Shown one piece after another: positions 1 to 33,645 of a DNA stretch of 33,645 nt. Every line of letters begins with the position of its first letter. The stretch's first letter is position 1. The stretch comes from a virus. Where the stretch lies: IMG/VR virus record IMGVR_UViG_3300046680_000542, positions 1 to 33,645 of that record; one strand, 5' to 3'. Below the pieces are notes generated by a model that saw only the letters and a list, made by a program, of their open reading frames with translations, made no database searches and was not told the DNA's origin. A program made the translations under genes and the position numbers.

Positions 1-489
1 CAGGGAGGCAGGGCCCGGGGACCTGGGTACACACACAGGACACCCAGGGTAAGTGTCTGGATGTTTGGTAGTAAATACTGGGTGCGCATAGGGACTCCCC
101 ACTCATGAGGGCTCCCTCGGTGATGTGCGCATGCGCTCCTACCTGATGGCGGACCCAACAAGCGGACGCTTCTGTCAGGAGGGTCATATGGGCGGTATAT
201 CGCTCGCTCACAGAGATTGTTGTAAAGCGTGTTCGGGCGCCTGTCCATGCGACGCTCGGTCAGGGGCGTCGATGCGCCGAAGAGCCGCGATGTCGATGCG
301 GCCGTGATGACAAAGCAATCTCGGGTAACTACCTGACCCCCAAAATCGTAGACCGCTTCGTGGCCCACACGCCTGCGCTCCGCGTGTCGGTGAGACCGTG
401 CCCGGGTATTTCGGAGAAACGTGGGGCGGTACCGGAGAATATTTTTGGCGCTGAGGGTTCAGGACCATTCACACAGTTACCCGGGAGGT

Positions 490-522
490 GAAAGAAGCTT
501 TCAGTCACGGAGTTACCCCGGA
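490..522 (+). promoter_or_regulatory. Composite operator, copy 1
   Basis: GAAAG-AAG-CTTTC (490-502) is a perfect inverted repeat with a 3-base spacer. It is followed 8 bases later by AGTTACCCCGGA (511-522). The same arrangement recurs at 1243-1275 and, in degenerate form, at 850-881. It lies about 90 bases before the start at 594, and another AGTTACCC (475-482) sits just upstream. A two-part binding site for a phage regulator is inferred. Confidence 0.5.
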
Positions 523-558
523 AGTCGGGACAGCTTCAGGGCGTCGAGGTTTGTCCGG

Positions 559-587
559 TTGCGTTCAGCACGGGGCTGCGGCATCCT
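559..587 (+). promoter_or_regulatory. Promoter of the gene at 594 (leaderless)
   Basis: TTGCGT (559-564) and CATCCT (582-587) are 17 bases apart. The start ATG follows 6 bases after the -10, so transcription should begin at the start codon. The TTGCG -35 is shared with the minus-strand promoters at 13446, 14767 and 15596. Confidence 0.5.
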
Positions 588-593
588 TCTGCC

Positions 594-851
594 ATGGACG
601 CGGAACAAGCCATGCAACGCAGCGCTTCGCACGACGAGATTGTCACGCTCGACGCCTACAGCGCTTCGGACCACGAGACGCTGAGCGCGGAGTGTGACGG
701 CCACACGTTCGCCAACGGCGTGTATGAGTTCTGGGCCAACGCGCCGTATGACCCGGAAGAACTCTGCAAGGCCCACGGGGTGCCGCGGGCGACGTGCGAC
801 GAAGCGCATTCCGAGATGGCTTGGCGCGTCCACATGCCCGAGCCGCGCTGA
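594..851 (+). CDS. Small acidic hypothetical protein (85 aa)
   Basis: I do not recognise this protein. It is soluble and acidic, with two cysteines (around residues 36 and 60), an aromatic stretch with Tyr-Phe-Trp in the middle, and His/Glu-rich ends. No ribosome-binding site precedes the ATG. It begins 6 bases after a -10-like CATCCT, so the message is probably leaderless. Its stop codon (TGA at 849-851) forms part of the next operator, TGAAAG. First gene of the left accessory block; likely an early phage accessory protein, by position only. Confidence 0.6.
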   Translation: MDAEQAMQRSASHDEIVTLDAYSASDHETLSAECDGHTFANGVYEFWANAPYDPEELCKAHGVPRATCDEAHSEMAWRVHMPEPR

Positions 852-909
852 AAGCTTGTCCGTTCAAGCAGTTACCCGATTGACAGCGGGCCCCGGCGTG
901 CCATATCTC
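850..909 (+). promoter_or_regulatory. Promoter and degenerate composite operator of the gene at 915
   Basis: GAAAG-CTT-GTCCG (850-862) keeps only the left half of the inverted repeat. AGTTACCC follows at 870-877. TTGACA (880-885) is a consensus -35. ATATCT (903-908) lies 17 bases on, and the ATG follows almost at once. A protein on AGTTACCC would lie just upstream of, or touch, the -35. Confidence 0.6.
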
Positions 910-914
910 GTCCA

Positions 915-1244
915 ATGGCCAAGCGTCCCCCGAAAAGCATCGAAGCTGTCGCCCGTCTGTCGCTCAGAGACCTGTGCGGCACGCTCTCGCGGGCGCGCAA
1001 GCCCGCCGTCGAGTTCATGATGGAGCTGCGGCTCGCTCCGGGCCGCTCGACCGACTTGACGCTCATCCCGCAGCACGTTGCCCTGATGGATTGCGGCGCA
1101 GCCGGCTTGGAGAGCGGCGAGACGCCCGGCAACAAGGCGCTGATGCTCCAAGCCCTGGTGCAGGCCCTCATGGACGCGACGCAGCGCTACATGGGCGAGC
1201 TGAAAGCCCTCGGCCCATCCGTCGATTCGACCGGGCAGAACTGA
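915..1244 (+). CDS. Hypothetical protein, paralogue of the protein at 20879
   Basis: 109 residues, function unknown. It shares spaced identities with the 98-residue protein at 20879-21175: an LC-x2-LSR-x-R block near residue 20, a Pro-Gly pair after a Glu-Leu, and a C-terminal LQALV helix followed by Tyr and Glu. The two probably descend from one phage family. The C-terminal third is predicted helical. The ATG is placed by the leaderless promoter directly before it (-10 at 903-909). There is no Shine-Dalgarno sequence. The stop TGA overlaps the start of the operator at 1243. Confidence 0.65.
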   Translation: MAKRPPKSIEAVARLSLRDLCGTLSRARKPAVEFMMELRLAPGRSTDLTLIPQHVALMDCGAAGLESGETPGNKALMLQALVQALMDATQRYMGELKALGPSVDSTGQN

Positions 1245-1310
1245 AAGCGTCTTTCGGTCTTGAACTTACCCCGGAAACCTGGGAAAGCTTGGCGGCGACG
1301 AGGTTTGAGC
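1242..1310 (+). repeat. Regulatory repeat, copy 2 of 489-556
   Basis: This stretch aligns over its whole length with 489-556. Shared blocks are GAAAG-N3-CTTTC, TTACCCCGGAA, GGGA-N-AGCTT and CGACGAGGTTTG. The last block appears a third time at 1566-1577 before the gene at 1608. The repeat is a duplicated control module rather than coding sequence. Confidence 0.6.
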
Positions 1311-1317
1311 TCTTCGC

Positions 1318-1343
1318 GCGTGCAAAAATCTCGCTTTGCACGC
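1318..1343 (+). other. Perfect hairpin upstream of the gene at 1371
   Basis: GCGTGCAAA (1318-1326) pairs with TTTGCACGC (1335-1343) across an 8-base loop. No T-run follows. It could end transcripts from upstream or fold in the leader of the small gene at 1371. Confidence 0.4.
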
Positions 1344-1370
1344 CACGTTCTGGCGCCCCAAGCTCTGAAC

Positions 1371-1556
1371 ATGCAACCGATTCGCCCTTCACAGATTTCA
1401 GATGCCCGAATGCGCGCGGCCCACGGGCTGCCCTCGAAACCGTCTTTGCTCGACCGAGCGAAGACCATGGTCGGCTGGACTGCTTTCGCTCTGGCGATCG
1501 GAAGCAAGGTGCGGTGGCAGGCGTGGCGCGATCCGTGTCCGCGCGTGAAACGCTAG
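1371..1556 (+). CDS. Small basic protein with a short hydrophobic segment (61 aa)
   Basis: Function unknown. It begins at an ATG within a longer open frame. I chose this start because upstream lies in the regulatory repeat and hairpin. The protein is Arg/Lys-rich, with a hydrophobic run centred on residues 33-43 (Met-Val-Gly-Trp-Thr-Ala-Phe-Ala-Leu-Ala). It may be membrane-associated. Codon use resembles its neighbours. Small phage membrane peptides are common, but nothing here shows a holin. No clear ribosome-binding site. Confidence 0.4.
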   Translation: MQPIRPSQISDARMRAAHGLPSKPSLLDRAKTMVGWTAFALAIGSKVRWQAWRDPCPRVKR

Positions 1557-1573
1557 GACGCGCATCGACGAGG

Positions 1574-1602
1574 TTTGAACTGCTCAGTCGGTGTGCTATG
1601 CC
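1574..1602 (+). promoter_or_regulatory. Promoter of the gene at 1608 (leaderless)
   Basis: TTTGAA (1574-1579) and TATGCC (1597-1602) are 17 bases apart. A TG two bases before the -10 resembles an extended -10. The ATG comes 5 bases later. The -35 lies inside the third copy of CGACGAGGTTTG. Confidence 0.5.
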
Positions 1603-1607
1603 GTCGC

Positions 1608-1844
1608 ATGCCAAGGTACGAGGTTTTGCAGGAAGTCGAGTGCTGGTCATCATCCACCAGCACGTACCGTTGGACCGTCAAGATCACGATGACCGACTGC
1701 GGCGTCGAGACCACGACGGCCGAAGGCAGCGGTCTGGCCGAAAGTGATCCCTGGGCTCGCAAGCACGCGGAGTCTTTCACTCGCTGGGCGGTCAGGACGT
1801 ACAACCTGTTCGGCTTGAACACTAACGCGGACGAGGACGAATGA
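1608..1844 (+). CDS. Hypothetical protein (78 aa)
   Basis: Unrecognised. An upstream in-frame ATG exists at 1575, but the 1608 ATG fits the leaderless promoter at 1574-1602. The protein reads as a beta-rich N-terminal half (alternating Thr/Val/Ile around residues 18-35) and a helical second half with Trp-Ala-Arg and Phe-Thr-Arg-Trp, ending in an acidic Asp-Glu tail. Its stop overlaps the next start (ATGA), so translation is probably coupled to the gene at 1841. Confidence 0.6.
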   Translation: MPRYEVLQEVECWSSSTSTYRWTVKITMTDCGVETTTAEGSGLAESDPWARKHAESFTRWAVRTYNLFGLNTNADEDE

Positions 1845-2287
1845 TGGACCGGACAGACGCAAACGACGGCTGGACAGTCGACCCGTCTGGTCTGAATCAC
1901 TGGCGCGGCTGGGTTGAGCTTGGCGGCAACGTGCTGGACGGCGCCGCGAGGGCATTGGCAACGCAACCCGCGGGGCCGTGCTGGTTTTGGTGGTCTGGTA
2001 CGCCGTCGCCTATTGCGCCCGGCGATACGTGGATTGAGCTCGTGAAGCGTTGGACCGAATGGCGCGATCAAAGCTATGACGCACGAGGGTTCGTCGGCAA
2101 GCTGGCGGGATGGTCGTCGCCGGACCATGTCCTCGCGGACTCGACCGACGAAGTTCGGCGGCTCCGCTTCGCCGTGAACCAGGCGCGCATGCTCTTGGAG
2201 ATCCAACAGCACAACTCTCCGGCCAGCTCGGTGCCGACACCCCTGGACAAGGCACTCGACGTGCTGACCGCGGCGATGGGCGTGTGA
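1841..2287 (+). CDS. Hypothetical Trp-rich protein (148 aa)
   Basis: Function unknown. The first 60 residues are unusually rich in Trp and Gly (Trp at about 11, 21, 24, 48, 50, 51). The last 50 residues contain a predicted helix ending in Gln/His. It starts within the stop of the preceding gene (ATG at 1841, with a second in-frame ATG at 1844). Its own stop overlaps the next GTG start. The chain 1608-1841-2284 is a coupled operon of small proteins. Confidence 0.65.
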   Translation: MMDRTDANDGWTVDPSGLNHWRGWVELGGNVLDGAARALATQPAGPCWFWWSGTPSPIAPGDTWIELVKRWTEWRDQSYDARGFVGKLAGWSSPDHVLADSTDEVRRLRFAVNQARMLLEIQQHNSPASSVPTPLDKALDVLTAAMGV

Positions 2288-2454
2288 CGAGTCAGCATCG
2301 CAAGATCGCGGGCTGTCTGTTTTGGTGTCTTGCGATCGGCGCGTGGGGTGCGTTTGCGAGTCGATTTGCGCTGTGGATCATGATGCCTCTGAGCCTTTTG
2401 TTCGGCGTTGCACTCGGCAAAGTCGTCGGGCGCATAGTGAAGTCTTCGAAGTAG
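2284..2454 (+). CDS. Small membrane protein, two transmembrane segments (56 aa)
   Basis: The GTG start overlaps the preceding stop (GTGA at 2284-2287), which fixes the start. The peptide has a basic N-terminus, two hydrophobic segments (about residues 8-27 and 29-47) and a Lys/Arg C-terminus, so it should sit in the inner membrane. Size and topology would fit a holin or a superinfection-exclusion peptide, but no lysis gene is near and the function is unknown. Confidence 0.6.
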   Translation: MTSQHRKIAGCLFWCLAIGAWGAFASRFALWIMMPLSLLFGVALGKVVGRIVKSSK

Positions 2455-2470
2455 TTCGGGACATCGACGA

Positions 2471-3097
2471 ATGACAAAGAAATACGTAGTGACGGCGCAG
2501 CGCTGGGGCCGCGAGCTCGAAGCGAGATTCGGTCCGGACGATGGCACGCACGATCTCACGGCCGCTCAGGTCGTGGCGTTGATGGTTCGGTTTGGTAAGG
2601 CCGAAATCACCCAGCACAAGAAAGCGCGCGGCCTCGCGACGATCTACCAGCTGTGCTTTCACAATGTGCGCACGGTGCCCGCGCAAGCGAGCGAGGACGA
2701 GACGCCCGCTTCGCTCCCACAGCCGGCTCCGCAAGGACTCGTGGCGATCGAGGGAGGCCATCGCGCGCCGACCAAGCGAATGGCCGACGAAGTAGAGACC
2801 GAAGTGCGGGCCGTGTTTGATCGACACGGCATGGGCGGTGTCGTGATCGCGGCGAAATCAGACCGCGGCGGGTTTCGGCCGATTATCCCCTCCACTATGC
2901 ATCTGTCGCTTGATCCGAGCGAAAGCAACGTCGTGTTGAATCTCAACCTGGACGACGAAGTCGGCGTCGTCCGGACGCTGCGATTTGTCGGCGCGATGCA
3001 CCACTATGCAGAGCAGTGCTCCGAGCTGTTCGAGCAGATCAAGTGGGACATCGAGGAAGGGTCCGGCCTGGAACTTGAAGAGTTCGAGGACTCGTGA
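2471..3097 (+). CDS. Hypothetical protein (208 aa)
   Basis: No family recognised. Residues 1-65 look like a small helical domain. A Pro/Gln/Glu linker follows (about 70-95). The C-terminal domain has predicted beta strands (a Leu-Ser-Leu run near 140 and an Asn-Leu-Asn-Leu-Asp run near 155) and ends in an acidic tail rich in Glu. The ATG at 2471 is the first in frame. It is 17 bases after the membrane gene, so the two are probably co-transcribed. Confidence 0.65.
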   Translation: MTKKYVVTAQRWGRELEARFGPDDGTHDLTAAQVVALMVRFGKAEITQHKKARGLATIYQLCFHNVRTVPAQASEDETPASLPQPAPQGLVAIEGGHRAPTKRMADEVETEVRAVFDRHGMGGVVIAAKSDRGGFRPIIPSTMHLSLDPSESNVVLNLNLDDEVGVVRTLRFVGAMHHYAEQCSELFEQIKWDIEEGSGLELEEFEDS

Positions 3098-3110
3098 GAA
3101 AACCGTCGGC

Positions 3111-3665
3111 ATGGACTGGCGCACTGCGACCAATCGGCTTCACCACTTTCTCGCCGAAGCTCGTCGGCGCAGCTTTGTGTCGTTCGGGCCGTGGGTTCAG
3201 GTCAAAGCCGTCGTGATGACGCCCGAGCACGAAGAAGCTTTGACGTTTCTCATGGGTGGCGATCGCTCAGACTGGCGTATCGGCATGACGAAAGAACATG
3301 CGCTCTTGCAGCTCGGGCAGCTCGACGACGCGATCTGGAATTCCGAGACCGTCAGCGTCGACAGCGTGCAGGTGAAAAAGGTCCACATGACGCTCGACGA
3401 CGTCGAGGCGTTCCAGTGGCTGCTCGATTGGGCCCGTGACCTGAAGGGCGAGCGTCCAGACGCGGCCGAGCCGGCAGGCGCTGTGCTCGCGACTGTGGAG
3501 GCGCGCAAAATGACCGTTGTGTCGCGCGACCACTTCCGCGAGCACCCCGACGAGGTCTTGCGGACGGCGCTAGATGGCCCGGTCGTGGTGAGCGACGCCA
3601 ACGGCGCGGTCCTTACCATCGAGCGGAGCTTGGCGCCGCTGGACGACGGCGAACCGGTCTCCTAG
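3111..3665 (+). CDS. Hypothetical protein with a C-terminal Phd/YefM-like segment (184 aa)
   Basis: The body of the protein is unrecognised. Residues 134-173 read like a Phd/YefM antitoxin fold: a Val-Ser-Arg-x-x-Phe start, a helix with Pro-Asp-Glu-Val-Leu, then Gly-Pro-Val-Val-Val and a Gly-Ala-Val-Leu-Thr-Ile strand. In that family these elements make a DNA- and toxin-binding dimer. No toxin partner is evident next to it, so it may be a stand-alone repressor or antitoxin-like decoy. The ATG at 3111 is the first in frame after the preceding stop; the long upstream open frame is the shadow of that gene. Confidence 0.6.
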   Translation: MDWRTATNRLHHFLAEARRRSFVSFGPWVQVKAVVMTPEHEEALTFLMGGDRSDWRIGMTKEHALLQLGQLDDAIWNSETVSVDSVQVKKVHMTLDDVEAFQWLLDWARDLKGERPDAAEPAGAVLATVEARKMTVVSRDHFREHPDEVLRTALDGPVVVSDANGAVLTIERSLAPLDDGEPVS

Positions 3666-3677
3666 GTCGGGGCGTCT

Positions 3678-4052
3678 GTGAAACTCGAAGAGCTCCGCGC
3701 GCTTCTTGAGACTCCGGCCGTGTCAGCGCCAGAAGGGCAGGCTGGCGACGCCGAGACGTGCGCGTGTTGCGCCAAGCCGTGCCTGCTCAATCAGCGACGC
3801 GAACATCCCGTGCACGGTTCGGTCTGCTTGTGGTGCCGCGCGCAATGCTATGACGTGTTGGCGGACGAATTTCATCACGTCTTCACGCTGGCTGAGTTTT
3901 CCGCCGAGCTCTTGAAGATGGACGAGCCCGATTGTACCGCATTACAAAACTCATCGATTTGTAAGCGATGCGGAAACTTCAAGCCGCCCACGAAGACGCG
4001 CGGCGCGCGCGGGACGTTTATTTTCGTCTCGTGCACCAAGTGCTCGGCGTGA
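3678..4052 (+). CDS. Cys-rich protein with probable zinc-binding sites (124 aa)
   Basis: A helical N-terminus (1-25) is followed by clustered cysteines: C-A-C-C-x3-C, a His, C-x2-C-x3-C, and a separate C-terminal ribbon with C-x2-C (about residue 94) and C-x2-C near the end. Two zinc sites are likely. Such phage zinc-ribbon proteins usually bind nucleic acid or protein, but no family is assigned. The GTG start is inferred from the reading frame. The gene converges with the minus-strand gene ending at 4059, with only 6 bases between the stops. Confidence 0.65.
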   Translation: MKLEELRALLETPAVSAPEGQAGDAETCACCAKPCLLNQRREHPVHGSVCLWCRAQCYDVLADEFHHVFTLAEFSAELLKMDEPDCTALQNSSICKRCGNFKPPTKTRGARGTFIFVSCTKCSA

Positions 4053-4058
4053 AGCGCG

Positions 4059-4439
4059 CTACATGCCCGGCCGTCGGTAGCCGCGCATCTCGAACGGCGC
4101 ATCGAGGTCGACGAGGACAGGCAAGGTGTCCAAGTTCCTGAGATCTTGGCGGTAGAGCCAGGAGAGAAATGGCTCGAAGAGTGGACACACCCAGATCTTG
4201 TGCTTCTGTAGATCCGCGCTCGCGACACCGCCCGGGTGCGCGTAGAAGCCGGCACCTTCGCACGTCTGCAAATCGAACACCCACAGAGTGTGAGGCGACG
4301 TACCGATGGTTCGCAACAGAGGGGAGATGCTTTTGACGTCGACCGCGGACACTACATCCCACTCGACGTCAAAGCGTCCAAGCAGGAACTTGCCCCAGTT
4401 CAGCGGTCCGTTGGTCGCTTCGATGATTTTGGTCTTCAT
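4059..4439 (-). CDS. Hypothetical protein (126 aa)
   Basis: Unknown function. It has the look of a conserved globular protein: Asn-Trp-Gly-Lys-Phe near the start, a Trp-Val-Phe-Asp-Leu strand, a Gly-Ala-Gly-Phe segment, a Trp-Val-Cys-Pro-Leu-Phe-Glu-Pro-Phe block and a C-terminal Leu-Val-Asp-Leu-Asp-Ala-Pro-Phe. I recall similar unnamed phage and Myxococcota proteins, which I cannot verify here. It is the last gene of a minus-strand operon. Its start is one base from the stop of the upstream gene at 4441. Confidence 0.65.
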   Translation of the reverse strand: MKTKIIEATNGPLNWGKFLLGRFDVEWDVVSAVDVKSISPLLRTIGTSPHTLWVFDLQTCEGAGFYAHPGGVASADLQKHKIWVCPLFEPFLSWLYRQDLRNLDTLPVLVDLDAPFEMRGYRRPGM

Positions 4440-4440
4440 G

Positions 4441-4623
4441 TTAGTTTTTCGGCTTATCGAGTTTGGGATCCCATGGGTCTGGCTGGTCGAGCGGAAGCTC
4501 TGCGACGGCCGCGGCGGCGAGTAGAATCACCCGAACCGCACCCCAGAGCGCAGGCCCCACGCGGCGACGCACCCGAACATGAAACTCGGGATCGCGAAGC
4601 ATGCTACGGCACGGTTCATTCAT
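4441..4623 (-). CDS. Single-pass membrane protein (60 aa)
   Basis: Arg-rich N-terminus, one hydrophobic helix (about residues 25-45, rich in Ala, Val and Leu), and a Pro/Asp-rich tail ending in Lys-Pro-Lys-Asn. Arg-rich before and acidic after suggests an N-in orientation. Its ATG lies 8 bases inside the end of the upstream 29-residue gene, typical of this operon. Function unknown. Confidence 0.5.
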   Translation of the reverse strand: MNEPCRSMLRDPEFHVRVRRRVGPALWGAVRVILLAAAAVAELPLDQPDPWDPKLDKPKN

Positions 4624-4705
4624 CGTCAGGCTCGTCTTCGAACGGATCGCTTGCGAGGTCGTGAGCGAGCAGCCACAACAGGAACGCCACCCACGGCCAG
4701 TTCAT
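4616..4705 (-). CDS. Very small membrane peptide (29 aa)
   Basis: The open frame is longer, but its credible part begins at the ATG 4705, five bases after the stop of the upstream gene. The peptide has a Trp/Leu/Phe hydrophobic segment (residues 2-14) and an acidic tail of Asp, Glu and Pro. The tight spacing and the overlap with the next gene argue that it is translated. Confidence 0.45.
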   Translation of the reverse strand: MNWPWVAFLLWLLAHDLASDPFEDEPDDE

Positions 4706-4710
4706 CACAA

Positions 4711-5028
4711 TCACGACGTCCCGCGACGCGCGAGCAACACGCCTGCCGCGGTCATCCAGCCGACTCCGAAGCCGTGCAAAGCGGTAGCGCCCGGCCAGTA
4801 CCGGAACACGAACGGCGCAATGCTCAGGACCGCGATCACGGCCCACCAGCGTAGCGCGCCCCACACGAGCCGCTTCGGCCGAATCACGACTCCGTCGGTC
4901 GGCTCTTCGTTGAGGATCGCGACGTGTCCTGCCAAAGCTATCCACGCCGTGAGGCGGCTTATGACGTCGTACGGGGCGTTGGTGCGCAGCGTGTAGAGCA
5001 GCAGAGGCTTCGGGTCGTTGTGGTTCAT
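4711..5028 (-). CDS. Membrane protein (105 aa)
   Basis: Start at ATG 5028, with GAGG a few bases upstream; an earlier in-frame ATG at 5067 lacks a ribosome site. The protein has a polar first 20 residues, a weak hydrophobic segment (about 26-40) and two clear ones (about 56-78 and 82-100). It forms a set with the two small membrane peptides downstream, which may act with it at the inner membrane. No family recognised. Confidence 0.6.
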   Translation of the reverse strand: MNHNDPKPLLLYTLRTNAPYDVISRLTAWIALAGHVAILNEEPTDGVVIRPKRLVWGALRWWAVIAVLSIAPFVFRYWPGATALHGFGVGWMTAAGVLLARRGTS

Positions 5029-5155
5029 GCTCGCCTCAGCGAATGGGCCCGGGGCGATTGGTGGCACTCAGCCAGTGTCCACAAGTTACCCATGCCGTGG
5101 GAATCGTCCCGAGCCGAGGCAGAGAATGCCAGAAACGTGTCGAGCGCGAAAGTAA
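5029..5155 (-). promoter_or_regulatory. Control region of the membrane-protein operon
   Basis: Holds AGTTACCC (5084-5091) and GAAAG-TAA-CTATC (one mismatch from the inverted repeat), the two halves of the composite operator seen at 490 and 1243, here far apart. No convincing -10/-35 pair. A 22-codon open frame ending in an ATGA overlap with the gene at 5028 is possible but unsupported. Confidence 0.35.
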
Positions 5156-5527
5156 CTATCGATCCGCGTCGGCGATCCACGACGTCGGTCGATGGCCTAA
5201 AAGTTCGGTAAGCTGTTCGTAGGCGAAGCCGCCGCGTACTGCGATGTCCTCTGCGGTCGACGCCCGGTCTCCGTTCAACGCATGGTACCGAAGCCATGCC
5301 TGCACGTGTTCTTCCCAGCTCACCGAGCCCGCTGACGTCAACACGCGCACATGCGGAACGTTTGAGCCGCCACAGAAGCAGAGGCCGCGTGCGGTGCACT
5401 CCTTTCTAAGATCGGCGAGCAAGCCAGTGTAGAACTTGGCGACGCGCGGGTGCGCAAAGAATTCCAAGAGCACGATGAGCTTGTCGGTCGACGTTTCGTG
5501 AATGTGCGCGTACAGCTTTGCGGGCAT
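5156..5527 (-). CDS. Hypothetical protein with a Cys-x-Cys-Gly-Gly motif (123 aa)
   Basis: Unrecognised soluble protein. It has a helical N-terminal half with a Phe-Phe-Ala-His-Pro segment, a C-x5-C-x-C-G-G cluster near residues 44-53, and a helical C-terminal half with two Trp-containing stretches. The ATG at 5527 has a GGAAAG ribosome site about 8 bases upstream. It lies 33 bases downstream of the small Cys-rich gene, in the same operon. Confidence 0.6.
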   Translation of the reverse strand: MPAKLYAHIHETSTDKLIVLLEFFAHPRVAKFYTGLLADLRKECTARGLCFCGGSNVPHVRVLTSAGSVSWEEHVQAWLRYHALNGDRASTAEDIAVRGGFAYEQLTELLGHRPTSWIADADR

Positions 5528-5560
5528 TGGCTACTCTTTCCAGACTATCGGCGTGCGACA

Positions 5561-5692
5561 TCAAGGACAGTTTGCGCGTTCGGTGCACGGGCACAGCGGT
5601 TGAAAGCATCGCGTGCAGCGTTGCTCTGCGTGTTTACCACACGAGCTGCATTTGAGCCGGTGGTCTTTTGAGACTTTCCAGCGATTATTCAC
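5561..5692 (-). CDS. Short Cys-rich zinc-ribbon protein (43 aa)
   Basis: Easily missed because it is so short. A GTG at 5692 overlaps the stop of the upstream gene and opens a 43-codon frame. The product has C-x2-C near residue 15, C-x2-C near residue 26, then C-x-C and a last Cys near the end. This spacing is typical of a zinc-ribbon or B-box-like fold, much like the protein at 11577. The other two frames across this stretch have no such pattern. The start overlap and the cysteine spacing are the evidence. Confidence 0.6.
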   Translation of the reverse strand: MNNRWKVSKDHRLKCSSCGKHAEQRCTRCFQPLCPCTERANCP

Positions 5693-6656
5693 CGAGCGTC
5701 CGTAGGTAGCGATCGTATGTTCCGGCCGGCGTGACGATGAAGACCCAATCTTGGATTCCGTCCTGCCCGCCCGAGATGTCGGACGGCTGTTCGCGTTCGA
5801 GCTCTGCGAGACGTTCGGATGCCGCTCGGCGGCACGCGTCTTCCGAGTCGTAACCGCTCAGAAAGTACGCTTCTCCATCGAACGTGTCGTAGCCGACGAG
5901 GCGCCACGGCTTTTTGCGATCGTTGGCTTCAGCGGCGTCAGGTGAAACCCGCGGCAACGCGGCCGCCGCCACCCAGCGACTCACGGCTTCGTCGGCCAGG
6001 GCGCCGTCGATTGTCGGCGGCTTGCGTTCGGAGTCGCGGACGGCTGCCCAGAGTTGGTGGAGCTCGCGCTTTTTCGAGGCCGTCAGCACGATCGTCGTGA
6101 AGCGTGGATCTTGTGCGTGCATCACGCTGATTTCTTCGAGAAACGAAAGAAGCTTTCGCGTGGCGTGAGGGTCGAACGTTTCGTGAGACGACGTCGTCGC
6201 AATGAGATGAATCGTAGCGAGCTCGTCGAGCGACAGCACGTCTTCGTCTTTGACGCGTTGCAAATGCTCCGAGCACATGGGCACGCGCTCTTTGTACAAC
6301 GTGTGCGTTGCAGGGCGCACACACCCGGTGTCAGGATCGTCGAGTGCTTGACACCGCACTTGGTTTTTCCGATCGCGCAGGGCTTGGTCGTAGTGCGCAA
6401 GTACTCCTTCTGCGAAGCCGTCCAAAAACTCATGCGCGAGCGGCGCGGCTCCGAGTTCAGCGCCGACGAGTTTGTGCTGTGTCTGTATCACGTGCGCACG
6501 AAATTTGGCTCTACCCTTGCTCTCGATGTTGAGACGCATGAAGTCGAGCATCGTCTGACCGTTCACCGGGATACAGCGATCCGGCATGACGCTGCCGTAG
6601 CCGCGTTGCCAGCCACCGAAGTGCGCTTTGGCGAGATCCTTGTTGTCGATCGACAT
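5685..6656 (-). CDS. Large hypothetical protein (323 aa)
   Basis: The start is ATG 6656, with a GGAGGG ribosome site 8 bases upstream; the frame extends 19 codons further but without one. Residues 1-100 are helical and charged. A middle block has a Cys-x-Ala-Leu...Cys and Cys-Ser-Glu-His pattern (around residues 101-127) that could bind metal. A helical region follows. The last 75 residues look like a separate alpha/beta domain (a Trp-Arg-Leu-Val-Gly-Tyr strand, a Ser-Gly-Tyr-Asp loop, an Arg/Glu helix and a Trp-Val-Phe-Ile-Val strand). No enzyme motif recognised. Confidence 0.65.
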   Translation of the reverse strand: MSIDNKDLAKAHFGGWQRGYGSVMPDRCIPVNGQTMLDFMRLNIESKGRAKFRAHVIQTQHKLVGAELGAAPLAHEFLDGFAEGVLAHYDQALRDRKNQVRCQALDDPDTGCVRPATHTLYKERVPMCSEHLQRVKDEDVLSLDELATIHLIATTSSHETFDPHATRKLLSFLEEISVMHAQDPRFTTIVLTASKKRELHQLWAAVRDSERKPPTIDGALADEAVSRWVAAAALPRVSPDAAEANDRKKPWRLVGYDTFDGEAYFLSGYDSEDACRRAASERLAELEREQPSDISGGQDGIQDWVFIVTPAGTYDRYLRTLGE

Positions 6657-6673
6657 AACTGGCCCTCCTGCAA

Positions 6674-6973
6674 TCATGTGCTGCGGTTGGAGAAGACTAC
6701 GTCTTCTAGACATGCGATCGCCGCCGCGGTGTAGCTGTCGCGGTAGGTGTCGCGGTACGAACCGTTCTGATCGTTCTCAGAGACAAACACAAGCGTGCCG
6801 GCGCGCCGTTCGGCAGATTTTTCGAGACCGTTTAGGAGAGCGGCGCGGCCAAGCATTCCGTAGGCGTCGCGAAGCTTCTCGACCCCGTCCGGGCATGCGA
6901 TGAGATGGCCGACGTCGTCTGTGCCGTGTTCGCGTCCGAGCGCGCGCGCGAGTTCGAATGTCGTGACAAACAT
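6674..6973 (-). CDS. Hypothetical protein (99 aa)
   Basis: First gene of the minus-strand operon, reading from the divergent promoter region. The ATG at 6973 has a GGGGG ribosome site. It is a soluble, mostly helical protein. Near residues 70-82 lies a short internal repeat, Ser-Tyr-Arg-Asp-Thr-Tyr-Arg-Asp-Ser-Tyr. No family recognised. Confidence 0.6.
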   Translation of the reverse strand: MFVTTFELARALGREHGTDDVGHLIACPDGVEKLRDAYGMLGRAALLNGLEKSAERRAGTLVFVSENDQNGSYRDTYRDSYTAAAIACLEDVVFSNRST

Positions 6974-7112
6974 GTGCCCCCGTTGCGTTGGTGAATCTCT
7001 CTATCTAGCTACCGTCCGTCGCGCGCGTCCCCGCTCGAAAGTGACTTTCGCGTTGTCGGTGTCGACCGACGGATGGTAGACAGCGAGACTCGCAAAAGGA
7101 AGGCCAAGAGCC
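6974..7112. promoter_or_regulatory. Divergent promoter region with a central palindrome
   Basis: The 15-base palindrome CGAAAGTGACTTTCG (7036-7050) sits midway between two promoters. On the minus strand the -10 is TAGATA (7007-7002). On the plus strand TTGTCG (7053-7058) and TAGACA (7077-7082) are 18 bases apart. The palindrome centre is about 47 bases upstream of both predicted transcription starts, a classic position for an activator, though repression is also possible. It is the best example of the GAAAG-N3-CTTTC site. Confidence 0.6.
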
Positions 7113-7544
7113 ATGAAGAGCAAACTGAAGAACGGGACTATGTCTCGGGCCGCGTGGATTCGCTCGCAGCCCAAGAGTATGCCGGCCAAGGAGGTCGTCC
7201 GACTCGGTAAAGAAGTGGGCTATGAGATCCCGCTCTCCGCAGTCCACAATGTACGTTGGCAAGCCAAGACGAACGCTTCGGTCAACGGCGGATCGCTGGC
7301 GAAAGCGAATGGGAAGAAGAAACCCAGGTCCTATAAGAAGTTTCTTGCCGATCGCGAACGCGTCAAAGAGTCCACGGCGACTATCCTTCGCAACGTGAAC
7401 GTGAATCATCTCCGAAAGCCGAGCGCGTATGGAGCCGGGGACACGACGGAGTTTCTCGCGTTTTGCGAACAGAACTTCCGCACGCTCGTCAAGCAAGCCG
7501 TGCGCGAAGAGCTCCGCAACTTGATCGGTGCGCCGGAAGCCTGA
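7113..7544 (+). CDS. Putative DNA-binding protein (143 aa)
   Basis: The N-terminal 50 residues read like a small winged or homeodomain-like helix-turn-helix: Ser-Arg-Ala-Ala-Trp-Ile-Arg, Met-Pro-Ala-Lys-Glu-Val-Val, a Gly turn, and a recognition helix ending in Val-His-Asn-Val-Arg. I recall this pattern from many short proteins of Myxococcota, without a known role. A basic linker and a helical C-terminus follow (Phe-Leu-Ala-Phe-Cys ... Leu-Val-Lys-Gln-Ala-Val-Arg-Glu-Glu-Leu-Arg). GGAAGG precedes the ATG. Because it sits at the palindrome 7036-7050, it is a candidate for the regulator of the composite operators. Confidence 0.6.
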   Translation: MKSKLKNGTMSRAAWIRSQPKSMPAKEVVRLGKEVGYEIPLSAVHNVRWQAKTNASVNGGSLAKANGKKKPRSYKKFLADRERVKESTATILRNVNVNHLRKPSAYGAGDTTEFLAFCEQNFRTLVKQAVREELRNLIGAPEA

Positions 7545-7551
7545 CGAAGGG

Positions 7552-7578
7552 GGCCGGACAGGTCGCCTCTGTCCGGCC
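7552..7578. terminator. Bidirectional hairpin terminator
   Basis: GGCCGGACAG (7552-7561) pairs perfectly with CTGTCCGGCC (7569-7578) over a 7-base loop. It lies between two convergent genes (stops at 7544 and 7585). T-runs are absent, so termination efficiency is uncertain. Confidence 0.7.
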
Positions 7579-7584
7579 GTGTCG

Positions 7585-7986
7585 TCACAGCATGAATGCG
7601 GCGATTTGTTGAAGCGCTCTGAGCGTGTTCGCTGCCATGTCCGTTTGCGCCATCATGCCCACGGTGCTCGCGAAGGCAAATATTTCATCCGCCTTGGGAT
7701 GATCGTCGAGTCCGACGTGCTGCAGGGCGTCTCGTTTGAACCACGCCGACACGTGGCTCTCGGTGATCGGATCGTAGTAGTAGTCGGTGCGAAGTTTCTT
7801 TTCGATGTCGTCGTGCACGCTTGAGATGCGCTCTGGCCGTGCTTCGAGCGCGAAGCCAGAGAGGTCCAGCAAGCCCGTGAGGGGCAACTCGACGTCGTAG
7901 CCGCCACGCGTCAGCCGGTCGCGAATCTCGGCGTACGTCGACGGTAGGACTTGCAGGGTAGCGAGCGTGTGAGTCGATCGGGTCAT
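7585..7986 (-). CDS. Hypothetical protein (133 aa)
   Basis: Unrecognised. It has a helical N-terminus, a Gly-Gly-Tyr-Asp-Val-Glu-Leu-Pro-Leu strand, an Arg/Glu/Lys helix around residues 52-68, a Tyr-Tyr-Tyr-Asp turn, and a C-terminal helix rich in Ala, Met and Leu. Its start overlaps the stop of the upstream zinc-ribbon gene (TCAT at 7983-7986), so the two are coupled. Confidence 0.6.
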   Translation of the reverse strand: MTRSTHTLATLQVLPSTYAEIRDRLTRGGYDVELPLTGLLDLSGFALEARPERISSVHDDIEKKLRTDYYYDPITESHVSAWFKRDALQHVGLDDHPKADEIFAFASTVGMMAQTDMAANTLRALQQIAAFML

Positions 7987-8177
7987 CGTTCGGAGTGTCC
8001 TTTCGTGGGCTCGGCGGAGCTTGGCGGCCTGGCCTCGATGATCGGATAGCCTAGTTCGTAGGCAAGTTCCTCGGCGTGGAACTCATGGCACCAGCCGCAG
8101 TACTTGTTTTCGATGTCATCGGGGTTGTAGCTCTTCTGTTTGCACTTGTTGCAGCGAATGGATACGGGCGCGAGCAT
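7983..8177 (-). CDS. Zinc-ribbon mini-protein (64 aa)
   Basis: Pattern C-x2-C-x15-C-x2-C-x2-H (starting at residue 9) with Asn-Pro-Asp-Asp-Ile-Glu between the pairs. This matches a very common family of short zinc-binding proteins of unknown role found in bacteria and phages. The C-terminal half is Pro/Ser/Glu-rich and probably unstructured. The first 62 bases overlap the end of the membrane-protein gene at 8116 in another frame. The cysteine signature makes this frame credible. Confidence 0.65.
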   Translation of the reverse strand: MLAPVSIRCNKCKQKSYNPDDIENKYCGWCHEFHAEELAYELGYPIIEARPPSSAEPTKGHSER

Positions 8178-8358
8178 CGCTTGCCTTTCGTTCGAGAGAA
8201 CCGAAGAGAACTAGCGAGACAACCGCTAAGACGATGATCAGCGCGACGCAGGCCATGGCGAGCGCTTCTTCGTCGAAACGCTCTTTCATCCGATCGATCG
8301 CGCGGCGTTCCTCGACCGCGAGGCGGAGCTCCGTCTCAAGCTTAGGGTCAGTGGCCAT
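8116..8358 (-). CDS. Single-pass membrane protein with flanking helices (80 aa)
   Basis: Charged N-terminal helix rich in Glu/Arg (1-30), one strong hydrophobic segment (about 33-54), then a charged helix. The start is ATG 8358. TATCGG lies exactly 6 bases upstream, so a leaderless message is likely; an earlier in-frame ATG is at 8376. The 62-base overlap with the zinc-ribbon gene is unusual but both frames carry a clear signature. Function unknown; the shape resembles phage spanin or exclusion proteins only superficially. Confidence 0.5.
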   Translation of the reverse strand: MATDPKLETELRLAVEERRAIDRMKERFDEEALAMACVALIIVLAVVSLVLFGSLERKASDARARIHSLQQVQTEELQPR

Positions 8359-8439
8359 CGCGCACCGATATCGCACACCGGTTCGCGGGTCCGCAAGTAA
8401 CTTTCAGCCAAGTTCGCGCGGCCACGGTATCTCTCCCGC
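8359..8439. promoter_or_regulatory. Divergent promoters between the membrane protein and the Acb2-like gene
   Basis: On the plus strand TATCTC (8428-8433) stands 6 bases before the ATG at 8440. On the minus strand TATCGG (8370-8365) stands 6 bases before the ATG at 8358, with TTGCGG (8396-8391) as a possible -35. An imperfect copy of the inverted repeat (GCAAG-TAA-CTTTC, 8393-8405) lies between them. Both messages should be leaderless. Confidence 0.5.
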
Positions 8440-8712
8440 ATGCCATCGATCACCGAACACGACCTGGACCATTGGTTTCAGTACCATCCGCCCCGCGAGG
8501 GCCAGCGGGAGCGATACGAGCTCATCCGTGCACAGGCGAAGACGTTCGCACGGGTAGTACTAGATACGACATCGCCCGGCGCCGACCAGAGCGCCGCGAT
8601 TCGGAAAATCCGTGAAACCGTCTTCACCGCGAACGCGGCGATCGCGCTCGAAGGCGAAGTGCAGAGCGTCTACTACGCCCAGCGGACTCGGCGAAGGAGC
8701 GACGAAGAGTGA
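8440..8712 (+). CDS. acb2: Acb2-like anti-CBASS protein (cyclic-nucleotide sponge)
   Basis: Acb2 proteins are small phage proteins that bind the cyclic nucleotide signals made by CBASS cyclases and so keep the effectors silent. The first 70 residues here carry the family pattern in order: a Phe-x-Tyr-His-Pro-Pro motif (13-18), a Gln then Arg-Tyr-x-x-Ile-Arg (25-30), Ala-Lys (33-34), a Pro near 46, an Ala-Ile-x-x-Ile-Arg helix (53-58) and the closing Ala-Asn-Ala-Ala-Ile-Ala (64-69). Family members usually end near there. This one has about 20 more charged residues. TATCTC six bases before the ATG suggests leaderless expression. It heads a plus-strand operon. Confidence 0.85.
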   Translation: MPSITEHDLDHWFQYHPPREGQRERYELIRAQAKTFARVVLDTTSPGADQSAAIRKIRETVFTANAAIALEGEVQSVYYAQRTRRRSDEE

Positions 8713-9038
8713 CCCTCGAAACGCTTGCCGCGGATGTAGTCGCAACGTACGACGATCGCTTGCGCAACGAAGTGTGCGCGCTCGCGTTTTTTCAAGCCGT
8801 CGAAAAGATGCGTTCGGCGCTCGGAGAAAGCCCCGAACGGCCGGAGCGTCCACCGGTGAAAGTGTGGGACGCGCTGCCGGTAGAGCTGCAGGCCATGATG
8901 CACATCTCGAAGGTGCTCGGGTCGTTGTCGGAGTCGGCGCGTTTCCGCGCGATCGTCGTGATCGCTCTCGCGTTGGCTCCTGATGCGTTCAGCGAAAGCG
9001 AGTATTCCGCGTTGGCTCGTCGGGCCAAGGGCATTTGA
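8709..9038 (+). CDS. Hypothetical helical protein (109 aa)
   Basis: Starts at a GTG overlapping the stop of the Acb2-like gene (GTGA), so it is translationally coupled to it. Predicted largely helical, with a Pro-Glu-Arg-Pro linker near residues 41-50 and hydrophobic helices in the second half. No motif recognised. Its close tie to the anti-CBASS gene makes another anti-defence or early function plausible, but only by association. Confidence 0.6.
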   Translation: MTLETLAADVVATYDDRLRNEVCALAFFQAVEKMRSALGESPERPERPPVKVWDALPVELQAMMHISKVLGSLSESARFRAIVVIALALAPDAFSESEYSALARRAKGI

Positions 9039-9066
9039 TCGCTCATCGACGACGGCCGAGCTCGGG

Positions 9067-9078
9067 TAGTTCTCGATC
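9067..9078 (+). promoter_or_regulatory. Leaderless -10 of the SspB-like gene
   Basis: TAGTTC (9067-9072) lies 6 bases before the GTG at 9079. No ribosome-binding site and no clear -35. Confidence 0.4.
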
Positions 9079-9543
9079 GTGCAACCTGCCGAGCCATCCA
9101 AAGCCGACGTCGCCCTTCTGTGGATCGGAAGCGGTCTGATCCGCGTGCACTTTGATGCTTCGCGCAGCGATCAAGTCCTCGTGCCAGAGTCCATGCGGAC
9201 GAGCCAGAACGTCGTCATGGAGTTCGGGCTCGCGATGCCTAGGCCCATACACGATTTGAAAATCGATCAAGACGCCATCAGCGGGACGTTGTCGTTCCCG
9301 GGCGGGCTAACGCAGTGGGTGATCATTCACTGGGAGGCCGTGTTCGTCATTGCGTCGCCGGTCTTGGAAAAGGTCGCGGTGTGGTGGGCCGATGCGCCCG
9401 ATTCCGTCCAGCGCAAGATGCTTGAGGTCGCAGGTGAGACCGCGAATGAAAAGCTACGCGACAAAAGGCCGAAGCTCGGCCTGGTGAAGTCAAAGCCCAG
9501 ACGCAAAAACCATCTTCGCTCGATTCCGGGAGGTAAGAAGTGA
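9079..9543 (+). CDS. SspB-like protein (possible ClpXP adaptor, 154 aa)
   Basis: SspB adaptors tether tagged proteins to the ClpX unfoldase. Residues 10-95 follow the pattern of SspB-like proteins: a Val-x-Phe-Asp strand, a Val-Leu-Val-Pro-Glu turn, a Val-Val-Met-Glu-Phe-Gly-Leu strand, an Asp-Leu-x-x-Asp turn, Gly-Thr-Leu-Ser-Phe-Pro-Gly, and a Trp-Glu-Ala-Val-Phe-Val-Ile-Ala-Ser strand. The fold assignment rests on this pattern alone. The last 40 residues are strongly basic. Bacterial SspB ends in a ClpX-docking peptide; a Leu-Gly-Leu-Val-Lys segment (about residues 134-138) inside the basic tail might play that part. GTG start chosen from the leaderless promoter. Confidence 0.5.
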   Translation: MQPAEPSKADVALLWIGSGLIRVHFDASRSDQVLVPESMRTSQNVVMEFGLAMPRPIHDLKIDQDAISGTLSFPGGLTQWVIIHWEAVFVIASPVLEKVAVWWADAPDSVQRKMLEVAGETANEKLRDKRPKLGLVKSKPRRKNHLRSIPGGKK

Positions 9544-9809
9544 CAGTGCACAGCGTATTCACCGAGGTACAAGCGGCGCTTCTGAACTCGGATTGCGACC
9601 CGAACGATGCGGGCTTGCAGGGGCTCTGCGCGTTGTACACGTTCACGTCGACAGAGTTGGAGGACTCGGAGCTCGCCGAAGCCGTGGCCCAAGCCCTGGT
9701 GAAGGTCTGGGTGGCGCGCGCCGCGGCGTGTTTGCCGCGTGAGATGCGACGGGAGCTGCGAGCCCGCGTTCTGAAGGCCGAGCGCAAGCCTCGAAAGCTC
9801 AAGTCATGA
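9540..9809 (+). CDS. Hypothetical helical protein (89 aa)
   Basis: GTG start overlapping the stop of the SspB-like gene. A central acidic helix with Glu-Asp-Ser-Glu-Leu-Ala-Glu-Ala-Val is followed by a basic C-terminus rich in Arg and Lys. Three cysteines (about residues 19, 30 and 64). Family unknown. Its own stop overlaps the next start (ATGA), so the block 9079-9994 is one coupled operon. Confidence 0.6.
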   Translation: MTVHSVFTEVQAALLNSDCDPNDAGLQGLCALYTFTSTELEDSELAEAVAQALVKVWVARAAACLPREMRRELRARVLKAERKPRKLKS

Positions 9810-9994
9810 GAGTGGCGACGCTGGCGTGCGCCAGCTGTGGCGTGGCGCTCGATCCGGACGAGCTCCTGTGGTGCGCGAAGTGTCTTCCGCGCTGCGATAA
9901 CTGCGGCGCGAGCGATCACGACGCGGGTCCCATCGATCCGGTGACGATGGAATGCACGGAGTGCGTATGGGAGCACGAAGCCCGTGACGCCTAA
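9806..9994 (+). CDS. Double zinc-ribbon mini-protein (62 aa)
   Basis: Four C-x2-C pairs: near residues 8, 23, 30 and 50. This is a complete set for two zinc sites, as in rubredoxin-like or zinc-ribbon modules. The protein is too small for an added domain, so it probably serves as a binding module in a complex or a nucleic-acid binder. Starts in an ATGA overlap with the gene before. Confidence 0.65.
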   Translation: MRVATLACASCGVALDPDELLWCAKCLPRCDNCGASDHDAGPIDPVTMECTECVWEHEARDA

Positions 9995-10226
9995 GCGCTG
10001 GCAAGACTGCCGCGCGTTCGTGCGCGACTTGATCGAACGCGAATATCTCGTCGAGGGTCGCCCGGTGATGTCGGACGGGATATACTTGTACATGTACGAG
10101 CTCTGGCGCGACGGAGCTCGCTTCGCTTTGAGAGCGATGAAGCGCAAGGGCTATGTCTCCCAATACCCGAAAGCAGTTAGCACTTCGTCGCATCGAAAAA
10201 CACGTCGGCGCAACGATGCCGCCTGA
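9984..10226 (+). CDS. Small basic protein (80 aa)
   Basis: GTG at 9984, 11 bases inside the end of the zinc-ribbon gene. The first 50 residues look structured (Trp-x-Asp-Cys-Arg, a Tyr-Leu-Tyr-Met-Tyr-Glu-Leu-Trp helix). The last 25 are basic and low in complexity, and they overlap the next gene in another frame. Function unknown. Confidence 0.5.
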   Translation: MTPKRWQDCRAFVRDLIEREYLVEGRPVMSDGIYLYMYELWRDGARFALRAMKRKGYVSQYPKAVSTSSHRKTRRRNDAA

Positions 10227-10353
10227 CGTGTATACGCCGATGAGCCTGCTTCGGGTCTGTGACATCGACGCGTTCGCGGACTGGCTCGAAAAGGGCCCCG
10301 TGAGCGGCAAGGGGCGCGCCTCGGTAGTTCCCATGGATGACTTCGAAGATTGA
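10153..10353 (+). CDS. Hypothetical protein (66 aa)
   Basis: Overlaps the preceding gene by 74 bases if the first ATG is used; a later start at 10216 would shorten the overlap to about 11 bases. The product has a basic N-terminal helix, a Val-Cys-Asp-Ile-Asp-Ala-Phe-Ala-Asp-Trp-Leu helix and an acidic end (Asp-Asp-Phe-Glu-Asp). No family. Confidence 0.5.
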   Translation: MSPNTRKQLALRRIEKHVGATMPPDVYTPMSLLRVCDIDAFADWLEKGPVSGKGRASVVPMDDFED

Positions 10354-10813
10354 TTCGAGCCGTGTGAGCGTCGCGCGCGTTAGGCGTGCCATTCGAAAGC
10401 GTCTGCAGGCTGGTGAGTCGGCTCAGTGCCCGTGCTGCGGCCGTCTGGCCCGCATGCGGCGCGGCCACATCTCGGCGTCGATGGCAAGGACGCTGATCAA
10501 AATCTATCAGGCGAGCCCACGGGAGCCGTTTCAGTGCCGCGCCATCTTCGCGCGCGACTCCAACGGCGACTACGCCAAGCTCCGCTACTGGGGCTTGTTG
10601 AAGAAAGCCGGCGAGAAGGCTGGTTGGTGGCGCCTGACGGCTCTCGGACGGGCGTTTGTGCGCGGACGAGCCGAGGTGCCGGCCACGGCGCTGACGTTCA
10701 ACCGGCGACTGTATGCGCTCGTTGGCGAGCCGATGTCGATTCGGGACTGCTTCGCCAACGTAGACGACTACGAGTCGATGCTTCGGCGCACCCGAGGCCC
10801 CGCAAAGAGTTAG
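10337..10813 (+). CDS. Phage winged-helix protein with a zinc knuckle (158 aa)
   Basis: A basic N-terminal helix leads to C-x-C-C-Gly (residues 31-34), then a helix (Ser-Met-Ala-Arg-Thr-Leu-Ile-Lys-Ile-Tyr). A winged-helix-like part follows: Asp-Tyr-Ala-Lys-Leu-Arg-Tyr-Trp-Gly-Leu, then Gly-Trp-Trp-Arg-Leu-Thr and Gly-Arg-Ala-Phe-Val-Arg-Gly. The C-terminal Pro-Met-Ser-Ile-Arg-Asp and Asp-Tyr complete a pattern I know from unnamed proteins common in phages and prophages. Likely a DNA-binding protein acting in phage replication or regulation; the role is not established. Its start lies within the end of the preceding gene. Confidence 0.65.
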   Translation: MTSKIDSSRVSVARVRRAIRKRLQAGESAQCPCCGRLARMRRGHISASMARTLIKIYQASPREPFQCRAIFARDSNGDYAKLRYWGLLKKAGEKAGWWRLTALGRAFVRGRAEVPATALTFNRRLYALVGEPMSIRDCFANVDDYESMLRRTRGPAKS

Positions 10814-10969
10814 CCTTCACGTACAGATATGTAGGGGTTTTTGGTCGTTTTTCGGCTGAAATGCAGGGAAATGTGCGTTATTGGCCGTTTTGCGCGTGTT
10901 TTGGCGCCCACGCGGCCCGCGCGGTGTAATCCGGACAGGCGAGCTGGCGGAGCTAAGCTGTGAGTCGTT

Positions 10970-11341
10970 GTGCCGCGTACGAACCTCGAAGGCGACATCG
11001 CTCTGGCGCTCTCAGCGATCGCGGCCGAGCTGCGCATGGAAGTCGACGCGATGCCCGTGTCCGTGATGGGCGTGCTGCGAATGCTCAGCGCCGCGCACTA
11101 CGCCGCGGGGACGCGAGACACGGTCGATCGGCTCACCAAAGCGCGCCAGCCTGGTGACAGTGAATTGCCTTCGACCAACTCGGAGGTCACGCGGGCGGTC
11201 GGCGCGCGCGCCCGCCGACGACAAAGCGAAGTCCCGCCGAGCAAGCGGCCGACCCCGTTGATTCCTCCACAACGTCGGCTCGCGACGACGGTGATTCCTC
11301 CGCGCAAGCATGACGACGACGACAGCGGCGAGCTGAACTAG
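10970..11341 (+). CDS. Hypothetical protein with a disordered tail (123 aa)
   Basis: GTG at 10970 is the first plausible start after a 156-base gap that holds T-rich runs (10834-10853) but no gene. Residues 1-60 are predicted helical (Ala/Leu/Met-rich). The rest is Arg, Pro, Ser and Thr with two similar Pro-Pro segments (Leu-Ile-Pro-Pro and Val-Ile-Pro-Pro), then a stretch of four Asp. Probably a small helical domain on a flexible tail. Function unknown. Confidence 0.55.
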   Translation: MPRTNLEGDIALALSAIAAELRMEVDAMPVSVMGVLRMLSAAHYAAGTRDTVDRLTKARQPGDSELPSTNSEVTRAVGARARRRQSEVPPSKRPTPLIPPQRRLATTVIPPRKHDDDDSGELN

Positions 11342-11365
11342 TCAGCGACACGAAGCCGCGCGCGG

Positions 11366-11377
11366 TATTCAAAGTTC
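11366..11377 (+). promoter_or_regulatory. Leaderless -10 of the gene at 11378
   Basis: TATTCA (11366-11371) ends 6 bases before the GTG at 11378. No ribosome-binding site is present. Confidence 0.4.
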
Positions 11378-11596
11378 GTGATCGAAGTCGACAAGCGCGT
11401 CCGTTTATATGAACGGCGTTGTGATAGTTGCGGTCGCTTCTGGGCGTGCGAGTTCGAACTGATAGGCGAATGCCCGATGTGCGCGCACCTGAAAATCGAG
11501 GCTGCTGAAGATGGCGTCAGGCAAATGAAGCGAACTGTGCGGGCGATCCGAGGCGCGATGACACGAAAGAAGAAATATGTCCGTGAGAAAGCCTAG
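11378..11596 (+). CDS. Zinc-ribbon protein with basic helix (72 aa)
   Basis: C-x2-C-Gly near residue 15 and C-x2-C near residue 32, with Phe-Trp-Ala-Cys between them, form a single zinc ribbon. The C-terminal 35 residues are a Lys/Arg-rich helix. The combination suggests nucleic-acid binding. GTG start supported by a TATTCA hexamer 6 bases upstream. It overlaps the next Cys-rich gene by 20 bases. Confidence 0.6.
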   Translation: MIEVDKRVRLYERRCDSCGRFWACEFELIGECPMCAHLKIEAAEDGVRQMKRTVRAIRGAMTRKKKYVREKA

Positions 11597-11789
11597 TTGT
11601 GAGTGCTGTGGTCGCGTGCGCAAAGACGCTTTGAACGTCGCGAAGTGCGACCACTGCCGAAAGTATGTTTGCGGCGAGTCCTATTGCCGAATCCCGCACG
11701 ACTCCGGGACGTGCGGGGACGCGCTACGCAACTTCAGCGAGCGCCGAAAAGCCGGAGATGCAATCGCGTGCTCGCCCAGCGCTTTGTAG
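11577..11789 (+). CDS. Cys-rich zinc-finger protein (70 aa)
   Basis: Arrangement C-x-C-C-Gly (8-12), C-x2-C (24-27), a Cys near 32, another near 37, then His and Cys (41 and 46). This resembles a B-box or AN1-like two-zinc fold and echoes the 43-residue gene at 5561. No enzyme motif. Likely a protein- or nucleic-acid-binding module. Confidence 0.6.
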   Translation: MSVRKPSCECCGRVRKDALNVAKCDHCRKYVCGESYCRIPHDSGTCGDALRNFSERRKAGDAIACSPSAL

Positions 11790-12004
11790 CGATCTGTGAC
11801 GGGCCGCAATGCTCCAAGCGGACGCGCGTGTGGGTGGTGTTCAAGATGGCCCCGGCCGTTCGTGGGCTACAGCACCCGATCTCTTTGGCGCCGCTGAAAG
11901 TGATTTTGCCGTCGGGTTGGTCATGGGCGTGGGTGTCGGATAAATCGGCGACTCAGGTGTTTTGCAAGCGCCATACACGCGCGCGCTCGCGCGCCAGCAA
12001 GTGA
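11768..12004 (+). CDS. Small protein with Cys/His pairs (78 aa)
   Basis: The frame is open far upstream, but a GTG at 11768 with GGAGA about 9 bases before it is the best start. Residues 9-15 hold C-x4-C. A Trp-containing middle (Pro-Ser-Gly-Trp-Ser-Trp-Ala-Trp) and a late C-x2-H (residues 67-70) could complete a metal site. Similar short C-...-W-...-C proteins occur in many phages. Function unknown. Confidence 0.5.
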   Translation: MLAQRFVAICDGPQCSKRTRVWVVFKMAPAVRGLQHPISLAPLKVILPSGWSWAWVSDKSATQVFCKRHTRARSRASK

Positions 12005-12011
12005 GGTCCAC

Positions 12012-12287
12012 GTGTCGCGACTCGAAGACTACTTCGTGGTGCAGCTCGGGCTGTTGATCGAGCGCAGTAGCCACATGCAATACAGTGTCGGCCGGATTCT
12101 TCGCGGCGGTCTGAGCGAGATGGACATCCCGTCTGGGATGTCTACGCGCGAATGCCTGTTGCGCGACATGGACGATCTCAAGGCGTCGATTCTGAGCGTC
12201 GAGCGCGCGCTGTCTCCCGTCCTTGGAGGCTTGGTGTCGGCGCGGGCGTTCGCGGCCGCTACCGAGCCCGCGAGTCGGAGTAAATGA
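12012..12287 (+). CDS. Hypothetical helical protein (91 aa)
   Basis: GTG start with GAGG about 7 bases upstream. The protein is helical, with Met-rich and charged segments (Glu-Met-Asp-Ile-Pro-Ser-Gly-Met) in the middle. Function unknown. ATGA overlap with the next gene. Confidence 0.6.
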   Translation: MSRLEDYFVVQLGLLIERSSHMQYSVGRILRGGLSEMDIPSGMSTRECLLRDMDDLKASILSVERALSPVLGGLVSARAFAAATEPASRSK

Positions 12288-12610
12288 CACGGCCCCATCC
12301 GGGCCCATCCGGAGCTGCGCTCGCCGCCCCCGCGTTGCTGGCCGCCATCCGCGCCGAAGAACAGCGACGTGTCGTGAAGGCGCTTCGCGACAAACTCGCC
12401 CCGACTGGGGCGGAGTTGGTGTCACAACCTCCGGAGCCAGACGAAACGGCCCGTGAACGCGTAGCGATGTTAGCCGGCCGAGCAAAGCTAGACGAGCGCG
12501 AGGCGCTCGAACGGAGGCTCGCTGCCGAGTACGGGGGGAATCGACGAGCGAAGCGCCGCGCCCGCGTCGAGGCGAAACGCGCGATGAGGCCCAAGAAGCG
12601 GCTACGATGA
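12284..12610 (+). CDS. Basic hypothetical protein (108 aa)
   Basis: ATGA overlap with the preceding gene fixes the start. The sequence is a long Ala/Arg/Glu/Leu helix interrupted by a Pro-rich stretch at residues 49-52, ending in a Lys/Arg block of about 20 residues. A coiled-coil with a nucleic-acid-binding tail is possible. Confidence 0.55.
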   Translation: MTRPHPGPSGAALAAPALLAAIRAEEQRRVVKALRDKLAPTGAELVSQPPEPDETARERVAMLAGRAKLDEREALERRLAAEYGGNRRAKRRARVEAKRAMRPKKRLR

Positions 12611-12626
12611 ACACGGAGGACTTCCA

Positions 12627-12794
12627 ATGCACATCGACACCACAGTGGCCGGCGCCGCGATCGTCGCTCTCGCAATCTTCGCCCACGCTTGGCACGGGCG
12701 AATCACCGGCAACCCCGTGCTTCTAAGCGTGCTCGGTTGGGTGATCAATATCCTGACCGCGTTGGCACTCTTGGCGTGTTGGCTGCGGCACTAA
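12627..12794 (+). CDS. Small membrane protein, two transmembrane segments (55 aa)
   Basis: A clear ribosome-binding site (GGAGGA, 7 bases before the ATG) supports this short gene. Hydrophobic segments at about residues 7-22 and 32-51, separated by a short polar hairpin (His-Gly-Arg-Ile-Thr-Gly-Asn), give a two-pass membrane protein. A holin is possible from size and shape but no lysin is adjacent. It ends the long plus-strand block, before a terminator hairpin. Confidence 0.65.
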   Translation: MHIDTTVAGAAIVALAIFAHAWHGRITGNPVLLSVLGWVINILTALALLACWLRH

Positions 12795-12812
12795 ATGCAC
12801 TAGGATGGAGTG

Positions 12813-12862
12813 ACGGGCCGCCGCTGAGTCGTCCTCTGTGTTTTGAGGCAGCGGCGGGCCGT
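12813..12862. terminator. Hairpin between convergent genes
   Basis: A 14-base arm (12813-12826) pairs with 12849-12862 with one mismatch, over a 22-base loop. It stands between the stops at 12794 (+) and 12991 (-). A second GC hairpin (CCGCGGG at 12920 with CCCGCGG at 12934) follows. Together they should end transcription from both sides. I see no gene in 12795-12990. Confidence 0.5.
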
Positions 12863-12990
12863 TCAGAATTTGGTGTCGCGGGCACGCGGGACGGGGCTGA
12901 ACTTCTGCCTTCAATGGGGCCGCGGGCGAGGGCCCCGCGGAAATGCGCGCGCGCGACGGGTTGGAGAGTTGCCCGAGGTGCGCGCCGATG

Positions 12991-13392
12991 TCAACGGCCT
13001 TCGCATTCGGGTCCGAGCCCGACGTCGATCGAATGCGGCACAGTGAGCTTGCGACCGCAGCGGCCGCACTTGCCTTCGTGGTGCACCGCGGCTTCGACGA
13101 GCGAGCGGCTCATGATGCGCGGAAAGCACCACGTGAAGGCTTTGGCAGACGGGGCGTCTTTGCCAATGTGCGACTTCGCGCTGTGCTTGAACGTCGAGCC
13201 GCCGAAGATCGTGCCCAAGAACGTGTAGTCGCTTTCGTTGTCCGAGCCCGTGAGCACCGACACGAAGTGCAGCGTCGGGGCGCCGTCGGCGACTTCCTTC
13301 GCTCGGATCTTGTACGTGAAGCGCGTGCCGGTGCGTGCGCTCGTGAGGGTGAACGTGGCGTTTCCGGCGAGAATGAAGCGGGCTGCGTCCAT
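12991..13392 (-). CDS. DUF6011 family protein (133 aa)
   Basis: The pattern fits the DUF6011 proteins of phages: an N-terminal beta region with Gly-Asn-Ala-Thr-Phe-Thr-Leu, a Thr-Gly-Ser-Asp-Asn and Tyr-Thr-Phe-Leu-Gly segment, a Ser-Ala-Lys-Ala-Phe block, and a C-terminal zinc site His-x2-Gly-x-C-x2-C-Gly-Arg-x-Leu-Thr-x-Pro-x-Ser-Ile-x3-Gly-Leu-Gly-Pro-x-C. This end is a zinc module resembling a treble clef. Its role is not known. It is the last gene of the minus-strand island and has its own promoter at 13424-13451. Confidence 0.75.
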   Translation of the reverse strand: MDAARFILAGNATFTLTSARTGTRFTYKIRAKEVADGAPTLHFVSVLTGSDNESDYTFLGTIFGGSTFKHSAKSHIGKDAPSAKAFTWCFPRIMSRSLVEAAVHHEGKCGRCGRKLTVPHSIDVGLGPECEGR

Positions 13393-13423
13393 CGGCGATA
13401 CTCCCTGTCGACTGACAAGGTAG

Positions 13424-13451
13424 AATCTAGCAGCCTATCGCTTCAACGCAA
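13424..13451 (-). promoter_or_regulatory. Minus-strand promoter of the DUF6011 gene
   Basis: On the minus strand TTGCGT (13451-13446), 16 bases, then TAGATT (13429-13424). A run of five A's lies just upstream of the -35. The sequence is closely related to the promoters at 14744-14772 and 15574-15601, sharing GTTGAAG after the -35. Confidence 0.65.
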
Positions 13452-13465
13452 CCTGTTTTTATGTA

Positions 13466-13753
13466 TCAATCTATTGCGCGTCGTAAGTCGAGCCAAATGG
13501 CTAATGAAATCCACTGTCCGTTCGGCGGCATCGTCCAGATGCCATCCTTAGTCGCGCGCGCAAGGACCTGTGCGAGCGGCAGGCCGCCGTAGTGACGGGC
13601 GCAGTGGTCGGCAACGAACGAGGCGCAGTCGTCTGGCAGCGGACGGACCATCGGCGCGAAGCCCCCGCGCGCGAGCCATCCTTGAAGAGCCGCGGCGTGT
13701 TCGGCGATCATGTAACCGCGGAGAATATGGTTGAGGGCGAGGTCAGGATCCAT
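13466..13753 (-). CDS. Hypothetical protein (95 aa)
   Basis: The frame is open further upstream, where it is the shadow of the next gene. The ATG at 13753 follows that gene's stop. The product has a helical N-terminus (His-Ile-Leu-Arg-Gly-Tyr-Met-Ile-Ala-Glu-His), a Pro-Leu-Pro-Asp-Asp-Cys and His-Cys-Ala-Arg-His-Tyr segment that could bind metal, and a Trp-rich end. No family known. GCGCAACTCAG at 13775-13785 also occurs before the gene at 14144. Confidence 0.5.
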   Translation of the reverse strand: MDPDLALNHILRGYMIAEHAAALQGWLARGGFAPMVRPLPDDCASFVADHCARHYGGLPLAQVLARATKDGIWTMPPNGQWISLAIWLDLRRAID

Positions 13754-13781
13754 TTGTGGGCGGAACGTTTTACAGCGCAAC

Positions 13782-14144
13782 TCAGCTCGCGTGCAACTTG
13801 TAGGCTTGCCGTGCTTTGGCCATACCGCCCAGGGCACGGATCTGATCGTAGCGGTCACCGGGGCCGGCAGCCTTGTCGAGAAACGCTTGCCAGGCCGCTT
13901 CGCGGGCGTTGCGCTCTGCGACCAACGCGGCATCTTCACGGGCTCTCTTGGCCGCGAGAAGAGTGTCGACACTGACGCCGGTGGCTGCGGCCGCGCACTG
14001 GATCGAAAGCCACACTTCGTGACCTTCTGGATCAATGAGCTTCACTGTGTGTCTAGCGGAGAGCCCGCAACATCGACAAGCGTGCGGAACCTCCGCAACG
14101 CACTCGACAGGGCCGAGCTCGGCGAGCTGGTATCCGTTTCCCAT
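13782..14144 (-). CDS. Protein with an N-terminal zinc knuckle (120 aa)
   Basis: Residues 15-48 hold a Cys, then C-x-C-C-Gly with His, and a later Cys after a Leu-Ser-Ile strand. This is a plausible zinc-binding beta domain (Val-Lys-Leu-Ile-Asp-Pro-Glu-Gly-His-Glu-Val-Trp-Leu). The rest is a long Ala/Arg/Glu helix and a short C-terminal helix. The ATG is preceded by TATTTA with 6 bases between, so it is probably leaderless. Function unknown. Confidence 0.6.
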   Translation of the reverse strand: MGNGYQLAELGPVECVAEVPHACRCCGLSARHTVKLIDPEGHEVWLSIQCAAAATGVSVDTLLAAKRAREDAALVAERNAREAAWQAFLDKAAGPGDRYDQIRALGGMAKARQAYKLHAS

Positions 14145-14150
14145 GCGAGC

Positions 14151-14176
14151 TAAATAACTCGCGCAACTCAGTTGCG
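14151..14176 (-). promoter_or_regulatory. Leaderless promoter and palindrome of the gene at 14144
   Basis: TATTTA (14156-14151 on the minus strand) is 6 bases before the ATG. Just upstream, CGCAACTCAGTTGCG (14162-14176) is a perfect 15-base palindrome, a likely operator. Half of it recurs at 13775-13785. GAAAG-ACG-TTTTC lies further upstream, near 14187-14199. Confidence 0.5.
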
Positions 14177-14197
14177 ATAGATTTCGGAAAACGTCTT

Positions 14198-14680
14198 TCA
14201 GCCGTCGGTGTCGTCGGACGCGCTGGATTCTCGCGTGTGTGCGTATTTTACGCCGTCGACGTCCAGAATCAGGTGGTCATCTGTAAGGCCGTCGTCGCCA
14301 GAAAACGTGAAGCCTATGTCGACAGTCGCGCCCGGCGCGATCTCGATGAAGCGATCGACGAACTCGGGCGGATTGGCTTCGTCCTGATAGATGGTGTCGA
14401 GGTTGTCCGAGACCCGGTCGGGCCCGTACTTGTCGCCTTCGTTGTCGATCAAGACCACGTCGTGCGCTTTCACCCGCGCCGGTGCCTTGGAGCTGTTACG
14501 ACACGACAGCCGGAAGGCGACCATGTACTCGATGTCGTCGAGGCTGGGCGCATCCCAGTATTGCACGTCGGTGAGCTTGCATCGCAAGCCGGCAGGCTGT
14601 TTTGACTTGCTCGGCTTGGCGTGTGCGACGCCGGTGACCAGTAGGATCGTGGCGAGGAACGTGGCAACTGCGGACTTCAT
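14198..14680 (-). CDS. Secreted DUF4352-like protein (160 aa)
   Basis: A standard signal peptide: Lys near the start, a hydrophobic core (residues 4-17) and an Ala-His-Ala cleavage motif before residue 22. The mature part has alternating strands with a Val-Val-Leu-Ile-Asp-Asn-Glu-Gly-Asp-Lys-Tyr motif and a later Ile-Ala-Pro-Gly-Ala-Thr-Val segment. This is the pattern of DUF4352/immunoglobulin-like proteins that modulate cell-envelope functions. Two Cys (about residues 34 and 60) could form a disulfide. As a phage gene with its own promoter it is a candidate lysogenic-conversion (moron) gene. No lipobox. Confidence 0.65.
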   Translation of the reverse strand: MKSAVATFLATILLVTGVAHAKPSKSKQPAGLRCKLTDVQYWDAPSLDDIEYMVAFRLSCRNSSKAPARVKAHDVVLIDNEGDKYGPDRVSDNLDTIYQDEANPPEFVDRFIEIAPGATVDIGFTFSGDDGLTDDHLILDVDGVKYAHTRESSASDDTDG

Positions 14681-14739
14681 GACCGGGGTACTGCTTTCTA
14701 AGACTCAGCGTGGAAAATCGACGTTCGCGATTGTCATGA

Positions 14740-15009
14740 CTAGTATCTAGCTTCGTTTGCTTCAACGCGCAAGATTTTTTCATAACTGTCCAAGAGCATT
14801 TGCAATTGCACGTAGTCGGCGGGCTCGACGTCGACGCAAAGTGTCACGGCTTCGACCAGAGACGGGCCGGGGCCGACCAACCAAAGCGTCTTTGTGCCGT
14901 CGAGGTTGGTCGCCCATCCTCGCGGACAGACGCTGCCGACCGGGTCGGCGGCACGAACACATGTCATCTCACGTAGTCGTCGCTCGATCTGTTCGAGTCG
15001 TCTCGTCAT
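14740..15009 (-). CDS. Hypothetical protein (89 aa)
   Basis: ATG 15009 overlaps the stop of the upstream gene. The product begins with a charged helix (Glu-Gln-Ile-Glu-Arg-Arg-Leu-Arg-Glu) and continues as an alpha/beta segment with Gly-Pro-Gly-Pro-Ser and a Val-Asp-Val-Glu strand, then a C-terminal helix. Its last codons contain the promoter of the next gene (14744-14772). Function unknown. Confidence 0.55.
   Translation of the reverse strand: MTRRLEQIERRLREMTCVRAADPVGSVCPRGWATNLDGTKTLWLVGPGPSLVEAVTLCVDVEPADYVQLQMLLDSYEKILRVEANEARY
14744..14772 (-). promoter_or_regulatory. Minus-strand promoter of the secreted protein
   Basis: TTGCGC (14772-14767), 17 bases, TAGATA (14749-14744). A run of six A's precedes it as an UP-like element. 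It overlaps the last codons of the upstream gene. Predicted start near 14737 leaves a leader of about 57 bases before the ATG. Confidence 0.7.
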
Positions 15010-15536
15010 CGATTGTGTGTCCTTCCGTACCTTTCGGTGAGCGCCGCTTCGTACGCCCGCTGATCGGCGGCGGCCTGCATCAGCGACCAGTCGAAGACCA
15101 TCCACGGCAGGCTCGGTGTCGCGTTGTCTCGGACCGCCCGACGCGCGCAGTCGTGACGCCACGTGTGCCACTCGCACTCGTGAGCGAACAAGCATTTGCC
15201 GGGGACCAGTTGCGGGAACATCTGCACGACTCGGGCTGTGTCACTGTCAGATAGCGTGACTTCTACGGAAGCGCCGAGTGCACCTTGATTGTAGTTCGCA
15301 ATCGCGGCGGCGACGCAAGCTTCTGCAGTGCCACGTGCGATGACGACGTCGCCTGACCACCTATAGCGTGCGACGTAGTATTTTCTGTAGTCGTTCCAGC
15401 TTACGGTTACATGGTGACCGTTGTAGTCGGCGCGGTGGGTGGCACGAGCGTACCCCGCCGACCCGAGCGCGGCCGCCTTTCGGTTCAGTGCGTCGATCGG
15501 AGAGTACGGGCGGACGGGTAGGTGATAGACGTTCAT
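15006..15536 (-). CDS. Hypothetical protein (176 aa)
   Basis: Unrecognised. The first half has beta strands (His-His-Val-Thr-Val-Ser-Trp, Tyr-Tyr-Val-Ala-Arg-Tyr-Arg-Trp), then an Ala-rich helix. The second half contains Cys-Leu-Phe-Ala-His-Glu-Cys-Glu-Trp-His-Thr-Trp-Arg-His-Asp-Cys, a Cys/His cluster (about residues 115-130) that may bind zinc. First gene of the minus-strand island; promoter at 15574-15601. ATGA-type overlap with the gene at 15009. Confidence 0.6.
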   Translation of the reverse strand: MNVYHLPVRPYSPIDALNRKAAALGSAGYARATHRADYNGHHVTVSWNDYRKYYVARYRWSGDVVIARGTAEACVAAAIANYNQGALGASVEVTLSDSDTARVVQMFPQLVPGKCLFAHECEWHTWRHDCARRAVRDNATPSLPWMVFDWSLMQAAADQRAYEAALTERYGRTHNR

Positions 15537-15573
15537 GGTTGGGTTTATCTCGCCGTTGAAGTAGGTATGGCTA

Positions 15574-15601
15574 AACTTAGCCGAATGACTTCAACGCGCA
15601 A
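15574..15601 (-). promoter_or_regulatory. Minus-strand promoter of the gene at 15536
   Basis: TTGCGC (15601-15596) followed by GTTGAAG as at 14766. The -10 is TAAGTT (16 bases away) or AAGTTT (17). A-rich run upstream. Confidence 0.55.
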
Positions 15602-15687
15602 GCTTTTTCTCTATGAACCGCTTGGCCGCTTCGGCGGCACAGCGCGCGGCCTTCAGCGGCGTGCCAGCGCCGCGCGTACTTCTGATC

Positions 15688-16020
15688 ATGACGACGCCGA
15701 CCAACGCCATGAAGTTTGCCGTCTGCGACAGCCGCGTGACGCGTACCAATCGCCGGGACGTCGAGGACTTCGTCCGCCTCGCGCAGAAGTCGCAAGAACA
15801 ACAGCTGAAGCCCTCCGAGTCCAAGCGCTTCGTTCGGCTGCAGACGCGCCTGATGCGCGAACGCGTCGTGGTGCCGGTGACGAAGAAGGTGGTCACCGAC
15901 ATTGCGCGCGACATCTACAAGGCGCTGCCGTGGTGGAAGAAGCTTTCGTTGCGCGTGCGGTTCATGTTGCGCATGATTCGCGTGCGCTTCGACGTCGTGA
16001 AACTTCGGCTCCGTTCATGA
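15688..16020 (+). CDS. Basic protein with an amphipathic C-terminus (110 aa)
   Basis: An earlier in-frame ATG exists at 15613. The ATG at 15688 is preferred because TACTTC lies 5 bases upstream (leaderless type) and because 15574-15601 is a promoter for the opposite strand. The protein is helical and very basic (many Arg and Lys). The last 35 residues (Trp-Trp-Lys-Lys-Leu-Ser-Leu-Arg-Val-Arg-Phe-Met-Leu-Arg) form a strong amphipathic helix that could bind membrane or nucleic acid. Its stop overlaps the next start. Confidence 0.55.
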   Translation: MTTPTNAMKFAVCDSRVTRTNRRDVEDFVRLAQKSQEQQLKPSESKRFVRLQTRLMRERVVVPVTKKVVTDIARDIYKALPWWKKLSLRVRFMLRMIRVRFDVVKLRLRS

Positions 16021-16286
16021 CGGCGAATTTCTGGATGGACATCCTGGGCACGATGTCGTTTTTCTTGATCGGGTCGGCGGTCGGATACGCGTTTGGTGAA
16101 CGACACGAAGCGTTGCGATGGGTCGCGGCGGCGCGTCCGTTCAAACGCGTGAACGGCAAGCGCCTCTACGGTCCGATATATTCTCGCGGTGAGATGTATT
16201 GGGTCGGCCGAGACGAGGACGCTTGTCTTCGGTGCGCGCCGCCACCGTCGTTTGATCCGAACGACTCCATAGACATGAGGCATTGA
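16017..16286 (+). CDS. Single-pass membrane protein (89 aa)
   Basis: Starts in an ATGA overlap with the preceding gene. One hydrophobic segment (about residues 8-26, Phe-Phe-Leu-Ile-Gly-Ser-Ala-Val-Gly-Tyr) and a cytoplasmic tail with a Tyr/Gly-rich stretch and C-x2-C near residue 70. It may act with the amphipathic protein before it. Function unknown. Confidence 0.55.
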   Translation: MTANFWMDILGTMSFFLIGSAVGYAFGERHEALRWVAAARPFKRVNGKRLYGPIYSRGEMYWVGRDEDACLRCAPPPSFDPNDSIDMRH

Positions 16287-16289
16287 GTC

Positions 16290-16556
16290 ATGCTGAGAAC
16301 TAGAACCACGCGGATCACTTTCCGGCGCCACATTTTCAAGGCGTGCGGCATGTACAAGTGCCAGATGTGTGAGCGTAGATACCAGCGTACGCACACGAGC
16401 GAATGGACAGAGAATCCGTTTCATAAGTGGGAGGGCCGGCAGCGGGAGCTGGACCAAGAGGTCAAAGACCGTTTGGTGGCGGCCCTGAACAACGAACGAT
16501 GCAACCGGTGTCGCATCGCAAATGCGCCGCGGGTCATCGAATGGACGGCCACGTGA
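16290..16556 (+). CDS. Zinc-binding protein (88 aa)
   Basis: Cys-Gly-Met-Tyr-Lys-C-x2-C near residue 19 and C-x2-C near residue 71 make one zinc site. A helix between them carries Glu-Gln and Leu-Asp. The arrangement (zinc pair, linker helix, zinc pair) recalls HNH-type zinc scaffolds, but no nuclease His-Asn-His motif is visible. It ends 16 bases inside the DUF1643 gene. Confidence 0.6.
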   Translation: MLRTRTTRITFRRHIFKACGMYKCQMCERRYQRTHTSEWTENPFHKWEGRQRELDQEVKDRLVAALNNERCNRCRIANAPRVIEWTAT

Positions 16557-17086
16557 TTCGCAAGGCGCTCGTGAAGGGCGATGATCGCTTCTGGCTGCTT
16601 CGCGATTGGTCGTGGCCGGCCGGCGATCAAGGTGACGTTCGGACGATCACATTTGTGATGCTAAATCCATCGAAGGCCGATCATCGCGTCGACGATCCGA
16701 CAATCCGCAAGTGCATCGGATTTTCGACGCGACTGGGGTTCAAGCGGATGTGGGCGGTGAACTTGTTTTCGAAGCGCGCGACTGACCCGCGCGAGCTGCA
16801 GCTCGACGTCGGTCGGTGGCTGCCAAACCGCGTGCAGGTTCGGAGGCGGCTCGTCGATGAGTGCGTCGTTTTCGCGTGGGGCGCATCGGTGACCCGAGCT
16901 GCGCCAACGGACCGAGCGTATGCGCTCGGTTGGCTCGCCGAGATAACCCAGCGGCTTCAAGTCGAGCCGATGTGCCTTGGTGTGTCGAAGGACGGCCACC
17001 CGCGGCACCCGCTGATGTTGCCGTACACGGCTCCGCTTAGGCCCTGGAAGGGCTACGACGTGCAGGAGTGGGCATTTCTGCGGTAG
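16541..17086 (+). CDS. DUF1643 family protein (181 aa)
   Basis: Carries the family pattern: Val-Met-Leu-Asn-Pro-Ser-Lys-Ala-Asp, Asp-Asp-Pro-Thr-Ile-Arg-x-Cys (residues 52-58), Gly-Phe, an Asn-Leu-Phe-Ser-Lys-Arg-Ala-Thr-Asp-Pro block and an internal Val-Phe-Ala-Trp-Gly strand, closing with Gly-His-Pro-Arg-His-Pro-Leu. The family is common in bacteria and phages. Its biochemical role is not established. The ATG at 16541 is used because it opens the recognisable part; the frame continues upstream as a shadow. Confidence 0.8.
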   Translation: MDGHVIRKALVKGDDRFWLLRDWSWPAGDQGDVRTITFVMLNPSKADHRVDDPTIRKCIGFSTRLGFKRMWAVNLFSKRATDPRELQLDVGRWLPNRVQVRRRLVDECVVFAWGASVTRAAPTDRAYALGWLAEITQRLQVEPMCLGVSKDGHPRHPLMLPYTAPLRPWKGYDVQEWAFLR

Positions 17087-17095
17087 CATTTTTGC
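17084..17095 (+). promoter_or_regulatory. Leaderless -10 of the gene at 17096
   Basis: TAGCAT (17084-17089) ends 6 bases before the GTG at 17096. Its first three bases are the stop codon of the DUF1643 gene. Confidence 0.4.
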
Positions 17096-17746
17096 GTGAC
17101 ACCCGTCGAAACCATGATTCTGATCTGCGGCGCTCTCGCACTCGGTGCACTCCTTGTCGTCGTCGTCTTCCAAAACCGCAAGATCCACTGGCCGAAAGGG
17201 CCGCGCGCGGTGCGAACGACCGTCCTCGGGCATCAAGTCATCGTCGTCGACGCGCCGGGCTCGGAAGGAGAGAAGCTTCTTTTGATCGACGCGTGCGCGA
17301 CCGCCAGTGTGTCGCTGTTCACCGCGTGGCGTTCATGGCGCCCCAACGACATAGGCTGTGAAGTCCTGTGGCCCGTGATCGGTATTCATTTCGTTGATGA
17401 CGAAACGATGGGAGCGGTCGCGCGATACGGATTCGACAACTTGGCCACCAGGCCCTCTTTCCATTTCTTGCTTCAGTCGCGATTGGGCAATGTGATTGCA
17501 CCACTCGTCGTGATTCGGAAGTCGTGTGCCGCGAAGATGGTCGCGGAAGGACAGCCGCTCATGCGCGAGTTGTTGAACGCGGTGCTGAAGAACTTCGTCC
17601 CGGATGAGCCTGGCATCGCCGATGGCTCGCATCGGGCGTGGGACTTTGTGCTGGGCGCCGCGATCGAGACATACCGGGCGTTGTATTCGCCTGCCGCGAC
17701 GTTGCGAAGGCGCTCCGGGCCGCCCAAGCCAGCGCCCGTCGCCTGA
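17096..17746 (+). CDS. N-terminally anchored hypothetical protein (216 aa)
   Basis: One transmembrane segment (about residues 6-26, Ile-Leu-Ile-Cys-Gly-Ala-Leu-Ala-Leu-Gly) followed by a short basic linker and a soluble domain of about 180 residues with several beta strands (Val-Ile-Val-Val-Asp, Leu-Leu-Leu-Ile-Asp-Ala). The tail is Pro/Arg-rich. Family unknown. GTG start supported by the TAGCAT hexamer. Confidence 0.6.
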   Translation: MTPVETMILICGALALGALLVVVVFQNRKIHWPKGPRAVRTTVLGHQVIVVDAPGSEGEKLLLIDACATASVSLFTAWRSWRPNDIGCEVLWPVIGIHFVDDETMGAVARYGFDNLATRPSFHFLLQSRLGNVIAPLVVIRKSCAAKMVAEGQPLMRELLNAVLKNFVPDEPGIADGSHRAWDFVLGAAIETYRALYSPAATLRRRSGPPKPAPVA

Positions 17747-17763
17747 CGCGGTATCTCTTTCGT

Positions 17764-17883
17764 GTGATGTCGTGCTTTCCACGGAAAAGAATAGGCAGGG
17801 ACCACAGTCTTTGCATTTTCTGGTCGCTTCCGAACGTGCGCGAGTGTAAGCCACGTTTGTTGATCGATGCGAGGTCGTTGTGA
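17764..17883 (+). CDS. Short Cys-containing protein (39 aa)
   Basis: Too short to be called by length alone. TATCTC (17752-17757), the same hexamer as before 915 and 8440, lies 6 bases before a GTG at 17764. The frame is followed by an in-frame ATG at 17767 and ends in a GTGA overlap with the HTH gene at 17880. The product has three Cys and is basic. Placement and overlap support it; function unknown. Confidence 0.4.
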   Translation: MMSCFPRKRIGRDHSLCIFWSLPNVRECKPRLLIDARSL

Positions 17884-18338
17884 CCGCTTTCAAGCGAGAG
17901 CCGCTGCTGACTCCGCGGGAGGTTGGGCGCTTCTTGAAGGTTTCGATCAGCACTGCTCGCCGCATTATGCGAGCAGAAGGCGCGATCATGATCGGCAATA
18001 AGGTGCGGTGGACAGCCGCTCAGCTCGATCGCTTTGTTCGAAAGGGCGGAACGGCACGATGCACAAGCGAACCCCACTCTACGTCCCCAAGGGAGGCCCA
18101 ACAGCAAAAGATCGACTCTACGTGCGATCTGGGGTCTGGTACTTCTGGGCTTACGACTGGCGACGAGAGCAATACAAAACAACTACCCGAGTGCGAAGTA
18201 CCGTCGATTGGGAGTCCGACCCCAAGCAATGGGAACGCGAGAAGTACGCCGCGGCTGAAGTTGCTCGCAAAGAAGAAGCCCGTCGCGAGCAACGACCGGA
18301 TAACCCTGCCGCGGACCAAGCCTCGGGCTTCACGCTGA
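17880..18338 (+). CDS. Excisionase-like HTH protein whose frame overlaps the integrase
   Basis: Residues 9-57 form an HTH of the excisionase/MerR-like type: Leu-Thr-Pro-Arg-Glu-Val-Gly-Arg-Phe-Leu-Lys-Val-Ser, then a recognition helix with Thr-Ala-Arg-Arg-Ile-Met-Arg, and a wing with Gly-Asn-Lys-Val-Arg-Trp. In phages such proteins sit next to int and bend attP to direct excision. The frame stays open 280 bases into the integrase gene, but that part is Ser/Thr/Pro-rich and looks like a shadow. An A_AAG_GGC heptamer at 18041-18047 could shift ribosomes into the integrase frame. Confidence 0.6.
   Translation: MTAFKREPLLTPREVGRFLKVSISTARRIMRAEGAIMIGNKVRWTAAQLDRFVRKGGTARCTSEPHSTSPREAQQQKIDSTCDLGSGTSGLTTGDESNTKQLPECEVPSIGSPTPSNGNARSTPRLKLLAKKKPVASNDRITLPRTKPRASR
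18041..18047 (+). other. Candidate -1 frameshift heptamer A_AAG_GGC
   Basis: The heptamer is in the X_XXY_YYZ phase of the HTH gene (codons Lys-Gly at 18042-18047). A -1 shift leads straight into the integrase frame, giving Arg-Asn-Gly-Thr and then the integrase start Met. No stop intervenes. Downstream structure was not computed. Confidence 0.35.
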
Positions 18339-19393
18339 ATCAGGCTCGGGCGCTTCTCGAAAAGCACGATCGGATCAACAACGCGGCGCCCAATACTGTC
18401 GAGTACCACGACGACAGGGCAGGGCACTTGGTGCGCGTCTTCGGCGGATCTGCGCCGTTGGCCAAGATCGACATGAAGGCGTTCGTCGACTACACCGAGA
18501 AGCGTTGCGACGAAGGCGGCTCCGCTTATACGATCAAGAAGGAGCACACGGTCTTTCGTCAGATGCTTGGGCTCGCCAAGAGCGTCGGTTGCTACTTCGG
18601 CAATCCGGAAGTCTTCGTGCTTCCTGGGTACACCGAAGACGCGTACGAGCCCGGCGACGTCTGGCTCGAAAAGGTCGAATGGGTCAATGCTCTCATCGCA
18701 CACACGAGTTCGAATCCGGACAAGCATCGGATCGATCGACGTGACGACATGCTGGTGATTCTCAACTCGGGTCTGCGTCGGCGCGAGTTGCTGTTCATCC
18801 GGCCCGAGCACGTGAACTTGGAGCAGCGAAGCTTTCTGGTGCGCGATCTGTCCAAGCGCGAGAAGAAGAACGTCGGCCAACGGGCGACCGGGCTCAAGAC
18901 GAAGAGCTCCATGCGTTCGGTGCCCATGACCGATACGCTGCTCGAAGTCTTCCGGCGTCGGTTGCGTACTGCGCAACCTGGTCGGCCGCTCTTCACCGAT
19001 TGGGGGTCGGGCAATCGCGATCTCAAAGCCAACTGGAAGAGAGCGAGAGCGTGGCTGATCGAACAAGCCCCGACCTCGCGTGCGGCCGCCGAGCTCGACG
19101 CGGTGCTGCCTCAGTCGTTGACGTTCAACGACCTCCGTCGCACGTGCTGCTCGCTCATGCGAAATGCTGGCGTGAGCAAGGACGACTGCGCGGCGTTGCT
19201 TGGCCACACGGACACCCGGATGGTGTCGTTGGTGTACGCGCACACGGCTGACGCCACCCTGCACGCGGCGATCGCAAAACTTCCAGTGATGGGGTTGCCG
19301 CCCGAGGCGCTCAAGCCTCGCAAGGGCATCTCTCGAAGGCATCGGCAGCGGCTCAGGGCCGAGTCGAAGCTGGCCAAAGCCGAGACCGCCTAG
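18059..19393 (+). CDS. int: Tyrosine-type phage integrase (444 aa)
   Basis: Recombines attP with the host tRNA-Pro site. The N-terminal part (about 1-80) is a basic arm-binding region, followed by a core-binding helical domain (about 90-190) and a catalytic domain (about 205-395). Catalytic residues: Arg240 (Ser-Gly-Leu-Arg-Arg-Arg-Glu), Lys280 or 282, Arg360 in Asn-Asp-Leu-Arg-Arg, His383 (Leu-Leu-Gly-His) and Tyr393 (Val-Tyr-Ala-His). The usual first residue of the His-x-x-Arg box is Asn357. Start at the ATG 18059, which has only a weak GGCGGA 6 bases upstream; the frame is open earlier. A terminator and attP follow. Confidence 0.93.
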   Translation: MHKRTPLYVPKGGPTAKDRLYVRSGVWYFWAYDWRREQYKTTTRVRSTVDWESDPKQWEREKYAAAEVARKEEARREQRPDNPAADQASGFTLNQARALLEKHDRINNAAPNTVEYHDDRAGHLVRVFGGSAPLAKIDMKAFVDYTEKRCDEGGSAYTIKKEHTVFRQMLGLAKSVGCYFGNPEVFVLPGYTEDAYEPGDVWLEKVEWVNALIAHTSSNPDKHRIDRRDDMLVILNSGLRRRELLFIRPEHVNLEQRSFLVRDLSKREKKNVGQRATGLKTKSSMRSVPMTDTLLEVFRRRLRTAQPGRPLFTDWGSGNRDLKANWKRARAWLIEQAPTSRAAAELDAVLPQSLTFNDLRRTCCSLMRNAGVSKDDCAALLGHTDTRMVSLVYAHTADATLHAAIAKLPVMGLPPEALKPRKGISRRHRQRLRAESKLAKAETA

Positions 19394-19411
19394 GGCCGTT
19401 TGGTTCCGCTG

Positions 19412-19458
19412 GGCCCGATTCGGGGCGCCGCAGAGGGGGCGCTGCGGTCGGGCCTTTT
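19412..19458 (+). terminator. Intrinsic terminator after int
   Basis: GGCCCGA (19412-19418) pairs with TCGGGCC (19448-19454), with an inner CCGCAG/CTGCGG stem, followed by TTTT. It starts 18 bases after the int stop and insulates attP. Confidence 0.75.
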
Positions 19459-19505
19459 GGCGTCTTGAGGCCATCGAGTGATCAGTCCACGTCAGGCCGC
19501 GAATC

Positions 19506-19527
19506 TATCTCAGTGACCATCTCAGTG
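19506..19527 (+). repeat. attP arm-type repeat, left copy
   Basis: A 22-base direct repeat identical to 19719-19740. Each copy contains ATCTCAGTG twice, separated by ACC. Position and symmetry around the tRNA core fit integrase arm sites. Confidence 0.75.
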
Positions 19528-19578
19528 CCGAAAGCCGTTTAGATTTGGCTTGTTTTATGGTGTTTTTGTGCGGGGACG

Positions 19579-19627
19579 CATGCTTTGGGAGCATGAGGTC
19601 GCTGGTTCGAATCCAGTTGCCCCGACC
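19579..19627 (+). other. attP core: 3' half of tRNA-Pro(UGG)
   Basis: From the anticodon stem onward this is a tRNA-Pro: stem CATGC/GCATG around loop TTTGGGA (anticodon TGG), T-stem GCTGG/CCAGT around loop TTCGAAT, and the acceptor strand TGCCCCG plus A, CC. The D arm and a full 5' acceptor strand are absent, although CGGGG (19571-19575) stands just before. Phages that integrate in tRNA genes carry just such a 3' segment so that integration rebuilds the gene. It is therefore scored as attachment site, not tRNA gene. Confidence 0.85.
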
Positions 19628-19718
19628 GATTTGGGCCGAAAACGCGGGGATTTTGATGGGGAACGGGGAAGACTGCTGTGTCAGGACGCAGCAGAAGGCC
19701 CCCTTTTGAGCAGACGTT

Positions 19719-19740
19719 TATCTCAGTGACCATCTCAGTG
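19719..19740 (+). repeat. attP arm-type repeat, right copy
   Basis: Identical to 19506-19527. One arm site on each side of the core means that P and P' are still joined, so the DNA is not in the integrated form. From 19741 to 19914 I see no gene; AGCTTGAAAGCT (19886-19897) is a near-palindrome before the next start. Confidence 0.75.
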
Positions 19741-19914
19741 GGATAATCGACGGACATTTTTGGAGGCTTGTTTTGCCGTGATCTTTGGAGTCGAGCGCCG
19801 AACGGGCCCGTTGGCGGCCTGTCCTTGGGTTGGGGCGGCGCGGAAGCGTACTGAGCCCTTCAGCGGAGCGCCCGGAGCGGGGTAGCTTGAAAGCTGAAAG
19901 GGAAGGTGGCGGCC

Positions 19915-20340
19915 ATGGGCGCAGCGACGGTCTATTCGATGAACGAGTTCGTGACGCTGGACGCACAAGTCTGCGGCCAGTGCGGGGTGACGTTCGCTTG
20001 GCCCCGGTCGCTGCGCGAGCAGCGCATCCGGGACAGGCAGGTGTTCTACTGCCCCAACGGGCACCCACGGCACTTCACTGGCGAGGACGAGGCGACGCGC
20101 CTTCGACGTGAGCTCGACGACGAACGCAAGGCAAGGACGCGCGCTGAAGAGCTCCGCGGGGCCGCGCTGAAGGAGGCGGCCCACAACGCGACTGAGCTGC
20201 GCAAGACCAAGACGCGTCTTCGCAACACGCGCGAGCGGATCAAGAACGGCGTGTGCCCGTGCTGCAAGCGATCGTTCGTGGCGCTCGCACGGCACATGGC
20301 GACCCAGCACCCCCAGTTCAACGCGGAGGCTGCGTCATGA
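19915..20340 (+). CDS. Zinc-finger protein with a coiled coil (141 aa)
   Basis: Domains in order: C-x2-C-Gly (about 20-24) with a later Cys-x3-His in Tyr-Cys-Pro-Asn-Gly-His as the first zinc site; a charged helix rich in Arg, Glu, Leu and Ala (60-110), probably a coiled coil; and a C2H2-type finger C-x2-C-x-Arg-Ser-Phe-x4-Ala-Arg-His-x4-His. This arrangement is common in temperate phages; its function is not known. The ATG 19915 has GGAAGG 8 bases upstream; a GTG at 19906 is in frame. Confidence 0.75.
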   Translation: MGAATVYSMNEFVTLDAQVCGQCGVTFAWPRSLREQRIRDRQVFYCPNGHPRHFTGEDEATRLRRELDDERKARTRAEELRGAALKEAAHNATELRKTKTRLRNTRERIKNGVCPCCKRSFVALARHMATQHPQFNAEAAS

Positions 20341-20882
20341 GGGCGCCCGATCTGCAGCAGAGCTTTGGGGCCACGGTTCGGGTGCTCAACCTTTCGAATC
20401 TCGGTGTCCATCGCGTGCCCATTCCAGCGCATGAGCGACGAGCATGGCGGGTGCCGTGCAAAGCGCAGACGGCCGATCAGACGGCGACGCTCGACATGTG
20501 GCTCACGAACTGTCCGTGCCTTCATATGGCGTGGAGCTGGTGGTGGGTCACCGTCATTCACTTGCGAGACATCCCCGGCGTCGAACCGGCGAAGAAGGAC
20601 TTCCCTCAAGCCGAATATCAGCTGACGATCATCGCTCAGAACCCGGAGCTCGCGCCCGATCCCGATGAGCCGACGTCGATGCGTCCGCTGTATCCCTTGG
20701 ACGTGATCGAGCAGTTTCACGGCGTCACAGATGAGCAAGCCGTACAACTTCTAGAGACATGGGCGAAGGGCATCGTGCACGGACAGATTTCACCCGACAG
20801 TGATTTTCGTCGCGCGTGGAACGAACAGGTTCGTCTCGGCGTCCAGCACTTCACCACGGGACATCCAAAGGTCGACGCATGA
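20337..20882 (+). CDS. Hypothetical phage protein (181 aa)
   Basis: ATGA overlap with the zinc-finger gene. The middle has a Trp-rich helix-strand (Ala-Trp-Ser-Trp-Trp-Trp-Val-Thr-Val-Ile-His-Leu) and an Asp-Ile-Pro-Gly-Val turn. A Tyr-Gln-Leu-Thr-Ile-Ile-Ala strand follows. A C-terminal Phe-Thr-Thr-Gly-His-Pro ends the protein. I recall similar proteins next to early phage genes but no named family. Confidence 0.65.
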   Translation: MRAPDLQQSFGATVRVLNLSNLGVHRVPIPAHERRAWRVPCKAQTADQTATLDMWLTNCPCLHMAWSWWWVTVIHLRDIPGVEPAKKDFPQAEYQLTIIAQNPELAPDPDEPTSMRPLYPLDVIEQFHGVTDEQAVQLLETWAKGIVHGQISPDSDFRRAWNEQVRLGVQHFTTGHPKVDA

Positions 20883-21175
20883 CAGACGAAGAGATCAGAG
20901 CCCTGCCGTTACCTGCGTTGTGCGACATGCTATCGCGCGTGCGCGGGGAGTCCACGATCGTGATCGTCGAGCTGCACCATTCGCCGGGACATATCACCGG
21001 TGGGTCGGGTGGCTCGATGAACAATGCGAACGCCTCGAAGGTAGACATCTTGCAGGCGCTGGTGACGTCGTTGGAGTCGGCACGCGAGTACTACAAGGCC
21101 GAAATGCATCGACAGATCGAGATCAACAAACTCGCGCGCATGCGCCATGGCGGGGGAAGCGGGGGATCAGCCTGA
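20879..21175 (+). CDS. Hypothetical protein, paralogue of the protein at 915 (98 aa)
   Basis: ATGA overlap fixes the start. Contains the same ordered blocks as the 915 protein: LC-x2-LSR-x-R (residues 14-21), Glu-Leu-x-x-x-Pro-Gly, a Gly/Ser/Asn-rich loop in place of a longer insertion, then Ile-Leu-Gln-Ala-Leu-Val and a Tyr-Tyr-Lys-Ala-Glu helix. The C-terminus is a Gly/Ser tail. Two copies in one phage, in different operons, suggests distinct roles or a recent duplication. Function unknown. Confidence 0.65.
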   Translation: MTDEEIRALPLPALCDMLSRVRGESTIVIVELHHSPGHITGGSGGSMNNANASKVDILQALVTSLESAREYYKAEMHRQIEINKLARMRHGGGSGGSA

Positions 21176-21513
21176 TGGCTCGCCGTCGTCGGCAATGCAA
21201 GAAGTGCCCGTGGAAGACGAGCACTGATCCGCGAACCATCCCAGGCGGCTACGATGCCGATGCACACGGCCGGTTGTCGAATACGATCGCGACAGGCGCA
21301 CCCGATTTTGACCTGGCTCTCCCTCTGCGACTCATGGCGTGCCACGCAACGCCGACGGGACGCGAGCGACCGTGCGTTGGTTGGCTGGATCATCAGCTCA
21401 ATCACGGCAACAACATCATGTTGCGTTTGTTTGCGCGTTCCGGGCGAGTGGATGTCGACTACGAACTCGATGGACCGCAACATGAATCGTTCGAAGACAC
21501 CTTGCCCAAGTGA
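21175..21513 (+). CDS. DUF6283-like protein (112 aa)
   Basis: Begins with a basic stretch and Cys-Lys-Lys-Cys-Pro-Trp (C-x2-C-P-W, residues 8-13), followed by Ile-Pro-Gly-Gly-Tyr. The second half carries Met-Ala-Cys-His-x-Thr-Pro, Pro-Cys-Val-Gly-Trp and Asn-Asn-Ile-Met-Leu-Arg. These elements match the DUF6283 pattern, where the four Cys/His groups bind metal. The role is unknown. The start shares one base with the preceding stop. Confidence 0.7.
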   Translation: MARRRRQCKKCPWKTSTDPRTIPGGYDADAHGRLSNTIATGAPDFDLALPLRLMACHATPTGRERPCVGWLDHQLNHGNNIMLRLFARSGRVDVDYELDGPQHESFEDTLPK

Positions 21514-21561
21514 AGGAGTTCGCGTGCGCTCGACTCGCATTTCAGCGCACATGGCCGGCGT

Positions 21562-21579
21562 CTGGCTCGCGCGAGCCAG
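21562..21579. repeat. Perfect 18-base palindrome
   Basis: CTGGCTCGC followed directly by GCGAGCCAG (21562-21579) with no loop. It lies 20 bases before the -10 hexamer of the gene at 21612. It could be an operator for that promoter or part of a terminator for the upstream operon. Confidence 0.5.
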
Positions 21580-21611
21580 CGGACGCCGTCGATGCGCGGT
21601 ATTTTAGAACC

Positions 21612-21899
21612 ATGAGCAGCACCAAAGACGATCTGCAGGCCGAGTTATTGGAGCTACGACGCGTGCTGATGGCAACGCGCGGCGAGCTCCTGAAGGCCCA
21701 AATCGTCGCGGCGACGCGCCAAGACGTGATCCGACTGCTCGGCTACATTTCCAACAGACCAGAGACTCCCGACTTGTCCGCTCTGCTTCCGGAAGAGCCC
21801 GGGGCGCGCGCGGCACTGGCGATCGAACTGCGCGACCTTGCGTTGCATTTGCGTTCGCGCTCGCACAACTACGAAGCGATCGCTGCGTCTCTGAGCTGA
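21612..21899 (+). CDS. Helical hypothetical protein (95 aa)
   Basis: Almost entirely predicted helix: a Glu/Leu/Arg coiled coil (about 5-45), a Pro-containing turn, and a C-terminal helix rich in Leu, Ala and His. TATTTT (21600-21605) is exactly 6 bases before the ATG and there is no ribosome site, so the message should be leaderless. First gene after the palindrome. Function unknown. Confidence 0.6.
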   Translation: MSSTKDDLQAELLELRRVLMATRGELLKAQIVAATRQDVIRLLGYISNRPETPDLSALLPEEPGARAALAIELRDLALHLRSRSHNYEAIAASLS

Positions 21900-21902
21900 T
21901 TG

Positions 21903-21925
21903 GAAAGTACCTGAACGAAACTTTC
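21903..21925. promoter_or_regulatory. Spaced operator half-sites before the double-HTH gene
   Basis: GAAAGT (21903-21908) and ACTTTC (21920-21925) are inverted with 11 bases between, a stretched version of the palindrome at 7036-7050. TATTTA (21948-21953) then lies 6 bases before the GTG at 21960. Confidence 0.45.
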
Positions 21926-21959
21926 AGCGAGGCGCGCGCGCAGCCCGTATTTAGCAGCT

Positions 21960-22454
21960 GTGCCAGTCGGAGATCCTAAGCTGTCTCGCAAGGTCGTGCG
22001 CGCTATCAAGCGTCGCATCCTTGCAAAAGAATCTCTCAACGTTATCGCGGCCGAACACGACGTCGGCTACATGACGATCTACAAGATTGCAACGGGCGCG
22101 ACTTGGAAAACCGTCAAGCCGCGGGGTCGCCTAATTGGGAATCGAGATTACAGCTCGACGCGCACGCTGCCGCTCGCGAAGTGCGAAGCGATCGCGCTGA
22201 TCAAGATTCGAAAGCGTCTTTCGAATCTGAAAATGGCGAAACGGCTGAAGGTGTCGGAATCTACTATCCGTCGAGCCGTCGAAGTTGGACAGGCCGGGCT
22301 CGGGATCCGCTTACATCAGCACATGGTGCGCGGAACGCTGAAGGCCGCACAGCTGCGCATGGAGCTCACCGACGATGAAGTCGAAGATCTGATCCGCGGC
22401 TCAAAGCGCCGCGGCCTGCCCGAGTGGATACGAAAGGCGATCGAAGGCGAATGA
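21960..22454 (+). CDS. Double helix-turn-helix DNA-binding protein (164 aa)
   Basis: Two HTH-like segments. The first is at about residues 8-45 (Leu-Asn-Val-Ile-Ala-Ala-Glu-His-Asp-Val-Gly-Tyr-Met-Thr-Ile-Tyr-Lys-Ile). The second is at about 75-105 (Leu-Lys-Met-Ala-Lys-Arg-Leu-Lys-Val-Ser-Glu-Ser-Thr-Ile-Arg-Arg). The C-terminal part is helical and basic. GTG start chosen from the leaderless promoter. The gene heads the packaging module, so a late-gene activator or a terminase-associated DNA-recognition protein are the likeliest roles; I cannot decide. Confidence 0.65.
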   Translation: MPVGDPKLSRKVVRAIKRRILAKESLNVIAAEHDVGYMTIYKIATGATWKTVKPRGRLIGNRDYSSTRTLPLAKCEAIALIKIRKRLSNLKMAKRLKVSESTIRRAVEVGQAGLGIRLHQHMVRGTLKAAQLRMELTDDEVEDLIRGSKRRGLPEWIRKAIEGE

Positions 22455-22756
22455 CTCTACATCGTGCGCGCGTGGTGGTGGCCATCGAGGCGACTGAAGA
22501 TCTCAAGCTTTGCGTGAAGTACATTCGCATCGTCGACGGAGACATCACGCTCGACGAGCTGCTCTTCGAGTGGTTCAACATGACCGGCTTCACGTCGGAA
22601 GGCGCGCGACGCAACTGCATCGACTCGATCGCGTTCTTCTTGCGTTGCCGGCCGCCGCTTCGGGACGCGATCATGGGCGCGCTCGACGCTCCAAGTGCAC
22701 GCGAAGTGAAAGACGCAATTGAGGGAAGCCGTGAAAAAGAAAAAGCGACGTCATGA
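22451..22756 (+). CDS. Hypothetical protein (101 aa)
   Basis: ATGA overlap with the double-HTH gene. A short beta segment (Val-Val-Val-Ala-Ile-Glu-Ala) is followed by helices with Trp-Phe-Asn-Met-Thr-Gly-Phe and an Arg-Arg-Asn-Cys-Ile-Asp-Ser-Ile-Ala-Phe-Phe-Leu helix. The tail is charged. It ends 26 bases inside the small terminase gene. Unknown function; may assist DNA recognition in packaging. Confidence 0.55.
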   Translation: MTLHRARVVVAIEATEDLKLCVKYIRIVDGDITLDELLFEWFNMTGFTSEGARRNCIDSIAFFLRCRPPLRDAIMGALDAPSAREVKDAIEGSREKEKATS

Positions 22757-23423
22757 TGACGAAGAAGACGAGAAGCTGACGCGACGACAGAAGATCGAGC
22801 TCGCGACTTCGATCTATTCGCACTTGGTCGACGGGAGCACGCCCGAAGACATCATGGACGAGCTCGGGATCTCGGCGCAGCACTACTCGATCGCCATGAA
22901 GCATCTGCTCATGACGAAGGGCGACGAAGAAGAAGCGCTCTCGCCCAAAGAACGCTTCGCCCGGTACGTGATCGACCAAGAGCGGAACCTCACCGACTTG
23001 AGCGACCTTGTGACGAATCTGAACTCCAAGACGCAGTACAGCGTGATCGTCGGCGCGATCCGTATGCGATCTGAGATCGCCAATCAGATCATTTCGACGG
23101 GACAGACGCTGGGCGTGATTTCCAAAGAGCCTGAGCGACGCGTGTTGGTAGGCGGTATCTCGGTGATGGACATGAAAGATCCCGACCTCCGAAAAGGAGT
23201 CTTGAGCGCGATCGGTGGGCTCAGCAAGATGATCGAGAAGTACGGCACCGGCACCAATGTTCGACAGCTCGCGCCGGGGCCGCTTCATCATGGTGAAGCC
23301 GTCGTCGAAGACGCGTCATCTGCCACGCTCGGCAAGCCCTCGATGGTCGAGGCTTCGAGCGACAAGAAAAACCGCGCGAGGTCGGGCAAACGCTCTGCAG
23401 GCAGGCGGCGCGTGCGAGATTGA
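22731..23423 (+). CDS. Probable terminase small subunit (230 aa)
   Basis: The GTG at 22731 has a GAGGGA ribosome site; a TTG at 22719 is in frame. The N-terminus is a Lys/Arg/Asp/Glu-rich stretch, followed at about 16-60 by an HTH-like region (Ile-Tyr-Ser-His-Leu-Val-Asp-Gly-Ser-Thr-Pro-Glu-Asp-Ile). A central helical region (75-150) would drive oligomerisation, and the C-terminus is basic and probably disordered. Domain order, size and position before the large subunit fit a small terminase, which recognises phage DNA for packaging. Not matched to a named family. Confidence 0.5.
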   Translation: MKKKKRRHDDEEDEKLTRRQKIELATSIYSHLVDGSTPEDIMDELGISAQHYSIAMKHLLMTKGDEEEALSPKERFARYVIDQERNLTDLSDLVTNLNSKTQYSVIVGAIRMRSEIANQIISTGQTLGVISKEPERRVLVGGISVMDMKDPDLRKGVLSAIGGLSKMIEKYGTGTNVRQLAPGPLHHGEAVVEDASSATLGKPSMVEASSDKKNRARSGKRSAGRRRVRD

Positions 23424-23432
23424 AGGATCGCC

Positions 23433-24227
23433 ATGACACCGAACACCATCGTAATCACGCCTGATCGCAACACGCACGACAACGACTTCACCGGCGCGTT
23501 CAACCCGGAGGCTATCCATTACATGAAGGCCGTGCCCGGCGCCCATACACGCTTCGAGATCGATGTCTCGAAGGGGATGCCTACGCGGCTGAATCAGCTT
23601 TTCGCGCAACTCGATACGCTGAAGGGTGGAAACTACGGCGCCGTGGCTGTCTTTTGCCATGGTTGGAACAACGGCATTCAGGCCGGTGTTCGAAACACGA
23701 ACATTCCTGAGTTCGTGCGCCGTTTGTGCGCTGCGACAAAAAACGGCATCGCCCAAAACGATCCGCTGCACGTCGTTTTGTATTGCTGCTCGACAGCCGC
23801 GGGCAAGGATACCCCCGAGAACGAGTCCGAAGTCGGCGGCGACGGAGGCTTTGCGGACATCATGCGCGATCAGTTTTGCGTTCAAGGCAAGCCGTGGGTT
23901 CGTGTGTATGGACACACGTCGCGCGGGCACACCACGATGAACCCACAGGCTCGCATGTTCGAAGGGAAGGGCTCGCCCGTGGGCCTGACGGGCGCCGAGT
24001 GGGTGATTCGTCCGCAGCCGCCCAAGAATGTGCTGTGGCCGCGCTGGGTGGCCGCGCTGGCGAGCAAGGCGCCGTTCGATCTGGGAACAATGAATGGGCC
24101 CGCGGTGTGGACGTCAGGCACTCGCGGCACCATTGGCGCAGTGGCGCGTCAGAACTTGCGTTTCGTCGCGCCTTTCATGACGATAGCTGAGTTGCACGGC
24201 GTGCTTATTCCTGATGGCGTTGTCTGA
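23433..24227 (+). CDS. Possible caspase-like (CHAT-type) protein (264 aa)
   Basis: Caspase-fold peptidases share a strand ending in His-Gly and a later strand ending in Cys. Here Ala-Val-Ala-Val-Phe-Cys-His-Gly-Trp (His76) is followed by Leu-His-Val-Val-Leu-Tyr-Cys-Cys-Ser-Thr-Ala (Cys118 or Cys119). The second strand looks like the Val-Val-Leu-Ser-Ala-Cys of CHAT proteases. A further Gly-His-Thr-Ser-Arg-Gly-His block lies at 160-166. No alpha/beta-hydrolase Gly-x-Ser-x-Gly motif is present. The position between the terminase subunits is unusual. Function inferred only from the dyad pattern; an unrelated phage enzyme is possible. Confidence 0.4.
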   Translation: MTPNTIVITPDRNTHDNDFTGAFNPEAIHYMKAVPGAHTRFEIDVSKGMPTRLNQLFAQLDTLKGGNYGAVAVFCHGWNNGIQAGVRNTNIPEFVRRLCAATKNGIAQNDPLHVVLYCCSTAAGKDTPENESEVGGDGGFADIMRDQFCVQGKPWVRVYGHTSRGHTTMNPQARMFEGKGSPVGLTGAEWVIRPQPPKNVLWPRWVAALASKAPFDLGTMNGPAVWTSGTRGTIGAVARQNLRFVAPFMTIAELHGVLIPDGVV

Positions 24228-24262
24228 ACCCAAGCGGCTCCCTCTGGCTACCATCCCAAGCG

Positions 24263-24293
24263 ACCCCGACCCGTGTCGCGCGCGGGTCGGGGT
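24263..24293 (+). terminator. Hairpin terminator after the caspase-like gene
   Basis: ACCCCGACCC (24263-24272) pairs perfectly with GGGTCGGGGT (24284-24293); TTTT lies a few bases beyond. Confidence 0.65.
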
Positions 24294-24349
24294 TCAGCTT
24301 TTGTGGACGACAAAAGACGCTCTGATCGAAACAGGGATCGGGGGAATCG

Positions 24350-24853
24350 GTGATCAAACGGCGCACATGGCTGATCTATCTGTTTTCCCTTCCGTCTGAT
24401 CTGATCGCGACGTTGCTTTTGCTGGTGCTTGCGCCGTTTCAGTCAGGGCTCGGGCTGTGCTTGGAGCGGCGCCCCGACGCGCCGGGACTGTGGGCGCTGT
24501 CGCTCGACGTGGACGGACTGCACGGCGTCTACATGGCCGTCACCATAGCGCCCCACGTCATGTTTTACCGCAGCGGTTGTCACTTCGGACAGGGCTGGTC
24601 GCAGCTGCAGGACTACGAGCACCAACGGTGCGAGCGCCTCGAAGTGTCGAGCCTTGCCGGCGCGTTGCTTGGGCTCGGGTCGTTCGTCTTGGGCGCGCCC
24701 TGGTTCGTGGCGTTGGCGCTGTGGATGCCGGCGCCGTGGGTCTACATGATCGCGAGCTACGCCGTCGCGTGGCTTCGCGGCGAGGACCCGTCGCGCGGCG
24801 CGCACAACGAAGAAGCCTCGTATGCGCTCGCGGCCCAAAGTGGCAAGCGCTGA
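24350..24853 (+). CDS. Membrane protein (167 aa)
   Basis: GTG start after a GGGGGAATC stretch. Hydrophobic segments at about 7-30, 101-124 and 126-143 give three transmembrane helices. The loop of about 70 residues between the first two has a His/Cys/Trp-rich stretch (Gly-Cys-His-Phe-Gly-Gln-Gly-Trp, then Tyr-Glu-His-Gln-Arg-Cys-Glu) that could bind metal. No lysis or exclusion family is recognised. It stands between two hairpins and so may be its own transcription unit inside the packaging module. Confidence 0.6.
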   Translation: MIKRRTWLIYLFSLPSDLIATLLLLVLAPFQSGLGLCLERRPDAPGLWALSLDVDGLHGVYMAVTIAPHVMFYRSGCHFGQGWSQLQDYEHQRCERLEVSSLAGALLGLGSFVLGAPWFVALALWMPAPWVYMIASYAVAWLRGEDPSRGAHNEEASYALAAQSGKR

Positions 24854-24854
24854 A

Positions 24855-24901
24855 GCTTGCCGGTTATCTTGGGTCCTCGTCCTTTGGACCCGAGCGCAAG
24901 C
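24855..24901 (+). terminator. Two-part hairpin after the membrane gene
   Basis: Outer stem GCTTGC (24855-24860)/GCAAGC (24896-24901). Inner 9-base stem CTTGGGTCC/GGACCCGAG (24868-24894, one wobble). No T-run follows. Confidence 0.45.
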
Positions 24902-25072
24902 AGGGCTACGCGTTGAAGACGGCTCGTAGTCTGTCAAGGGTCACCCACCATAGGAGGTGATCGAAAGTCTTCATTGCCACGCTTTGAAGTGTGGCGTTTC
25001 AAATCCGTAGGATCAACGCCGTCGAAAGCAACTTCGGCGGCTCGCACCAGTTTGTTTGCAAGGAGAACTGAC
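24902..25072 (+). other. Leader before the small virion gene, with a perfect anti-16S sequence
   Basis: AGGAGGTGATC (24952-24962) is fully complementary to the 3' end of 16S rRNA, yet no ATG or GTG follows at normal distance. GCCAC (24976-24980)/GTGGC (24991-24995) and GGCGTT (24994-24999)/AACGCC (25015-25020) form mutually exclusive hairpins downstream. A TTG at 24974 is in frame with the next gene and would add 33 residues. A tRNA was considered and rejected. It may be a translational control leader. Confidence 0.35.
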
Positions 25073-25375
25073 ATGTCGAGTGGTACGCAGATCACGAAAA
25101 ATGGCGCCATCACGGGCACGGGCGCAAATCTCGATGTGACCACGGTGGGCTTTCGGCCGCGGCGCGTCGAGCTGATCGATCAGACCGGCCTCGCCACGGC
25201 CGTGTGGACGGACTCGATGGCCGAGGGCCGCGGATTCAAGCGAGTGACGGCCGGCGACATGACGCAGATGGCTGCTGCCGCGGGCATCACGCCGCTCGCG
25301 AATGGGTTTCGCATCGGCACCGACGCGACCATGAACGCCGCTGGTCATCTCATCCACTGGATCGCGTTCGAGTAA
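25073..25375 (+). CDS. Small virion-associated protein (100 aa)
   Basis: The ATG 25073 has AGGAG 7 bases upstream. The sequence is a compact beta-rich fold: Gly-Thr-Gly-Ala-Asn-Leu-Asp-Val, a Phe-Arg-Pro-Arg-Arg-Val-Glu-Leu strand, Gly-Arg-Gly-Phe and an Ile-Gly-Thr-Asp turn, ending with His-Trp-Ile-Ala-Phe. Such short proteins with a Gly-Phe-Arg-Pro-Arg motif accompany head genes of phages, and a head-decoration or fibre role is a fair guess. Placed before the terminase, not after the capsid gene, which is unusual. Confidence 0.5.
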   Translation: MSSGTQITKNGAITGTGANLDVTTVGFRPRRVELIDQTGLATAVWTDSMAEGRGFKRVTAGDMTQMAAAAGITPLANGFRIGTDATMNAAGHLIHWIAFE

Positions 25376-25387
25376 GCCGCACGGCCC

Positions 25388-25438
25388 GCAGCAAAGGGGG
25401 CGAGTCTTGCTATTGGTAGCGGGCTCGCCCCTTGCTGC
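25388..25438 (+). terminator. Long hairpin after the small virion gene
   Basis: GCAGCAAAGGGGGCGAG (25388-25404) pairs with CTCGCCCCTTGCTGC (25424-25438), with one bulge in each half of the stem. No T-run. Likely a terminator or an mRNA-stabilising hairpin. Confidence 0.55.
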
Positions 25439-25461
25439 TGAAAAGGGAATGGAGCAAGCAA

Positions 25462-25920
25462 ATGACACAACCCTATTACGATATCGCTAGAGTCGGCAGG
25501 CGCCTATCCGATCCGCTCACGACACTCGGATCGTCGCCCGCGCAAGCGCCTGGCTGGCAACTCAATCGAGTAGTGTCGGCGCAAGATACCACCTTCGTCG
25601 CGCGTTCGGCGAGCGTGAACTGCCACGGTTACACGTCTGTGCGCTTCGCGATTACGCCGATGACGGCCGATCCGCGAACGGATCCGGCCGCTGTGCCGGG
25701 TGGCAGCGCCACCGTCGCGGCGGAGGTTCGCATATGGTCGGAGCCAGCAAAGGCGTTCGTTCCGTTGCCGACGCCCATCACGCACACAGCGGGCGGCGCT
25801 GGCGTTGCGTATGTAGTCGATGTGCCCAACGCCAACGGAGCGATCCTCGGATGTTTTGTGACCAACGCGCTGGGCGGCATTTGCACCATCGCGTCGCAAG
25901 GATTCGACGACGACGTTTGA
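25462..25920 (+). CDS. Probable virion protein (152 aa)
   Basis: ATG 25462 with GGAG upstream. Beta-rich, Thr/Ala/Val-rich sequence with a Val-Arg-Ile-Trp strand, Pro-Leu-Pro-Thr-Pro, and a Ser-Gln-Gly-Phe-Asp-Asp-Asp end; no enzyme motif. This composition is typical of small phage structural proteins. It follows the small virion gene and precedes the large terminase, between two hairpins, so it may be expressed at its own level. Confidence 0.5.
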   Translation: MTQPYYDIARVGRRLSDPLTTLGSSPAQAPGWQLNRVVSAQDTTFVARSASVNCHGYTSVRFAITPMTADPRTDPAAVPGGSATVAAEVRIWSEPAKAFVPLPTPITHTAGGAGVAYVVDVPNANGAILGCFVTNALGGICTIASQGFDDDV

Positions 25921-25930
25921 GCGCGAGCTG

Positions 25931-25956
25931 ACTGGGCCCTGACGTCAGGGCCCAGT
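25931..25956. repeat. Perfect 26-base palindrome before the terminase gene
   Basis: ACTGGGCCCTGAC followed directly by its reverse complement (25931-25956). As RNA it would form a very stable stem. It stands 11 bases after the stop at 25920 and 22 bases before the GTG of the terminase. Candidate terminator, processing site or packaging-related site. Confidence 0.6.
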
Positions 25957-25977
25957 CGCACGTGAAAGAAGGTTTGT

Positions 25978-27516
25978 GTGGCCCCGACACCAGCGCTAGC
26001 CAAGGACCTCGAACGAATAGAGCGAGCCCGTCGTAAGAAATACCGATCGCACTTGGCGCTCGTCATCCCCACGCCGAAACAACTTCGGCGGGCAGACCGT
26101 GCGCAGCTGATCGACTTCTACGAGAACTCCTACAAGCTCCGGAACGACTGGATTCGCGATCAGGTCATCAACAACGACCGGATCGACATCTTGGCGACTG
26201 AAGTGCTCGGACTGCAGGTCGAGCCATTTCACCTCGCGATGATGCAGTTTCAGTTCGAGCACGGCGAAAGCTTGCAGCTTTGCTTCCGCGGCGCGGGCAA
26301 GTCGACGACGTGCACTGAGGTGAAAGTCATTCACCTTCTACTCAAGAATCCGAATCTACGGATCTTGATAGCATCGAAGACGTTGCAGAACGCGTGCGGC
26401 TTCTTGAAGAACATCAAGTCGCACTTCGAAACGAACACGCGCCTGCAGGAGATCTTCGGGCGCTACTATGACTCGAAGCGCGTTGGCAAGTGGGACGAGC
26501 GCGAGATTGAGGTGTTGCCGCGCACGATTGTCGCGAAAGAAGCTTCTGTCACGTGCGTCGGTGTCGAAGGCACGGTCGTGTCGAAGCACTACGACGTGAT
26601 CATCTCGGACGACTTGGTCGACGAAGACAACAGCCGCACGAAGTTGCAGCGCGAGAAGACGCAGAAGTGGTTTTACAACACGCTCATGCCGACGCTTGAG
26701 CCGCCCGACGAAAACGTGCCGCACCGCGGCGAGCACCACATGCTCGGGACGCGCTACCACTACGACGATCTGTACGGTCACCTGATCAAAAGCGAGCTCA
26801 AGAAGCACCACCAAGTTATCCCGGCGCTCGACGAGAAGGGCCGAAGCCCGTGGCCGAAGAAGTACCCCGCGAAGTGGTTCCTCGAACGGCGCAAGCGCGC
26901 CGGCCTGATCATTTTCAATGCTCAGTATCAGTGCGACACCGAGGCGATGAAGGGAGAGATCTTTCAGTACGACTACTGTCAGCAGCTCTCAGATGACGTG
27001 TGGCCGGACCCGAAGACGCTTCGCGTCTTCATGGGCGTGGATCTGGCGATCAGTGAAGACGAGAAAGCCGACAAGTTCGCGATCGTCGTGATCGGCGTCA
27101 CCAAGGATCGTAGTGGCTACTACGTGCTCGACTACTTTGAAGATCAGTTGCGCTTCAGCGCACAGACGAAAAAGATCGTCGAATACTATCGGCGCTGGAA
27201 GCCGATCCGCTGTGGCATTGAAACCAATCAGTACCAGGCGGCTCAGTACCAAACGCTGAAAGAGGTCGACAAGGATCTCCGTTTGAAGCGCGTTCAAACG
27301 GACAAGGACAAGATCACGCGCGCGTGGAAATTGTCGGCTCTTTTCGAAGACAAACGCATGTTCTTCCGCAAGGGCTCGCAGGCGCTTCTGATCGAACATC
27401 TCGTGCTCTTTCCGAACCACAAGTACAAAGATCTTTTTGACGCACTCGACCTCGCCGTCACCACCAGCAAAATGCGGCGCCGTGGCAGCGCCAGAAAAGA
27501 ACCGGGAGTCATTTGA
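25978..27516 (+). CDS. terL: Terminase large subunit (512 aa)
   Basis: The packaging motor that cuts and pumps phage DNA into the head. The ATPase domain has Walker A Arg-Gly-Ala-Gly-Lys-Ser-Thr (104-110) and Walker B Val-Ile-Ile-Ser-Asp-Asp (207-212). The nuclease domain shows three acidic sites in order: Asp355 (Gly-Val-Asp-Leu-Ala), Glu415 (Gly-Ile-Glu-Thr-Asn) and Asp491 (Ala-Leu-Asp-Leu-Ala). Size is usual. Start at GTG 25978, shortly after a GAAGG. Followed directly by the portal gene. Confidence 0.95.
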   Translation: MAPTPALAKDLERIERARRKKYRSHLALVIPTPKQLRRADRAQLIDFYENSYKLRNDWIRDQVINNDRIDILATEVLGLQVEPFHLAMMQFQFEHGESLQLCFRGAGKSTTCTEVKVIHLLLKNPNLRILIASKTLQNACGFLKNIKSHFETNTRLQEIFGRYYDSKRVGKWDEREIEVLPRTIVAKEASVTCVGVEGTVVSKHYDVIISDDLVDEDNSRTKLQREKTQKWFYNTLMPTLEPPDENVPHRGEHHMLGTRYHYDDLYGHLIKSELKKHHQVIPALDEKGRSPWPKKYPAKWFLERRKRAGLIIFNAQYQCDTEAMKGEIFQYDYCQQLSDDVWPDPKTLRVFMGVDLAISEDEKADKFAIVVIGVTKDRSGYYVLDYFEDQLRFSAQTKKIVEYYRRWKPIRCGIETNQYQAAQYQTLKEVDKDLRLKRVQTDKDKITRAWKLSALFEDKRMFFRKGSQALLIEHLVLFPNHKYKDLFDALDLAVTTSKMRRRGSARKEPGVI

Positions 27517-27518
27517 CT

Positions 27519-29408
27519 ATGCGAATCGACAACGCAGCTACCGCTATTCCACTGTCTGCGCAGCGCTCCGCGTCGGGAGCTGCCAACGCGGCCAACCACA
27601 AAGCGCTACGTCAGGTGCGCGCGCTGGTGATCGACGTTCGCAAGAACGGCGGAGCGAACGGCCTGACAGAATCGAAAGAAGATCCGGGCAAGTCGGAAGC
27701 GCTGGCCGAAGAGCCATTCAACGCGCTCGGCCACAAGGGCCGGATCATCATGCCGCCGTTCGACATGCTGACGCTCGCGATGCTACCCGAAAACAGCTCC
27801 GAGATGTTTCAGTGCGTCGAGGCCATGGAGATGAACATCGAAGCGACCGGACATCGCTTCGTGTCGAGACTGCGGCTCGATGACGTCACCAAAATCGAAG
27901 ACGATCAGGCGTCGGACACCAAGGGAGATCTGACCCCGGAGCAGCGCAAGGCGCTCGATGGCGCGCGCGCCGAAAAGGTGCGGCTCACGAACTTTTTCAC
28001 CTACTGCACGACCGAAAGTTTCGTTCAGTTTCGTCGGCGCTTGCGCAAGGATCTCGAAACGACCGGCAACGCGTACTACGAGGTCATTCGCAACGCAGCG
28101 GGTGAGGTCCAGGGCTTTACGCACTTGCCGAGCTATCAAATGCGTCTGGGCAAGATGGAGGACGAAGCGGTCGAAGTTACGCGAAAAATCTTGGAGCTGC
28201 AGCCGGATGGTAGCGTGGTCGTGAAGGAGCAGCGTGTCATGCGCCGGTTTCGCACGTTTGTGCAGAGCCGCACGATTCAGCAAGGTCGCACGACGTCGTC
28301 GATCACAGGCCACAAGGTCGTGTGGTTCAAGGAGTTCGGCGATCCGCGCGCGTACTCGAAGAGCAGTGGCGAGCACGATGGCGAGGGCGGCGAGCGCAAG
28401 CGCATCGACCTGAAGGATCGAGCGAGTGAAGTCCTTCACCTGAAGCTCTACAGCCCGCGCAGCCCTTACGGGCTGCCACGGTTCATCGGCAATTTGCTGT
28501 CGATCTTTGGCGACCGCGCGGCCGAGGAAATCAACTGGATCACGTTCAAGAACAACAACATCCCGTCGATGGTTGTCGCCGTTTCGAACGGGCAGCTGAC
28601 GCAAGGCACCGTCGATCGTATCGAGTCGTTCGTCGAGTCACAGATCCAGGGCTCGGACAACTACAGCAAGTTTTTGATCATCGAAGCCGAACCCACCGGC
28701 GAGGACACGGCGGGCGAGGACGGCGGCCAAGTGAAGATCGATGTCAAGCCGCTGACCAAAGAGCAGCACGCCGACGCGCTCTTTCAGAACTACAGCACGA
28801 ACAACCAGGACAAGATCCGCCGTTCGTTTCGCTTGCCGCCGATCTTCGTGGGCCGAGCGGGCGATTACACGCGTTCAACTGCCGAGTCGTCGCGGCGCCT
28901 TGCGGACGAGCAAGTGTTTGCGCCCGAGCGTATGGAGTTCGACGAGATGATGAACCGGTTGATCTTCCCAGAGATGGGAGTGATCTTTCACAAGTTCAAG
29001 TCGAACACGCCCAACACGACCGACAACACACAGCTCGTGAAGATCTTGGGCGGCTCAGAGAAGACGGGCGGCATGACGCCGCGCATCGCGCGCTTCTTGC
29101 TCGAAGACATCTTGGGCGCTGACTTGCCCAACTTCGCCGCAGACTTCCCGGCCGATGTTCCGTTCAGCATGACCATGGCCGAGGCCGTGAAAAACCAAGC
29201 TCAGCCCACTGAGCCTGGCCAGCAAGTGACGGCGCTCAAGGCGCTGGGCCTGATCGACGACAACGACGAGCTGGACCTGTCTTCGCTGGGCCTCGAAGAT
29301 CTCGACGAGAACGATCCTGAAAGCGTGATCGAAGTCGCAAAGCGTCTTTTGGCGCTCAACCGCTCTGCAGAAATCATCTGGCGTAAGCGAATGACGGAGA
29401 GCGCGTGA
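27519..29408 (+). CDS. Portal protein (629 aa)
   Basis: Forms the 12-fold ring through which DNA enters and leaves the head, docking TerL. The family elements appear in order: an N-terminal helical region, Asp-Met-Leu-Thr-Leu, an Asp-Leu-Glu-Thr-Thr-Gly-Asn-Ala-Tyr-Tyr strand-turn, Tyr-Gly-Leu-Pro-Arg, an Asn-Trp-Ile-Thr-Phe stem helix, then Arg-Leu-Pro-Pro-Ile-Phe-Val-Gly and Thr-Ala-Glu-Ser-Ser. This is the PBSX-type portal pattern. At about 285-315 lies a low-complexity acidic/basic loop. ATG 27519 chosen; a TTG at 27513 sits at a better distance from the GGGAG ribosome site. Confidence 0.9.
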   Translation: MRIDNAATAIPLSAQRSASGAANAANHKALRQVRALVIDVRKNGGANGLTESKEDPGKSEALAEEPFNALGHKGRIIMPPFDMLTLAMLPENSSEMFQCVEAMEMNIEATGHRFVSRLRLDDVTKIEDDQASDTKGDLTPEQRKALDGARAEKVRLTNFFTYCTTESFVQFRRRLRKDLETTGNAYYEVIRNAAGEVQGFTHLPSYQMRLGKMEDEAVEVTRKILELQPDGSVVVKEQRVMRRFRTFVQSRTIQQGRTTSSITGHKVVWFKEFGDPRAYSKSSGEHDGEGGERKRIDLKDRASEVLHLKLYSPRSPYGLPRFIGNLLSIFGDRAAEEINWITFKNNNIPSMVVAVSNGQLTQGTVDRIESFVESQIQGSDNYSKFLIIEAEPTGEDTAGEDGGQVKIDVKPLTKEQHADALFQNYSTNNQDKIRRSFRLPPIFVGRAGDYTRSTAESSRRLADEQVFAPERMEFDEMMNRLIFPEMGVIFHKFKSNTPNTTDNTQLVKILGGSEKTGGMTPRIARFLLEDILGADLPNFAADFPADVPFSMTMAEAVKNQAQPTEPGQQVTALKALGLIDDNDELDLSSLGLEDLDENDPESVIEVAKRLLALNRSAEIIWRKRMTESA

Positions 29409-30496
29409 AAAGCGCCGCGCTGCATCACGCGTTGTCAGGCGAGTGCTGCTCGCGTGAGTTGGACATCTTGCACGATGTGCTTGTGACGTCGGACGTGTCT
29501 ATCGCCAAGGCGCTGATGATCAGTGAGGTCGCGCAAATCGCACGCCATGAGATGCGCATGCGCGACTACTTGCTGGGCAAGTGGCGCGTGCGTACCAAGC
29601 AGGCGAGCGCGCAAGCGGCCTCGGCGTACAAGGAGGCGGGCACCGTAAAGGCGGTGCGCGCCACCGTCGACACGGTGATGAAGAAGTGGGCCGGCGACGT
29701 GGAGGAACGCGCGACATCCGAGCTGTCGAGCATCTACAGGCTGGCGCGCAAGGCGGGTTGGAAGAAGGCCAAGGGCAAGACGAAGGCGTCGCTGCAGTAC
29801 GTCGTGCCCAATCTGTCCGAGCTCGACACGCCGCTGGCCAAGGCCAAGAAAAAAATACCCGAGGTCTCGCCCAAGTTCGATCTGCTCGACGAAAACGCGC
29901 TCGAAGAGCTGACTGCCGACCAGATGCTGTGGATCGGCATTCACTATGCGAAAAATGTTCGAGACGCAGTTCGAATCGCGGTGACGCCGACCATGCTCGA
30001 AGGCATGGGCCGGGTCGAAGCCGGCAAATTCATCGCGAAGGCGCTCGAAGAAATGCTCGGCAAGGTCTCTGTGCCGAGTGGATTCATAGGCACGGACGCC
30101 AAGTACTTCGAAGGCTTGGCAGCAAACACCACGACGAACGCGCGCGTACGCGGACAGATTCGAAGTTTTTCTGACATCGGGATCACGGCATACGAGATCG
30201 TGAACCCGATGGATGAGCGGACCTCCGACATCTGTCAGTACATGAACGGCAAAGTCTTTCAGGTGTCTGACGCCGAGGCGCAGATCGCGAAGACGGGCGC
30301 CGCGAGGTCGCCAGCTGCAGTACGCGCGGCGCACCCGTGGTTGTCGGCCGATGAGATCCAAGAGATCGGAGACAACGGCGGGACCAAAGCGCTGGCCGAA
30401 GCCGGCTTGGCGCTGCCGCCGTACCATTTTAGGTGCCGTTCTACGGTCGACATCTCGCTTGGGTCGATGGACTTCGACAGTCTCGAAAACGAGTAG
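29405..30496 (+). CDS. MuF-like minor head protein (363 aa)
   Basis: GTG overlaps the portal stop. The N-terminal 200 residues are a helical, Lys-rich region that may interact with the portal. The C-terminus carries the MuF domain signature Asn-Pro-x-Asp-Glu-Arg-Thr-Ser-Asp-Ile-Cys (267-277) and Leu-Pro-Pro-Tyr-His-Phe-Arg-Cys-Arg-Ser-Thr-Val (337-348). The paired Cys and His residues are the domain's conserved metal-like site. MuF proteins sit at the portal and can carry toxins or inner-head enzymes; no extra toxin domain is visible here. Confidence 0.85.
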   Translation: MKSAALHHALSGECCSRELDILHDVLVTSDVSIAKALMISEVAQIARHEMRMRDYLLGKWRVRTKQASAQAASAYKEAGTVKAVRATVDTVMKKWAGDVEERATSELSSIYRLARKAGWKKAKGKTKASLQYVVPNLSELDTPLAKAKKKIPEVSPKFDLLDENALEELTADQMLWIGIHYAKNVRDAVRIAVTPTMLEGMGRVEAGKFIAKALEEMLGKVSVPSGFIGTDAKYFEGLAANTTTNARVRGQIRSFSDIGITAYEIVNPMDERTSDICQYMNGKVFQVSDAEAQIAKTGAARSPAAVRAAHPWLSADEIQEIGDNGGTKALAEAGLALPPYHFRCRSTVDISLGSMDFDSLENE

Positions 30497-30501
30497 GCCA
30501 A

Positions 30502-30528
30502 CCACGTCACGATAAACTCGTGACGTGG
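30502..30528 (+). other. Hairpin overlapping the protease start codon
   Basis: CCACGTCAC (30502-30510) pairs perfectly with GTGACGTGG (30520-30528) around a 9-base loop. The GTG start of the protease gene (30525-30527) lies inside the 3' arm. The loop and the arm's start contain TAAACT (30513-30518), 6 bases before the GTG. Confidence 0.6.
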
Positions 30529-31088
30529 ACATTCAAGGACACCTCGACTCTATCGCCGCGCTCGCGAAAGGCGCGCAGAAGCAGCGCGCTGAAAAGCATG
30601 TTTCGCCCGAGCCAGAGGCCGCCGAGCCGGCGCCGGACGACGGGCAGGCCGAGTGCGAGGCCGATGCAGAAGACGAAGACTCTGAACAGAGTTCAGTCGA
30701 AAAGCGGATCGAAATCGAGATCCTCAAGGCGTCGGACGAAGAACAGACCGTCAGCGGGGTTGTGCTGCAACCTGAAGTGGTCGACGCGCACGGCGACATC
30801 ATGTCGGCCGACGTGATCAAGCAGGCCGCATACGGCTTTCTTCAGAACTTCAATCGAACGACGAAACTCGGCGTGCAGCACTCGACTTTCCCCAAGGGAA
30901 AGCTCGCGCTCGTCGAAAGCTACATCGCGCCAAACGGGATCGTGCTTGGCGCAAAGACGGTTCGTCAGGGCTCTTGGATCATGACAGTCAAAGTGCTCGA
31001 CGCGGACATTTGGAAGAAAGTCAAAGACGGCAAGATCGGCGGCTTCAGCATCGGCGGTCGAGCCAAGGTCGTGAAGCTCGAAGAGTGA
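30525..31088 (+). CDS. XkdF-like prohead protease (187 aa)
   Basis: Cleaves scaffold and capsid proteins as the head matures. After a disordered acidic stretch (26-58) the protease part has Val-Ser-Gly-Val-Val-Leu-Gln-Pro-Glu-Val-Val-Asp-x-His-Gly-Asp, the likely catalytic His119 (Gly-Val-Gln-His-Ser), Ser132 (Val-Glu-Ser-Tyr-Ile-Ala-Pro), a Trp-Ile-Met-Thr-Val-Lys-Val strand and the closing Ile-Gly-Gly-Phe-Ser-Ile-Gly-Gly. In PBSX-type XkdF this module continues into a C-terminal part; here that part is in the next gene. The GTG lies within a hairpin and 6 bases after TAAACT. Confidence 0.8.
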   Translation: MDIQGHLDSIAALAKGAQKQRAEKHVSPEPEAAEPAPDDGQAECEADAEDEDSEQSSVEKRIEIEILKASDEEQTVSGVVLQPEVVDAHGDIMSADVIKQAAYGFLQNFNRTTKLGVQHSTFPKGKLALVESYIAPNGIVLGAKTVRQGSWIMTVKVLDADIWKKVKDGKIGGFSIGGRAKVVKLEE

Positions 31089-31105
31089 GAGGGAGCTCGA
31101 ACACA

Positions 31106-32086
31106 ATGCCGAAGCAGGCAAAGCGCAGATTCGTTGGTCTGGACACCCAAGAAGTAAGCTTGGTCGACACACCGGCGAACGAAGTCGATTTTTTGGTGAT
31201 CAAAAATCAGGAGGGTCTAAGCATGGGAGCCACAGCTGCAAAGAAAGCAACCGAAGCCGTCGAGCTCGAAGTCGCCGAGGGCGGCGACGCCAACGTGGCG
31301 AAGGCGATGGCACACGTCAACGACATCGTCACGAAGATCACGGGCCTGGTAGCCGTGAAGAAAGAGACTAAGGCGCCGGCCGATGGCGATGAGCCCGCCG
31401 ACGGCGACGAAGACACCGACGAGACCGAGACCGCGAAGTCGGTGAGCGTGGAAAGCGTCTTGGAAGAAGCCGGGCTCGACCCGAAGACGACGAAGCTTCT
31501 CGTGACGAAGCTGAAGAAAGCCTTCCCGTTCCCTCCGAAAAAGCCGGGCAAGGGGCAGGCCGACGATGGCGACGAAGACGACGGCAAGAAGACGAAGACC
31601 AAGAAGGCAAAGGCAGCGCAGAGCAAGGCAGACGACGAGCTCGACGCGCTCTTGGCCGATGAGCCGCTCACCATGGCCGGGCTCGCCACGGCGGTGCAGA
31701 AAGCAGCCGCGTTTACTCCGCAGCGGATCAAGGCGCTGCAGAGCGCGCAAGAGATCCTGAAGCTGGTCCTCGAAGCCGTGGGCACTCCGGGCACGTCGCC
31801 CAACGCCAACACGCCCGCTGTCGAGTCGCACGGCAATCCGAGCTCGGTCGACGATCTGACCAAGCCGTCCAAGAAGCCGACCATGACCGGCACGCTGAAG
31901 TCGGCCGATGGCGAAGAGGGCGAAGTCGTTTCGCTCTTGAAGAGCTTGGCGACGGCCGTCGGCGGCCTCGTCACGCGCGTCGAGAAGATCGAGAAGGTCC
32001 GCGTCGACTCGAACAGCGCCGAAAACGACGGCGGGACGGAGACCTCCACCAAGAAGTCCGGCTCCATTTGGAGCGGCGTTCTGTAG
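31106..32086 (+). CDS. Head scaffold protein with internal start (326 aa)
   Basis: The first 39 residues, Arg-Arg-Phe-Val-Gly-Leu-Asp ... Val-Ser-Leu-Val-Asp-Thr-Pro-Ala-Asn, match the C-terminal part of XkdF-like proteases. The rest is a low-complexity Lys/Asp/Glu-rich chain with helical stretches (about 220-245 and 280-300), as expected of a scaffold removed by the protease. The second start at 31223 has a much better ribosome site (AGGAGGG) and would give the scaffold alone, 287 residues. Start 31106 has a GGGAG about 11 bases upstream. Confidence 0.7.
   Translation: MPKQAKRRFVGLDTQEVSLVDTPANEVDFLVIKNQEGLSMGATAAKKATEAVELEVAEGGDANVAKAMAHVNDIVTKITGLVAVKKETKAPADGDEPADGDEDTDETETAKSVSVESVLEEAGLDPKTTKLLVTKLKKAFPFPPKKPGKGQADDGDEDDGKKTKTKKAKAAQSKADDELDALLADEPLTMAGLATAVQKAAAFTPQRIKALQSAQEILKLVLEAVGTPGTSPNANTPAVESHGNPSSVDDLTKPSKKPTMTGTLKSADGEEGEVVSLLKSLATAVGGLVTRVEKIEKVRVDSNSAENDGGTETSTKKSGSIWSGVL
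31209..31225 (+). promoter_or_regulatory. Strong internal ribosome site and start within the scaffold gene
   Basis: AGGAGGG (31209-31215) is 7 bases before an in-frame ATG (31223-31225). Codon 40 of the long form would be the start of the short form. Confidence 0.65.
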
Positions 32087-32147
32087 TTGAACGACGATCA
32101 CACCTAGGCCCTCAAAAGAAACTTTCGAGACAGGGAGACAGCAACAG

Positions 32148-33341
32148 ATGGCAATCGCAAACGAAGAGCTCGTCAGAAAGGCCACGATCGTCGCCAACGA
32201 TCTCGCGTCTGGCGGAAAACTGAATGACGCGCAGTCCGACCGATTCATCGATTTCGTGATCGACGAAACCGTGCTCAAGGACAACGCGCGGATCGTGCGC
32301 TTCCGCAATGAAAACTTGGAGATCGACAAAATCGGTGTGGGCAAGCGCGTCGCTGTGCCCAAGGCCGAAGGCGTCGACCCGCAAGTGCGCCGCGGCATCA
32401 CGACCAGCAAGATCACCATCACGCCGCATGAGCTGATGGTGCCGTTCGAGATCGGCGACAACTTCCGAGAGCTGAACATCGAGGGCGACAACGTCGAAGA
32501 GACGATCATTCGTCTGATGGCGACACAGCTCGCCAACGACCTCGAAGATCTCTACCTCAACGGCAACAAGCTCGGCCCCGCGATCCCGCAATCGGATCTG
32601 ATCGAAGGCGGCTCGAACGACGAAATCAAAGACAGCTACCTCGCGCTCAGCGACGGCTGGTCTGTGCTCGCCGACGGCTCGAACGTGGTCGACGCGCAAG
32701 GCGCAAACGTGGGCCTGTCGATCTTCAGCAAAGCGATTCGTGCGATGCCGACAAAGTTCCGTCGGAACCGTGCTGCACTGCGATGGTTCATGAGCCCGGA
32801 TCTGTGGCAGCTCTACATGGAGAAACTCTCCACGCGCGCGACCGCACTCGGTGACAACGCTGCCGGTGGCGGTGGCGGTACGCCTGGACCGTTCGGCATC
32901 CAAGCCGTGCCCGTTCCGCTCTGGGAGTTCGAGCCGCTCACCGTCGAACACGTGCAGTTGAACGGCACGACGGCCGTCGCTCTGAAAAACGCCAACATCA
33001 CCGACGTCGTGGTGCACGACGACGCGCTCGAAAAGGTCCCGACCGCGCCGTACATCTTGGGCACCGACTACAGCGTCGACACGGCGGCAGGAACCATCAC
33101 ACGCATCGGCGGCGCGATCAGCTCCGGCGACATCGTGAAGGTGACCTACCGTTCGAGCCCGCAGCTCATCCTGACGCACCAAAACAACTTCATCGTGGGC
33201 ATCGGTCGCGAGATCCGGATCGAGCGCGACCGCGACATCTACAAGGGCGTGAATCAGTACGCAATCACGTCCAAGGTCGACGTCCAGTTCGAAGAGCTCT
33301 CCGCGATCGTCAAGGTCCGGAACATCGGCCTCGGCGTCTAG
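32148..33341 (+). CDS. Major capsid protein, HK97-fold with an inserted domain (397 aa)
   Basis: Main shell protein. GGGAG lies about 8 bases before the ATG. The N-terminus is helical. An Ile-Thr-Ile-Thr-Pro-His-Glu-Leu-Met-Val-Pro-Phe-Glu-Ile strand run (88-102), a long spine-helix stretch (Val-Glu-Glu-Thr-Ile-Ile-Arg-Leu-Met-Ala-Thr-Gln-Leu-Ala, 116-130) and the C-terminal Ile-Gly-Arg-Glu-Ile-Arg-Ile-Glu-Arg-Asp-Arg-Asp (352-363) follow the usual order. A beta-rich insertion of about 75 residues (262-336) with Tyr-Ile-Leu-Gly-Thr-Asp-Tyr-Ser-Val-Asp and Gly-Thr-Ile-Thr-Arg-Ile interrupts the C-terminal part; it may be an Ig-like surface domain. Confidence 0.88.
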   Translation: MAIANEELVRKATIVANDLASGGKLNDAQSDRFIDFVIDETVLKDNARIVRFRNENLEIDKIGVGKRVAVPKAEGVDPQVRRGITTSKITITPHELMVPFEIGDNFRELNIEGDNVEETIIRLMATQLANDLEDLYLNGNKLGPAIPQSDLIEGGSNDEIKDSYLALSDGWSVLADGSNVVDAQGANVGLSIFSKAIRAMPTKFRRNRAALRWFMSPDLWQLYMEKLSTRATALGDNAAGGGGGTPGPFGIQAVPVPLWEFEPLTVEHVQLNGTTAVALKNANITDVVVHDDALEKVPTAPYILGTDYSVDTAAGTITRIGGAISSGDIVKVTYRSSPQLILTHQNNFIVGIGREIRIERDRDIYKGVNQYAITSKVDVQFEELSAIVKVRNIGLGV

Positions 33342-33410
33342 CCGGTAACTTGCTTGTGGCGCGCCACTAAGCTCACTGCGCGTTTTGATTGGCCATAGGA
33401 GGCCCAAGAA

Positions 33411-33645
33411 ATGTTTCAAGCCAAGATCACACTGCAACGACAGAAGAAGGGGCCCTTGACGCATACGGGCTTCAAGGGTCGCTCGATGGCAAAGGGTGAT
33501 TCGTTCACCACGACCAACCCCGAAGAAGCGGCTTACTACCGCGCGCAGCCCGGCTTTGCGGTCACGGTCACCAAGGGCAAGCTTCCGACGCCCAAGGCTG
33601 CCGAGCCCGAAGAAGTCGATCTGCCCGAAGCCGACGACGCCGAGG
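33411..33645 (+). CDS. Gene after the capsid gene, cut by the window end
   Basis: The ATG 33411 has AGGAGG 9 bases upstream (33397-33402). The frame stays open to the end of the window, 78 codons. The start is basic (Gln-Arg-Gln-Lys-Lys-Gly) and the later part is Lys/Pro/Glu-rich and acidic. Position after the capsid gene suggests a head-completion or decoration protein; no family can be read from the part present. The gap 33342-33410 holds the palindrome GTGGCGCGCCAC (33356-33367). Confidence 0.6.
   Translation, partial: MFQAKITLQRQKKGPLTHTGFKGRSMAKGDSFTTTNPEEAAYYRAQPGFAVTVTKGKLPTPKAAEPEEVDLPEADDAE

Follow-up and report, generated by a model that had tools for sequence, protein, structure and literature searches.

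A candidate caspase-like (clan CD fold) cysteine peptidase encoded in the packaging region of a phage genome

The DNA analysed here (hereafter the window, 33,645 bases) is the entire virus record IMGVR_UViG_3300046680_000542, and the product of its open reading frame 23433-24227 is very probably a clan CD-like cysteine peptidase using His76 and Cys119. On balance, we regard it as a stand-alone cytoplasmic enzyme of clan CD, the product of an accessory gene, which probably cleaves host proteins in trans. The kind of protein is already known, a 2012 study having recorded caspase-like toxin domains in Caudovirales (PMC3482391); what is new is a compact stand-alone phage family with a Tce/DUF4347-like fold, unannotated in the searched libraries. 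A literature search, which covered few subscription papers, found no functional study of a phage caspase. The preliminary description of this DNA, made from the single sequence, had read the product as a possible caspase- or CHAT-like protease, and this reading is now strongly supported by the invariant His76-Gly77 and Cys119, by a confident model of the clan CD type and by the structural matches to clan CD enzymes.

The open reading frame is a real gene. It starts with ATG, encodes 264 aa and is preceded by an AAGGA-like site, its start codon being separated by 9 bases from the stop of the preceding ORF (234 aa). The presence of relatives on 43 other viral contigs, together with the differences from the homolog on contig L001 by codon position (0.27/0.21/0.52), shows it to be under selection. 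The gene is followed, as had been proposed, by a terminator-like hairpin of its own and then by a membrane gene (Table 1); comparable hairpins are found 3' of the peptidase gene in L001 and L002. The packaging and head module as a whole runs rightward, after the integrase and tRNA-Pro. As to the two terminase subunits said to flank the gene, the large one is firmly identified and the small one is plausible: the upstream ORF had no PHROG match, and Pfam gave nothing above a weak DUF7084 match, the assignment being made plausible by the HTH-like N-terminus and by the kept synteny, since its counterpart is retained directly upstream of the peptidase gene in L001, L002, L005 and L046. Relatives of the downstream membrane gene carry a zincin-like HExxH motif (HEHEH, HEHVH, HEHFH; L001:8852-9415, L002:9107-9415, L005:5826-6395), which is lost in the window copy (YEHQR).

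Table 1. Features of the window referred to in the text (positions in the 33,645-base record).
Feature	Position	Strand	Basis or remark
Integrase	18008-19393		
tRNA-Pro	19558-19627		
Probable small terminase subunit	22719-23423	+	HTH-like N-terminus, basic C-terminus, synteny
Caspase-like (clan CD fold) cysteine peptidase candidate	23433-24227	+	Conservation, AlphaFold2 model, structural alignment
Candidate catalytic His76	codon 23658-23660	+	
Candidate catalytic Cys119	codon 23787-23789	+	
Terminator-like hairpin, directly 3' of the peptidase gene	24262-24294	+	15 pairs and a short T-rich tail
Membrane protein, function not assigned, next gene	24350-24853	+	Two predicted TM segments
Conserved ~100-aa protein, same slot	24974-25375 (likely start 25073)	+	
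Conserved ~150-aa protein, same slot	25432-25920	+	
Terminase large subunit	25978-27516	+	phrog_38 E 5.2e-80; Terminase_6C E 6.5e-13
Portal	27513-29408		
Head-maturation protease, separate gene	30525-31088	+	Peptidase_S78_2
Virion structural protein	32148-33341		phrog_1623

Searches with the window protein alone retrieved two close relatives, and alignment-based scans brought the number of other viral contigs to 43; relatives are thus found on at least 43 contigs of uncultured phages, at identities of 24-63%. In one of them (L054:7355-8510) the gene is spread over two overlapping frames, which looks like a frameshift or an assembly error. No family match to the window protein was found in Pfam, PHROG, NCBIfam or PADLOC, and this includes the head-protease families (Pfam, PHROG) and the anti-phage defence families (PADLOC-DB profiles); a sequence search of the PDB gave no direct match to any solved chain. 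The protein also had no match in isolates in the databases searched. Nothing was found by tblastn with the window protein and its relatives in 50,697 phage records and 72,556 plasmids, nor by GTDB scans of 84,980 species genomes, which are sensitive to close relatives only. The Pfam models of CHAT and of the Peptidase C14 caspase domain had no matches in 31 family members at E up to 1. Weak matches to Pfam DUF4347 (PF14252), covering the segment that carries the His and the Cys, were obtained for seven of the 31 members, the best with E 8e-4; the sisters examined scored about 18 bits, below the gathering cut-off of 24.6 bits, and the window protein itself gave no match.

The candidate catalytic residues were judged from an alignment (A7) of 43 rows with a mean column identity of 26%. 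Five columns, namely D18, F23, H76, G77 and C119, are invariant in all 43 rows; H161 is present in every row reaching that column, H166 in all but one, and N170 is almost invariant. The window protein contains 13 His and Cys residues, of which only H76, C119, H161 and H166 are conserved in more than two thirds of the rows. Position 118 is occupied by Ala in 23 rows and by Cys in 18, so that the motif across the family is Y-[AC]-C. It resembles the "[AC]-C" motif typical of caspases and CHAT proteins, both of them clan CD peptidases. Because only Cys119 is invariant, it is the candidate nucleophile, and Cys118 was rejected in this role. The preliminary description had picked its residues from a single sequence; the conservation in the family is therefore an independent test of them, and His76 and Cys119 withstood it. 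In clan CD the residue of the S1 pocket follows strand 1, being Arg64 in caspase-3 and an Asp in metacaspases. By analogy, the invariant Asp18, located after strand 1, would point to a preference for a basic P1 residue.

With the 43-sequence alignment AlphaFold2 produced a confident model (pLDDT 90.5, pTM 0.90); with three sequences only the model was poor (pLDDT 53). DSSP assigns strands to residues 4-10, 38-43, 68-74, 112-117 and 156-161 of the model, with helices in between. His76 lies just past the third strand and Cys119 just past the fourth, which is the clan CD layout. The claim that His76-Gly and Cys118/119 end two adjacent strands thus holds, with Cys118/119 narrowed to the invariant Cys119. 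By inspection, neither a signal nor a TM segment is evident at the N-terminus. Residues 210-238 form a low-confidence insert that is present in the clade of the window and missing from most other subfamilies; it is possible, speculatively, that this insert is an autoprocessing loop.

Structure prediction followed by a fold search had been proposed as a check, and it came out in favour of the protease reading, although Foldseek alone was weak: against the PDB it gave no match with E below 0.001, and asparaginases stood on top of a weak mix that included caspases and toxin protease domains. The 1000 top Foldseek chains were then aligned with VIA-align, and the 50 best rows consist entirely of clan CD enzymes and Tce1. 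The best match is Tce1 (Z 11.9, rmsd 2.9, 158 residues aligned, 15% identity), followed by the cysteine protease domains of TcdB/TcdA (9.1), caspases (8.9), SAVED-CHAT (8tl0, 8.9), legumain (8.5) and RTX domains (8.4); as Z values of 7-8 are frequent by chance in VIA-align, Tce1 stands clearly, and the other matches moderately, above this level. Alpha/beta hydrolases are absent from the 50 best aligned chains, and an alpha/beta hydrolase with a nucleophilic Cys was accordingly rejected. The same absence weighs against a broader alternative, in which the caspase-like fold serves for binding or for another chemistry (as a pseudo-enzyme, a thioesterase or some other hydrolase). The near-invariance of H161, H166 and N170 could be accounted for in this way, yet the His-Gly and the Cys are strictly kept at the canonical clan CD positions, and we consider a non-peptidase function quite improbable. 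In a viral library of predicted structures the top match was A0A8S5P2H5, a fragment of a phage "minor capsid protein" (E 6e-4, TM 0.25), which hints at possible fusions between caspase-like domains and capsid proteins in other phages.

The nearest structural relative, Tce1 (PA0256), is, like Tce2, a putative cysteine-protease effector of the type VI secretion system in Pseudomonas aeruginosa (PMC13323088, PMC8262886); it carries the DUF4347 domain (PMC8262886), is reported to have the dyad His186/Cys240 and is loaded inside Hcp rings of this system (PMC13323088). The window protein shares with it the predicted fold and a His and Cys dyad, and its sisters give the weak DUF4347 matches. In contrast to Tce1, it is encoded by a phage and lacks both the N-terminal extension of about 100 residues and any link to Hcp; the DUF4347 cut-off is reached neither by it nor by the sisters examined, and the likeness is one of fold. 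Sequence (DUF4347) and structure (Tce1) independently converge on one group, though we do not claim formal membership. With the CHAT peptidases (SAVED-CHAT and the TPR-CHAT of Craspase) the protein has in common the clan CD fold and, by inspection, the motif order HG...[AC]C...G-G...strand; these, however, serve in host defence and carry sensor or repeat domains, whereas the window protein is small, phage-encoded and devoid of such domains. The predicted fold and the catalytic layout are likewise those of caspases and metacaspases (C14), legumain (C13) and the toxin cysteine protease domains (C80), but the window protein has no sequence-family match to these. The Tox-Caspase domains of polymorphic toxins (PMC3482391) are also caspase-like; they sit in multidomain exported toxins, while the window protein is free-standing and small and has no trafficking domain. 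The phage head-maturation proteases belong to unrelated families, although our candidate is likewise encoded in the morphogenesis region of the window; the window has a Peptidase_S78_2 protease of its own, for which reason the identification of our candidate as the head-maturation protease was rejected.

The order of a small-terminase-like gene, the peptidase gene, small genes, large terminase and portal is common to the window, L001, L002, L005 and L046. The preliminary description, which had singled out the gene as an insertion between the terminase subunits, was therefore right for the window and four related phages, but this arrangement is a property of one lineage and not a trait of the family. 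A clear large terminase gene is present on 20 contigs: five have the window arrangement, in four (L009, L014, L020, L035) the peptidase gene is convergent with the large terminase gene at a distance of 2-4 kb, and in 11 it is more than 10 kb away. With 15 of 20 contigs convergent or remote, a conserved tie to the terminase genes was rejected. Baseplate genes are located upstream of the peptidase gene at eight loci; at others its neighbours are RuvC, exonuclease, helicase, methyltransferase, transposase, holin-like or transglycosylase genes. No widely recurring partner was found among 142 neighbours. The gene calls around the loci were made with a simple heuristic script, and the fine detail is approximate.

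L046 is close to the window in its large terminase (64% identity) and portal (60%), while the peptidases of the two are only 33% identical. The L046 peptidase is 56-61% identical to its counterparts in L065 and L047, whose loci have other contexts, and in the tree it falls inside the L065/L047 clade with strong support. Two distinct subfamilies thus occupy the same slot, either by replacement or by independent insertion, and such reuse would fit an accessory gene that is mobile and favours a particular site. The content of the slot also varies in other respects. In L046 (7784-9517) two further genes occupy it, one for a TM protein of 58 aa, the other for a protein whose N-terminus is hydrophobic and which by eye resembles a cell-wall hydrolase and has no PHROG match, so that lysis-like genes occur in the packaging slot. 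Between the peptidase and large terminase genes, L001 (10027-14228) encodes a further repeat-rich protein of 979 aa, as well as a longer variant of the ~150-aa protein (419 aa) that bears repeats; the window has neither.

The preliminary description had named lysis, defence competition and a packaged protein as possible roles. We suppose that tailed phages carry the gene as an accessory ("moron") gene, outside the virion-building core. In the putative reaction, Cys119 would attack the peptide bond and His76 would act as a general base or acid; as infection proceeds, the enzyme would cleave in trans a single host protein or a small number of them, in the course of counter-defence or host take-over. 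The host-directed role is deduced mainly from the absence of signs of a structural one, since the shifting gene context and the separate head-maturation protease make a structural or packaging role less likely. Against this, in the lineage of the window the gene sits in the late packaging region, a position equally compatible with a late role and with host take-over. As to the targets, it is an unlikely, more specific version that the phage family cuts key proteins of cell-death or CHAT-type immune systems or triggers death, in some lineages after delivery by the virion.

Delivery by the virion may also be considered in its own right: the peptidase could be carried inside the head or the tail tube and released into the next host upon ejection, by comparison with Tce1, the best structural match and itself a tube-loaded effector. 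The location of the gene, which belongs to the packaging region in the window and follows baseplate genes in several other phages, is consistent with this, as is the annotation of A0A8S5P2H5. However, the latter match is weak at the values given above, no fusion of the peptidase to a structural protein was found in the 43 sequences, and the neighbours vary and include replication genes; we regard such an effector as improbable. The peptidase might instead have a late accessory function in lysis, helping to dismantle the cell or to time its lysis. In L016 and L019 an upstream gene matches the phrog_608 holin, in L054 a transglycosylase-like gene adjoins the peptidase gene, and in the window a membrane gene lies downstream; yet lysis genes occur at a minority of loci, RuvC, exonuclease or helicase genes adjoining elsewhere, and no signal peptide is apparent, all of which renders this function rather unlikely. 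Processing of a phage structural protein during virion maturation would agree with the position between packaging genes kept in five related phages. It is the least probable role, given that a separate head-maturation protease exists and that the peptidase gene is bound to no single morphogenesis module. Cleavage of host proteins in trans by a cytoplasmic accessory peptidase is thus the reading we prefer.

Bacterial caspase-like peptidases are known as defence executioners and injected toxins. A free-standing family in many unrelated uncultured phages would equip phages with the same class of enzymes, and it adds a phage branch beside the DUF4347-like/Tce group. The family makes a direct question testable, namely, which proteins are the targets of a phage caspase-like peptidase.
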